This document shows positions 1-41,829 of a stretch of 41,829 bases of DNA, piece after piece (the stretch's first letter is position 1; the number at the start of each line of letters is the position of its first letter). Both the position numbers and the translations under genes were made by a program. The notes beneath the pieces are model-generated. The model was not told where the DNA came from and did not search any database. It saw only the letters and a list, made by a program, of their open reading frames with translations. The DNA is taken from the NCBI GenBank assembly GCA_026988095.1, contig JALSLX010000118.1, positions 1-41,829 on the forward strand. Reading direction: 5' to 3'. Origin of the DNA: Thiotrichaceae bacterium (GTDB lineage: Bacteria; Pseudomonadota; Gammaproteobacteria; Thiotrichales; Thiotrichaceae).

Positions 1-61
1 GTTCTGTTTTAATGCCTTTTGCTATATCTTTTGCAAAGACTTCTAGTTTTGCTTTGTTCAT
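1..61 (-). CDS. IS256-family (mutator-type) transposase, N-terminal fragment cut by the window edge
   Basis: Only the first 20 codons are visible, starting at an ATG whose A is at 61. They encode MNKAKLEVFAKDIAKGIKTE, which resembles the conserved start (KLEAFAKEAAKGIKTE-like) that I recall from IS256-type DDE transposases. No catalytic residues fall inside the window, so whether the gene is intact cannot be judged. The candidate terminal repeat immediately upstream (about 97-125) supports the assignment. Identification rests on a short match from memory and is tentative. Confidence 0.5.
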   Translation of the reverse strand, partial: MNKAKLEVFAKDIAKGIKTE

Positions 62-125
62 AATTTACCTATCCTTATCCTGTTGGATTAATGATAGGCA
101 ATTACACAGATTTTGTTACAGTCTC
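1..125 (-). mobile_element. Right end of an IS256-like insertion sequence (partial)
   Basis: The left edge of the window carries the start of a transposase-like reading frame on the minus strand and, outside it, a candidate terminal inverted repeat. Read on the minus strand from 125 it begins GAGACTGTAACAAAATCTGT and continues GTAATT, which resembles the CTGTGTAA-containing ends of IS256-family elements. The probable outer boundary is 125, just beyond the end of the asparaginase-like gene. The other end and any target duplication lie outside the window, so the boundary and family are inferred from the short visible part. Confidence 0.5.
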
Positions 126-151
126 TATAGACTCTCTCTTTTTTAGATTAT

Positions 152-640
152 TTATATGAGGGCTTCAAAGATGCCTTGCTCTCTATTCTTTCTCACCGCA
201 TTCCAATTAAAAACTTTTCCATTCATGGCAACATAAACACCCTGTGGTAAACACTGTACTGCTCCTAAAGCAAAACCCATATTAAAGGTTGCATCTGAAT
301 GTTTAAAAACAAAGGGGATCATTGCGCCAAGCAATACTATTGTCTTTTCAAGTTTTACTTCAGCCAAGACTGAAGCGGTTTTAACGATGGTGTCTGTGCC
401 ATGCGTAATCAATATTTTATCTTGCGATGTGTTTTTGCAAGCCTTTAATATAGTTTGTCGATTTTCATCTGTCATCTCTAGACTATCTAGCAACATCACT
501 TGCTCTAGCTCAATATCCGCACGATTTCGTCCTAACGCTAGTAATTCTGGCATATGCGTTTCGGTAAAATCTAACTCGCCGTTAGATTCATTGTAGTGCT
601 TGTCTATTGTTCCGCCTGTTAGCATTAATTTTATACTCAT
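152..640 (-). CDS. Small single-domain asparaginase-like protein
   Basis: This 162-residue protein matches only the N-terminal domain of type I/II L-asparaginases, which are usually about 330 residues. The nucleophile-region motif TGGTIDK (residues 8-14) and the second-threonine motif THGTDT (about 79-84) are both present, followed by the family's LGAM-P segment. The C-terminal domain, which completes the dimer in classical asparaginases, is absent. Compact versions of this size are known as a separate group, so it is not obviously truncated. It is the last gene of the ABC transporter run, 17 bp after the ATPase gene, and may act on amides or peptides taken up by that transporter (inference). 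An IS-like end lies just downstream of its stop. Confidence 0.72.
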   Translation of the reverse strand: MSIKLMLTGGTIDKHYNESNGELDFTETHMPELLALGRNRADIELEQVMLLDSLEMTDENRQTILKACKNTSQDKILITHGTDTIVKTASVLAEVKLEKTIVLLGAMIPFVFKHSDATFNMGFALGAVQCLPQGVYVAMNGKVFNWNAVRKNREQGIFEALI

Positions 641-657
641 ACTTGTTTCTACTCACT

Positions 658-2331
658 TTAACTCACTTTCAAACGAGGGACAGCCTCTAATAGTTTTTGT
701 GTGTACTCCTGTTGTGGATTCCCGCAAACATCCGCTGTTAATCCCTGCTCTACAATTTTTCCTGCTTTCATCACGACAGTCTCATCGCTTAAATACTCAA
801 CCACGCCGATATTGTGTGTGATGAAAAGCAAGGTTAGATCACGTTGTTGTCGTATCTCTAATAACAGCTGTAGAATTTCTGCTTGCACTGAAACATCAAG
901 CGCACTGGTGATTTCATCACAAACAATAAACTCAGGGTCAACCACCAAGGCGCGCGCTAAACCAATTCTCTGCCTTTGACCACCTGAAAATTCATGTGGA
1001 TAACGCCATAAATGATCTCGGTCAAGTTGCATAATCTCTAGCACTTTTGCGGCACGTTCAATACGATCTTCTTTATTTTCACCAATACCATGAACACTCA
1101 TTGGCTCGGTCAATGTAGTTACAATTTGTAGGCGAGGATTCAAAGAGGATTGCGGGTCTTGAAAAGCAATTTGTATGCGCGGGCGAATCGGGCGTAGCTG
1201 TTTTGGTGTTAAACCAACCAGCTCTTGTCCTGCTAATTTAATACTGCCTTCTGTGGCAGCCTCTAATTGCACAATGGCACGACCTAATGTGGTTTTCCCA
1301 CAGCCTGATTCACCCACCAATGCCATGATTTTGCCTTTATGGATACGCAAGTCAACATCATCCACTGCGCGTACATGATCGGTTATTCTGCGAAACAGAC
1401 CCGTTTTAATCGGGAACCACACTTTTAAGTTATCCACCGTAATCAATGCATCGTGGTCCGTTTCTAACTTTTCAGCACGTTTAAAATGGCTGGGGCGTTC
1501 AAGGTTTTCTGGCACTGCCGCCAATAGCTTTTTTGTATAGGGGTGTTTGGGGTTTCTCAACAATGTTTTCACATCGCCCTGCTCCACGATCTTGCCCTTT
1601 TGCATAACGCCAACTTGATGCGCCATTTGAGCAACCACACCCAAATCGTGAGTAATAAATAAGATACTCATGCCTGTGGTTTTTTGCAGATCTTTCATCA
1701 ATGAGAGTATTTCTGCCTGAACGGTTACATCCAGCGCAGTTGTTGGCTCATCAGCAATTAATAAATCTGGCTTACAAGCAAGCGCCATCGCAATCATCAC
1801 GCGCTGGCGTTGCCCGCCTGATAACTGATGCGGAAAATCATCAAAACGACCTTCTGCATTCTTGATCTGTACCTGCTTCATCGCTTTAATAGTTTGATCT
1901 TTTGCGTCTTGGTCAGATAGCCCTGTATTATGTAATTGAAGTGCTTCTACAATCTGCTCGCCAATACTAAACACTGGATTTAAAGAAGTCATTGGCTCTT
2001 GGAAGATCATTGCGATGCGTGAACCACGAATTTTTCTTAGCTCATCGTCTTCAAGTTTTAATGTATCAACTTGTGCATGGCTTTCATCAGCTTTACGCCA
2101 ATCAAAAAGTATTTCGCCCGCTGGATTGGAGCTAATGCCTGCAGGTAACAATTGAATAATTGAAAGCGCACAGACAGATTTTCCACTGCCAGACTCACCA
2201 ACCAAACAATAGGTTTCACCTTTTTTAATATCAAAACTAACATCATTAACGGCTTTGATAATTTCTTTTTTGCCAACCTGCAAATGTGTTTGCAGGTTTT
2301 TTATACTAAGCAATGGAGAGGTTAAGTTCAT
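658..2331 (-). CDS. Peptide-type ABC transporter, fused double ATPase (YejF/DppDF-like)
   Basis: This 557-residue cytoplasmic protein contains two complete nucleotide-binding domains in tandem, equivalent to a fusion of OppD and OppF. Domain 1 (about 8-265) has Walker A GESGSGKS, signature LSGGQRQR and Walker B LLIADEP. Domain 2 (about 300-550) has Walker A GESGCGKT, signature FSGGQRQR and a Walker B variant FIVCDEI, with Ile where Pro is usual after the glutamate. [11 protein letters not shown] after domain 1 is the C-terminal motif of the oligopeptide ATPase group. The fused form resembles YejF of the YejABEF system. Its stop-start spacing to the upstream permease gene is 6 bp. Substrate is inferred from family only. 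Confidence 0.9.
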
Positions 2332-2337
2332 CTACAA

Positions 2338-3513
2338 CTAATCCTCACGCTTAGTAACAGTTGGGTCAATCGCATCGCGCAACGCCTCACCCATGAGGTT
2401 GTAGGCAAACACGGTGAGAAAAATCGCACCACCTGGGAATGCTGCCATCCACCAATTAAATACCGATGATTTAACGGCCTGATTAAGCATCTGCCCCCAT
2501 GAAGGCTCATCAACCAAACCCAATCCTAAAAAACTCAAGGTCGCAACCGCAAGGATTGCCGATGCTACGCCAAAACTGGCAGCAACCAATAACGGCGCAA
2601 TTCCATTGGGTAACATATGTTTAAAAAGAATTGAACGTAAAGGCAAACCACTGGCAATTGCCGCTTGAACATAATCTTGCTTACGCAGTTTTAAAAACTC
2701 AGCACGAATATATCGCGCATAGCCTGACCACCCCGTCACGCCAATGATAATCATCATGATATATATGCTACGGCCAAAGAAGGCAACAAAGGTCAGTAAC
2801 AAAAAGAGCACAGGAATGGCTTCAAATATCTCAACCAAACGCATCCCCAACATATCAACCTTGCCTGAAAAGTAGCCCATTTGTCCGCCGATAATAATAC
2901 CGAGAAACATGGCAATGCCGGTTGCTATAAAACCAATCGACATGGCGATACGTGAAGCGTGAATCATTCGGCTTGCTACATCAGCGCCGTTTTCATCCGT
3001 GCCCATAATATGGTTGCGCTTGATGTCTGACAGCGGTGCTTCTAAACCTGTATCGCCATAATCACGTAGATAATCTTTTGCAGAATATGGAATGGGCGGT
3101 AGCACCATCCAATCGTATTCACTGGCTGTCTCACGGTATTGCTCATAAACAATGAGTTTAGGGGGCGAAACAAAGGCCTTCCCGGCAAAACCCGCTAGCA
3201 TAACCAGTGTTGCAAAAATCCATAACTTGGTTGAAAAAGTTAGGCGTAATTTCCAGAGCACAAGTAAAACCAGAAATGCACTCATCACCAAGACATCTTC
3301 TGCGCTAATATATCGAAGAATTGGGAAGATAATGTCCCCATTTTTACTCGCAATCAACGGCATACTATTTGCCAATATCGGGGCAAACGCGGCTACAAAT
3401 GATAGGATGATCACCCATGCCAAACCTAGCCTTGCACCCCAGCCCGAAAAGGCCGAACGCAAAATGCGCCTACCGTAAGATTGATTAATCCGTGTCTGGC
3501 TCATATCAGTCAT
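2338..3513 (-). CDS. Peptide-type ABC transporter permease (YejE/OppC-like)
   Basis: Inner-membrane permease of the DppC/OppC family. The C-terminal half has the standard BPD_transp_1 domain with the cytoplasmic-loop motif (AAIASGLPLRSILFKHMLPN) and the OppC-type ending EALRDAIDPT. The N-terminal part is longer than usual: between the first helix and the core there are two extra hydrophobic segments (about residues 75-120) and a periplasmic-looking stretch. I chose ATG 3513 because GAGGG lies about 6 bases upstream. It overlaps the preceding permease gene by 8 bases, which implies translational coupling. A second ATG at 3504 is possible. Confidence 0.88.
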   Translation of the reverse strand: MTDMSQTRINQSYGRRILRSAFSGWGARLGLAWVIILSFVAAFAPILANSMPLIASKNGDIIFPILRYISAEDVLVMSAFLVLLVLWKLRLTFSTKLWIFATLVMLAGFAGKAFVSPPKLIVYEQYRETASEYDWMVLPPIPYSAKDYLRDYGDTGLEAPLSDIKRNHIMGTDENGADVASRMIHASRIAMSIGFIATGIAMFLGIIIGGQMGYFSGKVDMLGMRLVEIFEAIPVLFLLLTFVAFFGRSIYIMMIIIGVTGWSGYARYIRAEFLKLRKQDYVQAAIASGLPLRSILFKHMLPNGIAPLLVAASFGVASAILAVATLSFLGLGLVDEPSWGQMLNQAVKSSVFNWWMAAFPGGAIFLTVFAYNLMGEALRDAIDPTVTKRED

Positions 3514-4882
3514 ATTGAACCCTCGGGTCAACCAATGTATAGAGAAAATCTGAAATCAGATAACCAATCAGTGATAGTATTCCGCCAATCATAGTGATCG
3601 ATAAAATCAACTCTCTGTCACGTGATTGCACTGCCTCAATCACTAATTTCCCCATGCCTTCGATGCTAAAGATGGACTCGATAATAACCGAGCCAGCTAA
3701 TAGCCCCGGCAAGATACCTGAAAAAATTGTGATCAACGGCAGTAAACTATTACGGAAAACGTGTTTCCATAATACATCGTTTTCAGCCACACCTTTTGCA
3801 CGTGCAGTGCGTGCATAATCTGCATTTAAGTTTTCTAAGATCGAGGTTCGGGTGATTTTTGCCAAGCCTGCAAAACTGCCGTAAGACAGCGCAACAATTG
3901 GTAAGATCAAATGCCAAATTTTATCAAATAAGAAACCACGTACAAACTCACCTGATTGAAACTGCATAGCGATTAATAAACCGATACCTATGCCTGCCAT
4001 GCTTAAGCCCCCAACACGAAAGAAACTAAACTTCGTCCAAGCAAACAAACCTAAAGTGACCGCGCCTAACAATGGCAACATTATCCAATTTAATAATAGC
4101 GTTTCAGGGTGTGAATTCGCCATCCATGCACCCAGTGCAGCGCCAATTAACGCTGATACAATCACGCGTAATTTCACATTGCACCATTGACCAAAGATAA
4201 CCGCGCCAACCGCGCCCAACATCATAAACACAAAGACTTTGGCAACATCAAACAGCGATGACCAATGCGGTAAAAAGGGCATATTATAGGCTTCTCGACT
4301 GGATAAACCCGAGGTCGGAAACCAGTGCCAATGCTGTACGCTGGCAAAAAAACCAATCATCAAAACACCAGCCAACATACTAGGTATTGACCAAAGTGCC
4401 AGCATAATAATATTGGTGGAAACATCAAAACGCCCCCCTCGATCAGTCGCCGCATTCATGCCAATAATGATGGCGAGAATATAAATAAGCGGAATGGTAA
4501 TAACATTGAGTAATAAAGTAATCGGCAAACGCTCGCCAATTAGATCGCTTACCGAGCGTCCATAATTAAAGCTTTCGCCTAAGTCCGAGCCTTTTAGCAA
4601 TGAAAAGCCATCGATATTACGCTCTTTATCAAAAGTAAAACCGATGGGGGAAATATTATTGAGCCACCGTAGATATTGCACAGGCATCGGGTCATCAAGC
4701 CCGTAGCGTTTATTGTAATAATCAATCATCGCCTTTTTTTCGGCGGGTTTCATATTACCTTCTACTAAGCCTTCGGCGCTGATGCCACCTGGTGCGCTTG
4801 CCATTACAGCAAATACGACCATGGTGATTCCCAACAATGTGGGAATCATGAGGAGAATACGGCGTATTAAATACGTCAACAT
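3506..4882 (-). CDS. Peptide-type ABC transporter permease (YejB/OppB-like) with a membrane insertion
   Basis: Inner-membrane permease of 458 residues, about 100 longer than OppB or YejB. The start MLTYLIRRILLMIPTLLGIT is the classic OppB N-terminus. The core loop motif is in the C-terminal third (YARTARAKGVAENDVLWKHV). The extra length is a hydrophobic block of roughly residues 205-310, with three or four additional membrane segments between the usual helices. Its start is 3 bp after the scpB stop, so it is probably co-transcribed with scpB. No substrate-binding protein gene accompanies the cluster; the closest candidate in the window is at 20961-22838. Confidence 0.88.
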   Translation of the reverse strand: MLTYLIRRILLMIPTLLGITMVVFAVMASAPGGISAEGLVEGNMKPAEKKAMIDYYNKRYGLDDPMPVQYLRWLNNISPIGFTFDKERNIDGFSLLKGSDLGESFNYGRSVSDLIGERLPITLLLNVITIPLIYILAIIIGMNAATDRGGRFDVSTNIIMLALWSIPSMLAGVLMIGFFASVQHWHWFPTSGLSSREAYNMPFLPHWSSLFDVAKVFVFMMLGAVGAVIFGQWCNVKLRVIVSALIGAALGAWMANSHPETLLLNWIMLPLLGAVTLGLFAWTKFSFFRVGGLSMAGIGIGLLIAMQFQSGEFVRGFLFDKIWHLILPIVALSYGSFAGLAKITRTSILENLNADYARTARAKGVAENDVLWKHVFRNSLLPLITIFSGILPGLLAGSVIIESIFSIEGMGKLVIEAVQSRDRELILSITMIGGILSLIGYLISDFLYTLVDPRVQYD

Positions 4883-4885
4883 ACG

Positions 4886-5584
4886 TTAATTTTGTCCTTC
4901 TTGTTTTTCTTGTTGATGTTGCTTTTCTGAATAATTTTGATCAGATAAATCAAGTTCATTTTCAATGGATAATGTTTCTTTTTCTGCAGACAGGTCTTCT
5001 TTAAATTCTTCTATTCCTTCTTCTCTCATTTTCAATTCAAGCTCTGGGTATAATTTATCAATATCTTGAATTTCGCTCAAACTTGGCATTTCATCCAATG
5101 ATTTAAGGTTAAAGTAATCTAAAAACTGACGAGTTGTACCAAGCAATGCTGGGCGACCTGGAACTTCTTTATGCCCTACAATACGAATCCAATCACGCTC
5201 TTGTAAGGTTTTGATGATGTTTGAGCTAACTGCCACACCGCGTACATCCTCTATTTCTGCACGAGTGATCGGTTGACGATAAATGATGAGCGCTAATGTT
5301 TCTAAAAGCGCGCGTGAATATTTTGCTGGCTTTTCATCCCAATGCTGGGTGACCCATTTTTTGTATTCTTTCTTGGTTTGAAAACGAAAGCCGCTGGATG
5401 TTTCAACTAACTCAAACCCATGATTATCAAATGACTCCTGAAGCTGGCTCAAGGAAGATTTAACGTCGTTTCGGTTAACAAGGTCTTCTGGCTCGAAAAA
5501 GCCTAGTAGCTTTTCTACCGACAATGGTTTTTCCGCGCTTATGAGAATAGCTTCGAGTATTTTTTTTAATTTATCGGTTTGCAT
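4886..5584 (-). CDS. scpB: Segregation and condensation protein B
   Basis: ScpB is the winged-helix kleisin-interacting subunit of the SMC-ScpAB condensin complex, which compacts and segregates the nucleoid. The protein is 232 residues, with the characteristic segments ILEAILISAEKPLS near the start, ALLETLALIIYRQPITRAEIE (about 90-110), RDWI and GHKEVPGRPALLGTT. The last 50 or so residues are an acidic, Glu/Gln-rich tail of low complexity. scpA lies upstream on the same strand, separated by an unusually large 257-bp gap that holds a palindromic repeat. In many gammaproteobacteria rluB follows scpB; here an ABC permease does. Confidence 0.93.
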   Translation of the reverse strand: MQTDKLKKILEAILISAEKPLSVEKLLGFFEPEDLVNRNDVKSSLSQLQESFDNHGFELVETSSGFRFQTKKEYKKWVTQHWDEKPAKYSRALLETLALIIYRQPITRAEIEDVRGVAVSSNIIKTLQERDWIRIVGHKEVPGRPALLGTTRQFLDYFNLKSLDEMPSLSEIQDIDKLYPELELKMREEGIEEFKEDLSAEKETLSIENELDLSDQNYSEKQHQQEKQEGQN

Positions 5585-5641
5585 TCCGTATTTTAGTATC
5601 CAATTGCAGTTTTTAAGTCCTTAAAAACACTTTTTATTTGA

Positions 5642-5784
5642 CCACCCCCCCTGTTTTTTGCTTTTTTGTACGCCCTAGGCGTTAAAAAGTATATCGTTAC
5701 ACCTTCCGAAGGAAGTGTCGATGCTGGTTGAAGCATCGAAAATACTATTTTTACGTACAAAACAGCGAAAAACAGGGGGGGTGG
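5642..5784. repeat. Palindromic element copy 1 (143 bp), between scpA and scpB
   Basis: The two 31-base ends (5642-5672 and 5754-5784) are inverted repeats with two mismatches. The arm starts CCACCCCCCCTGTTTTTTGC and ends TTGTACG. The 81-base centre contains further small dyads: TCGATGCT/AGCATCGA at 5718-5725 and 5732-5739 around a six-base loop, ACACCTTCC/GGAAGTGT at 5699-5718 with one bulged base, and CGCC/GGCG at 5671-5681. The element lies inside the scp transcription unit, 57 bp after the scpA stop and 57 bp before the scpB start. Related copies are at 14562, 19321, 25005 and 30486. No clear target-site duplication is visible. I do not recognise the family. Confidence 0.9.
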
Positions 5785-5841
5785 ATACATTTATTTATCT
5801 AAAAAACCTCTCCCAGCAGAGAACCGTAAAAATCATGTATA

Positions 5842-6678
5842 TTATTCTTCCACACTTGCCACCGGCTTTAGGTAAATCGGTGCAAAGGCCTCTGCTTGCA
5901 CCATATCAATCACTTTTAATTTTAGCAACTCAAGCACCGCCATTAAAGTCACCACAACGCCTAAGCGTCCTTCTTTTAAGGTGAATAAGCTTTGAAACTC
6001 TACAAACTCATCGCCATTTAGCTTTGATAATACATGAGTCATTCGTTCACGGATGGAAATTTCTTCGCGTTCAATCTCATGATGCTTTTGCATATCGACA
6101 CGGTTGAGAATATCTTGAAATGCCAATAATAACTCTTTCATATCAACTTCGGGTTCGGGCTTTTCTTTATCATCTCGAATGACCTCAACATCCACATCAA
6201 AATTATCACGTCCTTTGCGTGGAAGCTCATCAATATCAGTCGCCGCTTGTTTGAATCGCTCGTACTCTTGTAAACGCCTTACTAATTCAGCACGCGGGTC
6301 GTCTTCATCTTCTACCTCTTCATGGCGCGGTAATAACATACGTGATTTGATTTCTGCCAGCATGGCTGCCATCACTAGGTATTCTGCGGCCAAATCAAGA
6401 TTAACCGTGCGCATCAACTCGACATATTCCATATATTGTCGTGTGATTTCATAAATGGGTATATCGAGAATATCTAAATTTTGACGACGTATTAAGTAAA
6501 GCAATAAATCTAACGGGCCTTCAAAGGTTTCAAGAAAAACCTCCAAAGCATCGGGCGGAATATAAAGATCTTCAGGCGGGGAAGAAATCTCCTCTCCCTG
6601 CACAATGGCGAATGGAAGCTCACCTTGGCTGTGTGCCGAGTAGTGTAATTCGCCTTGCTTGTCTTTATCTGATTTCAT
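5842..6678 (-). CDS. scpA: Segregation and condensation protein A (kleisin)
   Basis: ScpA bridges the SMC heads and binds ScpB in the bacterial condensin complex. The 278-residue protein has the diagnostic kleisin start FEGPLDLLLYLIRRQ (about 53-67), then LDILDIPIYEITRQYMEYV, then EYLVMAAMLAEIKSRMLLP. The C-terminal winged-helix part (VTLMAVLELLKLKVI) contacts the SMC head. About 45 residues precede the kleisin motif, a modest N-terminal extension. The gene begins 10 bp after trpS ends, so trpS and scpA are probably co-transcribed. Downstream lies palindromic element copy 1. Confidence 0.94.
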   Translation of the reverse strand: MKSDKDKQGELHYSAHSQGELPFAIVQGEEISSPPEDLYIPPDALEVFLETFEGPLDLLLYLIRRQNLDILDIPIYEITRQYMEYVELMRTVNLDLAAEYLVMAAMLAEIKSRMLLPRHEEVEDEDDPRAELVRRLQEYERFKQAATDIDELPRKGRDNFDVDVEVIRDDKEKPEPEVDMKELLLAFQDILNRVDMQKHHEIEREEISIRERMTHVLSKLNGDEFVEFQSLFTLKEGRLGVVVTLMAVLELLKLKVIDMVQAEAFAPIYLKPVASVEE

Positions 6679-6688
6679 AAATGACTGG

Positions 6689-7900
6689 CTATACGAACCT
6701 CATTGCTTCCACTACGTCGTCCAAGGTTTCTCTCGCAACCTCTCGTGCCGCCTCACTACCTTCATCAATAATTGCTCTTACTGCTGAGCGATCATTTTCA
6801 AACTCTTTGGCGCGCTCACGAATTGGCTCCATTTCAGCTTGAACAGCATCAATCAATGGCTTTTTACAATCAAGACAACCAAAGGATGCAGCACGACAAC
6901 CTTCGTTTACCCACATTAACGTTTTATCATCAGAATAAACTTTGTGTAAATCAAAAACGGGGCATTTTTCAGGATCACCAGCATCGGTTAAACGTGCACG
7001 CGCTGGATCGGTTGGCATTTTACGAATCTTTGTATCAAGCACATCGGGATTTTCACGCAAAGCTATTGTATTGCCGTAAGATTTAGACATTTTTTGTCCA
7101 TCTAGCCCTGGCATTTTTGACGCTTTGGTAAGTTTGGCCTCTGGCTCTGGTAAGATAATTTTACCCATGCCTTCAAGATAACCAAATAGACGTTCACGAT
7201 CACCGACAGAAATATTTTGCTGAGATTCTAATAGTGCTTGACCAACTTCAAGCGCCTCATCATCACCCTGTTCTTGATAGCGCTTTCTTAAATTCCGATA
7301 CAACTTGGAATCTTTTTTGCTCATTTTCTTAATGGCTTCTTCAGCACGCTTTTCAAAATCAGCTTCACGACCATAGATATGATTAAAACGACGTGCTACT
7401 TCACGCGTCAATTCGATATGCGCAACCTGATCTTCACCCACTGGTACCATATCGGCTTTGTAAAGCAAAATATCAGCAGATTGCAATAGGGGATAACCCA
7501 AGAATCCGTAGGTGGCTAAATCTTTTTCCCGTAATTTTTCTTGCTGATCCTTATAAGTTGGCACGCGCTCTAGCCAACTAAGAGGTGTAATCATCGACAA
7601 TAACAAGTGCAACTCAGCATGCTCTGGTACTTGCGATTGTAAAAAGATGGTAGCAGAGCTAGGGGCTATTCCTGCTGCCAACCAATCAATGACCATATCT
7701 TCTACATGCGTAGGTGTTCCGCTTGGATCATCATAATGTGTTGTTAACGCATGCCAATCTGCTACGAAAAAGAAACACTCGTAGTTTAATTGCATTTCTA
7801 CCCAGTTTTTTAGTACACCGTGGTAATGACCTAGGTGGAGTTTTCCTGTAGGGCGCATGCCTGAAACGACACGTTGATTTTGGGGGATATTTGTTGCCAT
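6689..7900 (-). CDS. trpS: Tryptophanyl-tRNA synthetase
   Basis: Class I aminoacyl-tRNA synthetase that charges tRNA-Trp. The HIGH-type motif is HLGH (about residues 22-25) after SGMRPTGK, and the KMSKS loop is present in full within GQKMSKSYGN. Typical late segments such as GCLDCKKPL are also present. At 403 residues it is longer than the E. coli enzyme (334). The excess is a charged insertion just before the KMSKS loop (roughly residues 170-245), an arrangement I also recall from the longer Pseudomonas-type enzymes. The context, site-2 protease upstream and scpA downstream, is conserved in many gammaproteobacteria. Confidence 0.96.
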   Translation of the reverse strand: MATNIPQNQRVVSGMRPTGKLHLGHYHGVLKNWVEMQLNYECFFFVADWHALTTHYDDPSGTPTHVEDMVIDWLAAGIAPSSATIFLQSQVPEHAELHLLLSMITPLSWLERVPTYKDQQEKLREKDLATYGFLGYPLLQSADILLYKADMVPVGEDQVAHIELTREVARRFNHIYGREADFEKRAEEAIKKMSKKDSKLYRNLRKRYQEQGDDEALEVGQALLESQQNISVGDRERLFGYLEGMGKIILPEPEAKLTKASKMPGLDGQKMSKSYGNTIALRENPDVLDTKIRKMPTDPARARLTDAGDPEKCPVFDLHKVYSDDKTLMWVNEGCRAASFGCLDCKKPLIDAVQAEMEPIRERAKEFENDRSAVRAIIDEGSEAAREVARETLDDVVEAMRFV

Positions 7901-7923
7901 AGCTTATTAAAAATTAAACCTAT

Positions 7924-8568
7924 TTATAAAAATAAAGAATTTATTGTGCGTAAAAAGAAACCGATGATCGGGTTCATAATGCTACCTAACACACCAAAAT
8001 AAAGTAAACCCATAACGATAAAAAAGCCATACGGTTCTATTTTATCAAGAATAGCAGAAACTGATGGCGGGACGAAACCAGCCAACACTTTACTGCCATC
8101 CAGTGGAGGGATTGGGAATAAATTAAACACAAATAATACCAAGTTAATAGTAATACCTGCGCTTGCCATTGCGACTAAGCCTTTCGCTATATTTGCGTCA
8201 GGTACCATTGTTGCTAGTTTAAGAAATATCACCCACAGTATTGCCATGACTACATTCGCCAGTGGTCCAGCAACTGCCACTATAGCCATATCCCTGCGAG
8301 GCTGTCTAAGGTTACGTGTATTAACAGGCACGGGTTTTGCCCAACCAAATGCAAAGCCAGAAAGTAATAGCATTGCAATCGGTACAACAATAGTTCCAAT
8401 CGGGTCAATATGCTTTATAGGATTTAGTGTTAGTCGCCCCAACATTTTGGCGGTTCCATCGCCCAGCTTATTTGCTACCCAGCCATGCGCGACTTCGTGT
8501 ACAGTAATTGCGAATATCACAGGAATCGCCCAAACAGCGATAGTGTATATTATTTTTTCTATGTCCAT
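7924..8568 (-). CDS. Site-2-type zinc metalloprotease (M50 family)
   Basis: Polytopic inner-membrane protease-like protein of 214 residues. The zinc-binding HEVAHG motif is at about residues 24-29 in the first membrane segment. The second conserved element, NLFPIPPLDG, is at about 148-157 and supplies the aspartate ligand. AGPLANVVMA is also typical. There is no PDZ domain, so it belongs to the short M50B group next to trpS rather than the RseP group. The substrate is unknown. It lies 23 bp upstream of trpS in the same direction. Confidence 0.88.
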   Translation of the reverse strand: MDIEKIIYTIAVWAIPVIFAITVHEVAHGWVANKLGDGTAKMLGRLTLNPIKHIDPIGTIVVPIAMLLLSGFAFGWAKPVPVNTRNLRQPRRDMAIVAVAGPLANVVMAILWVIFLKLATMVPDANIAKGLVAMASAGITINLVLFVFNLFPIPPLDGSKVLAGFVPPSVSAILDKIEPYGFFIVMGLLYFGVLGSIMNPIIGFFLRTINSLFL

Positions 8569-8607
8569 TTTATTCTTATCGTTTCCTAATTTAGGTCGTT
8601 TCTATTT

Positions 8608-9234
8608 TTAATGTTGTGTTAGCCAACCAGTATTACCTAAACCTTGCCTCAATATTTCTGGCGCACCATCTATCAAACTCACAACGGTTGTCGGCTCATG
8701 CCCACTGAAACCACCATCTATAATCAAATCCACCACACCCTCAAGCTTGAGACGTATTTGATACGGGTCAGTCATCGGATATTCTTCACCTGGCATGATC
8801 AATGTGCTCGACATTAACGGTTGGTCTAGCTCTTCAAGCAAAGCAGAACACACAGCGTTATCAGGCACGCGCAGACCAATGGTTTTGCGTTTAGGATTGA
8901 GCAAACGTTTCGGCACTTCTCGGCTGGCTTGCATAATAAACGTATACGGACCCGGTGTAAGTGTTTTCATTAGCCGATAGTTCATATTATCAACCACGGC
9001 ATACTGTGAAATCTCAGATAAATCACGACAAACCAATGTGAAGTTATGGTTTTTATCCAGCTGACGAATCATCCGAATCTTATCAACGGCTTTTTTATCA
9101 CCTAGATGACAGCCTATCGCATAACTCGAATCGGTTGGGTATATCACGACACCACCCTTATTTATAATCTCAACAGCTTGTTGAATTAGACGCTTTTGCG
9201 GATTATCTGGATGTATTTCAAAAAATTGACTCAT
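8608..9234 (-). CDS. yciO: YciO/Sua5/YrdC-family protein
   Basis: The protein resembles E. coli YciO closely along its length: MSQFFEIHPDNPQKRLI at the start, YPTDSSYAIGC, IRQLDKNHNFTLVCRDLSEIS, KRKTIGLRVP and PTTVVSLID. Family members share the YrdC/Sua5 double-stranded RNA-binding fold. Sua5/TsaC makes threonylcarbamoyl-AMP for tRNA t6A, but the role of the YciO branch is less settled. I chose ATG 9234 because it matches the YciO N-terminus; a start at 9249 would add only MVSSS. The gene is divergent from yciB with 77 bp between the starts. Confidence 0.9.
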   Translation of the reverse strand: MSQFFEIHPDNPQKRLIQQAVEIINKGGVVIYPTDSSYAIGCHLGDKKAVDKIRMIRQLDKNHNFTLVCRDLSEISQYAVVDNMNYRLMKTLTPGPYTFIMQASREVPKRLLNPKRKTIGLRVPDNAVCSALLEELDQPLMSSTLIMPGEEYPMTDPYQIRLKLEGVVDLIIDGGFSGHEPTTVVSLIDGAPEILRQGLGNTGWLTQH

Positions 9235-9311
9235 AGAACTACTAACCAAAAGGGTTAAGCGTTAAAATGCGCTATTCTACATCACGAGTCGCCTTAGGGC
9301 ATATAACAACA

Positions 9312-9962
9312 ATGAAGTTTTTGCTTGATTTTTTTCCCGTCGTTTTATTTTTTATCGCTTATAAGTTTTTTGGTGATTTACCGCCTCAACTTATCGAAAG
9401 TGCAAACAGCTTGCCTTTCGTTTCCCTTGATCCTAAAGAACCTAAAGATGCCATTTATTTTGCAACGCTAACGATTATCTTAGCGACGCTTGTTCAAAAT
9501 ATTAGCCATTGGTTTGTTTTTAAAAAACTTGAGAAAATGCATATTATTTCATTAGGCATCTTGATTGTGTTTGGTAGTCTCACACTTGCGTTTAAAGATC
9601 CTTTATTTATTAAATGGAAAGTAAGCATTTTTAACTGGGTATTCGCTACAGTCATTATAGGCAGCCAATTTATTGGTAAAAAACCATTGATTGAACGAAT
9701 GATGTCTCATGCGATTGAAGTCCCTAAAAATATATGGAGAAACATCAATTTCACATGGGGAATATTTTTTGCCATGGTAGGGGTTGTAAATATCTATGTT
9801 GCCTATAACTATAGTGAGGAAACATGGGTAGACTTTAAACTCTTCGGTGTTCTTGGGATGACAATTGTATTTATGATTGCTCAAGGCATCTACCTTGCTA
9901 AACATGCCGTAATTGATGAAGAGGATAGCGAGAAAAATCAACAGGCAAAGGAAGACAAGTAA
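9312..9962 (+). CDS. yciB: Inner membrane septation protein A (YciB/IspA family)
   Basis: Polytopic membrane protein of 216 residues, with the family start [19 protein letters not shown] and the conserved end-half segments [22 protein letters not shown] and [21 protein letters not shown]. YciB proteins affect envelope integrity and septation, but the biochemical role is unclear. It is longer than E. coli YciB (179) because of an insertion after the first helix (about 22-48) and a charged tail. ATG 9312 is chosen: AGGG lies upstream and the family N-terminus begins there. Its stop overlaps the next start by one base (TAATG), indicating coupling. Confidence 0.92.
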
Positions 9963-10261
9963 TGCTTTATGCAATAATCTCTGAAGATATTGATAACAGC
10001 CTTGAAAAGCGTTTATCAGTTCGCCCTGCGCACGTTGAACGCTTACAAAAGCTGAAAAGCGAGGGTCGTTTAATATTGGCTGGACCACACCCAGCAATCG
10101 ATAACGAAGACCCGGGAACTAATGGCTTTACAGGTAGTCTCATTGTTGCTGAGTTTGACTCGCTAGAATCTGCTCAGCAATGGGCTGACATAGATCCTTA
10201 CATTAAAGCAGGAGTTTACAAAAGAGTCACTGTAAAACCTTTTAAGAAGGTACTACCATAG
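9962..10261 (+). CDS. yciI: YciI-like protein
   Basis: Small cytoplasmic protein of 99 residues, with the ferredoxin-like YciI fold signature: [73 protein letters not shown]. The His-Asp pair that defines the YCII family (RPAHVERL and the DPY segment) is present. No enzymatic activity is firmly established for most members. It overlaps the yciB stop by one base; this pairing is common in gammaproteobacteria. Confidence 0.9.
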
Positions 10262-10321
10262 GGCTAACCTTAAATTATTAACTATAAATATATATTTCAA
10301 CGAAGGAAAAGGGAAACACAA

Positions 10322-11182
10322 ATGCATATTAATAAAAAAACCATTATCGCAACTTCAATCATCAGTTTAGCGCTTGCTACTGCAACACTTAACGCTGATG
10401 AAAAAGCACCTACTGATACAGTCATTGCGACAGTAAATGGCGACAAAATCATGAAAAGTACACTGGATGGATATCTAGCAATATTAAGTAAGCGAGGCAA
10501 AAAAGCAGATACACAAGCAGCAATAGATGATTTAGTAGCCACAGAAATTGCTCTTCAAGAAGCCCGTAAAACAGATATTCTTAAGCGTCCCGCTACTGTT
10601 AAATTACTCAGCGATTACACTCGTAATGTATTATTAAAAACATGGACTACAGAAAAACTAAAGTCTTTCGATATTCCTGACGATGAAATAAAAGTCGCAT
10701 ACGACGAGCGCGTAACAAAACTTGCTAGCAAAGAATATAATGCACGACATATTCTTGTTAAAACAGAAGATGAAGCCAAAGCAATTATTAAAGAGCTTGA
10801 TGATGGGGCTGACTTTGAAAAGCTTGCAAAAGAAAAATCTACAGGACCTTCTGGTGCTAACGGTGGCTCTCTAGGCTGGTTTAAAGCAAAAACTATGGTT
10901 CCAGCTTTTGCCAATGCGGTAAAAGCTATGGCAAAAGGCGATGTTTCTAAAGAACCCGTTAAAACACAGTTTGGTTTTCACATTATAAAAGTTGAAGACA
11001 GTCGTGATGCTAAGCTACCCACATTAGAATCAATGAAACCTCAGCTAAAACAAGTAATCGGACAAAAGAAAATGTTTGAATATATGCTTAATTTAAAAAA
11101 ATCAGCTGATGTGAAAGTAACCCTACCTGAAGCTCCTGCTGAAGCAGAAAAAACAGTAGAAGAAACTAAAAAAGAGAACTAA
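10322..11182 (+). CDS. Periplasmic PpiC/parvulin-type peptidyl-prolyl isomerase
   Basis: Exported folding factor of 286 residues. A signal peptide occupies about the first 25 residues (positive start MHINKK, hydrophobic core, cleavage near LNA-DE). A SurA-like helical chaperone segment (about 30-130) follows, and then one parvulin domain (about 135-230) with ARHILVKTEDEA, GGSLGWFKAKTMVPAFANA and VKTQFGFHIIKVED. The last 25 residues are a low-complexity Ala/Glu/Lys tail. It resembles PrsA/PpiD-type single-parvulin proteins and probably assists periplasmic or outer-membrane protein folding. A purine-rich GAAGGAAAAGGG tract lies just upstream of the ATG. Confidence 0.9.
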   Translation: MHINKKTIIATSIISLALATATLNADEKAPTDTVIATVNGDKIMKSTLDGYLAILSKRGKKADTQAAIDDLVATEIALQEARKTDILKRPATVKLLSDYTRNVLLKTWTTEKLKSFDIPDDEIKVAYDERVTKLASKEYNARHILVKTEDEAKAIIKELDDGADFEKLAKEKSTGPSGANGGSLGWFKAKTMVPAFANAVKAMAKGDVSKEPVKTQFGFHIIKVEDSRDAKLPTLESMKPQLKQVIGQKKMFEYMLNLKKSADVKVTLPEAPAEAEKTVEETKKEN

Positions 11183-11188
11183 ACAGTG

Positions 11189-12169
11189 ATGGAAGATTGG
11201 AAAGCATTTCTTAGTGAAGCTAATACAAAGTTTGAATCAATAAAAAACAACAGAGAAATGCTTTTTGATCTCACTGATCAAGGCTTGATACAAGTTAATG
11301 GTGAAGATGCAGAATCATTTTTACAAAATCAACTAACTAACGATATTCGTAATGTGACGGAAACGAATCACCAAGCCAGTGCTTGGTGTAACCCTAAGGG
11401 TCGTATCATTGCTAATTTTCAAATATTTATGCGTGATGGTAGCTATTTTCTAGTACTTTCTGCAGACCTAGTTGAGCACGTCATTAAAAAGTTACGCATG
11501 TACGTGATGATGTCTAAGGTTACTATAGAAGATGTAAGCGAATCAGTATTTCATTTTGCTTACGCAGGTGACTTACAAAAAATACTTGGAGATGCAGTAC
11601 CCAGCACACCTAATCAAACAGTCCAGTATAACAACCTCAGCATTCTTCGACATTCTGATAGCGAGCCTCGTTATGAAATATTTACTGACAACACTAACGA
11701 TGCAAAACAGTTTTGGGAACAATGTGCGACTGATGCCCTCATTGTGAATAACGATGGCTGGAATTACCTAAATATAGCTGCGGGGCTTCCCGTAATTTGC
11801 AAGGCTAGCTCAGAAGCATGGGTTCCACAAATGGTGAATTACATTGCTATCGGTGGTGTTGATTTCAAAAAAGGCTGTTACCCAGGTCAAGAAATAGTTG
11901 CCCGATTGAATTATCTTGGTAAAAGTAAACGACGGATGTATCGCCTATTAATAGACTCTAATCAATTACCCAGTATTGGTGATGTTATCGCGAGTGATTC
12001 TGATAAGGCAGCAGGTAAAATACTTAATGCAGCGCTGAACCCCGATGGAAAAGTCGAAGCGTTAGCTGTACTCAAAATTGCTGAAGTAGACAAAAAACTT
12101 ATTTTGGCATTTGATAAAACGGTCACACTTTCCCTACTTAGCCTTCCTTATTCTATCGATAACGAGTAA
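11189..12169 (+). CDS. ygfZ: Folate-binding protein YgfZ/GcvT-like
   Basis: YgfZ uses tetrahydrofolate to support assembly and repair of certain iron-sulfur enzymes such as MiaB. The conserved signature KGCYPGQE is present at about residues 230-237, in FKKGCYPGQEIVARLNYLGK. The N-terminal segment FLQNQLTNDI plus AWCNPKGRI is also typical of the family. Length (326) equals that of the E. coli protein. A GTG at 11186 immediately precedes the ATG at 11189; I prefer the ATG. It follows the isomerase gene by 6 bp and is probably co-transcribed. Confidence 0.93.
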   Translation: MEDWKAFLSEANTKFESIKNNREMLFDLTDQGLIQVNGEDAESFLQNQLTNDIRNVTETNHQASAWCNPKGRIIANFQIFMRDGSYFLVLSADLVEHVIKKLRMYVMMSKVTIEDVSESVFHFAYAGDLQKILGDAVPSTPNQTVQYNNLSILRHSDSEPRYEIFTDNTNDAKQFWEQCATDALIVNNDGWNYLNIAAGLPVICKASSEAWVPQMVNYIAIGGVDFKKGCYPGQEIVARLNYLGKSKRRMYRLLIDSNQLPSIGDVIASDSDKAAGKILNAALNPDGKVEALAVLKIAEVDKKLILAFDKTVTLSLLSLPYSIDNE

Positions 12170-12204
12170 CCAGAGACCAAAAAAATCCTCAAAAATCACC
12201 ACTT

Positions 12205-12834
12205 ATGAAACCTAACGTATTACTTATTCACGGTATTTTAATGAATCCGTTAGAAATGCGTTTTTTAGGTCGGCAACTTGAGAAATCTGGTTTCAACATA
12301 CACTACGTTTACTACCAATCCGTTCTCAAAACACCCGCTGAAAATGCGCGCATAATCCACAATAAAATTAAAGAATTACAATTACCTGACTTGCACATCG
12401 TTGCACATAGCTTAGGCGGTATCATTGTAATGCACTTGTTCGACCAATTTAATGACCTACCTAAAGGTAAGATTGTCATGTTAGGCTCACCTGTAAACGG
12501 TAGCTGGATCGCAAAAAAAATACATAAGTGGCCTGTAGTTTCCCCCATACTGACACGCAGTATGCCCAACGCACTGTCCGGTGAAGATCTACCAAAATGG
12601 AATGCAAAACGCGACTGGGGAATGATCTCAGGTACACGCAACCAAGGACTAGGCGTGATTGCAGGAGGATTACCAGATGAAGGTGATGGCACGGTACTTC
12701 TAAAAGAGACGCTACATTCTGAGCAAAGTGATCATGTAACGGTAAATATATCCCATACAGGCTTACTATTTTCAAAAGAAGTTTCAAAACTTACTTCACA
12801 ATTTTTGAATACGGGAAAATTCCAATTACGCTAA
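12205..12834 (+). CDS. Lipase-like alpha/beta hydrolase
   Basis: A 209-residue alpha/beta-hydrolase-fold protein without a signal peptide. The nucleophile elbow is AHSLGG (about residues 66-71, catalytic Ser about 68). The oxyanion-hole region is LIHGILMNP near the start. A plausible catalytic His is in NISHTGLLFS (about 190), and an Asp is in DEGDGTVL (about 155-162). It most resembles the PGAP1-like/triacylglycerol lipase group often annotated as alpha/beta hydrolase. The substrate is unknown. It sits 35 bp after ygfZ and is convergent with the phosphoethanolamine transferase gene. Confidence 0.8.
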   Translation: MKPNVLLIHGILMNPLEMRFLGRQLEKSGFNIHYVYYQSVLKTPAENARIIHNKIKELQLPDLHIVAHSLGGIIVMHLFDQFNDLPKGKIVMLGSPVNGSWIAKKIHKWPVVSPILTRSMPNALSGEDLPKWNAKRDWGMISGTRNQGLGVIAGGLPDEGDGTVLLKETLHSEQSDHVTVNISHTGLLFSKEVSKLTSQFLNTGKFQLR

Positions 12835-12872
12835 AGGCACTTAAGATAGAAAGCTATCCACACTTCCTATTC

Positions 12873-14531
12873 CTATCTGACGAGTAAGTCATACTCCTTT
12901 TTATATTCCGTTGTTTCAACATTAAAAACACTCAAGAGCGTATGGGACAAATTATCATGAGAGGTTTTTTCTTCTTCAATATTTTTCATTGCAGACATAT
13001 CAATTTTTTGATTTTTTATATATTTTTCAGAAAACCATGACAACATTGGCACATGGGTTTGCGCTTTTGGTGCTAAAAAATAAGGTAGTCCGTGCAAATA
13101 AACGCCATTTTCACCCAGTGACTCACCATGATCTGATGCATATATTAAAAAAGTATCATTCTCACTCTGCTGTTCTTTTAGATATTTAATCAACTGACTT
13201 ACAACATGGTCTGTATACAAAATTGTATTATCGTAAGTATTTACAATCTCTTGATCAGTACACTCCTGAGGAGAGGATTTCTTGCACGAGGGTTCAAATA
13301 CTGAGAATTCATCTGGATAACGCTTATAGTATTTTGGCCCATGACTACCCAGTACATGCAAGACGACCAATACATCTTGTTGACTATTCATCTTACTAAG
13401 CACTTCATCCATTTTTCCAACTAACACTTCGTCGAACTCTTCACCGTCAGAATAAAAGGGTGACTCTGGATCTGGATTTTTACGTATATTAATTTCTCCT
13501 GTTCGCTCACAAACGCCTTTACAACTGGAGTTATTATCAATCCAAATGACCTCGACCCCAGCCTTCTCTAAAATATCGAGACTATTGCTTTGCAACGATG
13601 CTTTAACAGGCGAATAGTCATCACGATTAAGCAATGAAAACATACAAGGCACTGAGTACGCTGTTGATGTCCCACAAGAGGAAGTATTCTTATAATAAAT
13701 AACAGATTCTTTTTTAAGCTTTGGATTTGTTTCTCTGCTATAACCATTTAAAGAGTAGTTTTCTGCTCTTGAGGTTTCCCCTACAATCATAATGCCTATC
13801 GATCGTTGAGCACTGGGTTTATTTTGTTTCGCATCTTGTCCAATTAACTTCAAAGATGCTTTATGTTTTCTCTGCTCACTTTTAACATAGCCTTTAATGG
13901 AATCAAAAGCATACAAAGGAGTAAGGTAGACTCTTAAATCTCTATTTTCCCGTGAAAAATACGTGGTGTATTTAAAGTTCATCATAATTAACGCAACAAC
14001 GACAGCACCAAAACCAATGATATAAGCTATGCGTGTAACTAGCTCTTTAAATATTTTCTTGTAAGAAACATTGACCCAAAGCACAAAAAGAGAAGGTAAC
14101 ACCCCATAAAAAACAATATGTTTAACCAAGGGGTAAGATAAAAGCTCAGTTGCTTCCTGCTTATTGTTATCCTTAATCGTCTCAACAGTATTTCTCACCA
14201 TATCAATATCAAAGATCACACCTATTTCTTGGGTGAAATAGCTGAGTGTTGCTGAAAATAACAATAAAGTGATAGCCAATGGTTTTAAAATAAATTTCTG
14301 ACCAACAACATATAGTAGTAACGCAATCACCATAATTGCAACAACGTATATTGTTAAGGCGTAGCCCCCTCCTTGAAAAGAAGTAAGGTCAAGGCGCTCG
14401 GATAGCCTTGAAAAGAAAACTTGGTTATTTAGTAGAACAATGAAAATTGAAACTAACAAAATAAACTTACTTGATGAAATTTTAAACCTAAACAAGAGTA
14501 TTACCCGAATAAAAAAGCCTGAATTGTACAC
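12873..14531 (-). CDS. Lipid A phosphoethanolamine transferase (EptA-like)
   Basis: Inner-membrane enzyme of the EptA/MCR family that transfers phosphoethanolamine from phosphatidylethanolamine to lipid A or related glycans, lowering surface negative charge. Five hydrophobic segments occupy about the first 190 residues, followed by a periplasmic sulfatase-type domain. The metal and nucleophile region is [16 protein letters not shown], then [13 protein letters not shown] with the probable nucleophilic Thr. [16 protein letters not shown] supplies later metal ligands. Cysteines paired in this domain type are present. The start is uncertain: a GTG at 14531 after a run of T, with AGGGGA rather far upstream. 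Which acceptor is used cannot be told from sequence. Confidence 0.88.
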
Positions 14532-14561
14532 AAAAAAAAAATAATTTCCCCTTTAATAAGG

Positions 14562-14592
14562 CCACCCCCCCTCTTTTTCGCTGTTTTGTACG
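14562..14592. repeat. Palindromic element copy 2, single arm (31 bp)
   Basis: One arm of the element family is present, starting CCACCCCCCCTCTTTTTCGC and ending TGTTTTGTACG. It is nearly identical to the right arm of copy 1 read in reverse complement. No matching inverse arm follows before the der start, so this copy is solo or decayed. It lies in the divergent gap between the phosphoethanolamine transferase start (14531) and der (14679), where it could be part of the promoter region of either gene. Confidence 0.82.
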
Positions 14593-14678
14593 TTTTAGAA
14601 AAGTTTCTATGTGTTGATTTAGCTACAATTTGTTATCCTTACGCGCTATACATTCCCCACTTTTTTGCAGAGCAAAAC

Positions 14679-16124
14679 ATGAAACCCGTATTCGCCCTTG
14701 TTGGCCGTCCTAATGTCGGCAAATCTACCCTATTTAATCGTCTAACTAAATCACGAGACGCATTGGTTGCCGACTTTCCTGGGCTTACACGTGACCGTAA
14801 ATACGGCCAAGGTGTGTTAGGCGCTGATAGCCAAGAAGGTAACGAAGGACGAAGTTATCTCGTTATCGATACAGGTGGATTAAGTGGAGATGATGTCGGT
14901 ATCGATGAATACATGGCAACGCAAACATGGTTAGCTGTTGATGAAGCCAGTACCGTGCTTTTCATGGTGGATGGCCGAGAAGGTTTAACAGCAGCTGATC
15001 ATTTGGTAGCAGATAGATTAAGGCGTGCTGGTAAAAAAGTATTCTTAGTCGTAAACAAAATTGACTCTGTTGATCCTGACCAAGCGATGGCTGATTTTTA
15101 CCAGCTAGGCTTCAAAGAAGTTTACGCAATCGCCGCCTCTCAAGGGCGTGGCGTAACGCAGATGATAAAAAGTCTACTTGAAACTTTCCCTATCATCGAA
15201 GAAGAAAAAATTCCTGAAGAACATGCAGACAGTATTCGCATCGCCTTTGTCGGCAGACCCAATGTAGGAAAATCCACGCTCATCAATCGCATTATGGGTG
15301 AAGAACGTGTTGTAGCATTTGACAAACCCGGTACTACCCGCGACAGTATTTACGTACCTTTTGAACGAGATGGTCAAAAATATACGTTGATTGATACCGC
15401 AGGTGTGCGCCGCAAAGCCAAGGTTAAAGAGGCCATTGAAACCTTTAGCATTATCAAAACACTCTCTGCGATCGAAAATTCACACGTTGTGATTATGTTG
15501 CTTGATGCCCACGAAACTATTACCGACCAAGATGCCCACCTACTTGGGCTAGTGCTGGACGCAGGTCGCTCATTAGTTATCGCCATCAATAAATGGGATA
15601 ATCTTAGTGAATATCAACGTGATCAAATCAAAGTAAAACTTGAGGTTAAATTACCCTTTTTGGACTTTGCCGATAAACATTTTATTTCTGCATTACACGG
15701 CACAGGCGTTGGGCATTTATATAAATCGGTTCATGAAGCTTATGATTCTGCGATGCTGAAAGTTTCAACCGCGCGCATGACCAGAATGTTACAAACCGCA
15801 ACTGAAGCGCATCAACTTCCTATCGTGGCAGCAAGTCGTATCAAACTTCGTTATGCACACCAAGGTGGTAGTAACCCGTTTACGGTTATCATTCATGGTA
15901 ATCAGACCAAACGCATACCTGGTAGTTACAAACGCTATTTAATGAATTACTTTCGTGAAACGCTTAAATTAAAAGGCACTCAAGTTAGGCTTGAATTTAA
16001 AACAGGTGATAACCCGTTTGAAGGCAAAGAAAAACGCGCCAGACTGTCACCCTCTGAAATATTCCGCCAAAATAAAAAGAACCCTCACAGAAAATCTCTA
16101 AAGAAAAGCAAGAAGCGCAAATAA
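14679..16124 (+). CDS. der: Ribosome biogenesis GTPase Der (EngA)
   Basis: Essential double-GTPase needed for 50S subunit maturation. Two G domains are visible: the first with [13 protein letters not shown] (about residues 8-20) and DTGG, the second with [13 protein letters not shown] and [15 protein letters not shown] and NKWD are the two G4 motifs. A KH-like C-terminal domain carries [10 protein letters not shown], and a Lys/Arg-rich tail ends the protein. Length 481 agrees with E. coli Der (490). ATG 14679 is preferred because family proteins begin MKPVFALVG-like; the frame is open 93 bases further upstream, but that stretch has no family similarity. Confidence 0.96.
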
Positions 16125-16204
16125 TAAAATAAGTAGAACACAGGAAAATAGAACTTATAGCCGTATAATAGGACTAATAATAAGCATTTTGAGGGGGATG
16201 TTTT

Positions 16205-17809
16205 TTGAAACACTATAATTTTATTACGACTGCTCTACTGACAATACTATCCATATCACTTTCAACATCGAGCTATGCTAAACCACCCATTGGTATGAAC
16301 ACCAATGAGATTCAACATGTTGATTCTAGTGTGCCATTCATCAATGTCTTTAAAATGGCAATGCCCTTTAAGGATGCAAAAAAACTCACCAACGGCAATG
16401 TGGTTTTTGATAAAGACGGTTGGCCAAGAGATTTAAAAGGCGGTCAAGCGGGTAGCTATATGCTCCATTGGCTTCCTGCAGGTACTCTTCCAGAAGGAAA
16501 TTACACTGTACTTTATGATGGTGAAGGGCAAATTGCTTATGAAAGCAAAAGTGGTGATGTAAGAATTGTTCACTCAGCACCTGGCAAAGATATTATAAAT
16601 ATCCGCTCAGGTAGCGATAAATTTATCCAAGTCGCGCTTATTATTAAACGCTCTAATCCACGAAAATACCTACGCAATATTCGTGTGCTACTTCCCGGTG
16701 GCATCTGCGCCAACAATCCTTTCAAACGAGTAAACGCCGCTAATCAATGTAATGGCAACTACCTATCTTTTGAGAAGCACCACGAACGCCTCGTGTTCAA
16801 TCCTGATTACCTCAACTTCATGAAAGACTTTAAAGTCATTCGTATGATGAATCTTTCAGGTATCACCCGTAACCCAATCCGTCGCTGGGAGCAAATGCCT
16901 CACATGAGTAAAGCAACATGGGCAGGATACGAAGGTGTACGTGGAGCACCGCTAGAAGTTATGGTTAAACTTGCCAATATCCTAAACCGTGATGCATGGT
17001 TTAACATACCTCATGCCGCTGATGATAATCTCATACGCCAATACGCCAATTATATTGCTCGTCACTTACGCCCAAACCTAAAAGCCTATATCGAATACAC
17101 CAACGAGACATGGAATACGGTCTTTATGCAAACCCATTACACCAAACAGATGGGGCATAAACTAGGGCTAGATAAAGACCCTAACCAAGCAGGCTATAAA
17201 TACTATTCACAACGTGCCGTTGAAATATTCAAAATATTTGAACAAGCCTTTAGAGGCAGACAGCATTTGGTTCGCGTAATGGGTGTATGGTCAGCCAACC
17301 GTTATATGACCCCTGTTGTAATGGAGCATAAAAATGCCTATAAACACGTTGATGCTATGGCGATTGCACCCTACTTTTTCGTACATGCCAAAGCGTTATC
17401 TGGAGTAAACAGCGTACCCAGTGTTTTCGCTTTAATGAAAGATGATAAGAAAAACCCCTACTCTATGAACAACGTCTACAAAATGATTGAACAACAGATG
17501 AAGTTTGCTAAAAAGTACAATGTAAACCTAATTGCCTATGAAGGCGGACAACATCTCACTGACCCAAAAGCACGTTCAACAAAAAGTAACCCCAACCAAT
17601 TTTTAATTGGCGCAAATCGTGTTCATACCATGGAAAAGTTCTATATTGAATTTTTACAAAACTGGGATCGTATTACGAACGGCTCATTATTTGTAGCTTT
17701 CTCAGCACCCAGAACTTGTCAATTTTATGGTTGCTGGGGGGTTAAAGAATACTTAAATCAACCTAATGCTAAAGCACCTAAATATCGTGCCTTGCAAAAA
17801 TTCTTTTAG
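16205..17809 (+). CDS. Secreted glycoside-hydrolase-like protein of an uncharacterised family
   Basis: Exported protein of 534 residues with a signal peptide (about 1-25, cleavage near SYA-KP). A beta-rich N-terminal region (about 45-155) precedes a probable TIM-barrel part. Two glutamate motifs look like catalytic acid/base and nucleophile positions of clan-A glycosidases: AYIEYTNETWN (about 294-304) and LIAYEGGQHL (about 440-449). I recall similar YVEYSNEVWN and AYEGGQH motifs in proteins loosely annotated as cellulose-binding or hypothetical; no activity is known to me. The start is TTG 16205, supported by GAGGGGG at 16191-16197, seven bases upstream. The neighbours, der and yffB, give no functional clue. 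Confidence 0.7.
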   Translation: MKHYNFITTALLTILSISLSTSSYAKPPIGMNTNEIQHVDSSVPFINVFKMAMPFKDAKKLTNGNVVFDKDGWPRDLKGGQAGSYMLHWLPAGTLPEGNYTVLYDGEGQIAYESKSGDVRIVHSAPGKDIINIRSGSDKFIQVALIIKRSNPRKYLRNIRVLLPGGICANNPFKRVNAANQCNGNYLSFEKHHERLVFNPDYLNFMKDFKVIRMMNLSGITRNPIRRWEQMPHMSKATWAGYEGVRGAPLEVMVKLANILNRDAWFNIPHAADDNLIRQYANYIARHLRPNLKAYIEYTNETWNTVFMQTHYTKQMGHKLGLDKDPNQAGYKYYSQRAVEIFKIFEQAFRGRQHLVRVMGVWSANRYMTPVVMEHKNAYKHVDAMAIAPYFFVHAKALSGVNSVPSVFALMKDDKKNPYSMNNVYKMIEQQMKFAKKYNVNLIAYEGGQHLTDPKARSTKSNPNQFLIGANRVHTMEKFYIEFLQNWDRITNGSLFVAFSAPRTCQFYGCWGVKEYLNQPNAKAPKYRALQKFF

Positions 17810-17818
17810 GAATGACTA

Positions 17819-18160
17819 ATGATCATAATGTACGGCATAAAAAACTGTGACACCATCAAAAAGGCACGTAAATTTTTAGAATCTAACAATATCGAATACG
17901 AATTCCACGATTTTAGAGACGATGGCTTAAACCCCATTCAACTTCGCGCATGGTTAAAAGAATTAGGCTGGGAGAAAGTCATCAACAAACGTAGTACCAC
18001 ATGGCGCAACTTGCCTGATGAAACTAAAGAGAATATGGATGAAACTTTAGCAATGGTTGTAGCAGAACAGCAGCCAACGATAATCAAACGTCCTGTACTT
18101 GAACTGGCAGATAAAGTTATGATTGGCTTTTCTGAAAAAACCTATCAATCACTTTTGTAG
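17819..18160 (+). CDS. yffB: ArsC/Spx-family protein YffB
   Basis: Small thioredoxin-fold protein of 113 residues in the ArsC-like family. It matches E. coli YffB along its length: [51 protein letters not shown] and IGFSEKTYQ. It has a single N-terminal cysteine (NCDT) and lacks evidence for arsenate reductase activity; a glutathione-related role has been suggested for the family. The yffB-dapE pairing seen here is conserved in E. coli and supports the assignment. Start ATG 17819 is 9 bp after the preceding gene. Confidence 0.93.
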
Positions 18161-18170
18161 AACTTATCTT

Positions 18171-19310
18171 ATGTCTAAAACGCTCGACCTCGCCACAGCA
18201 CTAATCTCACGCCCATCCGTAACACCTGATGACAAGGGTTGTCAGCAATTACTTATTGATCAACTAGAACCACTTGGCTTTAAAACCGAAAAAATGTGCT
18301 TTGGTGAAGGCGATGATGCGGTTGATAATATTTGGCTACGTAAAGGTACAGAAACACCACTATTTTGTTTTGCAGGTCACACCGATGTTGTGCCGACAGG
18401 CCCAGTTGAAAACTGGCAGAGCGACCCATTCACAGCAGTCGAGCGCGATGGGAAATTCTACGGGCGTGGCACAGCAGATATGAAAGGCGGCATTGCAGCA
18501 TTTACCACTGCTTGTCAGCGATTTGTCAATGACTACCCGAATCACAAAGGCTCTATATCTTTTCTAATTACCAGTGACGAAGAAGGTCCAGCCCATAATG
18601 GCACTGTAAAAGTTATCGAGACTTTAGAGGCACGCAACGAAAAAATCGATTGGTGTTTAGTGGGCGAGCCCTCATCAACCAATAAAGTGGGCGATGTAAT
18701 TAAAAATGGTCGACGCGGTTCGCTGGGCTGCGCACTAAAAATTCTTGGAAAACAAGGTCACGTTGCCTACCCACACCTTGCAGATAATCCCATCCACCTT
18801 ACTGCACCTATGTTGGCAGAGCTCACAACGATGCAATGGGATATGGGTAATGACTTTTTCCCACCAACTACTTTTCAAGTTTCAAACTTAAACTCTGGCA
18901 CGGGCACAACTAATGTTATTCCCGGTACATTGGAGATGATTTTTAACTTTCGTTTTTCAACCGAAATTACGCCAGAAGAATTACAAACACGTGTCGAAGC
19001 ATTACTTGATAAACATGAGTTAAATTACGAAATTAACTGGGCATTATCAGGAATGCCTTTTTTAACCGCAGAGGGTGACTTAGTTAGTGCCGCTGTAGCC
19101 GCTATAAAGAGTGTAACGGGGTTAGAACCCGAACTATCTACCAGTGGGGGCACATCGGATGGCCGTTTTATCGCACCAACAGGCGCGCAGGTATTAGAAC
19201 TTGGCCCAACCAATGCAACCATCCACCAAATTGATGAATGTGTGGGAATTGATGAGCTAGACACACTCGAAAACATCTATTATACGATGTTAGAAGAGCT
19301 TTTAGCTTAA
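18171..19310 (+). CDS. dapE: Succinyl-diaminopimelate desuccinylase
   Basis: Di-zinc M20 hydrolase that converts N-succinyl-LL-diaminopimelate to LL-diaminopimelate and succinate in the lysine and peptidoglycan pathway. Metal-site motifs are all visible: [10 protein letters not shown] (about 63-72), [10 protein letters not shown] (about 97-106), [12 protein letters not shown] (about 128-139) and GEPSS. The C-terminal [10 protein letters not shown] and the final His-containing NATIHQIDE complete the site. Length 379 matches E. coli DapE (375). ATG 18171 is chosen because family proteins start a few residues before [11 protein letters not shown] palindromic element begins 11 bp after the stop. 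Confidence 0.97.
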
Positions 19311-19320
19311 CTATACAGAG

Positions 19321-19402
19321 CCACCCCCCCTGTTTTTCGACGTTTTGTATTCTAAATCACGTGTTTTTCAGTTTCAAATCATCGAAAAACAGGGGGGGGT
19401 GG
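19321..19402. repeat. Palindromic element copy 3 (82 bp) between convergent genes
   Basis: A near-perfect inverted repeat: the left arm begins CCACCCCCCCTGTTTTTCGA, and the right arm, read in reverse complement, begins the same way with eight instead of seven C. About 28 bases per arm can pair around a centre that contains CACGTGTTTTT. The element fills the gap between dapE and the TrmB-like gene, ending directly at base 19402 where the TrmB-like stop codon starts at 19403. Copy 4 (25005-25085) is collinear with it, including the centre. As RNA it would form a long hairpin from either direction and could end both transcripts (inference). Confidence 0.92.
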
Positions 19403-20104
19403 TTATGTAAATAGTGTATTTTTAAGGGTGATTTTACAAGAATAGAGGCTCTGCCCATTTTCTTGGTACTTTTTTTCAAATAAAGTTAGTGGATTAATCA
19501 CTGCTAGTTCTTCTACACTTCTACAACCATAAATTTTGTCTTCTAGAATCTTTACCGCCTCACAAAACTCATCCATATACACCTTCCAATTACTGCGTAA
19601 CTCTAACTCTCCACCTAATGCTAATAAGTCAGGGAATGCAGGATGCCCATGCCAACGACGTTTTAAGTGTTTTGATTTAGGATAAGGATTTGGATATAAA
19701 ATGGTATGTTTTTGTAGTTGCCACCCTGCACCAACTGCTAACTTCCAAAAATCAGCGCATTCAGCTTGTACTAATATTACGTTTCCTGGGAGCTTTACAT
19801 TTGTCTCTTTTGCTAAACGCACCGCAGAACGATCAATGCCCAACACTAAGGCACTAGGGTTTTCTAGCGCGATAATCTGAGTACTCATCGCTGTGCCACA
19901 GCATGAGTCAAATATTAGAGATTTCCCTGCTTTTAGATGCACTTCTACCTTATCTTTTACAACATCGAACGCATCTTGAGTATGTTTCGCAATGGGCTTT
20001 TTATGCTGATTGCGAAAATGCTTTTTAACAACCAGTGCTAAGTTTTTATGAATTCCTATCTGTGCATCGGTGATTCGTCTTGCGCTGTTGTTAGCCTCGT
20101 GCAT
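19403..20104 (-). CDS. TrmB-like SAM-dependent methyltransferase (tRNA guanine-N7 type)
   Basis: A 233-residue class I methyltransferase related to TrmB, the tRNA m7G46 enzyme. The SAM-binding motif is FDSCCGTAMST (about 65-75) instead of the usual EIGFGMG. The TrmB signature is recognisable as LYPNPYPKSKHLKRRW (about 136-151), followed by LGGELELRSNWKVYMDEF, equivalent to the GG...TDW segment. The C-terminal FEKKYQENGQSLYSCKI parallels the TrmB ending TKFE.R....G. The divergence from TrmB suggests a paralogue, perhaps with another target. It overlaps the CbbY-like gene upstream by 14 bases. Confidence 0.75.
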   Translation of the reverse strand: MHEANNSARRITDAQIGIHKNLALVVKKHFRNQHKKPIAKHTQDAFDVVKDKVEVHLKAGKSLIFDSCCGTAMSTQIIALENPSALVLGIDRSAVRLAKETNVKLPGNVILVQAECADFWKLAVGAGWQLQKHTILYPNPYPKSKHLKRRWHGHPAFPDLLALGGELELRSNWKVYMDEFCEAVKILEDKIYGCRSVEELAVINPLTLFEKKYQENGQSLYSCKITLKNTLFT

Positions 20105-20864
20105 GTAACTCTTTTAACATTGCTACATTCACATGGCTGAAATCACCTGCATCGCCTTCAAGCACTTTAAACGGTGTATCTGGCTCACCATATTGGTCTA
20201 ACACTAAAACAGCACCTGTGAAGTCATCATCTTTGGTATAACCGTTGACTGTAATCAGTGTTTTTAAATCTGCCGCTAGTGATGATTTAACACCATTGAG
20301 TGAATCCTCAAAAGCTAAACACGCATCAGGGCTAATATTCATTTGCTCCATTGCCCATGTGTAAATATCAGGTGCAGGTTTTTTAGCAGGAACAATATCA
20401 CCCGCTGCTATTACTTCAAACCAGTCGATAGACTCTTTACCTAATGTAGCAGATAGTAAATAAGTTACATTATCAGGAGTTGTTGTGGTTGAAATTGCGA
20501 GGCGTAAACCTGCTTCTCTTGCTTCGTTAATTAGGCGTTCAACACCTGGGCGCAAAGGAATTGCACCTGACTGTAAAAGCTCTAAGTAAAAGTGAGTTTT
20601 ACGTTTGTGTAAACGCGCAGCAAATTCAGCAATGTCTTCGTATTGCTCATCAAGCTCGAAGTCTTCTAAAAATTTTTCAACGTATAAAGTGATCCGCTCT
20701 TTACCACCTGTGACCTGTAGCAATTCACCATAAAGCTCAACAGTCCAATCCCAGCCTAAACCAGTTTCATCAAAAGCTTGGTTAAATGCAACACGATGCC
20801 CGTCTCTTTCCGTATCTGCCAACGTTCCATCAACATCAAAAACTAGTGCTTCTAGCTTGCTCAT
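20091..20864 (-). CDS. cbbY: CbbY-like HAD-family phosphatase
   Basis: HAD hydrolase of 257 residues. Motif I is FDVDGTLADTE with nucleophile Asp10 and Asp12, motif II is in ISTTTTP, motif III is the Lys in AKKPAPDIY, and motif IV is FEDSLNGV. The cap segment TGGKERI (about 53-59) with the preceding WDW.. and Y..LL pattern closely matches CbbY, which removes xylulose-1,5-bisphosphate, an inhibitor of RubisCO. This suggests a Calvin-cycle organism, though no other cbb gene is in the window and related phosphatases occur elsewhere. It is probably translated together with the overlapping methyltransferase gene. Confidence 0.8.
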   Translation of the reverse strand: MSKLEALVFDVDGTLADTERDGHRVAFNQAFDETGLGWDWTVELYGELLQVTGGKERITLYVEKFLEDFELDEQYEDIAEFAARLHKRKTHFYLELLQSGAIPLRPGVERLINEAREAGLRLAISTTTTPDNVTYLLSATLGKESIDWFEVIAAGDIVPAKKPAPDIYTWAMEQMNISPDACLAFEDSLNGVKSSLAADLKTLITVNGYTKDDDFTGAVLVLDQYGEPDTPFKVLEGDAGDFSHVNVAMLKELHARG

Positions 20865-20960
20865 TACAGTACTTCCTTTTTTAAATTTTAGCGCATTATA
20901 ATGTCAGCTAAAAAAATATCTATTGACCTTACTTTTGAAAAACATTAAAACTGGCTAAGT

Positions 20961-22838
20961 CTAATGATACTTTTGAGCACTTTTTGTCACATATGTTTCT
21001 ATTGGCATAAAGCTACTATTCAAACCCAAGCCTGTCATTTGTAAGTTTTGGAAGCGCTTATTGATAAACACCAAACTCTTACTACGCTTTAAGAAAGTAT
21101 AAGGCTGATCTTCATAAAAGATGGCTTCTGCTTTTCGCCAAACAGGCATACGTTGCTCTTCGTCTACTATTACTCTTGCCTCTTCGATGATTTTATCCAA
21201 AGCATCACTTTTATAACTGATAAAATTATTGCCATCAGTTTTAGCTTGGGAGCTGTGAAACATTTGGTATATATCGGTTTCTAGCCCACTCGTCCAACCC
21301 AATGTAATCACATCAAATGTCTTTTTATTGAGCATTTCAATCATTACCGGCCATTCTGTAGGTTGTGGAACTAGTTTTATACCCGCGCGTGCATACATAT
21401 CTTTTAATAATAAAACAGTACGCCCTGTATCTTCATTACCCTGAAAATAGGTAAGATCAAATTCAAAATCTTCACCTTCTTTATTTTCTAATACATCATC
21501 ACCATTTCTATCTTCGTAACCTGCTTCTTTTAATAAAGCTAACGCCTTTTGTAGATCAGGTTTACGCGGAGATAAGCTTGTATCGTGCTGTTTACTACGT
21601 GGACTAAAAGGACTCATTGCAACTTCTGCATAGCCAAGATAAATATCTTTATTGATTTTTTCTCTATCGGTTAAATAAGTCATCGCTTGTCTGATTCGCT
21701 TGTCAGCAAAGATCGTTTTTTTACCATCTTTTAATTGATTCCACGCTAAGTAAGAATAACCAACAGTAGGTGGCATATACTCAAAATTATGACTTATATC
21801 CGCGATCTGTTTATCATCTTTTAACTTTTTATATTCCACTGGGCGTGCGACATAAGAATCTAAATCACCATTACGGTATGTCGTTAAACGTGCGCTAGCA
21901 TTTTCTATCACACGCCAAACAATCTTGTCATAAGGTGGTTGTACCGCTCCCCAATAACGAGTATTTCTAACCAAATCTACCCCACCTTGATCTGATGACC
22001 AATTAGTAGGGTCTGGCATTTTATAAGGACCACTACCTAGCAATAAACCTTTTGAGGTATTAAAGGCTTCAATATCACCTAAGTATTTTTCATAAAAGTG
22101 CTTAGGAAGAATCGCCATTCCACCAGCCATGCCCAAAGCTTCAAAATAAGGTCGTCTAAATGTAAACACCACCTCATATTTCCCCGTGGCTTTAACAGAT
22201 TCAATAGGTTCAAGATAGGCTTGCTGTGCGGGTGCTTTAATATCTTTATTAAAGGTAAAATCAAATGTGAAGACGACATCTTCGGCTGTCATTGGCTCCC
22301 CATCAGAAAATACAATATTTTCATGCATTTGAAAGGTAATTACTAAACCATCATCACTAATTGTCCAGCTCTTTGCTAACAGCCCAGTTTGTTTAAGCGT
22401 ATCCGGATTACGTGTGACTAATGATTCAAGTACATAGTTATGAACACTTGAGGAGTCAGCCTCATTGGCAACTAAAGGCGTTAAGGTTTTTAGTGTGGAG
22501 GTAAAAGAGCTGGTCTTCCAATCACCTGTAGCATAATTCTCTTTTTGGCTTGCCACGTATGCTCGTTTGAAGGATTCTGGAACTGCTTCGTTTTTATTTT
22601 TAGATAAGTTTCCTGTGGTATTAGCAACCATCACACCCTGATCTATTTTTTTATCTAGACCAGCCAAGCTTGTCCGCAAACTACCAATATCTTTAGATTG
22701 GCTAGCAAATGATTGCTCAAGCTTGGTTAATTTATCCCATTGACGGTCAACTTGATACATTGCCAACAAGAGAAGAAATATAATAAGTGATAAAAAAGTA
22801 TAGAGAACTAGGTCTTTGGTAGAAAATCGTTTTTGCAT
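20961..22838 (-). CDS. Membrane-anchored peptide-binding protein (SBP family 5)
   Basis: A 625-residue extracytoplasmic solute-binding protein of the OppA/DppA family. Instead of a cleavable signal it starts with a basic stretch, a strong membrane segment (about 12-28) and a predicted coiled coil (about 32-65), so it is probably tethered to the inner membrane. The family-5 domain follows, with LVTRNPDTLKQTGLLAKSW, FSDGEPMTAEDVVFTF, RIRQAMTYLTDREKIN and ALALLKEAGY-type segments. No permease is adjacent. The peptide permeases at 658-4882 lack a binding protein, so this may be their partner (inference). There is no lipobox. Confidence 0.85.
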   Translation of the reverse strand: MQKRFSTKDLVLYTFLSLIIFLLLLAMYQVDRQWDKLTKLEQSFASQSKDIGSLRTSLAGLDKKIDQGVMVANTTGNLSKNKNEAVPESFKRAYVASQKENYATGDWKTSSFTSTLKTLTPLVANEADSSSVHNYVLESLVTRNPDTLKQTGLLAKSWTISDDGLVITFQMHENIVFSDGEPMTAEDVVFTFDFTFNKDIKAPAQQAYLEPIESVKATGKYEVVFTFRRPYFEALGMAGGMAILPKHFYEKYLGDIEAFNTSKGLLLGSGPYKMPDPTNWSSDQGGVDLVRNTRYWGAVQPPYDKIVWRVIENASARLTTYRNGDLDSYVARPVEYKKLKDDKQIADISHNFEYMPPTVGYSYLAWNQLKDGKKTIFADKRIRQAMTYLTDREKINKDIYLGYAEVAMSPFSPRSKQHDTSLSPRKPDLQKALALLKEAGYEDRNGDDVLENKEGEDFEFDLTYFQGNEDTGRTVLLLKDMYARAGIKLVPQPTEWPVMIEMLNKKTFDVITLGWTSGLETDIYQMFHSSQAKTDGNNFISYKSDALDKIIEEARVIVDEEQRMPVWRKAEAIFYEDQPYTFLKRSKSLVFINKRFQNLQMTGLGLNSSFMPIETYVTKSAQKYH

Positions 22839-22943
22839 AGTAGTTTCTTTTTTAAAATATTTATTAGTTTTAAACTTATCACAGACTTAATGGTTTTTGT
22901 AGAAAGCATTGTTCGATATGTATGCTTCCTCTAAATTACAGAC

Positions 22944-22978
22944 AAAAAAAAGCCACTGTATGAAACAGTGGCTTTTTT
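22944..22978 (-). terminator. Intrinsic terminator after rpsI
   Basis: An inverted repeat AAAAAAGCCACTG ... CAGTGGCTTTTTT with a seven-base loop lies 16 bp beyond the rpsI stop. On the minus strand it gives a GC-rich stem followed by eight T. The A-tract on the other side means it could also work in the opposite direction, but no plus-strand gene reads into it. Confidence 0.9.
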
Positions 22979-22994
22979 AAAAGCGAAAAACGTA

Positions 22995-23387
22995 TTAACG
23001 CTTTGAGAACTGAGTTGCACGACGTGCTTTGTGCAAACCAACTTTCTTTCTTTCAACTTTACGTGCATCACGTGTCAAGAAGCCTGCTTTCTTAAGCGTT
23101 CCACGTAGACTTTCATCATACTTTAGTAATGCTCTTGAAATACCAAGACGTATCGCGCCAGCTTGACCACTATCTCCACCACCTTTTACTGTGATTTTCA
23201 GATCAAAATCACCGTTAGTTTCTGTACTAACCAATGGTTGCTTTAGAATCATATGGGCTGTTTCACGACCGAAGTATTCTTCAAGTGGTAGTTTATTAAT
23301 AACGATCGCGCCTGATCCTTTACTCATGAATACACGAGCTGTAGATGACTTGCGTCGACCTGTTCCATAATATGTAGTAGTTGCCAT
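22995..23387 (-). CDS. rpsI: 30S ribosomal protein S9
   Basis: S9 is a 30S head protein whose C-terminal tail reaches the P-site tRNA. The 130-residue sequence has the family start [15 protein letters not shown], the central [20 protein letters not shown] and the conserved basic ending [17 protein letters not shown]; the terminal SKR is the P-site contact. Length equals that of E. coli S9. It follows rplM by 16 bp and the two form the usual L13-S9 operon, ending at the terminator at 22944-22978. Confidence 0.98.
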
Positions 23388-23403
23388 TATTATAAATCTC
23401 TAT

Positions 23404-23835
23404 TTATAGTTCTAAAGCGATAGGCTGTTGAGCGTGATGATTATGCTCTGTGCCAGCGTATACTTTTAATTTTCTGTACATGTCACGTCCTAAAGGACCT
23501 TTAGGTAACATACCTTTTACAGCTAACTCAAGTACGCGCTCAGGTTTGTGAGCGATTAACTTTTCAAAGTTAGTAGATTTTAAGTTACCAATGTAACCTG
23601 TACTTCTGTAGTACATTTTATCTTTTGCTTTATTACCCGTTACACGGATTTTTTCAGCGTTGATAATAACGATGTAATCACCTGTATCTACGTGAGGTGT
23701 ATAAGTAGGCTTATGCTTTCCGCGTAAACGATGAGCAACTTCACTTGCTAAACGACCTAATGTTTTGCCATCTGCATCTACTACAAACCAATCGCGTTTT
23801 ACTTCAGCAGGTTTTGCACTAACTGTAATTCCCAT
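23404..23835 (-). CDS. rplM: 50S ribosomal protein L13
   Basis: Early-assembling 50S protein of 143 residues. Signatures include [35 protein letters not shown] split over the N-terminal third, [11 protein letters not shown], and the C-terminal [22 protein letters not shown]. Length matches E. coli L13 (142). TCTGGAGAA is a good ribosome-binding site just upstream. The leader from the predicted promoter is about 140 bases, long enough to hold the autogenous L13 control site reported in E. coli, but I cannot identify its structure by eye. Confidence 0.98.
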
Positions 23836-23981
23836 TTCAATTCTCCAGAAATGAAGGTGTATATTCTTATGATTTCAAGTAAAGCCCTGTAGGTTTAATC
23901 AAAATCTTAAATTTGGTTTAATCCAAGTAGCCTTGTAATATAAAATATTAACTCACAGCGGCCTGTTTCAAAGAACGCGAC

Positions 23982-24010
23982 ATTTTATGAGAATCTCGGC
24001 CATGATACAA
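23982..24010 (-). promoter_or_regulatory. Probable sigma-70 promoter of rplM-rpsI
   Basis: On the minus strand TTGTAT (24005-24010) and TAAAAT (23982-23987) are separated by 17 bp, a good sigma-70 match. It directs transcription toward rplM, with an expected start near 23975 and a leader of about 140 bases. The 278-bp gap to the divergent EamA gene holds no other feature I can support. Confidence 0.6.
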
Positions 24011-24113
24011 GCAGTAGTTTAAATTAATTCACTCTTTTTCTAAATAAACACCACGTAAAGTAACTTTATCTATAAAATCGCGATACTTTTTATCAAATAC
24101 TACCTTATAACTT

Positions 24114-24986
24114 ATGTCCCAACACCTGAAAGGCTTACTAATTACAATATTAGGCGTATTTATACTTAGTCCAGATGCATTACTGATTCGTCTTGCTAAT
24201 TCTGACACATGGACAATCCTATTCTGGCGTGGACTGCTATTTTCTTTCGGTATTTTTTTGGTCATTTTACTTACATACCGTAACACCACCCTTCAACAAT
24301 TTAAAAACATCGGAAAACGCGGGATAGTACTCGGGTTTCTATTTGGATTAAGCACCATTTTCTTTGTCACAGGCGTTCAATACACCAGCATCGCCAATGC
24401 ATTAGTGATTATTAGCACCTCACCTGTATTTGCTGCCTTATTAAGCTGGGCGTTTCTTAAAGAAAAAACGAATCTAAGAACATGGATAACGATGTTTGTT
24501 ATTATAGGTGCAACCAGCGCCATTATGCTTAACAGCTTTAAACACGGCGGATTTTGGGGCGATATGAGCGCATTGGCAACTTCGGTGCTATTAGCCATCA
24601 ACTTCACCATCACGCGTCAAGCTAAAGACATCAACATGATTCCTGCAATGGCGATTGCCGGTTTAACCACAACAGCCATATCTGCCATTGTTATTGCGTT
24701 TACTACAAGCCCACTTTTATTAGAAGCACAAGCCATCCCTTATTTATGGATGATGGGGTTAGTGACAACGCTGGCTTTCTCATTGATTACTCTAGGCCCG
24801 CGCTATATGCCTGCCGCAGACGTGGGCATGATTATGCCATTGGAAACTGTTTTTGGTGCGTACTTGGCTTGGGTGTTTTTAAGCGAAGCGCCTTCGAATC
24901 ATGTAGTGATTGGCGGCGGGGTTATAATGTTCACATTGATCATTCATGCGTGGTTTACGCTTAGAACGCCCGTAAAAAGTGCTTAG
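24114..24986 (+). CDS. EamA/DMT-family transporter (copy A)
   Basis: A 290-residue inner-membrane protein with about ten hydrophobic segments arranged as two EamA repeats, the standard layout of the drug/metabolite transporter superfamily. Typical positions are FWRGLLFSFGI in repeat 1, GVQYTSIANALVIISTSPVFAALLSW closing repeat 1, and LGPRYMPAADVGMIMPLETVFGAYLAWVFLSE closing repeat 2. The substrate cannot be inferred. It stands alone, divergent from rplM and convergent with the arsM-like gene across palindromic element copy 4. Confidence 0.9.
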   Translation: MSQHLKGLLITILGVFILSPDALLIRLANSDTWTILFWRGLLFSFGIFLVILLTYRNTTLQQFKNIGKRGIVLGFLFGLSTIFFVTGVQYTSIANALVIISTSPVFAALLSWAFLKEKTNLRTWITMFVIIGATSAIMLNSFKHGGFWGDMSALATSVLLAINFTITRQAKDINMIPAMAIAGLTTTAISAIVIAFTTSPLLLEAQAIPYLWMMGLVTTLAFSLITLGPRYMPAADVGMIMPLETVFGAYLAWVFLSEAPSNHVVIGGGVIMFTLIIHAWFTLRTPVKSA

Positions 24987-25004
24987 GATTAGGATTTCTT
25001 AATA

Positions 25005-25085
25005 CCACCCCCCCTATTTTATGCCGATTTGTACGAGGAAATACGTGTTTTTTGATTACAAAACAGTAAAAAATAAGGGGGGTGG
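25005..25085. repeat. Palindromic element copy 4 (81 bp) between convergent genes
   Basis: The left arm begins CCACCCCCCCTATTTTATGC and the right arm ends with the inverse, GGGGGGTGG. Arms of about 28 bases pair with several mismatches, and the centre ATACGTGTTTTTTGAT matches the centre of copy 3, so the two are homologous over their full length rather than only in the arms. It sits 18 bp after the EamA gene stop and 19 bp before the end of the convergent arsM-like gene. Some changes in one arm (TATTTTAT) are mirrored by changes in the other (AAAAAATAA), suggesting partial maintenance of pairing. Confidence 0.9.
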
Positions 25086-25104
25086 ACAATAACAAATACT
25101 ACTT

Positions 25105-25926
25105 TCAGCCTAACTTTCCAGCAAATTTAGCGCTCCAAAGGTTTTTTGCTATTGGCGAGGCAATCTTAATAAGCAAACGCTCTACTATACTTTTCCCGCA
25201 ACACGATAACTTAGTTAGAAACGGAGGAAGTAAATCAATAACAGCAGAAGCCAGCTGTAATGGCTCATAATACTGCCTTGCAACAACGCTGCAATCCGTA
25301 AGCCCTGCATTTTTCAACCCTTGCAAATAGTGTTGTTCAGATATAGTTCCACCTGCACAAGCAGCTACTAATATCCCACTGCGTTTAACCCACCTTGGCA
25401 TATTTTCGGAGACTATATCCGAGACTAACATTTGCCCATTGGGTTTTAATACGCGAGCAATTTCAGTAAAAGCCTTTTCTTTGTCAGACGATAGATTAAT
25501 AACACAATTTGAAATTACCCAGTCGATATATTCAGAATCAATAGGCAAGTTTTCAATCAACCCCTTTCTTAATTCAATATTTTTGAACCCTGATTTATCA
25601 ATGTTCTTTTGTGCTTTGTTTAGCATATCCTCATTCATATCAATGCCAATGACTAATCCTTCTGCACCTACCTTCTCAGCAGCCAACAAAAGATCAAGAC
25701 CCGTACCGCATCCCAAATCCAAAACTACATCACCTTCTTTCACTGAACTGGTCGCTAAAGGATTACCACAACCAAAGGAGTTGTCTGTCATTCCTTCTGG
25801 TAAGTTTTCTAATTCATGAACCGAATAGTCTGCAAATTTTGCCCCTCCTGTCGCTGAAACTATATTTTTATTTTCTTTGATAGCTTTTGAATATTCTGCC
25901 GATATTTTTTCACTTTTACTTTTCAT
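25105..25926 (-). CDS. arsM: ArsM-like arsenite methyltransferase
   Basis: A 273-residue SAM-dependent methyltransferase. SAM motif I is VVLDLGCGTGLDLL (about 67-80). Three cysteines fall in the positions that bind trivalent arsenic in ArsM: Cys53 in SFGCGNP, Cys141 in ISNCVINLS and Cys190 in AACAGG. The family reaction methylates As(III) to methylated arsenicals. A C-terminal part with Cys242-Cys243 (KLSCCGKS) ends the protein. A MerR-type regulator gene lies 66 bp upstream on the same strand with a MerR-style promoter between them. The substrate is inferred; related methyltransferases of other metalloids cannot be excluded. Confidence 0.85.
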   Translation of the reverse strand: MKSKSEKISAEYSKAIKENKNIVSATGGAKFADYSVHELENLPEGMTDNSFGCGNPLATSSVKEGDVVLDLGCGTGLDLLLAAEKVGAEGLVIGIDMNEDMLNKAQKNIDKSGFKNIELRKGLIENLPIDSEYIDWVISNCVINLSSDKEKAFTEIARVLKPNGQMLVSDIVSENMPRWVKRSGILVAACAGGTISEQHYLQGLKNAGLTDCSVVARQYYEPLQLASAVIDLLPPFLTKLSCCGKSIVERLLIKIASPIAKNLWSAKFAGKLG

Positions 25927-25956
25927 AATGTGCTCCCTAATTAGTTAGAAAACACC

Positions 25957-25988
25957 AATATAAACCCTCCCCCAGCGGGGAGAGTCAA
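25957..25988 (-). promoter_or_regulatory. MerR-type promoter/operator upstream of arsM
   Basis: On the minus strand the -35 is TTGACT (25983-25988) and the -10 is TTATAT or TATATT (25957-25963), giving a 19- or 20-bp spacer, too long for ordinary sigma-70 use. Between them lies a dyad at 25964-25985 with arms ACTCTCCCC and GGGGAGGGT around GCTG, eight of nine pairs matching. An over-long spacer filled by a dyad is the hallmark of promoters that MerR-family proteins activate by DNA distortion. The -35 is four bases from the end of the merR-like gene, so arsM has its own regulated promoter. Confidence 0.85.
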
Positions 25989-25991
25989 GTC

Positions 25992-26375
25992 TCAATTTTT
26001 AACTTGCGGAAATAAACAATCTGAATAATCAGAAAGGCACTGCTTAATTTCATCGCTATAGCTATCTAAGTCTTTTTTATGATTCTGAAGTCTTGAAATT
26101 TCCTTCGTGATTTTTTGTTCTTTTGAAGAAATAGCCCTCCTAATATTCTCCCAGTTTGCCAAGTTTCCTTGAGGGTAAATAACATCTTTTAATTCTGAGA
26201 GTTTAAAATCAAATGTTTGTGCAATTTTAATAAACTTAATAATAAATATATCTTCTTCTGTAAAAACACGATATGAGTTTTCTCTAGAAATATTCGGCAA
26301 TAAACCTAACTCTTCATAAAGTCGAATCGCTTTAACCGTTGCTCCACTTTTTTTAGATGCTTGACCTATATACAT
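25992..26375 (-). CDS. MerR-family metal-responsive regulator (CueR/ZntR-like)
   Basis: A transcriptional activator of about 127 residues. The N-terminal winged helix-turn-helix has the family pattern IGQASKKSGATVKAIRLYEELGLLP and YRVFTEEDI. A dimerisation coiled coil follows (about 75-105). The C-terminal CLSDYSDC, two cysteines six residues apart, lies where CueR and ZntR have their metal-binding loop. The cysteine that ZntR/MerR carry at the start of the dimerisation helix is not evident; a Trp lies near that position. The preferred start is ATG 26375; a GTG at 26387 in frame is possible. The probable target is the promoter just downstream, driving arsM. Confidence 0.85.
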   Translation of the reverse strand: MYIGQASKKSGATVKAIRLYEELGLLPNISRENSYRVFTEEDIFIIKFIKIAQTFDFKLSELKDVIYPQGNLANWENIRRAISSKEQKITKEISRLQNHKKDLDSYSDEIKQCLSDYSDCLFPQVKN

Positions 26376-26453
26376 ATTTTTATTCACTTTAAAGTATTCA
26401 AGCTATTGTAATGATTTTTTACAGCCTTTATCTCTTATCGTAAAAGAAAACAG

Positions 26454-28667
26454 CTATCTACGTCGCGCAGGTTTACCCGTATTTTTCTTTTTGGCTTTAG
26501 CTTTTGTAAAAGACTGCCCTTTTCTTGGATTACCTTTTGTTTTTACTTTTATACGGTGATGAAAGTCATTGCCCTTCGATTTGCCTGCACCCACCCTCTT
26601 TTCTAAACGCGGTGTGAATTCAGGCACTAAATGTTCTTTACCATTTCCGATTAAATCTTCACGCCCCATGCGTTTTAACGCCACGCGAATCATCTGCCAG
26701 TTTTCTGGGTCGTGATAGCGTAAGAAGGCTTTGTGTAGCTTTCTTGTTTTGGCGGTTTTGGCGGTGTCGATATGCTCGGTATCTGAACCTACTTTTTTAA
26801 GTGGGTTTACGCCTGTATGGTACATCGCTGATGCCAGCGCCATTGGCGTGGGGATAAACTGTTGCACTTGATCTGGCTTGAATTTATTTTCTTTTAGCCA
26901 TAACCCCAGATTCATCATATCTTCATCGGTTGTTCCTGGGTGCGATGAAATGAAGTACGGGATTAGATATTGCTCTTTGCCCGCTTCTTTTGAGTATTTC
27001 TCAAATAGTTCTTTAAATTTATAATAGCTACCAATCGGTGGCTTCATCATTCTTGACAATGTGCTTTTTTCGGTATGTTCTGGCGCTATTTTTAAGCGAC
27101 CGCCGACATGATGGGTGACTAATTCTTTGACGTATTCTGGATCACGAATGGCTAAATCGTAGCGCAAGCCTGATGCGATGAAGACACGTTTCACGCCTTT
27201 TACATTACGCGCGCGTTTATATAGTTTTGTTAATGGCTTGTGATTGGTATTTAAATTCTCACAAACCCCAGGATAGACACAAGATAGACGACGGCACGAT
27301 TCTTCTATCTTATTACTCTTACAAGAAAGGCGATACATATTGGCGGTTGGCCCACCCAAATCTGAAATAATCCCTGTGAATTCTGGTACATTATCACGAA
27401 TGGCTTCGACTTCTCGAATTACCGAATCTTCAGAACGGCTTTGGATAATACGCCCTTCATGCTCGGTGATAGAGCAGAAAGTACAACCGCCAAAACAACC
27501 GCGCATGATATTGATGGAGAACTTAATCATGTCGTAAGCGGGGATTTTTAAATCGCCGTACGATGGATGCGGTCTACGTGTGTAGGGCATTTCAAACAAA
27601 CGATCAAACTCTGGCGCGCTCAAAGGTTGTGGCGGAGGATTAAGCCAAACATCGCGCTTGCCGTGCATTTGCACTAGCGAGCGGGCGTTACCAGGATTAG
27701 TTTCCAGGTGAAACACACGTGAGGCGTGCGCATATAAAACTTTACTTTCAACCACTTGGTTGTGCGAAGGAAGGCGGATAACTGTGGTTGTGCGATCTAA
27801 CTTTTTCGGGCGTTCATGAAAGTGAATCACTTTCGCAGCGGTGCTATTTAGCTTTTCTTCGGTTAAAGCATCTTCATCGTTCTTTTTACAATCATTGCTC
27901 TTCGTTGTATCGATATACGGATTGGCATCAGGGTGCTCTATCGAGCCAACCTCATCGATATCAGTCGAATCGATTAACGTCCAGCCTTCGGGAATACCTT
28001 GGCGCATGAAACCTGTACCACGAATATCAGTAATTTCACCAATTTTTTCACCTGCCGCGAGGCGATGAGCGACTTCAACAATGGCGCGCTCGGCATTACC
28101 AAATAGCAACATATCCGCTTTTGAATCTGGCAAAATTGAGCGCCTGACTTTTTCTGTCCAATAATCGTATTGGGCGATACGACGTAAGCTTGCCTCAATA
28201 CCACCGATAATAATTGGCACGCCTTTAAAAGCTTCGCGCGCACGTTGAGCATAAACCACGGTTGCACGGTTGGGGCGTTTGCCCGCTTTCGCACCTGCGG
28301 TGTAGGCATCATCTGACCTTGGCTTTCGATCGGCAGTATAATGATTCACCATAGAATCCATATTCCCTGCCGCTATACCATAAAACAAGCTTGGCTTTCC
28401 TAGCTTGCGAAAATCTTCTGCCGAGCGCCAATCGGGTTGCGAAATAATTCCTACACGAAAGCCTTGCGACTCTAATAATCGCCCAATAATTGCCATACCA
28501 AAACTAGGGTGATCCACATAAGCATCGCCTGTTACGATAATAATATCGCAAGAATCCCAGCCTAAATCGTCCATCTCGTCTCGCGACATAGGCAACACGG
28601 GTGCTGGCCCAAACTTGTGTGGCCAAAATTTACGGTAAGAGAATATGTCGGGGGCAGATATGTTCAT
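26454..28667 (-). CDS. ygiQ: YgiQ-family radical SAM protein
   Basis: A large (about 737-residue) protein of the YgiQ/UPF0313 family. The N-terminal half resembles a B12-binding-like domain ([20 protein letters not shown]), and the radical SAM cluster motif is [12 protein letters not shown] (CxxxCxxC) in the middle. [18 protein letters not shown] gives further cysteines and [12 protein letters not shown] is family-typical. The last 80 residues are a Lys/Arg-rich tail. The reaction is not established. ATG 28667 ([16 protein letters not shown]) is chosen as the family-like start; the frame is open for 63 bases upstream. It lies 66 bp before the merR-like gene on the same strand. Confidence 0.93.
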
Positions 28668-28783
28668 AAGGCCTATTGTACCGATAAATTCAATTGAAAA
28701 CTGTTTCTTTCTATTTGATGTAGAAAACAATAGGATCCTATAAATAACGAAATACTTTTCATTAAATCATGAAAACTTAAATT

Positions 28784-28811
28784 GTAAGTTGGACTAATAT
28801 ACCCAACCTAC
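28784..28811. repeat. REP-like hairpin with GTAG-type ends
   Basis: GTAAGTTGG (28784-28792) and CCAACCTAC (28803-28811) are inverted repeats with one mismatch around a ten-base loop. The right arm read in reverse is GTAGGTTGG, which resembles GTAGGTTGGG repeats I recall from several gammaproteobacteria, and GTAG is the tetranucleotide recognised in known REP/RAYT systems. It lies in the 189-bp gap upstream of the second EamA gene, about 930 bp from the RAYT gene. A single decayed copy; significance is uncertain. Confidence 0.5.
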
Positions 28812-28856
28812 GAAACACTACATTCTCAACCCACCCAGAAAGAGAAAATAATAACC

Positions 28857-29717
28857 ATGACACGCTTCATCCCCTTCATTTTCGTTCTTCTCTGGTCAAC
28901 AGGTTTTGTTGGAGCAAAATTTGGCTTACCTTACGCAGAACCGTTCACCTTATTAATGTGGAGAATGATTTTTGTCGTGCCTTTATTTCTTATTCTCATT
29001 GTGATTTTAAGACGACCAAAAATCAGCTTGTTCGATGCCAGCATTCAAGCGCTAGTCGGCGTATTAATTCATGGTGTATATTTAGGCGGAGTATTCGCAG
29101 CGATTGATGCCAATATATCTGCAGGGTTAGCTGCATTAATCACCAGCCTAAACCCATTATTACTTGCTGTTTTTTCTGGTATGATTTTAAACACGGCAAT
29201 CAATAAACACGAATGGTTAGGTTTATCACTGGGATTATTAGGCGTACTCATCGTCCTTTATGGTACATCAAGCTGGGAAGGAACGATCACCACAAAAGGG
29301 ATGATTTGGCTACTTGTCGCGTTACCTGCCATTGTCGCCGGCACGTTAATACAAAAACGTTACGCACAAAATATAGACCTTATTACTGGCACAAGCTATC
29401 AATACGGCGCGACTCTGCTCTTTTTCACTCTATTATCTTTTACCACAGAAATTGGCATCGTTGACTGGAATGTCACCTTTGTAGCAACACTCTCATGGTT
29501 GGTTGTTGTGTTATCGGCCATCACAATTTTATTACTGCTGTATATGATTCGCCACGGCGAAGCGACACGTGTAGCGAGTTATTTTTATCTCGTTCCGCCA
29601 TTGGCCGCGTTTCAGGGTTGGTTATTTTTTGACGAGCAATGGAGCTGGTTAACCATTGCAGGTTCGACTTTGGTTATTGTGGCTTTAGCTATAAATAGAC
29701 CTAAAAAAGCCAAGTGA
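28857..29717 (+). CDS. EamA/DMT-family transporter (copy B)
   Basis: A 286-residue inner-membrane protein with two EamA repeats and roughly ten membrane segments. The start FIPFIFVLLWSTGFVGAKFGLPYAEPFTLLMWRM is typical of the family, as are SAGLAALITSLNPLLLAVFSG closing repeat 1 and the late VASYFYLVPPLAAFQGWLFFDEQWSW. The sequence differs clearly from copy A at 24114, so this is not a recent duplication. The substrate is unknown. It ends 22 bp from the end of the convergent RAYT gene. Confidence 0.9.
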   Translation: MTRFIPFIFVLLWSTGFVGAKFGLPYAEPFTLLMWRMIFVVPLFLILIVILRRPKISLFDASIQALVGVLIHGVYLGGVFAAIDANISAGLAALITSLNPLLLAVFSGMILNTAINKHEWLGLSLGLLGVLIVLYGTSSWEGTITTKGMIWLLVALPAIVAGTLIQKRYAQNIDLITGTSYQYGATLLFFTLLSFTTEIGIVDWNVTFVATLSWLVVVLSAITILLLLYMIRHGEATRVASYFYLVPPLAAFQGWLFFDEQWSWLTIAGSTLVIVALAINRPKKAK

Positions 29718-29739
29718 TATTTTTTAACCTCAATAATAT

Positions 29740-30267
29740 CTACATGGCTTCTTCTTCTATCCCCAAGGAAACATCCTCCCCCCATTCGATAGGGTATAGC
29801 CCTCGATCAGACAACCGATGAAATGTTGAGTATGGCCACTGAACAACCAAGTCGGCTACCCCATGCTTCACAGGATTAAAGTGAATATAATCCATATGCG
29901 TTTTGTACGATAAATCATCAAAAATTTCATTACGCTCTATTGATTGTTGCCAAATGATTTGATTAGGTTTTTTTACACTAACGCTTGAAGCTGTTTTTGA
30001 TAGATATAATAACTTTGTAAATCGTTTTTCAATTGAATGCCATCTTAATAAAAAATAGCTACGCACTATTGGCAATGTCCACATACAATGAATATGGTCT
30101 GGTAACACCACCATAGCATCAATATAAAAAGGACGTTCTCTCATCACGCTACGCAAAGCGGTTTGAAATAGTTTTATATTATTCACCAAAAAATCGTCAC
30201 CATCTGCTAACCTAACAGTGAAGAAATAAGTGATACCCTCGACGCGATTACTCTGATAAGTAGACAT
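29740..30267 (-). CDS. REP-associated tyrosine transposase (RAYT, Y1/HUH type)
   Basis: A 175-residue IS200/IS605-related transposase, full length for the REP-associated class. The HUH metal motif is LPDHIHCMW with His58 and His60. The catalytic tyrosine is Tyr127 in MDYIHFNPVKHG. The segment WQQSIERNEIFDD corresponds to the WQ...E..I.D pattern before the tyrosine helix. RAYTs are domesticated single-copy genes that act on REP hairpins dispersed in the genome. No matching REP flanks it directly, but palindromic element copy 5 begins 218 bp upstream and a GTAG-type hairpin lies at 28784. It may be active, as no key residue is missing. Confidence 0.92.
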   Translation of the reverse strand: MSTYQSNRVEGITYFFTVRLADGDDFLVNNIKLFQTALRSVMRERPFYIDAMVVLPDHIHCMWTLPIVRSYFLLRWHSIEKRFTKLLYLSKTASSVSVKKPNQIIWQQSIERNEIFDDLSYKTHMDYIHFNPVKHGVADLVVQWPYSTFHRLSDRGLYPIEWGEDVSLGIEEEAM

Positions 30268-30485
30268 CTCAACAGTGTATGCTCAATAACAATGAGCACA
30301 AATTTTTCCGCTAAACGGTAGTATCGTTTGTCAGTTTCTACTTTTAATCAGCACAAAGAAGTGACTTGCCATCAAAATAATTTATCTATCAACTGACATC
30401 ACACCTTACACTTCCAATATCGTATTAATTGGCTTTTCAGATGCGTTTTTAGACAAAAAACAAGGAATATAGCCTTTTTAATAGA
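30268..30485. other. Gene-free upstream region of the RAYT gene
   Basis: This stretch has no convincing gene. Close to the transposase start it holds a perfect 6-bp dyad TGCTCA/TGAGCA (30280-30298, seven-base loop) and a 5-bp dyad AAACG/CGTTT (30313-30329) whose loop reads GTAGTAT. Both are short and could be chance, or hairpins recognised by the transposase or controlling its expression. The rest is AT-rich sequence leading into palindromic element copy 5. Confidence 0.4.
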
Positions 30486-30639
30486 CCACCCCCCCTCTTT
30501 TTCGCTGATTTGCACATAAAACAGGGATATCACAAGCTATTTTTTAGTAGAAAACTGATACACCCACCAAGAAACCCTGCTAAAACACACAGAAACGACA
30601 ACATTCTCCATACAAATCATCGAAAAAAGGGGGAGGTGG
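30486..30639. repeat. Palindromic element copy 5 (154 bp), divergent arms
   Basis: The left arm begins CCACCCCCCCTCTTTTTCGC. The right arm in reverse complement reads CCACCTCCCCCTTTTTTCGA followed by TGATTTG, so the outer ends pair with several mismatches. The centre, about 95 bases, is unlike copies 1, 3 and 4, and contains CAGGG and CCCTG that may pair internally. It separates the RAYT gene from the YehS-like gene, ending 23 bp before the latter's stop codon. The imperfect arms suggest an older copy. Confidence 0.82.
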
Positions 30640-30662
30640 CCTAATAAATATCCTCTAAAAGA

Positions 30663-31226
30663 CTATTTAGGAGATATTTTCTTATTATAAAAACTAGAAG
30701 ATGGCTTTTTTGCAACTGTTTGATCAGTTTGCTTTGCTGATTTCTTACCATCAGTATTTTTATTAGTTATGTTTCGATATTTAACCGCTAAACCTTGTAA
30801 AAAATTACGTAATACTTGATCTTTACATTCTCTGAAATGCTTATGACCTGGCTTACGAAAAAAAGCACTTAATTCATGTTTTCCTAGTTTGAAATTAGCC
30901 AGCTCTAATATTTCTAATACCTCTTCAGCCTTTAAATTTAATGCGATTTTTAATTTCATAAAAATCATATTGTTACTTAGGCGTTTTTCCGGCTCTGGCT
31001 GAACTCCGTCACGTTTACCGCGCTTTTCTGAAATAAAATTATTAAGAAAAATGGCAAACTGCGTATCGCTACAGACTTTGTAAGCAGGATCATCATCCTT
31101 TTTTAGCCAATCGCTAATTTCAGTACGAGTTATTTTATGTTTACCATTGCTTGATAAGGCAATCATTTTTGAGTCGCTAAGATCAAAAATATAGCGAAGA
31201 CGGCGTAGTACGTCGTTAGCAATCAT
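30663..31226 (-). CDS. yehS: YehS-like protein (DUF1456)
   Basis: Contains two copies of the DUF1456 domain, as in E. coli YehS: MIANDVLRRLRYIFDLSDSKM with WLKKDDDPAYKVCSD, then MIFMKLKIALNLKAEEVLEILELA with KHELSAFFRKPGHKHFRECKDQVLRNFL. The linker KRGKRDGVQPEPEKRLSNN is strongly conserved. It has 187 residues; E. coli YehS is about 156, and the difference is a Lys/Ser-rich C-terminal tail. The function of the family is unknown. A candidate promoter is at 31285-31313. Confidence 0.93.
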   Translation of the reverse strand: MIANDVLRRLRYIFDLSDSKMIALSSNGKHKITRTEISDWLKKDDDPAYKVCSDTQFAIFLNNFISEKRGKRDGVQPEPEKRLSNNMIFMKLKIALNLKAEEVLEILELANFKLGKHELSAFFRKPGHKHFRECKDQVLRNFLQGLAVKYRNITNKNTDGKKSAKQTDQTVAKKPSSSFYNKKISPK

Positions 31227-31284
31227 TTAATTAATTTCCAGTAAGACTTTATCGGATAAAAGAGATGAAACTATAAACAGTTTT

Positions 31285-31313
31285 AGCCTAATGATCCAGA
31301 TTGCTTTTGACAA
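31285..31313 (-). promoter_or_regulatory. Possible sigma-70 promoter of yehS
   Basis: On the minus strand TTGTCA (31308-31313) and TAGGCT (31285-31290) are 17 bp apart, about 60-80 bp before the yehS start. The -35 is good and the -10 is weak, so this is only a candidate. Confidence 0.35.
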
Positions 31314-31365
31314 CCATCAAACTAAAACAATAAAGAAACTAGTAACTCTTAAAAATGCCAAATTA

Positions 31366-31926
31366 TTATGAGCGCATCCAAGGTGGTGTTGGAATCTCCG
31401 GGGCTAATGGAGCTACAGGTGCCACGGGTGGAATCATTCCAGACACTTGCACTCCAGCAGCTTGGGCTAGCTGTTGCTCTTGAATCCAATTTAGCTTAGC
31501 TTGTTGTTGCTGTTGGAATAAATCAAATTCTTGCGCTTGATAATTCCCGAATTGCTCGCGTTCTTGTTCTTGATATTCTGCAAAGCTAGTTTGATCCTGA
31601 CGCTGCTTAATATTTAAGCCTTTACGATCTTGCTCTTGATGCGTCTTAAAAGCAGCCCAATCAGCTTCCCACCAATTTTCTTGTACATCCACTTCTGTAA
31701 TCTTCGGTAACATAGCTTCTGCCAAATTTTTATCCAGAGCATCACTCCCCGGCAATGGGGTATTTAAAATTTCTTTCACACGCACCAGAATGGAATCATC
31801 CCGTTTTTCTACGGGTGAAACAGGGGATTTGTTTTTTGAAACCGTCCCTGGTAGTGGCGTATTTAATAATTCACCCATACGCTCAAAAAAACTTTTTTGC
31901 TGCCCTTCTTTCTGCTGACTATCCAT
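31366..31926 (-). CDS. Hypothetical Gln-rich protein with a repeated LNTPLPG motif
   Basis: I do not recognise this 186-residue protein. It has no signal peptide or membrane segment. The N-terminal third contains a direct repeat: ERMGELLNTPLPGT (15-28) and VRVKEILNTPLPGS (48-61), spaced 33 residues apart. The middle (about 90-155) is a hydrophilic Gln/Glu/Phe-rich stretch, probably helical or coiled coil. The end is Pro-rich (VAPVAPLAPEIPTPPW). It is probably a scaffold or binding protein, but no function can be assigned. It lies 24 bp after the GlsB-like gene on the same strand and may be co-transcribed. A good ribosome-binding site (TAGGAGTCATC) precedes ATG 31926. Confidence 0.8.
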   Translation of the reverse strand: MDSQQKEGQQKSFFERMGELLNTPLPGTVSKNKSPVSPVEKRDDSILVRVKEILNTPLPGSDALDKNLAEAMLPKITEVDVQENWWEADWAAFKTHQEQDRKGLNIKQRQDQTSFAEYQEQEREQFGNYQAQEFDLFQQQQQAKLNWIQEQQLAQAAGVQVSGMIPPVAPVAPLAPEIPTPPWMRS

Positions 31927-31950
31927 GATGACTCCTAGGTTCTTATAAAT

Positions 31951-32211
31951 TTAAGGACGAGTGATAAATTTAGTTGTCCATACAGCTAGAATCGCACAAG
32001 CAATCGCCGCGGCAATGGTAAGTATCAGACCACCTAATGTACTACCACTTGCTGTTAACGCAACAAGGTACCCACCTATTACACCACCAGCCCCCCCTAA
32101 AATTCCATCACCTATCATTCCAAAAGCTGAAACTCTTTTAGATATCTTACGCGTAAGAAAACCTGTAATCACGCCAACAACCAGCCAAACCAATAATACC
32201 CAAAGTACCAT
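31951..32211 (-). CDS. GlsB/YeaQ/YmgE-family small membrane protein
   Basis: An 86-residue protein with three hydrophobic segments and the Gly-rich pattern of the transglycosylase-associated/GlsB family: VVGVITGFLTRKI, GDGILGGAGGVIGGYL, then a hydrophobic end. Family members in other bacteria are often stress-induced, but their role is unclear. ATG 32211 is chosen because GGAGAG lies 6-7 bases upstream and the family start fits; the open frame extends 171 bases further upstream without family similarity. A candidate promoter lies at 32250-32279. Confidence 0.85.
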   Translation of the reverse strand: MVLWVLLVWLVVGVITGFLTRKISKRVSAFGMIGDGILGGAGGVIGGYLVALTASGSTLGGLILTIAAAIACAILAVWTTKFITRP

Positions 32212-32249
32212 TATTCTTCTCTCCAGAGATACAAACATTAGAATATGGT

Positions 32250-32279
32250 AATATACTATAGTAGTGGTTTTATTTGCAA
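32250..32279 (-). promoter_or_regulatory. Possible promoter of the GlsB-like gene
   Basis: On the minus strand TTGCAA (32274-32279) and TATATT (32250-32255) are 18 bp apart, about 40 bp upstream of the chosen ATG. A palindromic ACTATAGT lies within the spacer. Both boxes are acceptable but not perfect. Confidence 0.4.
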
Positions 32280-32410
32280 TACTAAAAACACATAATTGCG
32301 GAACACTTGACCTAATATGAAAAACTATCAAGAAGCCTGCATCCAGCTTGGTCACCAACAACGTAAATGTGTATAATTCCACTATTCATAATAACCGACG
32401 CTATAAAACA

Positions 32411-34744
32411 ATGAAAAATACTTTATTTGCCTTCTTTGCCGCTTCGTTTTTATTGCTCTTCAGCTTAAATGGATTCTCAGCAAGTTCTGAAGACCTACTC
32501 AAACCTGATGTAGCTTTTAAAGCCTCAATTTCTCAAAATACTCCCGACAGTATTCAAGCGACATGGGATATTGCTGATGGTTATTATATGTATCGCAAAC
32601 GCTTTTCATTCGATAGTGATACGGCAGGTGTAACGCTAGGCACACCTGTTTTCCCAAAAGGAAAAATGAAAGATGACCCAGGGTTTGGTAAAATGGAGGT
32701 CTACCGCAATAAGATGATTGTTAATATACCAATCATTCGTAGCGAATCTTCTCCAATAAACTTTTCATTAAAAACAAAATCACAAGGCTGTGCAGATATT
32801 GGGGTTTGTTACCCACCTCAAAAAAAGACTTTAACACTTCAGCTTGCAGCTTTAGAAACAGAAGCCCCAACAACAGCCAAAATTGAGTCATCACCAACGA
32901 AAGGATTTAATCTTGCAAAAGAGCTAGGTATTTCAACGCTTGGTGATGCCAATGCACCTCTCCCACCTGATAAAGCATTTGGTTTTGACATTGTAGCAAA
33001 TGACAAACAAAATTTAACAGTACGATGGAGCATTACGCCAGGACACTATCTTTATCAACATAAATTAGATTTTAAGGTAATCAAACCAACAACAGGAGTA
33101 TCACTTGGTAAGCCTGAACTCCCTCAAGGGGTCGAAGAAAACGACCAGTATTTTGGGGACATCGTAAGCTATTATGATAATTTTGACGTTAATCTCCCCT
33201 TAGTTGGCGATGCAGAATCTGTCACTATCAAAGTAAACTACCAAGGTTGTTCCAAACTAACAGGCATTTGCTACCCACCTCAAACAAAATCTCAAAAAAT
33301 TGATTTAAGCTCCGCCAAGGTCACACCACAAGATACTAGTAAAAACAATACTGCAAGTACTGAGGGAAATATAAAAACAGCTATAAGCACAAAAGACACC
33401 TCCCCCGCCCCCATAAAAATATCTGAACAAGATAGTTTTGCAAATAAATTACTGGAGGAAAGCTTTTTTATTGTATTAATAACATTTTTCTTGGCGGGTT
33501 TAGCTTTAACATTTACTCCTTGCGTATTCCCCATGATTCCCATCCTTTCAGGCATTATTGCTGGGCAGGGCACTGATAACTCAACCAAAAAATCATTCTT
33601 CCTTTCATTATCTTACGTCCTTGCAATGGCTATTACCTATGCCATTGTCGGTGTTTTAGCCGCATTAAGTGGAGAAAATATACAAGTTGCTTTACAAAAC
33701 CCGTGGGTAATAGGTTCATTTGCAATATTATTTGTATTGCTTTCACTTTCTATGTTTGGCTTTTATGAGTTACAAATGCCTGCCAGTATTCAAAGTAAAC
33801 TTACTAACCTAAGTAACAGCCAAACAGGTGGCAACATGATGAGTGCCGGCATCATGGGGTTTTTATCTGCTCTTATTGTAGGACCTTGTGTTACAGCACC
33901 ACTAATAGGAGCTTTGATTTATATAGCACAAACCAAGGATGTAATTGTAGGTGGTTCATCATTATTTGCACTAGGCCTCGGCATGGGAGTACCCTTGATG
34001 ATCATTGGCACTTCAGCAGGTAAAATATTACCAAAAGCTGGCGCATGGATGGATAAAGTAAAAGCTGGCTTTGGCATCATGATGTTAGCCCTTGCAATTT
34101 GGATGTTAGAACGTGTCGTATCCATACAAATAGTGATGTTGTTATCAGGTGTACTCATAATATTTACAGCGATTTATATGGGGGCACTTGACACGCTAAA
34201 TGAAACAAGTACCGGTTGGAAACGCTTCTTCAAAGCAAGTGGTCTTGTTACACTAATCTACGGTACGATGCTCTTATTTGGAGCGGCCAATGGTAGCAGC
34301 AGCTTGATCCAGCCCTTAAAAGGTAGTTTTTCAGGTAGCGGAGGCATCCAACAAAACATTAAAACCAAAAAATTAATTTTTAAAAAAATTAAAGGTATTA
34401 GCGGCTTAAATGAAGCACTTGCTCTTGCAAAGCAACAAAACAAGCCCGTAATGCTAGATTTTTACGCAGACTGGTGTATTTCTTGCAAAGAAATGGAGGC
34501 TTTTACGTTTACTGATAATGCAGTCATTGAATCACTTAAAGGCACTATATTACTAAAAGCAGATGTAACACCTAATGATGAACTGGACAAAGCCCTATTA
34601 AAGAAGTTTGGTTTATTTGGCCCACCAGGAATATTATTCTTCGACAAAAATAGCCAAGAAAGCTTGCCCTACAGAATAGTAGGAGAAATGAAAGCCAAGC
34701 CTTTTAATGATCACGTTATACAATTCTTGAATAGTATTAAATAG
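32411..34744 (+). CDS. dsbD: Thiol:disulfide interchange protein DsbD with a duplicated N-terminal domain
   Basis: DsbD carries electrons from cytoplasmic thioredoxin across the inner membrane to periplasmic thiol proteins. After a signal peptide (about 1-23) there are two DsbD-alpha-like domains in tandem: about 30-150 with QGCADIGVCYPP, and about 180-305 with QGCSKLTGICYPP. The membrane domain (about 350-605) has the redox cysteines in LTFTPCVFPMIP and IVGPCVTAPLIG. The C-terminal thioredoxin-like domain has DFYADWCISC. The protein is 777 residues against 565 in E. coli; the extra 200 are the second alpha domain. ATG 32411 is chosen because the signal peptide starts there. A TlpA-like gene follows by 18 bp. 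Confidence 0.94.
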   Translation: MKNTLFAFFAASFLLLFSLNGFSASSEDLLKPDVAFKASISQNTPDSIQATWDIADGYYMYRKRFSFDSDTAGVTLGTPVFPKGKMKDDPGFGKMEVYRNKMIVNIPIIRSESSPINFSLKTKSQGCADIGVCYPPQKKTLTLQLAALETEAPTTAKIESSPTKGFNLAKELGISTLGDANAPLPPDKAFGFDIVANDKQNLTVRWSITPGHYLYQHKLDFKVIKPTTGVSLGKPELPQGVEENDQYFGDIVSYYDNFDVNLPLVGDAESVTIKVNYQGCSKLTGICYPPQTKSQKIDLSSAKVTPQDTSKNNTASTEGNIKTAISTKDTSPAPIKISEQDSFANKLLEESFFIVLITFFLAGLALTFTPCVFPMIPILSGIIAGQGTDNSTKKSFFLSLSYVLAMAITYAIVGVLAALSGENIQVALQNPWVIGSFAILFVLLSLSMFGFYELQMPASIQSKLTNLSNSQTGGNMMSAGIMGFLSALIVGPCVTAPLIGALIYIAQTKDVIVGGSSLFALGLGMGVPLMIIGTSAGKILPKAGAWMDKVKAGFGIMMLALAIWMLERVVSIQIVMLLSGVLIIFTAIYMGALDTLNETSTGWKRFFKASGLVTLIYGTMLLFGAANGSSSLIQPLKGSFSGSGGIQQNIKTKKLIFKKIKGISGLNEALALAKQQNKPVMLDFYADWCISCKEMEAFTFTDNAVIESLKGTILLKADVTPNDELDKALLKKFGLFGPPGILFFDKNSQESLPYRIVGEMKAKPFNDHVIQFLNSIK

Positions 34745-34762
34745 GGAAATATAAATATCAGT

Positions 34763-35356
34763 ATGAAAAAAACAGTATCCATTCTTGTAATTATTGGCTC
34801 ATTAGGTCTCGTAAGCACATATTTTGCTATTAAAAATGATGTTCATAAAACCGTGTTTGGAAACTCAGGAGCAATAACAGACTTTATCGAGAAGTTAAGA
34901 GATAATGGAAAACAACCTTTGTTCACAAAAGGGCTGATTGGCCAAAAAGCCCCTGAATTTACTCTAGCATCGGCAACTAAAGGACAAATAAAGCTCACCG
35001 ACTATAAAGGAAAATTAGTATTATTAAATTTCTGGGCTTCATGGTGCCCGCCTTGTCGTGCTGAAATCCCAGGATTTATTAAAATCCAAGAAGAATATAA
35101 AAATAAAGGATTTACAATTCTTGGCGCTGCCATTGAAGACAAAGAGGCTGTTAATATTTACATGAAAGAGGCTGGACTAAATTACCCAACAGCTTACGGT
35201 GTTGAAAGTGCGCACAAAACAGCGGGAGACTATGGTGACCCTGATGGCGCATTGCCATATAGTGTATTGATTAGCAAAGATCAAAAAATATTAGAAATTT
35301 TTGCCGGATTTTTAAGTGAAGCAAAGCTTAAAAAGCTAATCGAAAAGAATCTATAA
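34763..35356 (+). CDS. TlpA/ResA-like thioredoxin-fold protein, membrane-anchored
   Basis: A 197-residue protein with an N-terminal hydrophobic segment (about 4-22) that is either a signal anchor or a signal peptide, and a periplasmic thioredoxin domain (about 60-197). The active site is FWASWCPPCRAEIPG, typical of TlpA/ResA/CcmG reductases. The cis-proline region is DGALPYSVLIS. The protein lies directly after dsbD and is a plausible electron acceptor of DsbD, for cytochrome c maturation or disulfide reduction (inference). Confidence 0.9.
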   Translation: MKKTVSILVIIGSLGLVSTYFAIKNDVHKTVFGNSGAITDFIEKLRDNGKQPLFTKGLIGQKAPEFTLASATKGQIKLTDYKGKLVLLNFWASWCPPCRAEIPGFIKIQEEYKNKGFTILGAAIEDKEAVNIYMKEAGLNYPTAYGVESAHKTAGDYGDPDGALPYSVLISKDQKILEIFAGFLSEAKLKKLIEKNL

Positions 35357-35385
35357 CTACTTTTAATAAAAAACCAGAATAATAC

Positions 35386-35413
35386 TTGCGCTTAAAGATA
35401 ATCCCCCTATAAT
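35386..35413 (+). promoter_or_regulatory. Sigma-70 promoter of the initiator tRNA gene
   Basis: TTGCGC (35386-35391) and a perfect TATAAT (35408-35413) are 16 bp apart, 13 bases before the first tRNA base. The downstream ACGCTCCCTC is GC-rich, like stringently controlled stable-RNA promoters (inference). Confidence 0.8.
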
Positions 35414-35426
35414 ACGCTCCCTCTGA

Positions 35427-35503
<77 letters not shown>

Positions 35504-35542
35504 AGTTCCAAGAAAGTTGCAGACCATCGCAGTTTTTATAAT

Positions 35543-35572
35543 AAAAAAGCCCCGTTTTAACGGGGCTTTTTT
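35543..35572 (+). terminator. Intrinsic terminator after tRNA-fMet
   Basis: GCCCCG and CGGGGC flank a six-base loop TTTTAA, with A-tract before and six T after. A strong stem of six GC pairs. It separates the tRNA from rimP, so rimP-nusA-infB needs readthrough or another promoter in 35573-35649, which I could not identify. Confidence 0.93.
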
Positions 35573-35649
35573 ATTATTTATCGTTTGTGAATTATTAACA
35601 AGTGTAGATAAAAAACAAATAAAAATTCAGTGATATTATAGGAAAGTAC

Positions 35650-36096
35650 GTGCAAACAGCGTTAGATAATTTAGTTAAAAACACCGTAGAAGGCTTAGGC
35701 TTTATACTCTGGGGTTATGAATATCGCTCACACGGTGAGAGCGCGTTGTTACGTATATTTATTGAAACAACTGACGCAGGCATAAACGTAGATGACTGCG
35801 CATTAGTCAGCCTTCAAATTGGTGCAGCACTAGATGTCGAAGACATTATTCCTGTCGCCTATATATTAGAAGTATCATCACCTGGTATGGATCGCGTTTT
35901 ATTTACAGCAGATCAGTATCAAAGTTATATTGGTGAAAAAATCAAAATACGCACCCGAACAAGAATAGATGATAGAAGAAATTTTAAAGGGTTATTAGTG
36001 AGTGCAAACGAAGATGTTGCCACCGTACAGGTAGACAATGAAGAATTTGCGATCCCTTATGAGTCCATTGATCGAGCCAGACTAATTCTGGACTGA
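35650..36096 (+). CDS. rimP: Ribosome maturation factor RimP
   Basis: RimP assists 30S subunit maturation. The 148-residue protein has the family segments GFILWGYEYRSHG, LLRIFIETTDAGINVDDCALVS, YILEVSSPGMDRVLFTADQY, and the C-terminal SH3-like KGLLVSANEDVATVQV with IPYESIDRARLIL. The start is GTG 35650 with AGGAAA about five bases upstream. It is the first gene of the nusA operon, 18 bp before nusA. Confidence 0.96.
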   Translation: MQTALDNLVKNTVEGLGFILWGYEYRSHGESALLRIFIETTDAGINVDDCALVSLQIGAALDVEDIIPVAYILEVSSPGMDRVLFTADQYQSYIGEKIKIRTRTRIDDRRNFKGLLVSANEDVATVQVDNEEFAIPYESIDRARLILD

Positions 36097-36114
36097 CTGA
36101 AAGGTTAAACAGCT

Positions 36115-37659
36115 ATGAGCAAAGAAATACTATACGTCGTAGAGACGGTATCTAATGAAAAGAATCTAGACCCTGCTGATATATTTGAAGCTGTAGAGAT
36201 AGCAATTGCTACTGCTACGCGAAAAAAATATGGTGCAGAACAAGACTTTCGTGTAGATATTGATCGCGAAACTGGCGATTACAATACGTTTCGTCGCTGG
36301 GAGATCATGGATGATGAAAACCCCGACTTCGAATCACCAGAAAGACATATTCTAAAAAGCTACGCAGATGATAGAAAACTTGGCTTAGAGATTGGTGAGT
36401 TTCTTGAAGAAGAAGTTGAATCAATCAAATTTGGCAGAATCACAGCTCAAATCGCCAAGCAAGTTATCATGCAAAAGGTTCGACAAGCAGAACGCCAAAA
36501 AGTAGCTGATGCATTCCAAGATCAAGTTGGTCAAATCGTTCTCGGCACTGTGAAACGCGTTGATCGTCGCGGTATCGTTTTAGACCTTGGTGAAAATAGC
36601 GAAGCAATAATCCCGCGAGATCAAATGATCCCTCGCGAGATGGCACGCACGGGAGACCGTATGCGAGGCATTTTATTAGAAATTGATGAAGAAGGTCGTG
36701 GCGGCCCTCGCATGATCGTTTCTCGCGTAGACGAAGAGTTCTTAGTGGAGCTTGTAAAACTTGAAGTGCCAGAGATAGGCCAAGACCTTATCGATATTAT
36801 GGGTGCAGCACGCGACCCTGGTTCTCGCTCTAAAATTGCGGTTCGCGCCAATGTGCCGAACCTCGACCCCGTCGGTGCTTGTGTTGGCATGCGTGGTTCT
36901 CGTATCCAAACCGTTACTAATGAAATGAACAATGAACGTGTTGATATTATCCCTTGGGATGACGATATTGCTCGTTTTGTAATCAATGCAATGCAGCCTG
37001 CTGAAGTTTTATCTATCGTAATAGATGAAGATAAAAAGAGCATGGACATTGGAGTTGATGAAGAGATGCTCGCACAGGCGATTGGTAAAGGCGGTCAAAA
37101 TGTACGTCTTGCTAGTCAACTAACCGGCTGGACTCTCAACGTGATGAGCGAAGAAGAAGCTGAGAACAAAACTCGTAGTGAACAAGGAATGCTGGTTGCA
37201 CTATTTGCTGACAAACTAGAAGTTGACGAAGAGGTTGCAAACATCTTAGTTGAAGAAGGTTTTGCAAGCTTAGATGAGGTTGCTTATGTACCAGCAGAAG
37301 AATTCTTGAAAATTGAAGAGTTTGATGAAGAAATTGTTGAAGAGCTAAGAAGTCGTGCACGTAATGCATTATTAGCACTAGCCATCACTGGCGAAGGCGG
37401 CAAACCAGCACAAGACTTATTAGAAATGCGAGGCATGAATAATGCTCTTGCTCAGTTACTTGCAAGTAAAGGGATTTGCACAATGGAAGACCTTGCGGAA
37501 CAAGCAACCGATGAATTACTAGATATTGACGGCATTGATGATGAAGAACAAGCCGCCAAACTGATCATGATTGCACGTGAGCCATGGTTTGCCGAAGCTA
37601 AAGCAGAATCTGAAGAAAACTCAGATAAAAGTACCGCTGACAAAGCTTCAAATGTGTAA
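36115..37659 (+). CDS. nusA: Transcription elongation/termination factor NusA
   Basis: NusA binds RNA polymerase and nascent RNA to control pausing, termination and antitermination. At 514 residues it has the usual order: N-terminal polymerase-binding domain (about 1-125), S1 domain (about 135-200, VGQIVLGTVKRVDRRGIVLDLG), KH1 with GMRGSRIQTVTNEMNNERVDIIPW split around 260-285, KH2 with AIGKGGQNVRLASQLTGW (about 320-340), and two acidic C-terminal repeats (about 365-495) typical of gammaproteobacterial NusA. The end is Ser/Asp-rich. Confidence 0.98.
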   Translation: MSKEILYVVETVSNEKNLDPADIFEAVEIAIATATRKKYGAEQDFRVDIDRETGDYNTFRRWEIMDDENPDFESPERHILKSYADDRKLGLEIGEFLEEEVESIKFGRITAQIAKQVIMQKVRQAERQKVADAFQDQVGQIVLGTVKRVDRRGIVLDLGENSEAIIPRDQMIPREMARTGDRMRGILLEIDEEGRGGPRMIVSRVDEEFLVELVKLEVPEIGQDLIDIMGAARDPGSRSKIAVRANVPNLDPVGACVGMRGSRIQTVTNEMNNERVDIIPWDDDIARFVINAMQPAEVLSIVIDEDKKSMDIGVDEEMLAQAIGKGGQNVRLASQLTGWTLNVMSEEEAENKTRSEQGMLVALFADKLEVDEEVANILVEEGFASLDEVAYVPAEEFLKIEEFDEEIVEELRSRARNALLALAITGEGGKPAQDLLEMRGMNNALAQLLASKGICTMEDLAEQATDELLDIDGIDDEEQAAKLIMIAREPWFAEAKAESEENSDKSTADKASNV

Positions 37660-37679
37660 GCCAATAGGAGATATATTAA

Positions 37680-40466
37680 ATGTCAGATACAAGCATAAAA
37701 CAACTCGCCGAACTTATCGGAGCTCCTTTAGAAACCTTACTGCAGCAGCTACAAGATGCAGGAATGAAAGTTTCGGGCGCTGATGACACCATCACGGACA
37801 AACAAAAACTCTCATTACTTGAGCACATCCGTACGGGCACTAGTACCACAACGGCAAAAAAATCAACGGGAAAGATATCGCTAAAACGTCGTTCAACCAG
37901 TGAAATTGACGTGTCAAATTCTCATGGTAAAAGCAGTGTTTCAGTCGAAGTAAGGCGCAAGAAAAACTTCAGCCGTCAGACTCCTGCAATAGTGGCAAAT
38001 GATACTGCTAATATTGAAGAGCTAGAAGCTTCTTCCAATCGCTCTAGCGAGCTCGCTGAACAACTTTCTAATGAAAGAAAAGCTCGCGAAGAAGCAATAG
38101 ATAAATCTAAAGCAGATCGCAAAGAAGCAAGCGACAAAAAAGCTATTGAGAAAACTGAAAAAGACGCAGTAGAAGCTGAAAAAGATGCGGAAAAAACTCC
38201 GAAAGAAGTTAAAACAAAAACGACAGATGTAGTAGCTACAGAAAAAGAAAACACCGAACTAACTAAAGTTGAAACTACTGCTACCATAGCTGAACCGATT
38301 GAAACCATTAAAGAAGTAGAAGCTCCTGTTGAAGAAAAGCCACCAGAGCCAGTCAAACAGTTAACCCCGAAAGAAATGCGTGAAGCTTTAGCTAACAAAG
38401 CACGAGAAGAAGCATCGTCTATGTTTAAAAGACGAGCATCACCACCTAAGCGCACACCAGTCCCAGCAGCACCTGTGAAGAAAGCCGTTCCAGCTGCAGC
38501 AGCCCCTGCTTCGCCCAACGCGAATGCCAACAAAGGCAAGAAAAAACCTTTCCAAGGCCGCGGAGGGACTCCCGGCCAAGGTCAGCTTCATATTAAAAAT
38601 GGTCAAGGCGGTCGTCGCAAAAAGAAAGGTAAACGCTCTAGAAACGTAAAAATTGAGCAATCAACTGATCATGGGTTCGAAATGCCAACAGAAAATGTTG
38701 TGCACACCATTGAAATTCCTGAGACCATTGTTGTTTCTGAGCTTGCTCAAATGCTTAAAGTTAAAGGCGCAGATGTAATCAGAGCAATGATGGGCATGGG
38801 TGTTATGGCGACTATCAACCAAGTGGTGGATCAAGACACAGCGATCCTTATCGTTGAAGAAATGGGTCATGTCGCAACCGCAGGAAAATCTGAAGAGGAA
38901 GTAACCTCATCAGAATCATTACTTGAAGACGTAAGCGGATTTGAACTTAGTCCTCGCCCCCCTGTTGTTACTATCATGGGCCATGTTGATCACGGTAAAA
39001 CATCCTTGCTTGATTACATTCGTAATAGTCGTGTCGCATCTGGTGAAGCGGGTGGAATTACACAGCATATTGGTGCTTATCAAGTCAAAAAAGACAATGG
39101 CACAATCGCATTCTTAGATACGCCAGGTCACGCGGCATTTTCACAAATGCGTGAACGCGGCGCTCAAGCTACCGATATTGTTATCTTAGTTGTTGCTGCT
39201 GATGACGGCGTTATGCCTCAAACAGAAGAAGCGATTAAACACACCCGCGCTGCTGGTGTTCCTTTAATTGTTGCCATCAACAAAATAGATAAAGAATCTG
39301 CCGACCCTGAAAGAGTCAAAAGCGAACTATCTAAATTTGAAGTTATCCCAGAAGATTGGGGTGGAGAAGATGTATTCGTTAACGTATCAGCAAAAGAAGG
39401 AACGGGTATTGATGATCTCCTTGATGCAATTCTATTGGTTTCTGAAGTATTAGAACTCAAAGCACGTACTGAAGGGCCTGCAAAAGGCTCTGTTATTGAA
39501 TCTCGCATTGAAAAAGGAAAAGGCGCTGTGACAACCGTTCTTGTTCAAGAAGGCACGTTGAAAAAAGGCGATATCGTTCTTGCGGGTTCTGAGTACGGTC
39601 GTATTCGTGCCATTTTAGATGACATGGGCAAAATGATTACAGAAGCTGGCCCATCAACACCTATAGAAATTCTTGGGCTTTCTGGCACTCCTGCTTCAGG
39701 ACAAGACTTACTTGTAATGAAAAATGAGCGTCGAGCACGTGAACTTGCGGAACAACGCCATGAAAAAGAGCGTGAAAACCGCTTTGCTGCACAACAAGCA
39801 GCTAAGCTTGATGCGATGTTTGAGAAAATGCAAAATGCAGATAAATCTACTTTGCCAGTACTCTTAAAAGCAGACGTGAATGGCTCACTTGAAGCAATCA
39901 AAAGCTCACTTACTGCATTATCAACCTCAGAAGTTGCCGTAGAAATTATCTCATCTGGTGTTGGAGGCTTAAGTGAAACTGATATCAGCATGGCACAAGG
40001 TGCTGGTGCGGTAATCATCGGCTTTAACGTCCGTGCAGATGCTTCTGCAAGACGTATTGCACAAGAATCTGATACTGAAATTCGTTATTACAGTATTATT
40101 TATGAACTAATCGACGATGTACGCGATGCAATGAGTGGTCTATTGAAGCCCGAGCTTCGAGAAGAGCTTATTGGTATCGCAGAAGTTAAAGACGTATTTA
40201 CAGGTTCTGGCTTTGGCAATATTGCAGGTTGCTTGGTTATCGAAGGCAAGATCAAGAAAAGCGAACCTATTCGTGTTCTTCGTAATGATGTTGTTATCTA
40301 TGAAGGTTATCTTGAGTCACTGCGTCGTCACCAAGACGATGTTAAAGAAGTGGTTATGGGTACCGAATGTGGTATCGGTGTTAAGAACTACGATGATATT
40401 CAAGCAGGTGATCAGATCGAAGTATTTACACGTACTGAAATTCAACGTAGCCTTAGCAAAAATTAG
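37680..40466 (+). CDS. infB: Translation initiation factor IF-2
   Basis: IF-2 is the GTPase that brings fMet-tRNA to the 30S subunit and promotes subunit joining. The protein is 928 residues. The N-terminus has the IF2 subdomain, then a long Lys/Glu/Ala-rich linker (about 120-320). The G domain starts near residue 430 with [23 protein letters not shown] and NKIDKES. Domains II-IV follow, with [21 protein letters not shown] and [32 protein letters not shown] is a good ribosome-binding site. An in-frame internal start for a shorter IF2 form, as in E. coli, is possible but not assigned. Confidence 0.98.
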
Positions 40467-40482
40467 AAGGGTCTTTAATACA

Positions 40483-40836
40483 GTGCCTTACGATTATTCC
40501 AGAACCGATCGCATCGGTGAACAAATCAAGCGAGAGCTTGCCATGCTAATACGTAATGAGATTAAAGATCCACGCGTTAGCATGGTGAGCATTCTTGATG
40601 TAACCGTTACTAAAGATCTATCCCAAGCTAAAGTCTATTTTGATGCACTTAATCAAGATGAGCATGAAGCCTGTGAAAAAGGTTTAAACAGTGCCGCAGG
40701 TTTTTTACGCAGAGAATTAGGACGTGCTATTAAATTACGCAGTACACCATCACTAAAATTTATATACGATGATACTGAGCAACGTGCTAATGACCTATCT
40801 CATCTCATTGATAAGGCTGTCAAATCTGACCAGTAA
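40483..40836 (+). CDS. rbfA: Ribosome-binding factor A
   Basis: RbfA binds the 30S 5' helix during cold adaptation and 16S maturation. The 117-residue protein has the family start YDYSRTDRIGEQIKREL, the segment KDPRVSMVSILDVTVTKDLSQAKVYF, and the KH-like end LRRELGRAIKLRSTPSLKFIYDD. GTG 40483 is chosen because GAAGGG lies upstream and the family start follows. The frame is open for 312 bases upstream, but that lies inside infB and is not RbfA-like. It is 16 bp downstream of infB. Confidence 0.96.
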   Translation: MPYDYSRTDRIGEQIKRELAMLIRNEIKDPRVSMVSILDVTVTKDLSQAKVYFDALNQDEHEACEKGLNSAAGFLRRELGRAIKLRSTPSLKFIYDDTEQRANDLSHLIDKAVKSDQ

Positions 40837-40885
40837 TAGCTGAGTGCTATACTGATTTAAAGTGAGTGAATAATACCTAGAAGTT

Positions 40886-41806
40886 ATGTCCAGAAATAAG
40901 AAAGGTAAAGATATCGATGGGATTTTACTGCTTGATAAGCCGCTAGGCAGAAGCTCAAATTCTGCACTTCAAAAAGTCCGCTATCTCTTTAATGCTAAAA
41001 AAGCAGGTCATACCGGCAGTCTTGACCCACTCGCGACAGGTGTACTCCCCATTTGTTTTGGACAAGCTAGCAAAGTCTCTGCATACCTACTCGACTCTGA
41101 CAAACGCTATACGTTTACAGCCCAACTTGGCGAGACAACCACTACTGGCGATAAAGAAGGTGATGTATTACAAATATGTAAAGTCACACCTTTCACCGAA
41201 GTACAAATAGAAAGTGTACTTGAAAATTTCAGAGGTAGTATCGAACAAATCCCACCCATGCACTCAGCGCTTAAACACAATGGACAACCACTCTATAAAC
41301 TAGCCAGACAAGGTATTGAAATTGAACGTAAATCTCGCAATATCACTATTCACGAGCTTACTCTCATAAGAGTAACAAAAGACACTATTACTGTTGATGT
41401 GCACTGTAGCAAAGGTACTTACATTCGCACACTCGCTCAGGATATCGGCGAAGCTTTAGGCTTTGGTGCACACCTCAGCATGTTACGCCGCACTGATGTT
41501 TCACCATTTGATTGCAGTAAGCTTTACACTATTGAAGATATTGAAAAGTTAGCTGAAACGGATGACTTAGAAAATACCCTACTTCCCATAGATAGCGCTT
41601 TAATTAAATTGCCTTCTATCATTTTGAATGAAGCAGATGCAAACCGCGTAAGACATGGCTTAAAAGCAGCACTACCTGATATTCCTGAAAGTAACATGAT
41701 AAAGATGTATCTCGCAGATGGAGAATTCATTGGAATTGGTCGATACTCTCAAGATAAGCAAGGTAATAGCTTGCTTGCGCCAAAGAGAATGATGAAAACT
41801 AACTGA
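40886..41806 (+). CDS. truB: tRNA pseudouridine-55 synthase TruB
   Basis: TruB makes pseudouridine 55 in the T-loop of tRNAs. The catalytic aspartate is Asp47 in AGHTGSLDPLATG. Further family motifs are DGILLLDKPLGRSSN near the start, YTFTAQLGETTTTGD, IPPMHSALKHNGQPLYKLARQG and KGTYIRTLAQDIGEALG. A C-terminal PUA-like region (about 245-306) follows. Length 306 is usual. The ribosome-binding site is weak (TAGAAG). In related genomes rpsO and pnp follow; they would lie beyond the window. Confidence 0.97.
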   Translation: MSRNKKGKDIDGILLLDKPLGRSSNSALQKVRYLFNAKKAGHTGSLDPLATGVLPICFGQASKVSAYLLDSDKRYTFTAQLGETTTTGDKEGDVLQICKVTPFTEVQIESVLENFRGSIEQIPPMHSALKHNGQPLYKLARQGIEIERKSRNITIHELTLIRVTKDTITVDVHCSKGTYIRTLAQDIGEALGFGAHLSMLRRTDVSPFDCSKLYTIEDIEKLAETDDLENTLLPIDSALIKLPSIILNEADANRVRHGLKAALPDIPESNMIKMYLADGEFIGIGRYSQDKQGNSLLAPKRMMKTN

Positions 41807-41829
41807 CTTTTCTCATATTAAGCCTATTT

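Follow-up and report, generated by a model that had tools for sequence, protein, structure and literature searches.

A gene in a Thiotrichaceae genome very probably encodes a sugar-chain-cutting enzyme of a kind absent from the reference libraries that we searched, as judged from its predicted structure and its conservation. The protein, at positions 16,205–17,809 of the window (the whole 41,829-nucleotide stretch of DNA analysed), is by predicted fold a GH-A-type glycosidase that Pfam, NCBIfam and PDB do not list. Its insert is unusual and its expansion within one lineage striking; it introduces no new principle. The interpretation given in a preliminary description of this DNA is largely supported, except in its account of how the gene came to its present position.

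A predicted GH-A-type barrel

Inspection of the window sequence reveals an intact 534-codon open reading frame, which is a real gene (Table 1). The TTG start and GAGGGGG site named in the preliminary description are both present, and its claim of secretion agrees with an N terminus, MKHYNFITTALLTILSISLSTSSYA followed by KPP, that resembles a signal peptide by eye and from which we infer that the protein is probably exported.

Table 1 Features of the gene and its predicted product
Feature	Position	Strand	Basis
Ribosome-binding site GAGGGGG	16191..16197	+	Sequence; 7 nt upstream of the TTG start
Putatively secreted (β/α)8-barrel, predicted glycoside hydrolase, 534 aa	16205..17809	+	Open reading frame, model, structure matches, conservation
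Probable signal peptide, residues 1–25 (SYA/KP)	16205..16279	+	By eye; low-confidence start of model
Predicted barrel strand 1, residues 29–32	16289..16300	+	DSSP of model; alignment to GH51 starts at model residue 22
Predicted β-sandwich between barrel strands 1 and 2, residues 44–192 modelled alone	16334..16780	+	pLDDT 91.7 by itself
E297, near-invariant	17093..17095	+	60/61
N300–E301, predicted acid/base motif of clan GH-A	17102..17107	+	61/61 each; directly after strand 294–298
E446, predicted nucleophile	17540..17542	+	60/61; in strand 441–449

The AlphaFold2 model, built from a 26-row alignment (pLDDT 90, pTM 0.89), forms a (β/α)8 barrel by strand order in DSSP, with strands 2–8, as numbered by inference from DSSP, at residues 211–213, 263–268, 294–298, 355–360, 384–387, 441–449 and 496–498. 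A fold other than a TIM barrel had been set beforehand as the outcome that would count against a glycosidase; the model is a TIM barrel, and all 50 PDB entries listed after structural re-alignment are clan GH-A-type glycosidases with Z scores of at least 19.5. The best of these is the GH51 structure 1pz3_A (Z 24.5, rmsd 3.1, 298 residues aligned, 11% identity), and the other 49 are GH51, GH79, GH39 and GH5 proteins, where the family of entries without one in their title is presumed. Foldseek gives a similar picture: 49 of the 50 matches listed are glycosidases with barrels that we assign to clan GH-A types, among them GH51, GH26, GH53, GH5, GH10, GH1, GH2 and GH79, and the match at rank 6 is a transporter–sybody entry. 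The model therefore predicts the (β/α)8 barrel that membership of clan GH-A calls for.

The GH51 α-L-arabinofuranosidases (1pz3_A, 2y2w_A) share this barrel and, we assume, its active-site arrangement, with Asn–Glu at the fourth strand and Glu at the seventh, but they differ from the window protein in architecture as well as in sequence. The C-terminal β-sandwich of GH51 is absent from the window protein, which ends with the barrel (its last residue, 534, aligns to residue 380 of a 497-residue GH51 chain) and carries in its place a β-sandwich after strand 1. GH79, GH39 and GH5 enzymes of clan GH-A likewise have the barrel fold in common with the model (Z 19.5–22.4) but are only 7–13% identical to the protein. 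When modelled in isolation, the inserted stretch folds as a β-sandwich. Foldseek returned nothing for it at E 0.001 or less, and its best Z on structural re-alignment, 7.4, falls within the tool's stated noise range. Because the weak matches mix several carbohydrate-binding modules with other β-sandwiches, we call the insert only CBM-like in shape; the modules among them suggest that it may take part in glycan binding. That a family is missing from this match list proves nothing.

The predicted catalytic pair is conserved. Both motifs singled out in the preliminary description as holding paired catalytic-looking glutamates about 145 residues apart, YIEYTNETWN and AYEGGQHL, are present, and their glutamates E301 (17,105–17,107) and E446 (17,540–17,542) lie exactly 145 residues apart, at predicted strands 4 and 7. 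We examined an alignment of 61 divergent sequences, window protein included, drawn from Pseudomonadota and from the phylum to which a flavobacterium belongs, as well as from an actinomycete and a cyanobacterium. Residues N300, E301, R213, W228, N258, W265 and Y445 are invariant in all 61, E446, E297 and Y390 are kept in 60, and W511 is kept in 58. Retention of N300, E301 and E446 across so divergent a set makes the glutamate pair more than chance. Arg, Asn–Glu, Tyr, Glu and Trp are typical conserved residues of clan GH-A. In the model, E301 follows strand 4 with Asn just before it, where the clan has its acid/base, and E446 lies on strand 7, where the clan has its nucleophile. E301 is a better acid/base candidate than E297, because E297 is replaced by Gln in one row, a cyanobacterial copy. 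The sole exception at E446 is a distant relative (L063, genome G329) with Ala at this position, which may be non-catalytic or may reflect a misalignment.

Sequence searches of Pfam, NCBIfam and the PDB place the protein in no family, and within these libraries the preliminary statement that it has no assigned glycosidase family stands. Neither Pfam nor NCBIfam gave a significant match, and the hits to WT1 in Pfam (E 0.037) and to EngA in NCBIfam (E 0.088) are chance matches far below the cut-offs. Against PDB sequences, phmmer found nothing up to E 10 and a 26-row profile found nothing better than E 0.053, a weak scaffoldin match that was set aside. Pfam searches gave no match to the GH51 catalytic domain model up to E 10, none to PF00150 (GH5) or PF01229 (GH39), and no CBM9 domain in the protein itself. 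Comparison by hhalign, which is weak evidence because the GH5 and GH51 profiles are shallow (7 and 5 rows), gave no signal for GH51 (probability 0.6%), and scores for GH5 and GH51 were no better than for the unrelated barrel DHDPS, so a sequence-level link to either family was rejected. No phage record among 50,697 matched by tblastn at E 0.01; four viral models match the predicted structure below E 0.001 in Foldseek at 8–11% identity, and we claim no specific viral relative. Literature searches did not find four motif strings of the protein, returned nothing on the family among the matches listed for host, sheath, CBM9, hydrolase and exopolysaccharide topics, and found nothing that connects Roseobacter pTB3 with it.

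The protein may nevertheless belong to an existing CAZy family for which Pfam and NCBIfam hold no model, a tentative reading that is compatible with our preferred explanation. To our knowledge some recent GH families have no Pfam model, and a barrel joined to CBM9, as seen in paralogues described below, is a common CAZyme layout. Against such membership stand the 26-row profile search of PDB sequences and the annotations of plasmid-borne relatives, which are hypothetical, calcium-binding, cadherin-like or ABC substrate-binding protein, with family 16 glycosylhydrolase given for one fusion.

Gene order and family spread

The gene lies between der (open reading frame 14,586–16,124) and yffB (17,819–18,160), and the same order, with der immediately before the gene and yffB immediately after it, occurs at 11 distinct loci in 10 assemblies, repeats counted once (the window, L010, L011, L019, L020, L021, L022, L023, L040, L043 and L045), including loci of Cocleimonas and Leucothrix. 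At eight more loci (L009, L013–L018 and L024) der is directly upstream and no yffB was seen, some of these sequences ending soon after, and at L007 and L008 der is about 6–7 kb from the family gene. In a quick tree, with long branches elsewhere, the window gene belongs to a 27-row clade that has an SH-aLRT of 100; three loci within this clade (L025, L029 and L049) have no der nearby, and L054 fell outside the der check. Conserved order at 11 loci together with this clade indicates that the gene was inherited at this spot rather than newly inserted. The preliminary description had read the position as insertion into a housekeeping region; as a recent event, the arrival of a foreign gene is contradicted by the shared order and was ruled out. 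Its remark that the gene sits alone between der and yffB is right about the flanks, but four paralogues lie elsewhere in the host genome.

Several further features of these loci were recorded. Two loci with the order der, family gene, yffB and dapE (L011 and L019; CALFUP010000082 and CALFUP010000186) occur in one metagenome-assembled genome although they differ about as much as two genera do, and the bin is probably mixed. By eye, the window also encodes on its minus strand a protein like REP-associated tyrosine transposases (29,740–30,267) and one like EptA-type phosphoethanolamine transferases (12,873–14,531).

The family is expanded in the host's own lineage. The host genome (2.26 Mb, 92% complete) carries at least five copies, on contigs C118, C139 (two in tandem), C158 and C56. 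In a survey of 57 genomes, host included, that counted matches rather than genes (one gene can be split), all 36 genomes of the host's taxonomic family matched, with 5–19 matches each, compared with 1 of 21 outside it. Distribution is patchy beyond that family: matches occur in 8 of 299 genomes of Pseudomonadota at large, host included, and, in the phylum to which the flavobacterial locus L031 belongs, in 10 of the 247 genomes searched, the one with L031 included. Named hosts of relatives include Cocleimonas flava, Leucothrix arctica, Leucothrix pacifica and Thiothrix eikelboomii, and 25 plasmid records match, for example from Roseobacter, Paracoccus, Sulfitobacter, Rhizobium and Gloeothece, with plasmid relatives 24–29% identical to the window protein. 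As in CBM9-bearing CAZymes, three of the five host copies end in CBM9_1, which has no other match in the host genome, whereas the window protein is without it. Two CBM9-bearing copies stand in tandem at C139 (11,333–15,761), and a tandem pair is also present in Leucothrix pacifica (L026).

Neighbourhoods and domain partners of relatives

Polysaccharide-synthesis genes are enriched near some distant relatives. Among 80 open reading frames around seven such relatives, pooled with no per-locus split, we counted seven GT2, four Bac_transf, four GT group 1 and three Polysacc_synt_3 genes; these four families are absent from the 25 families with at least two members among 102 control frames, taken as one window from each of the same seven genomes, in which singleton families may be unseen. 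Three of the seven loci (L066, L068 and L070) were also checked singly. Across the 15 distant-relative loci examined, of which L077 and L078 (two Rhizobiaceae records) lack annotation, annotated plasmid loci with polysaccharide-synthesis genes occur in Roseobacter denitrificans, Gloeothece and Paracoccus marcusii. The marginal case is Sulfitobacter; at L079 a mannose-1-phosphate guanylyltransferase is the only polysaccharide-related gene. No polysaccharide-synthesis genes were found by eye or annotation at L072, L075 and L080; the annotated hosts without them are Pseudoalteromonas and Paracoccus liaowanqingii. By eye, neither the window gene nor any other host copy stands inside a synthesis cluster, and the C158 copy is 1–4 kb from three dTDP-sugar-type genes; the host genome has two Bac_transf genes.

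Relatives also join the barrel to other domains, including RTX repeats, cadherin-like domains and, at L031, CBM9 with further domains. In Paracoccus marcusii (NZ_CP157015.1) a single 2,302-residue protein (L073, 7,465–14,373) combines RTX repeats, a GH16 domain and the barrel, and its gene lies on a mobilizable plasmid with glycosyltransferases. An N-terminal GHSLxG or GNSLVHH motif, SGNH-esterase-like by eye, is fused to the barrel in this protein and three others (L068 8,277–11,144, L070 7,672–10,230 and L071 8,164–11,202), and the N-terminal stretch of all four has no Pfam match. About 1.6 kb upstream of the L070 relative, Pfam identifies a fusion of formyltransferase, AMP-binding, luciferase-like and carrier-protein domains (1,435–6,066) next to glycosyltransferases and a phosphopantetheinyl transferase; such a fusion is unusual company for exopolysaccharide genes, and an L069 frame (13,361–17,911) is similar in look.

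These neighbourhoods bear on whether the polysaccharide is the cell's own. If the protein were a GH-A hydrolase for feeding on polysaccharide from outside, such as an algal or plant glycan, this would suit the fold, the CBM9 domains and the many copies per genome, and one paralogue comes after an ABC transporter of sugar- or glycerol-phosphate type (L052, by eye). We consider feeding on foreign glycan unlikely: no SusCD-type or polysaccharide-utilisation cluster surrounds the host copies by eye, several relatives stand in synthesis rather than utilisation loci, and searches of the host genome with GH5, GH39 and GH51 models gave no match (E 0.001 or less for PF00150 and PF01229).

A proposed role in trimming self-made polysaccharide

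We favour, at somewhat better than even confidence, a retaining GH-A-type glycosidase that trims a self-made extracellular polysaccharide such as sheath, holdfast or slime. After export, which the probable signal peptide would direct, the inserted sandwich and, in paralogues, the C-terminal CBM9 would hold the glycan polymer, and E301 as acid/base with E446 as nucleophile would cut it by double displacement. Such cutting may set chain length or loosen the coat, much as PelA acts on Pel and PslG on Psl. We infer the catalysis, the substrate and its self-made origin, the last by extension from relatives, because by eye the host copies stand outside synthesis clusters. The preliminary suggestion of an uncharacterised hydrolase of extracellular polysaccharide thus agrees with the predicted GH-A-type barrel, and its link to polysaccharide comes indirectly, through relatives.

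Comparable hydrolases are described in exopolysaccharide systems. PelA (PMC9894940) and PslG (PMC9075953) shape polymer form and biofilm, and the gene for a predicted exported GH16 hydrolase, part of an exopolysaccharide pathway in Sphingomonas, affects colony form (PMC11340318). The proposed job resembles that of PslG and PelA of Pseudomonas aeruginosa, which trim self-made exopolysaccharide, but their genes lie in exopolysaccharide operons, whereas the window gene, with der and yffB as neighbours, lies outside such an operon; some distant relatives do lie in such a setting. Our searches revealed no sequence relation to PslG or PelA, and all three comparisons, including that with the Sphingomonas enzyme, are analogies without homology. 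PslG is itself a clan GH-A enzyme.

Less likely than feeding on foreign glycan is a protein that binds or transfers glycan, either a transglycosylase or an inactive barrel, and so serves to build or anchor sheath or holdfast instead of cutting it: the extra β-sandwich, the RTX and cadherin-like domains of relatives and the one Ala at the nucleophile are in keeping with it, but the catalytic pair is otherwise kept more strictly than expected of a mere binder, although transglycosylation is only partly excluded because a transglycosylase would still need both glutamates.

Thiothrix nivea forms rosettes and has a multilayer sheath whose structure is given there as unknown (PMC3368414), and further background covers the genus Thiothrix (PMC8570282). 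A broader proposal, plausible although we hold it at less than even confidence, is that the trimming glycosidase represents an undescribed clan GH-A family with a carbohydrate-binding sandwich after strand 1, expanded to many copies as a main extracellular glycan-remodelling enzyme of the group of Thiothrix, Leucothrix and Cocleimonas and shaping the polysaccharide of sheath, holdfast and rosette. If our reading is true, a whole group of sulfur bacteria that grow as filaments and form rosettes, along with their relatives, carries 5–19 matches per genome to a kind of enzyme unnamed in Pfam, NCBIfam and PDB. The family would then give a function to proteins of marine Alphaproteobacteria and of a cyanobacterium that now bear the labels hypothetical, calcium-binding or cadherin-like, and would supply polysaccharide-cutting enzymes whose predicted active site is defined. 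It would also provide a direct handle on the making and trimming of sheath and holdfast in the Thiothrix, Leucothrix and Cocleimonas group.

Follow-up and report, generated by a model that had tools for sequence, protein, structure and literature searches.

An arsM-like gene under predicted control of a MerR-type regulator in a bacterium of the Cocleimonas group

A bacterium of the sulfur-oxidiser group around Cocleimonas carries an arsM-like methyltransferase gene behind a merR-type gene, with a stretched promoter of the MerR kind between the two (Table 1). The window, by which we mean the whole stretch of 41,829 nucleotides that was analysed, contains the gene pair, the promoter geometry, the dyad and the cysteines of the regulator; in related genomes these cysteines and the arrangement are conserved, and the regulator falls into a clade of its own. 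At the level of sequence, control of arsM by the MerR protein is well supported, and the chances seem slightly better than even that the two genes, merR and arsM, make up a detoxification unit activated by MerR, with a trivalent arsenical as the most likely inducer. In bacteria, arsenic genes are as a rule described as controlled by repressors of the ArsR type. Activation of arsM by a MerR-type protein, if true, would make for a different circuit, and one that might serve as a biosensor part. A search of open-access papers, a set outside which most subscription papers lie, found no MerR-controlled arsM.

Table 1. Positions of the merR-arsM unit and of the neighbouring repeat in the window.
Feature	Positions	Strand	Remarks
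merR-type regulator gene	25992..26375	minus	127 aa from ATG 26375; 131 aa from GTG 26387
-35 hexamer TTGACT	25983..25988	minus	invariant in 4 loci
operator dyad ACTCTCCCC-GCTG-GGGGAGGGT	25964..25985	minus	9-4-9, 8/9 matching, fills 19-bp spacer
-10 hexamer TTATAT	25958..25963	minus	TTATATT invariant in 4 loci
arsM-like SAM-dependent methyltransferase gene	25105..25926	minus	273 aa
imperfect inverted repeat CCACCCCCCCTATTTT / AAAATAAGGGGGGTGG	25003..25090		read directly from sequence

On the minus strand, positions 25988-25958 read TTGACT CTCCCCGCTGGGGGAGGGT TTATAT, and the spacer is exactly 19 bp, where the original prediction had given 19-20 bp. The 9-bp dyad with eight of nine positions matching, which had been proposed to lie between these hexamers and between the regulator and methyltransferase genes, was found there as the best dyad of the spacer region, inside the 65-bp gap that separates merR from arsM on the minus strand. 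The regulator frame runs to 25992 from either 26387 or 26375, and the ATG at 26375 is favoured because of the start points in relatives. Under a loose stretched-promoter model (TTGACA with at most one mismatch, TATAAT with at most two, a spacer of 19 or 20 bp, a dyad matching at eight or more of nine positions), 0.2 sites are expected per window on both strands; one was found, the site in the merR-arsM gap. The site is not a chance occurrence, because it is conserved in three other genomes: aligning the four loci leaves 24 of the 32 operator positions invariant, versus 6 of 30 in the leader between operator and start codon, and all four merR-arsM loci hold the dyad in a 19-bp spacer, within the 19-20 bp of MerR-family promoters. 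The genome that the window comes from is a draft, 92% complete, and at up to three mismatches no second operator site was found in it; the site at the arsM promoter is unique there, and a wider regulon in this genome was rejected on that count.

The original prediction had proposed a survey of genomes for conserved MerR-arsM pairs, and in such a survey the pair was found to be kept together with its operator in four genomes (the window's and three others) from three families in all. In genome G256 (locus L034) MerR is 81% and ArsM 79% identical to the window proteins, and in G060 (L006) the values are about 65% and about 60%. In G011, an uncultured Cocleimonas of the window's genus (L035/L005), the order is again merR-operator-arsM, and the contig ends inside arsM. 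G011 belongs to the window's family, G060 and G256 to two other families. The distribution is patchy, with the unit in two of 12 genomes of the window's genus and in one of three in a second family. We also scanned 369 genomes of the class for the operator pattern with at most one mismatch; whole-genome searches here cover samples of the class and phylum. The motif matched five times and the reversed motif, used as control, not once. Each of the five matches immediately follows a merR of the window regulator's clade, and the five genomes are the same five that head the protein search. Among 72,556 plasmid records no close relative of MerR or ArsM was found (all below 60% identity), and spread of the unit on plasmids was rejected on this ground.

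In G256 merR has a divergent neighbour, a gene for an integron integrase (TIGR02249, 421.8 bits; cut-off 265). Before merR stands a GTTAGGT boundary, and 3' of arsM there is an attC-like hairpin. The element so delimited (L034, 3946-5355, 1410 bp) has R''/R' ends that match at seven of seven positions and fold as one hairpin, and a second attC-like site lies 3' of the next gene. Judged by the adjacent integrase and the attC site with matching ends, merR, promoter and arsM are here one complete integron cassette. Such a cassette could account for the patchy spread of the unit and shows a route by which detoxification genes could pass, together with their control, from one bacterium to a distant one. 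Positions 2540-5950 of L034, with the integrase gene, the merR-arsM cassette, a gene for an AAA-domain (P-loop) protein and the two attC-like sites, form a chromosomal integron array. Beside merR-arsM in the window no attC-like site was found, and the unit is not classed as a cassette there. It is a tentative extension of these results, and less likely than not, that the window protein is one of a so far uncharacterised group of MerR activators with two cysteines, sensing trivalent arsenicals at a site where Trp takes the place of Ser/Cys, and that sensor, promoter and arsM can travel as one self-regulated integron cassette.

The regulator has an N-terminal MerR HTH domain and matches the Pfam models MerR_1 (41.6 bits, cut-off 21.6), MerR (37.1, cut-off 28.2) and MerR-DNA-bind (26.0, cut-off 25.4). 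It contains two cysteines, C113 and C120, spaced as Cx6C and conserved in all four orthologues. In the established MerR mechanism a dimer holds a promoter with a long spacer and untwists the DNA once its effector is bound (PMC9909328, PMC1526738). For the window unit we infer binding, activation, inducer and the substrate of the enzyme as follows. A MerR dimer would occupy the dyad between the -35 and -10 elements of the arsM promoter, where the 19-bp spacer would keep RNA polymerase idle. Where the dimerisation helix ends, Cys113 and Cys120 would bind an inducer or react with it, and this would make the dimer untwist the spacer and so switch on arsM, while merR itself would not be under control of this site. 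The most likely inducer would be a trivalent arsenical, As(III) or MAs(III), for which two thiols can serve as ligands; it would then be methylated by ArsM. A trivalent arsenical is put forward as the most likely effector because arsM is the only target found; an ArsM-type enzyme with three conserved cysteines and an ArsR-type gene beside an ArsP_1 permease in the same genome would agree with it. The number of cysteines available in the regulator, only two, appears to count against this effector; As(III) prefers three thiols.

The wider clade shares the operator class (TTGACTCTnCCC-n4-GGG-rAgrg-n-TTA) with other targets, which likewise seems to weigh against a trivalent arsenical. The majority of clade members found adjoin a gene for a flavodoxin-like NAD(P)H oxidoreductase (Flavodoxin_2; L007, L044, L049, L067-L069, L124-L126, L130), one adjoins a short-chain dehydrogenase gene (L076), and the target in L040 and L041 is a fatty-acid-hydroxylase-family (sterol-desaturase-type) protein. 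Since the two hydroxylase-linked proteins carry the Cx6C pair too, it does not mark a link to arsenic. Tandem MerR-NAD(P)H oxidoreductase units (L007, L068, L069, L124-L126) resemble the window unit in MerR clade and operator class, while their target is a flavodoxin-like oxidoreductase and most of them are without the second cysteine; a characterised member of these units was not found. A broader MerR profile, run over 324 genomes of the phylum, matched mostly generic MerR proteins. In L066 and L067 the gene order is oxidoreductase, then merR. With a weight matrix made from 13 operator sites, L067 and L125 not among them, the site was placed before the oxidoreductase gene in both L067 and L125, away from the merR stop, and the best score in L066 was weak (19). 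The placement in L067 and L125 argues that the operator belongs with the target gene as its promoter, and not with the end of merR, as part of merR or of its terminator.

Since members of the clade control oxidoreductases and hydroxylase-type proteins, the signal common to it may be something other than a metalloid, and the oxidoreductase-linked relatives suggest a quinone or another electrophile as the main rival inducer. The switch would then be the same, and the sensor would respond to quinones, reactive electrophiles or thiol oxidants instead of a metal or metalloid, with arsM captured by it and induced by general thiol stress. This is possible, though we think it rather unlikely. Besides the oxidoreductase and dehydrogenase neighbours, it is favoured by Trp75, which is conserved nearly clade-wide (at least 90% in a 14-member alignment), and by C113, which several members missing the second cysteine retain; against it, all four members of the arsM branch possess the two cysteines, and the branch has a single fixed partner. 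With one operator class, one regulator type and swapped targets, the clade is a clean test case, in which sensor recognition can be asked by comparing the branches with oxidoreductases, dehydrogenase, hydroxylase-type proteins and arsM.

The best curated match of the methyltransferase is arsenite methyltransferase PRK11873. Against the curated family NF008823 it scored 228 bits, the best of its library and below the cut-off of 263, and because of this shortfall we call the gene arsM-like; the same score appears to count against the arsenical reading. The best PDB matches are arsenic methyltransferases. C53, C141 and C190 align with the three conserved cysteines of red-alga ArsM, which we take to be C72, C174 and C224, and are invariant in the orthologues. 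Judged by these matches, the enzyme is arsM-like, with arsenic as its presumed substrate. It is improbable that the substrate is instead antimony, bismuth, selenium, tellurium or a small molecule, with the sensor following the substrate: the score below the cut-off and a C-terminal extension with a CC pair, common to the window arsM and its nearest relative L080, fit such a substrate, but the three arsenic-binding cysteine positions and the structural matches argue for arsenic. L080 and L081 are the arsM homologues of closest sequence outside the unit; in the stretch read upstream of them, merR and operator are missing. The closest homologue that lacks merR, L080 (G110, 1501-2334), is preceded by a gene whose product may be an outer-membrane protein. 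In L048 (G392) a different MerR gene is convergent to a classical arsM, and an operator of the window's kind is missing between them.

The original prediction had arsM activated by a CueR/ZntR-like MerR protein; the MerR-type stretched promoter before arsM stands, but the assignment of the regulator does not. CueR (NCBIfam TIGR02044) is the best curated model, at 60.2 bits with a cut-off of 147.4; the ZntR model gave 45.7 bits (cut-off 167.95) and the CadR-PbrR model 53.4 bits (cut-off 151.45). A tree was built with CueR, ZntR and SoxR of E. coli and one CadR and one MerR from plasmids as references; in it, a branch supported at 100/100 sets the window protein and 16 relatives apart from these. 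Trp75 of the regulator aligns with Ser77 of CueR, Cys77 of CadR and Cys79 of ZntR, the position which determines the metal charge that the site selects (PMC9909328). The cysteines of ZntR, CadR and PbrR at this position are absent, and Trp75 with Cx6C stands where CueR has Ser77 with a Cx7C metal loop; in known metal-sensing MerR proteins this Ser or Cys shapes the metal site, and its replacement also seems to speak against a trivalent arsenical.

Compared with CueR and HmrR, the window unit is alike in its MerR-type regulator sequence, the 19-bp spacer, the dyad between -35 and -10 and the two C-terminal cysteines; it differs in clade, key residues and target, which is a copper pump there and arsM here. 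The dyad had been predicted to differ from the CueR and ZntR signals, and it does: the CueR operator is ACCTTCCC-(5)-TGGAAGGT and the ZntR signal ACTCTGGAGTCGACTCCAGAGT (PMC1526738), whereas the operator of the merR-arsM unit is ACTCTCCCC-4-GGGGAGrGt. ZntR shares the outer ACTCT with the window operator and has a spacer of 20 bp. That a classical CueR- or ZntR/CadR-type metal sensor controls arsM is very unlikely: CueR is the best curated model and the Cx6C spacing is that of Cys112-Cys119 in CadR (PMC9909328), but the scores fall far under every equivalog cut-off, the clade is separate, Trp occupies the selectivity position, and the operator is unlike the CueR, ZntR and MerR signals. CueR/ZntR membership was rejected by cut-offs, tree and key residue, and to judge from these comparisons the regulator is a member of an uncharacterised MerR branch, not a known copper or zinc sensor. 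Its structure predicted from three sequences (mean pLDDT 73; weak MerR-type matches, best E 0.039) adds, as a model, nothing beyond the sequence. The notion that the dyad is a transcription terminator 3' of merR, suggested by a scan that listed CTCTCCCCGCTGGGGGAG as terminator-like, is hardly credible and was rejected, as a T run is missing after the stem (GGTTTATATT), -35 and -10 are conserved as well as the stem, and the motif in L067 and L125 precedes the target gene instead of directly following merR.

Like the predicted merR-arsM unit, the TtSmtB-TtArsM system of Thermus (PMC8649762) places a methyltransferase gene under a dedicated regulator; there an ArsR/SmtB repressor of an unrelated family acts by repression, while activation through a stretched promoter is predicted for the window.

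The ArsR-family genes examined in the window's own genome include no evident ars operon, except one beside an ArsP_1 permease. At that locus (L157, G000:C128:5000-8143), positions 1045-2630 hold an ArsR/SmtB-type gene, the permease gene and an 88-aa thioredoxin-like gene, a possible operon that might export methylated arsenicals. On contig 65 of the same genome (L002:1445-1476), TTGACTCTATAGTCTACTATAGGGTTTATACT lies upstream of a second MerR-type gene and, in our estimation, resembles PbrR/CadR-type sites. Downstream of arsM, the inverted repeat of Table 1, strong though imperfect, sits between the convergent arsM and EamA genes. It is absent from the list of a terminator scan with a loop limit of 8, and is probably a shared two-way transcription terminator for both genes.
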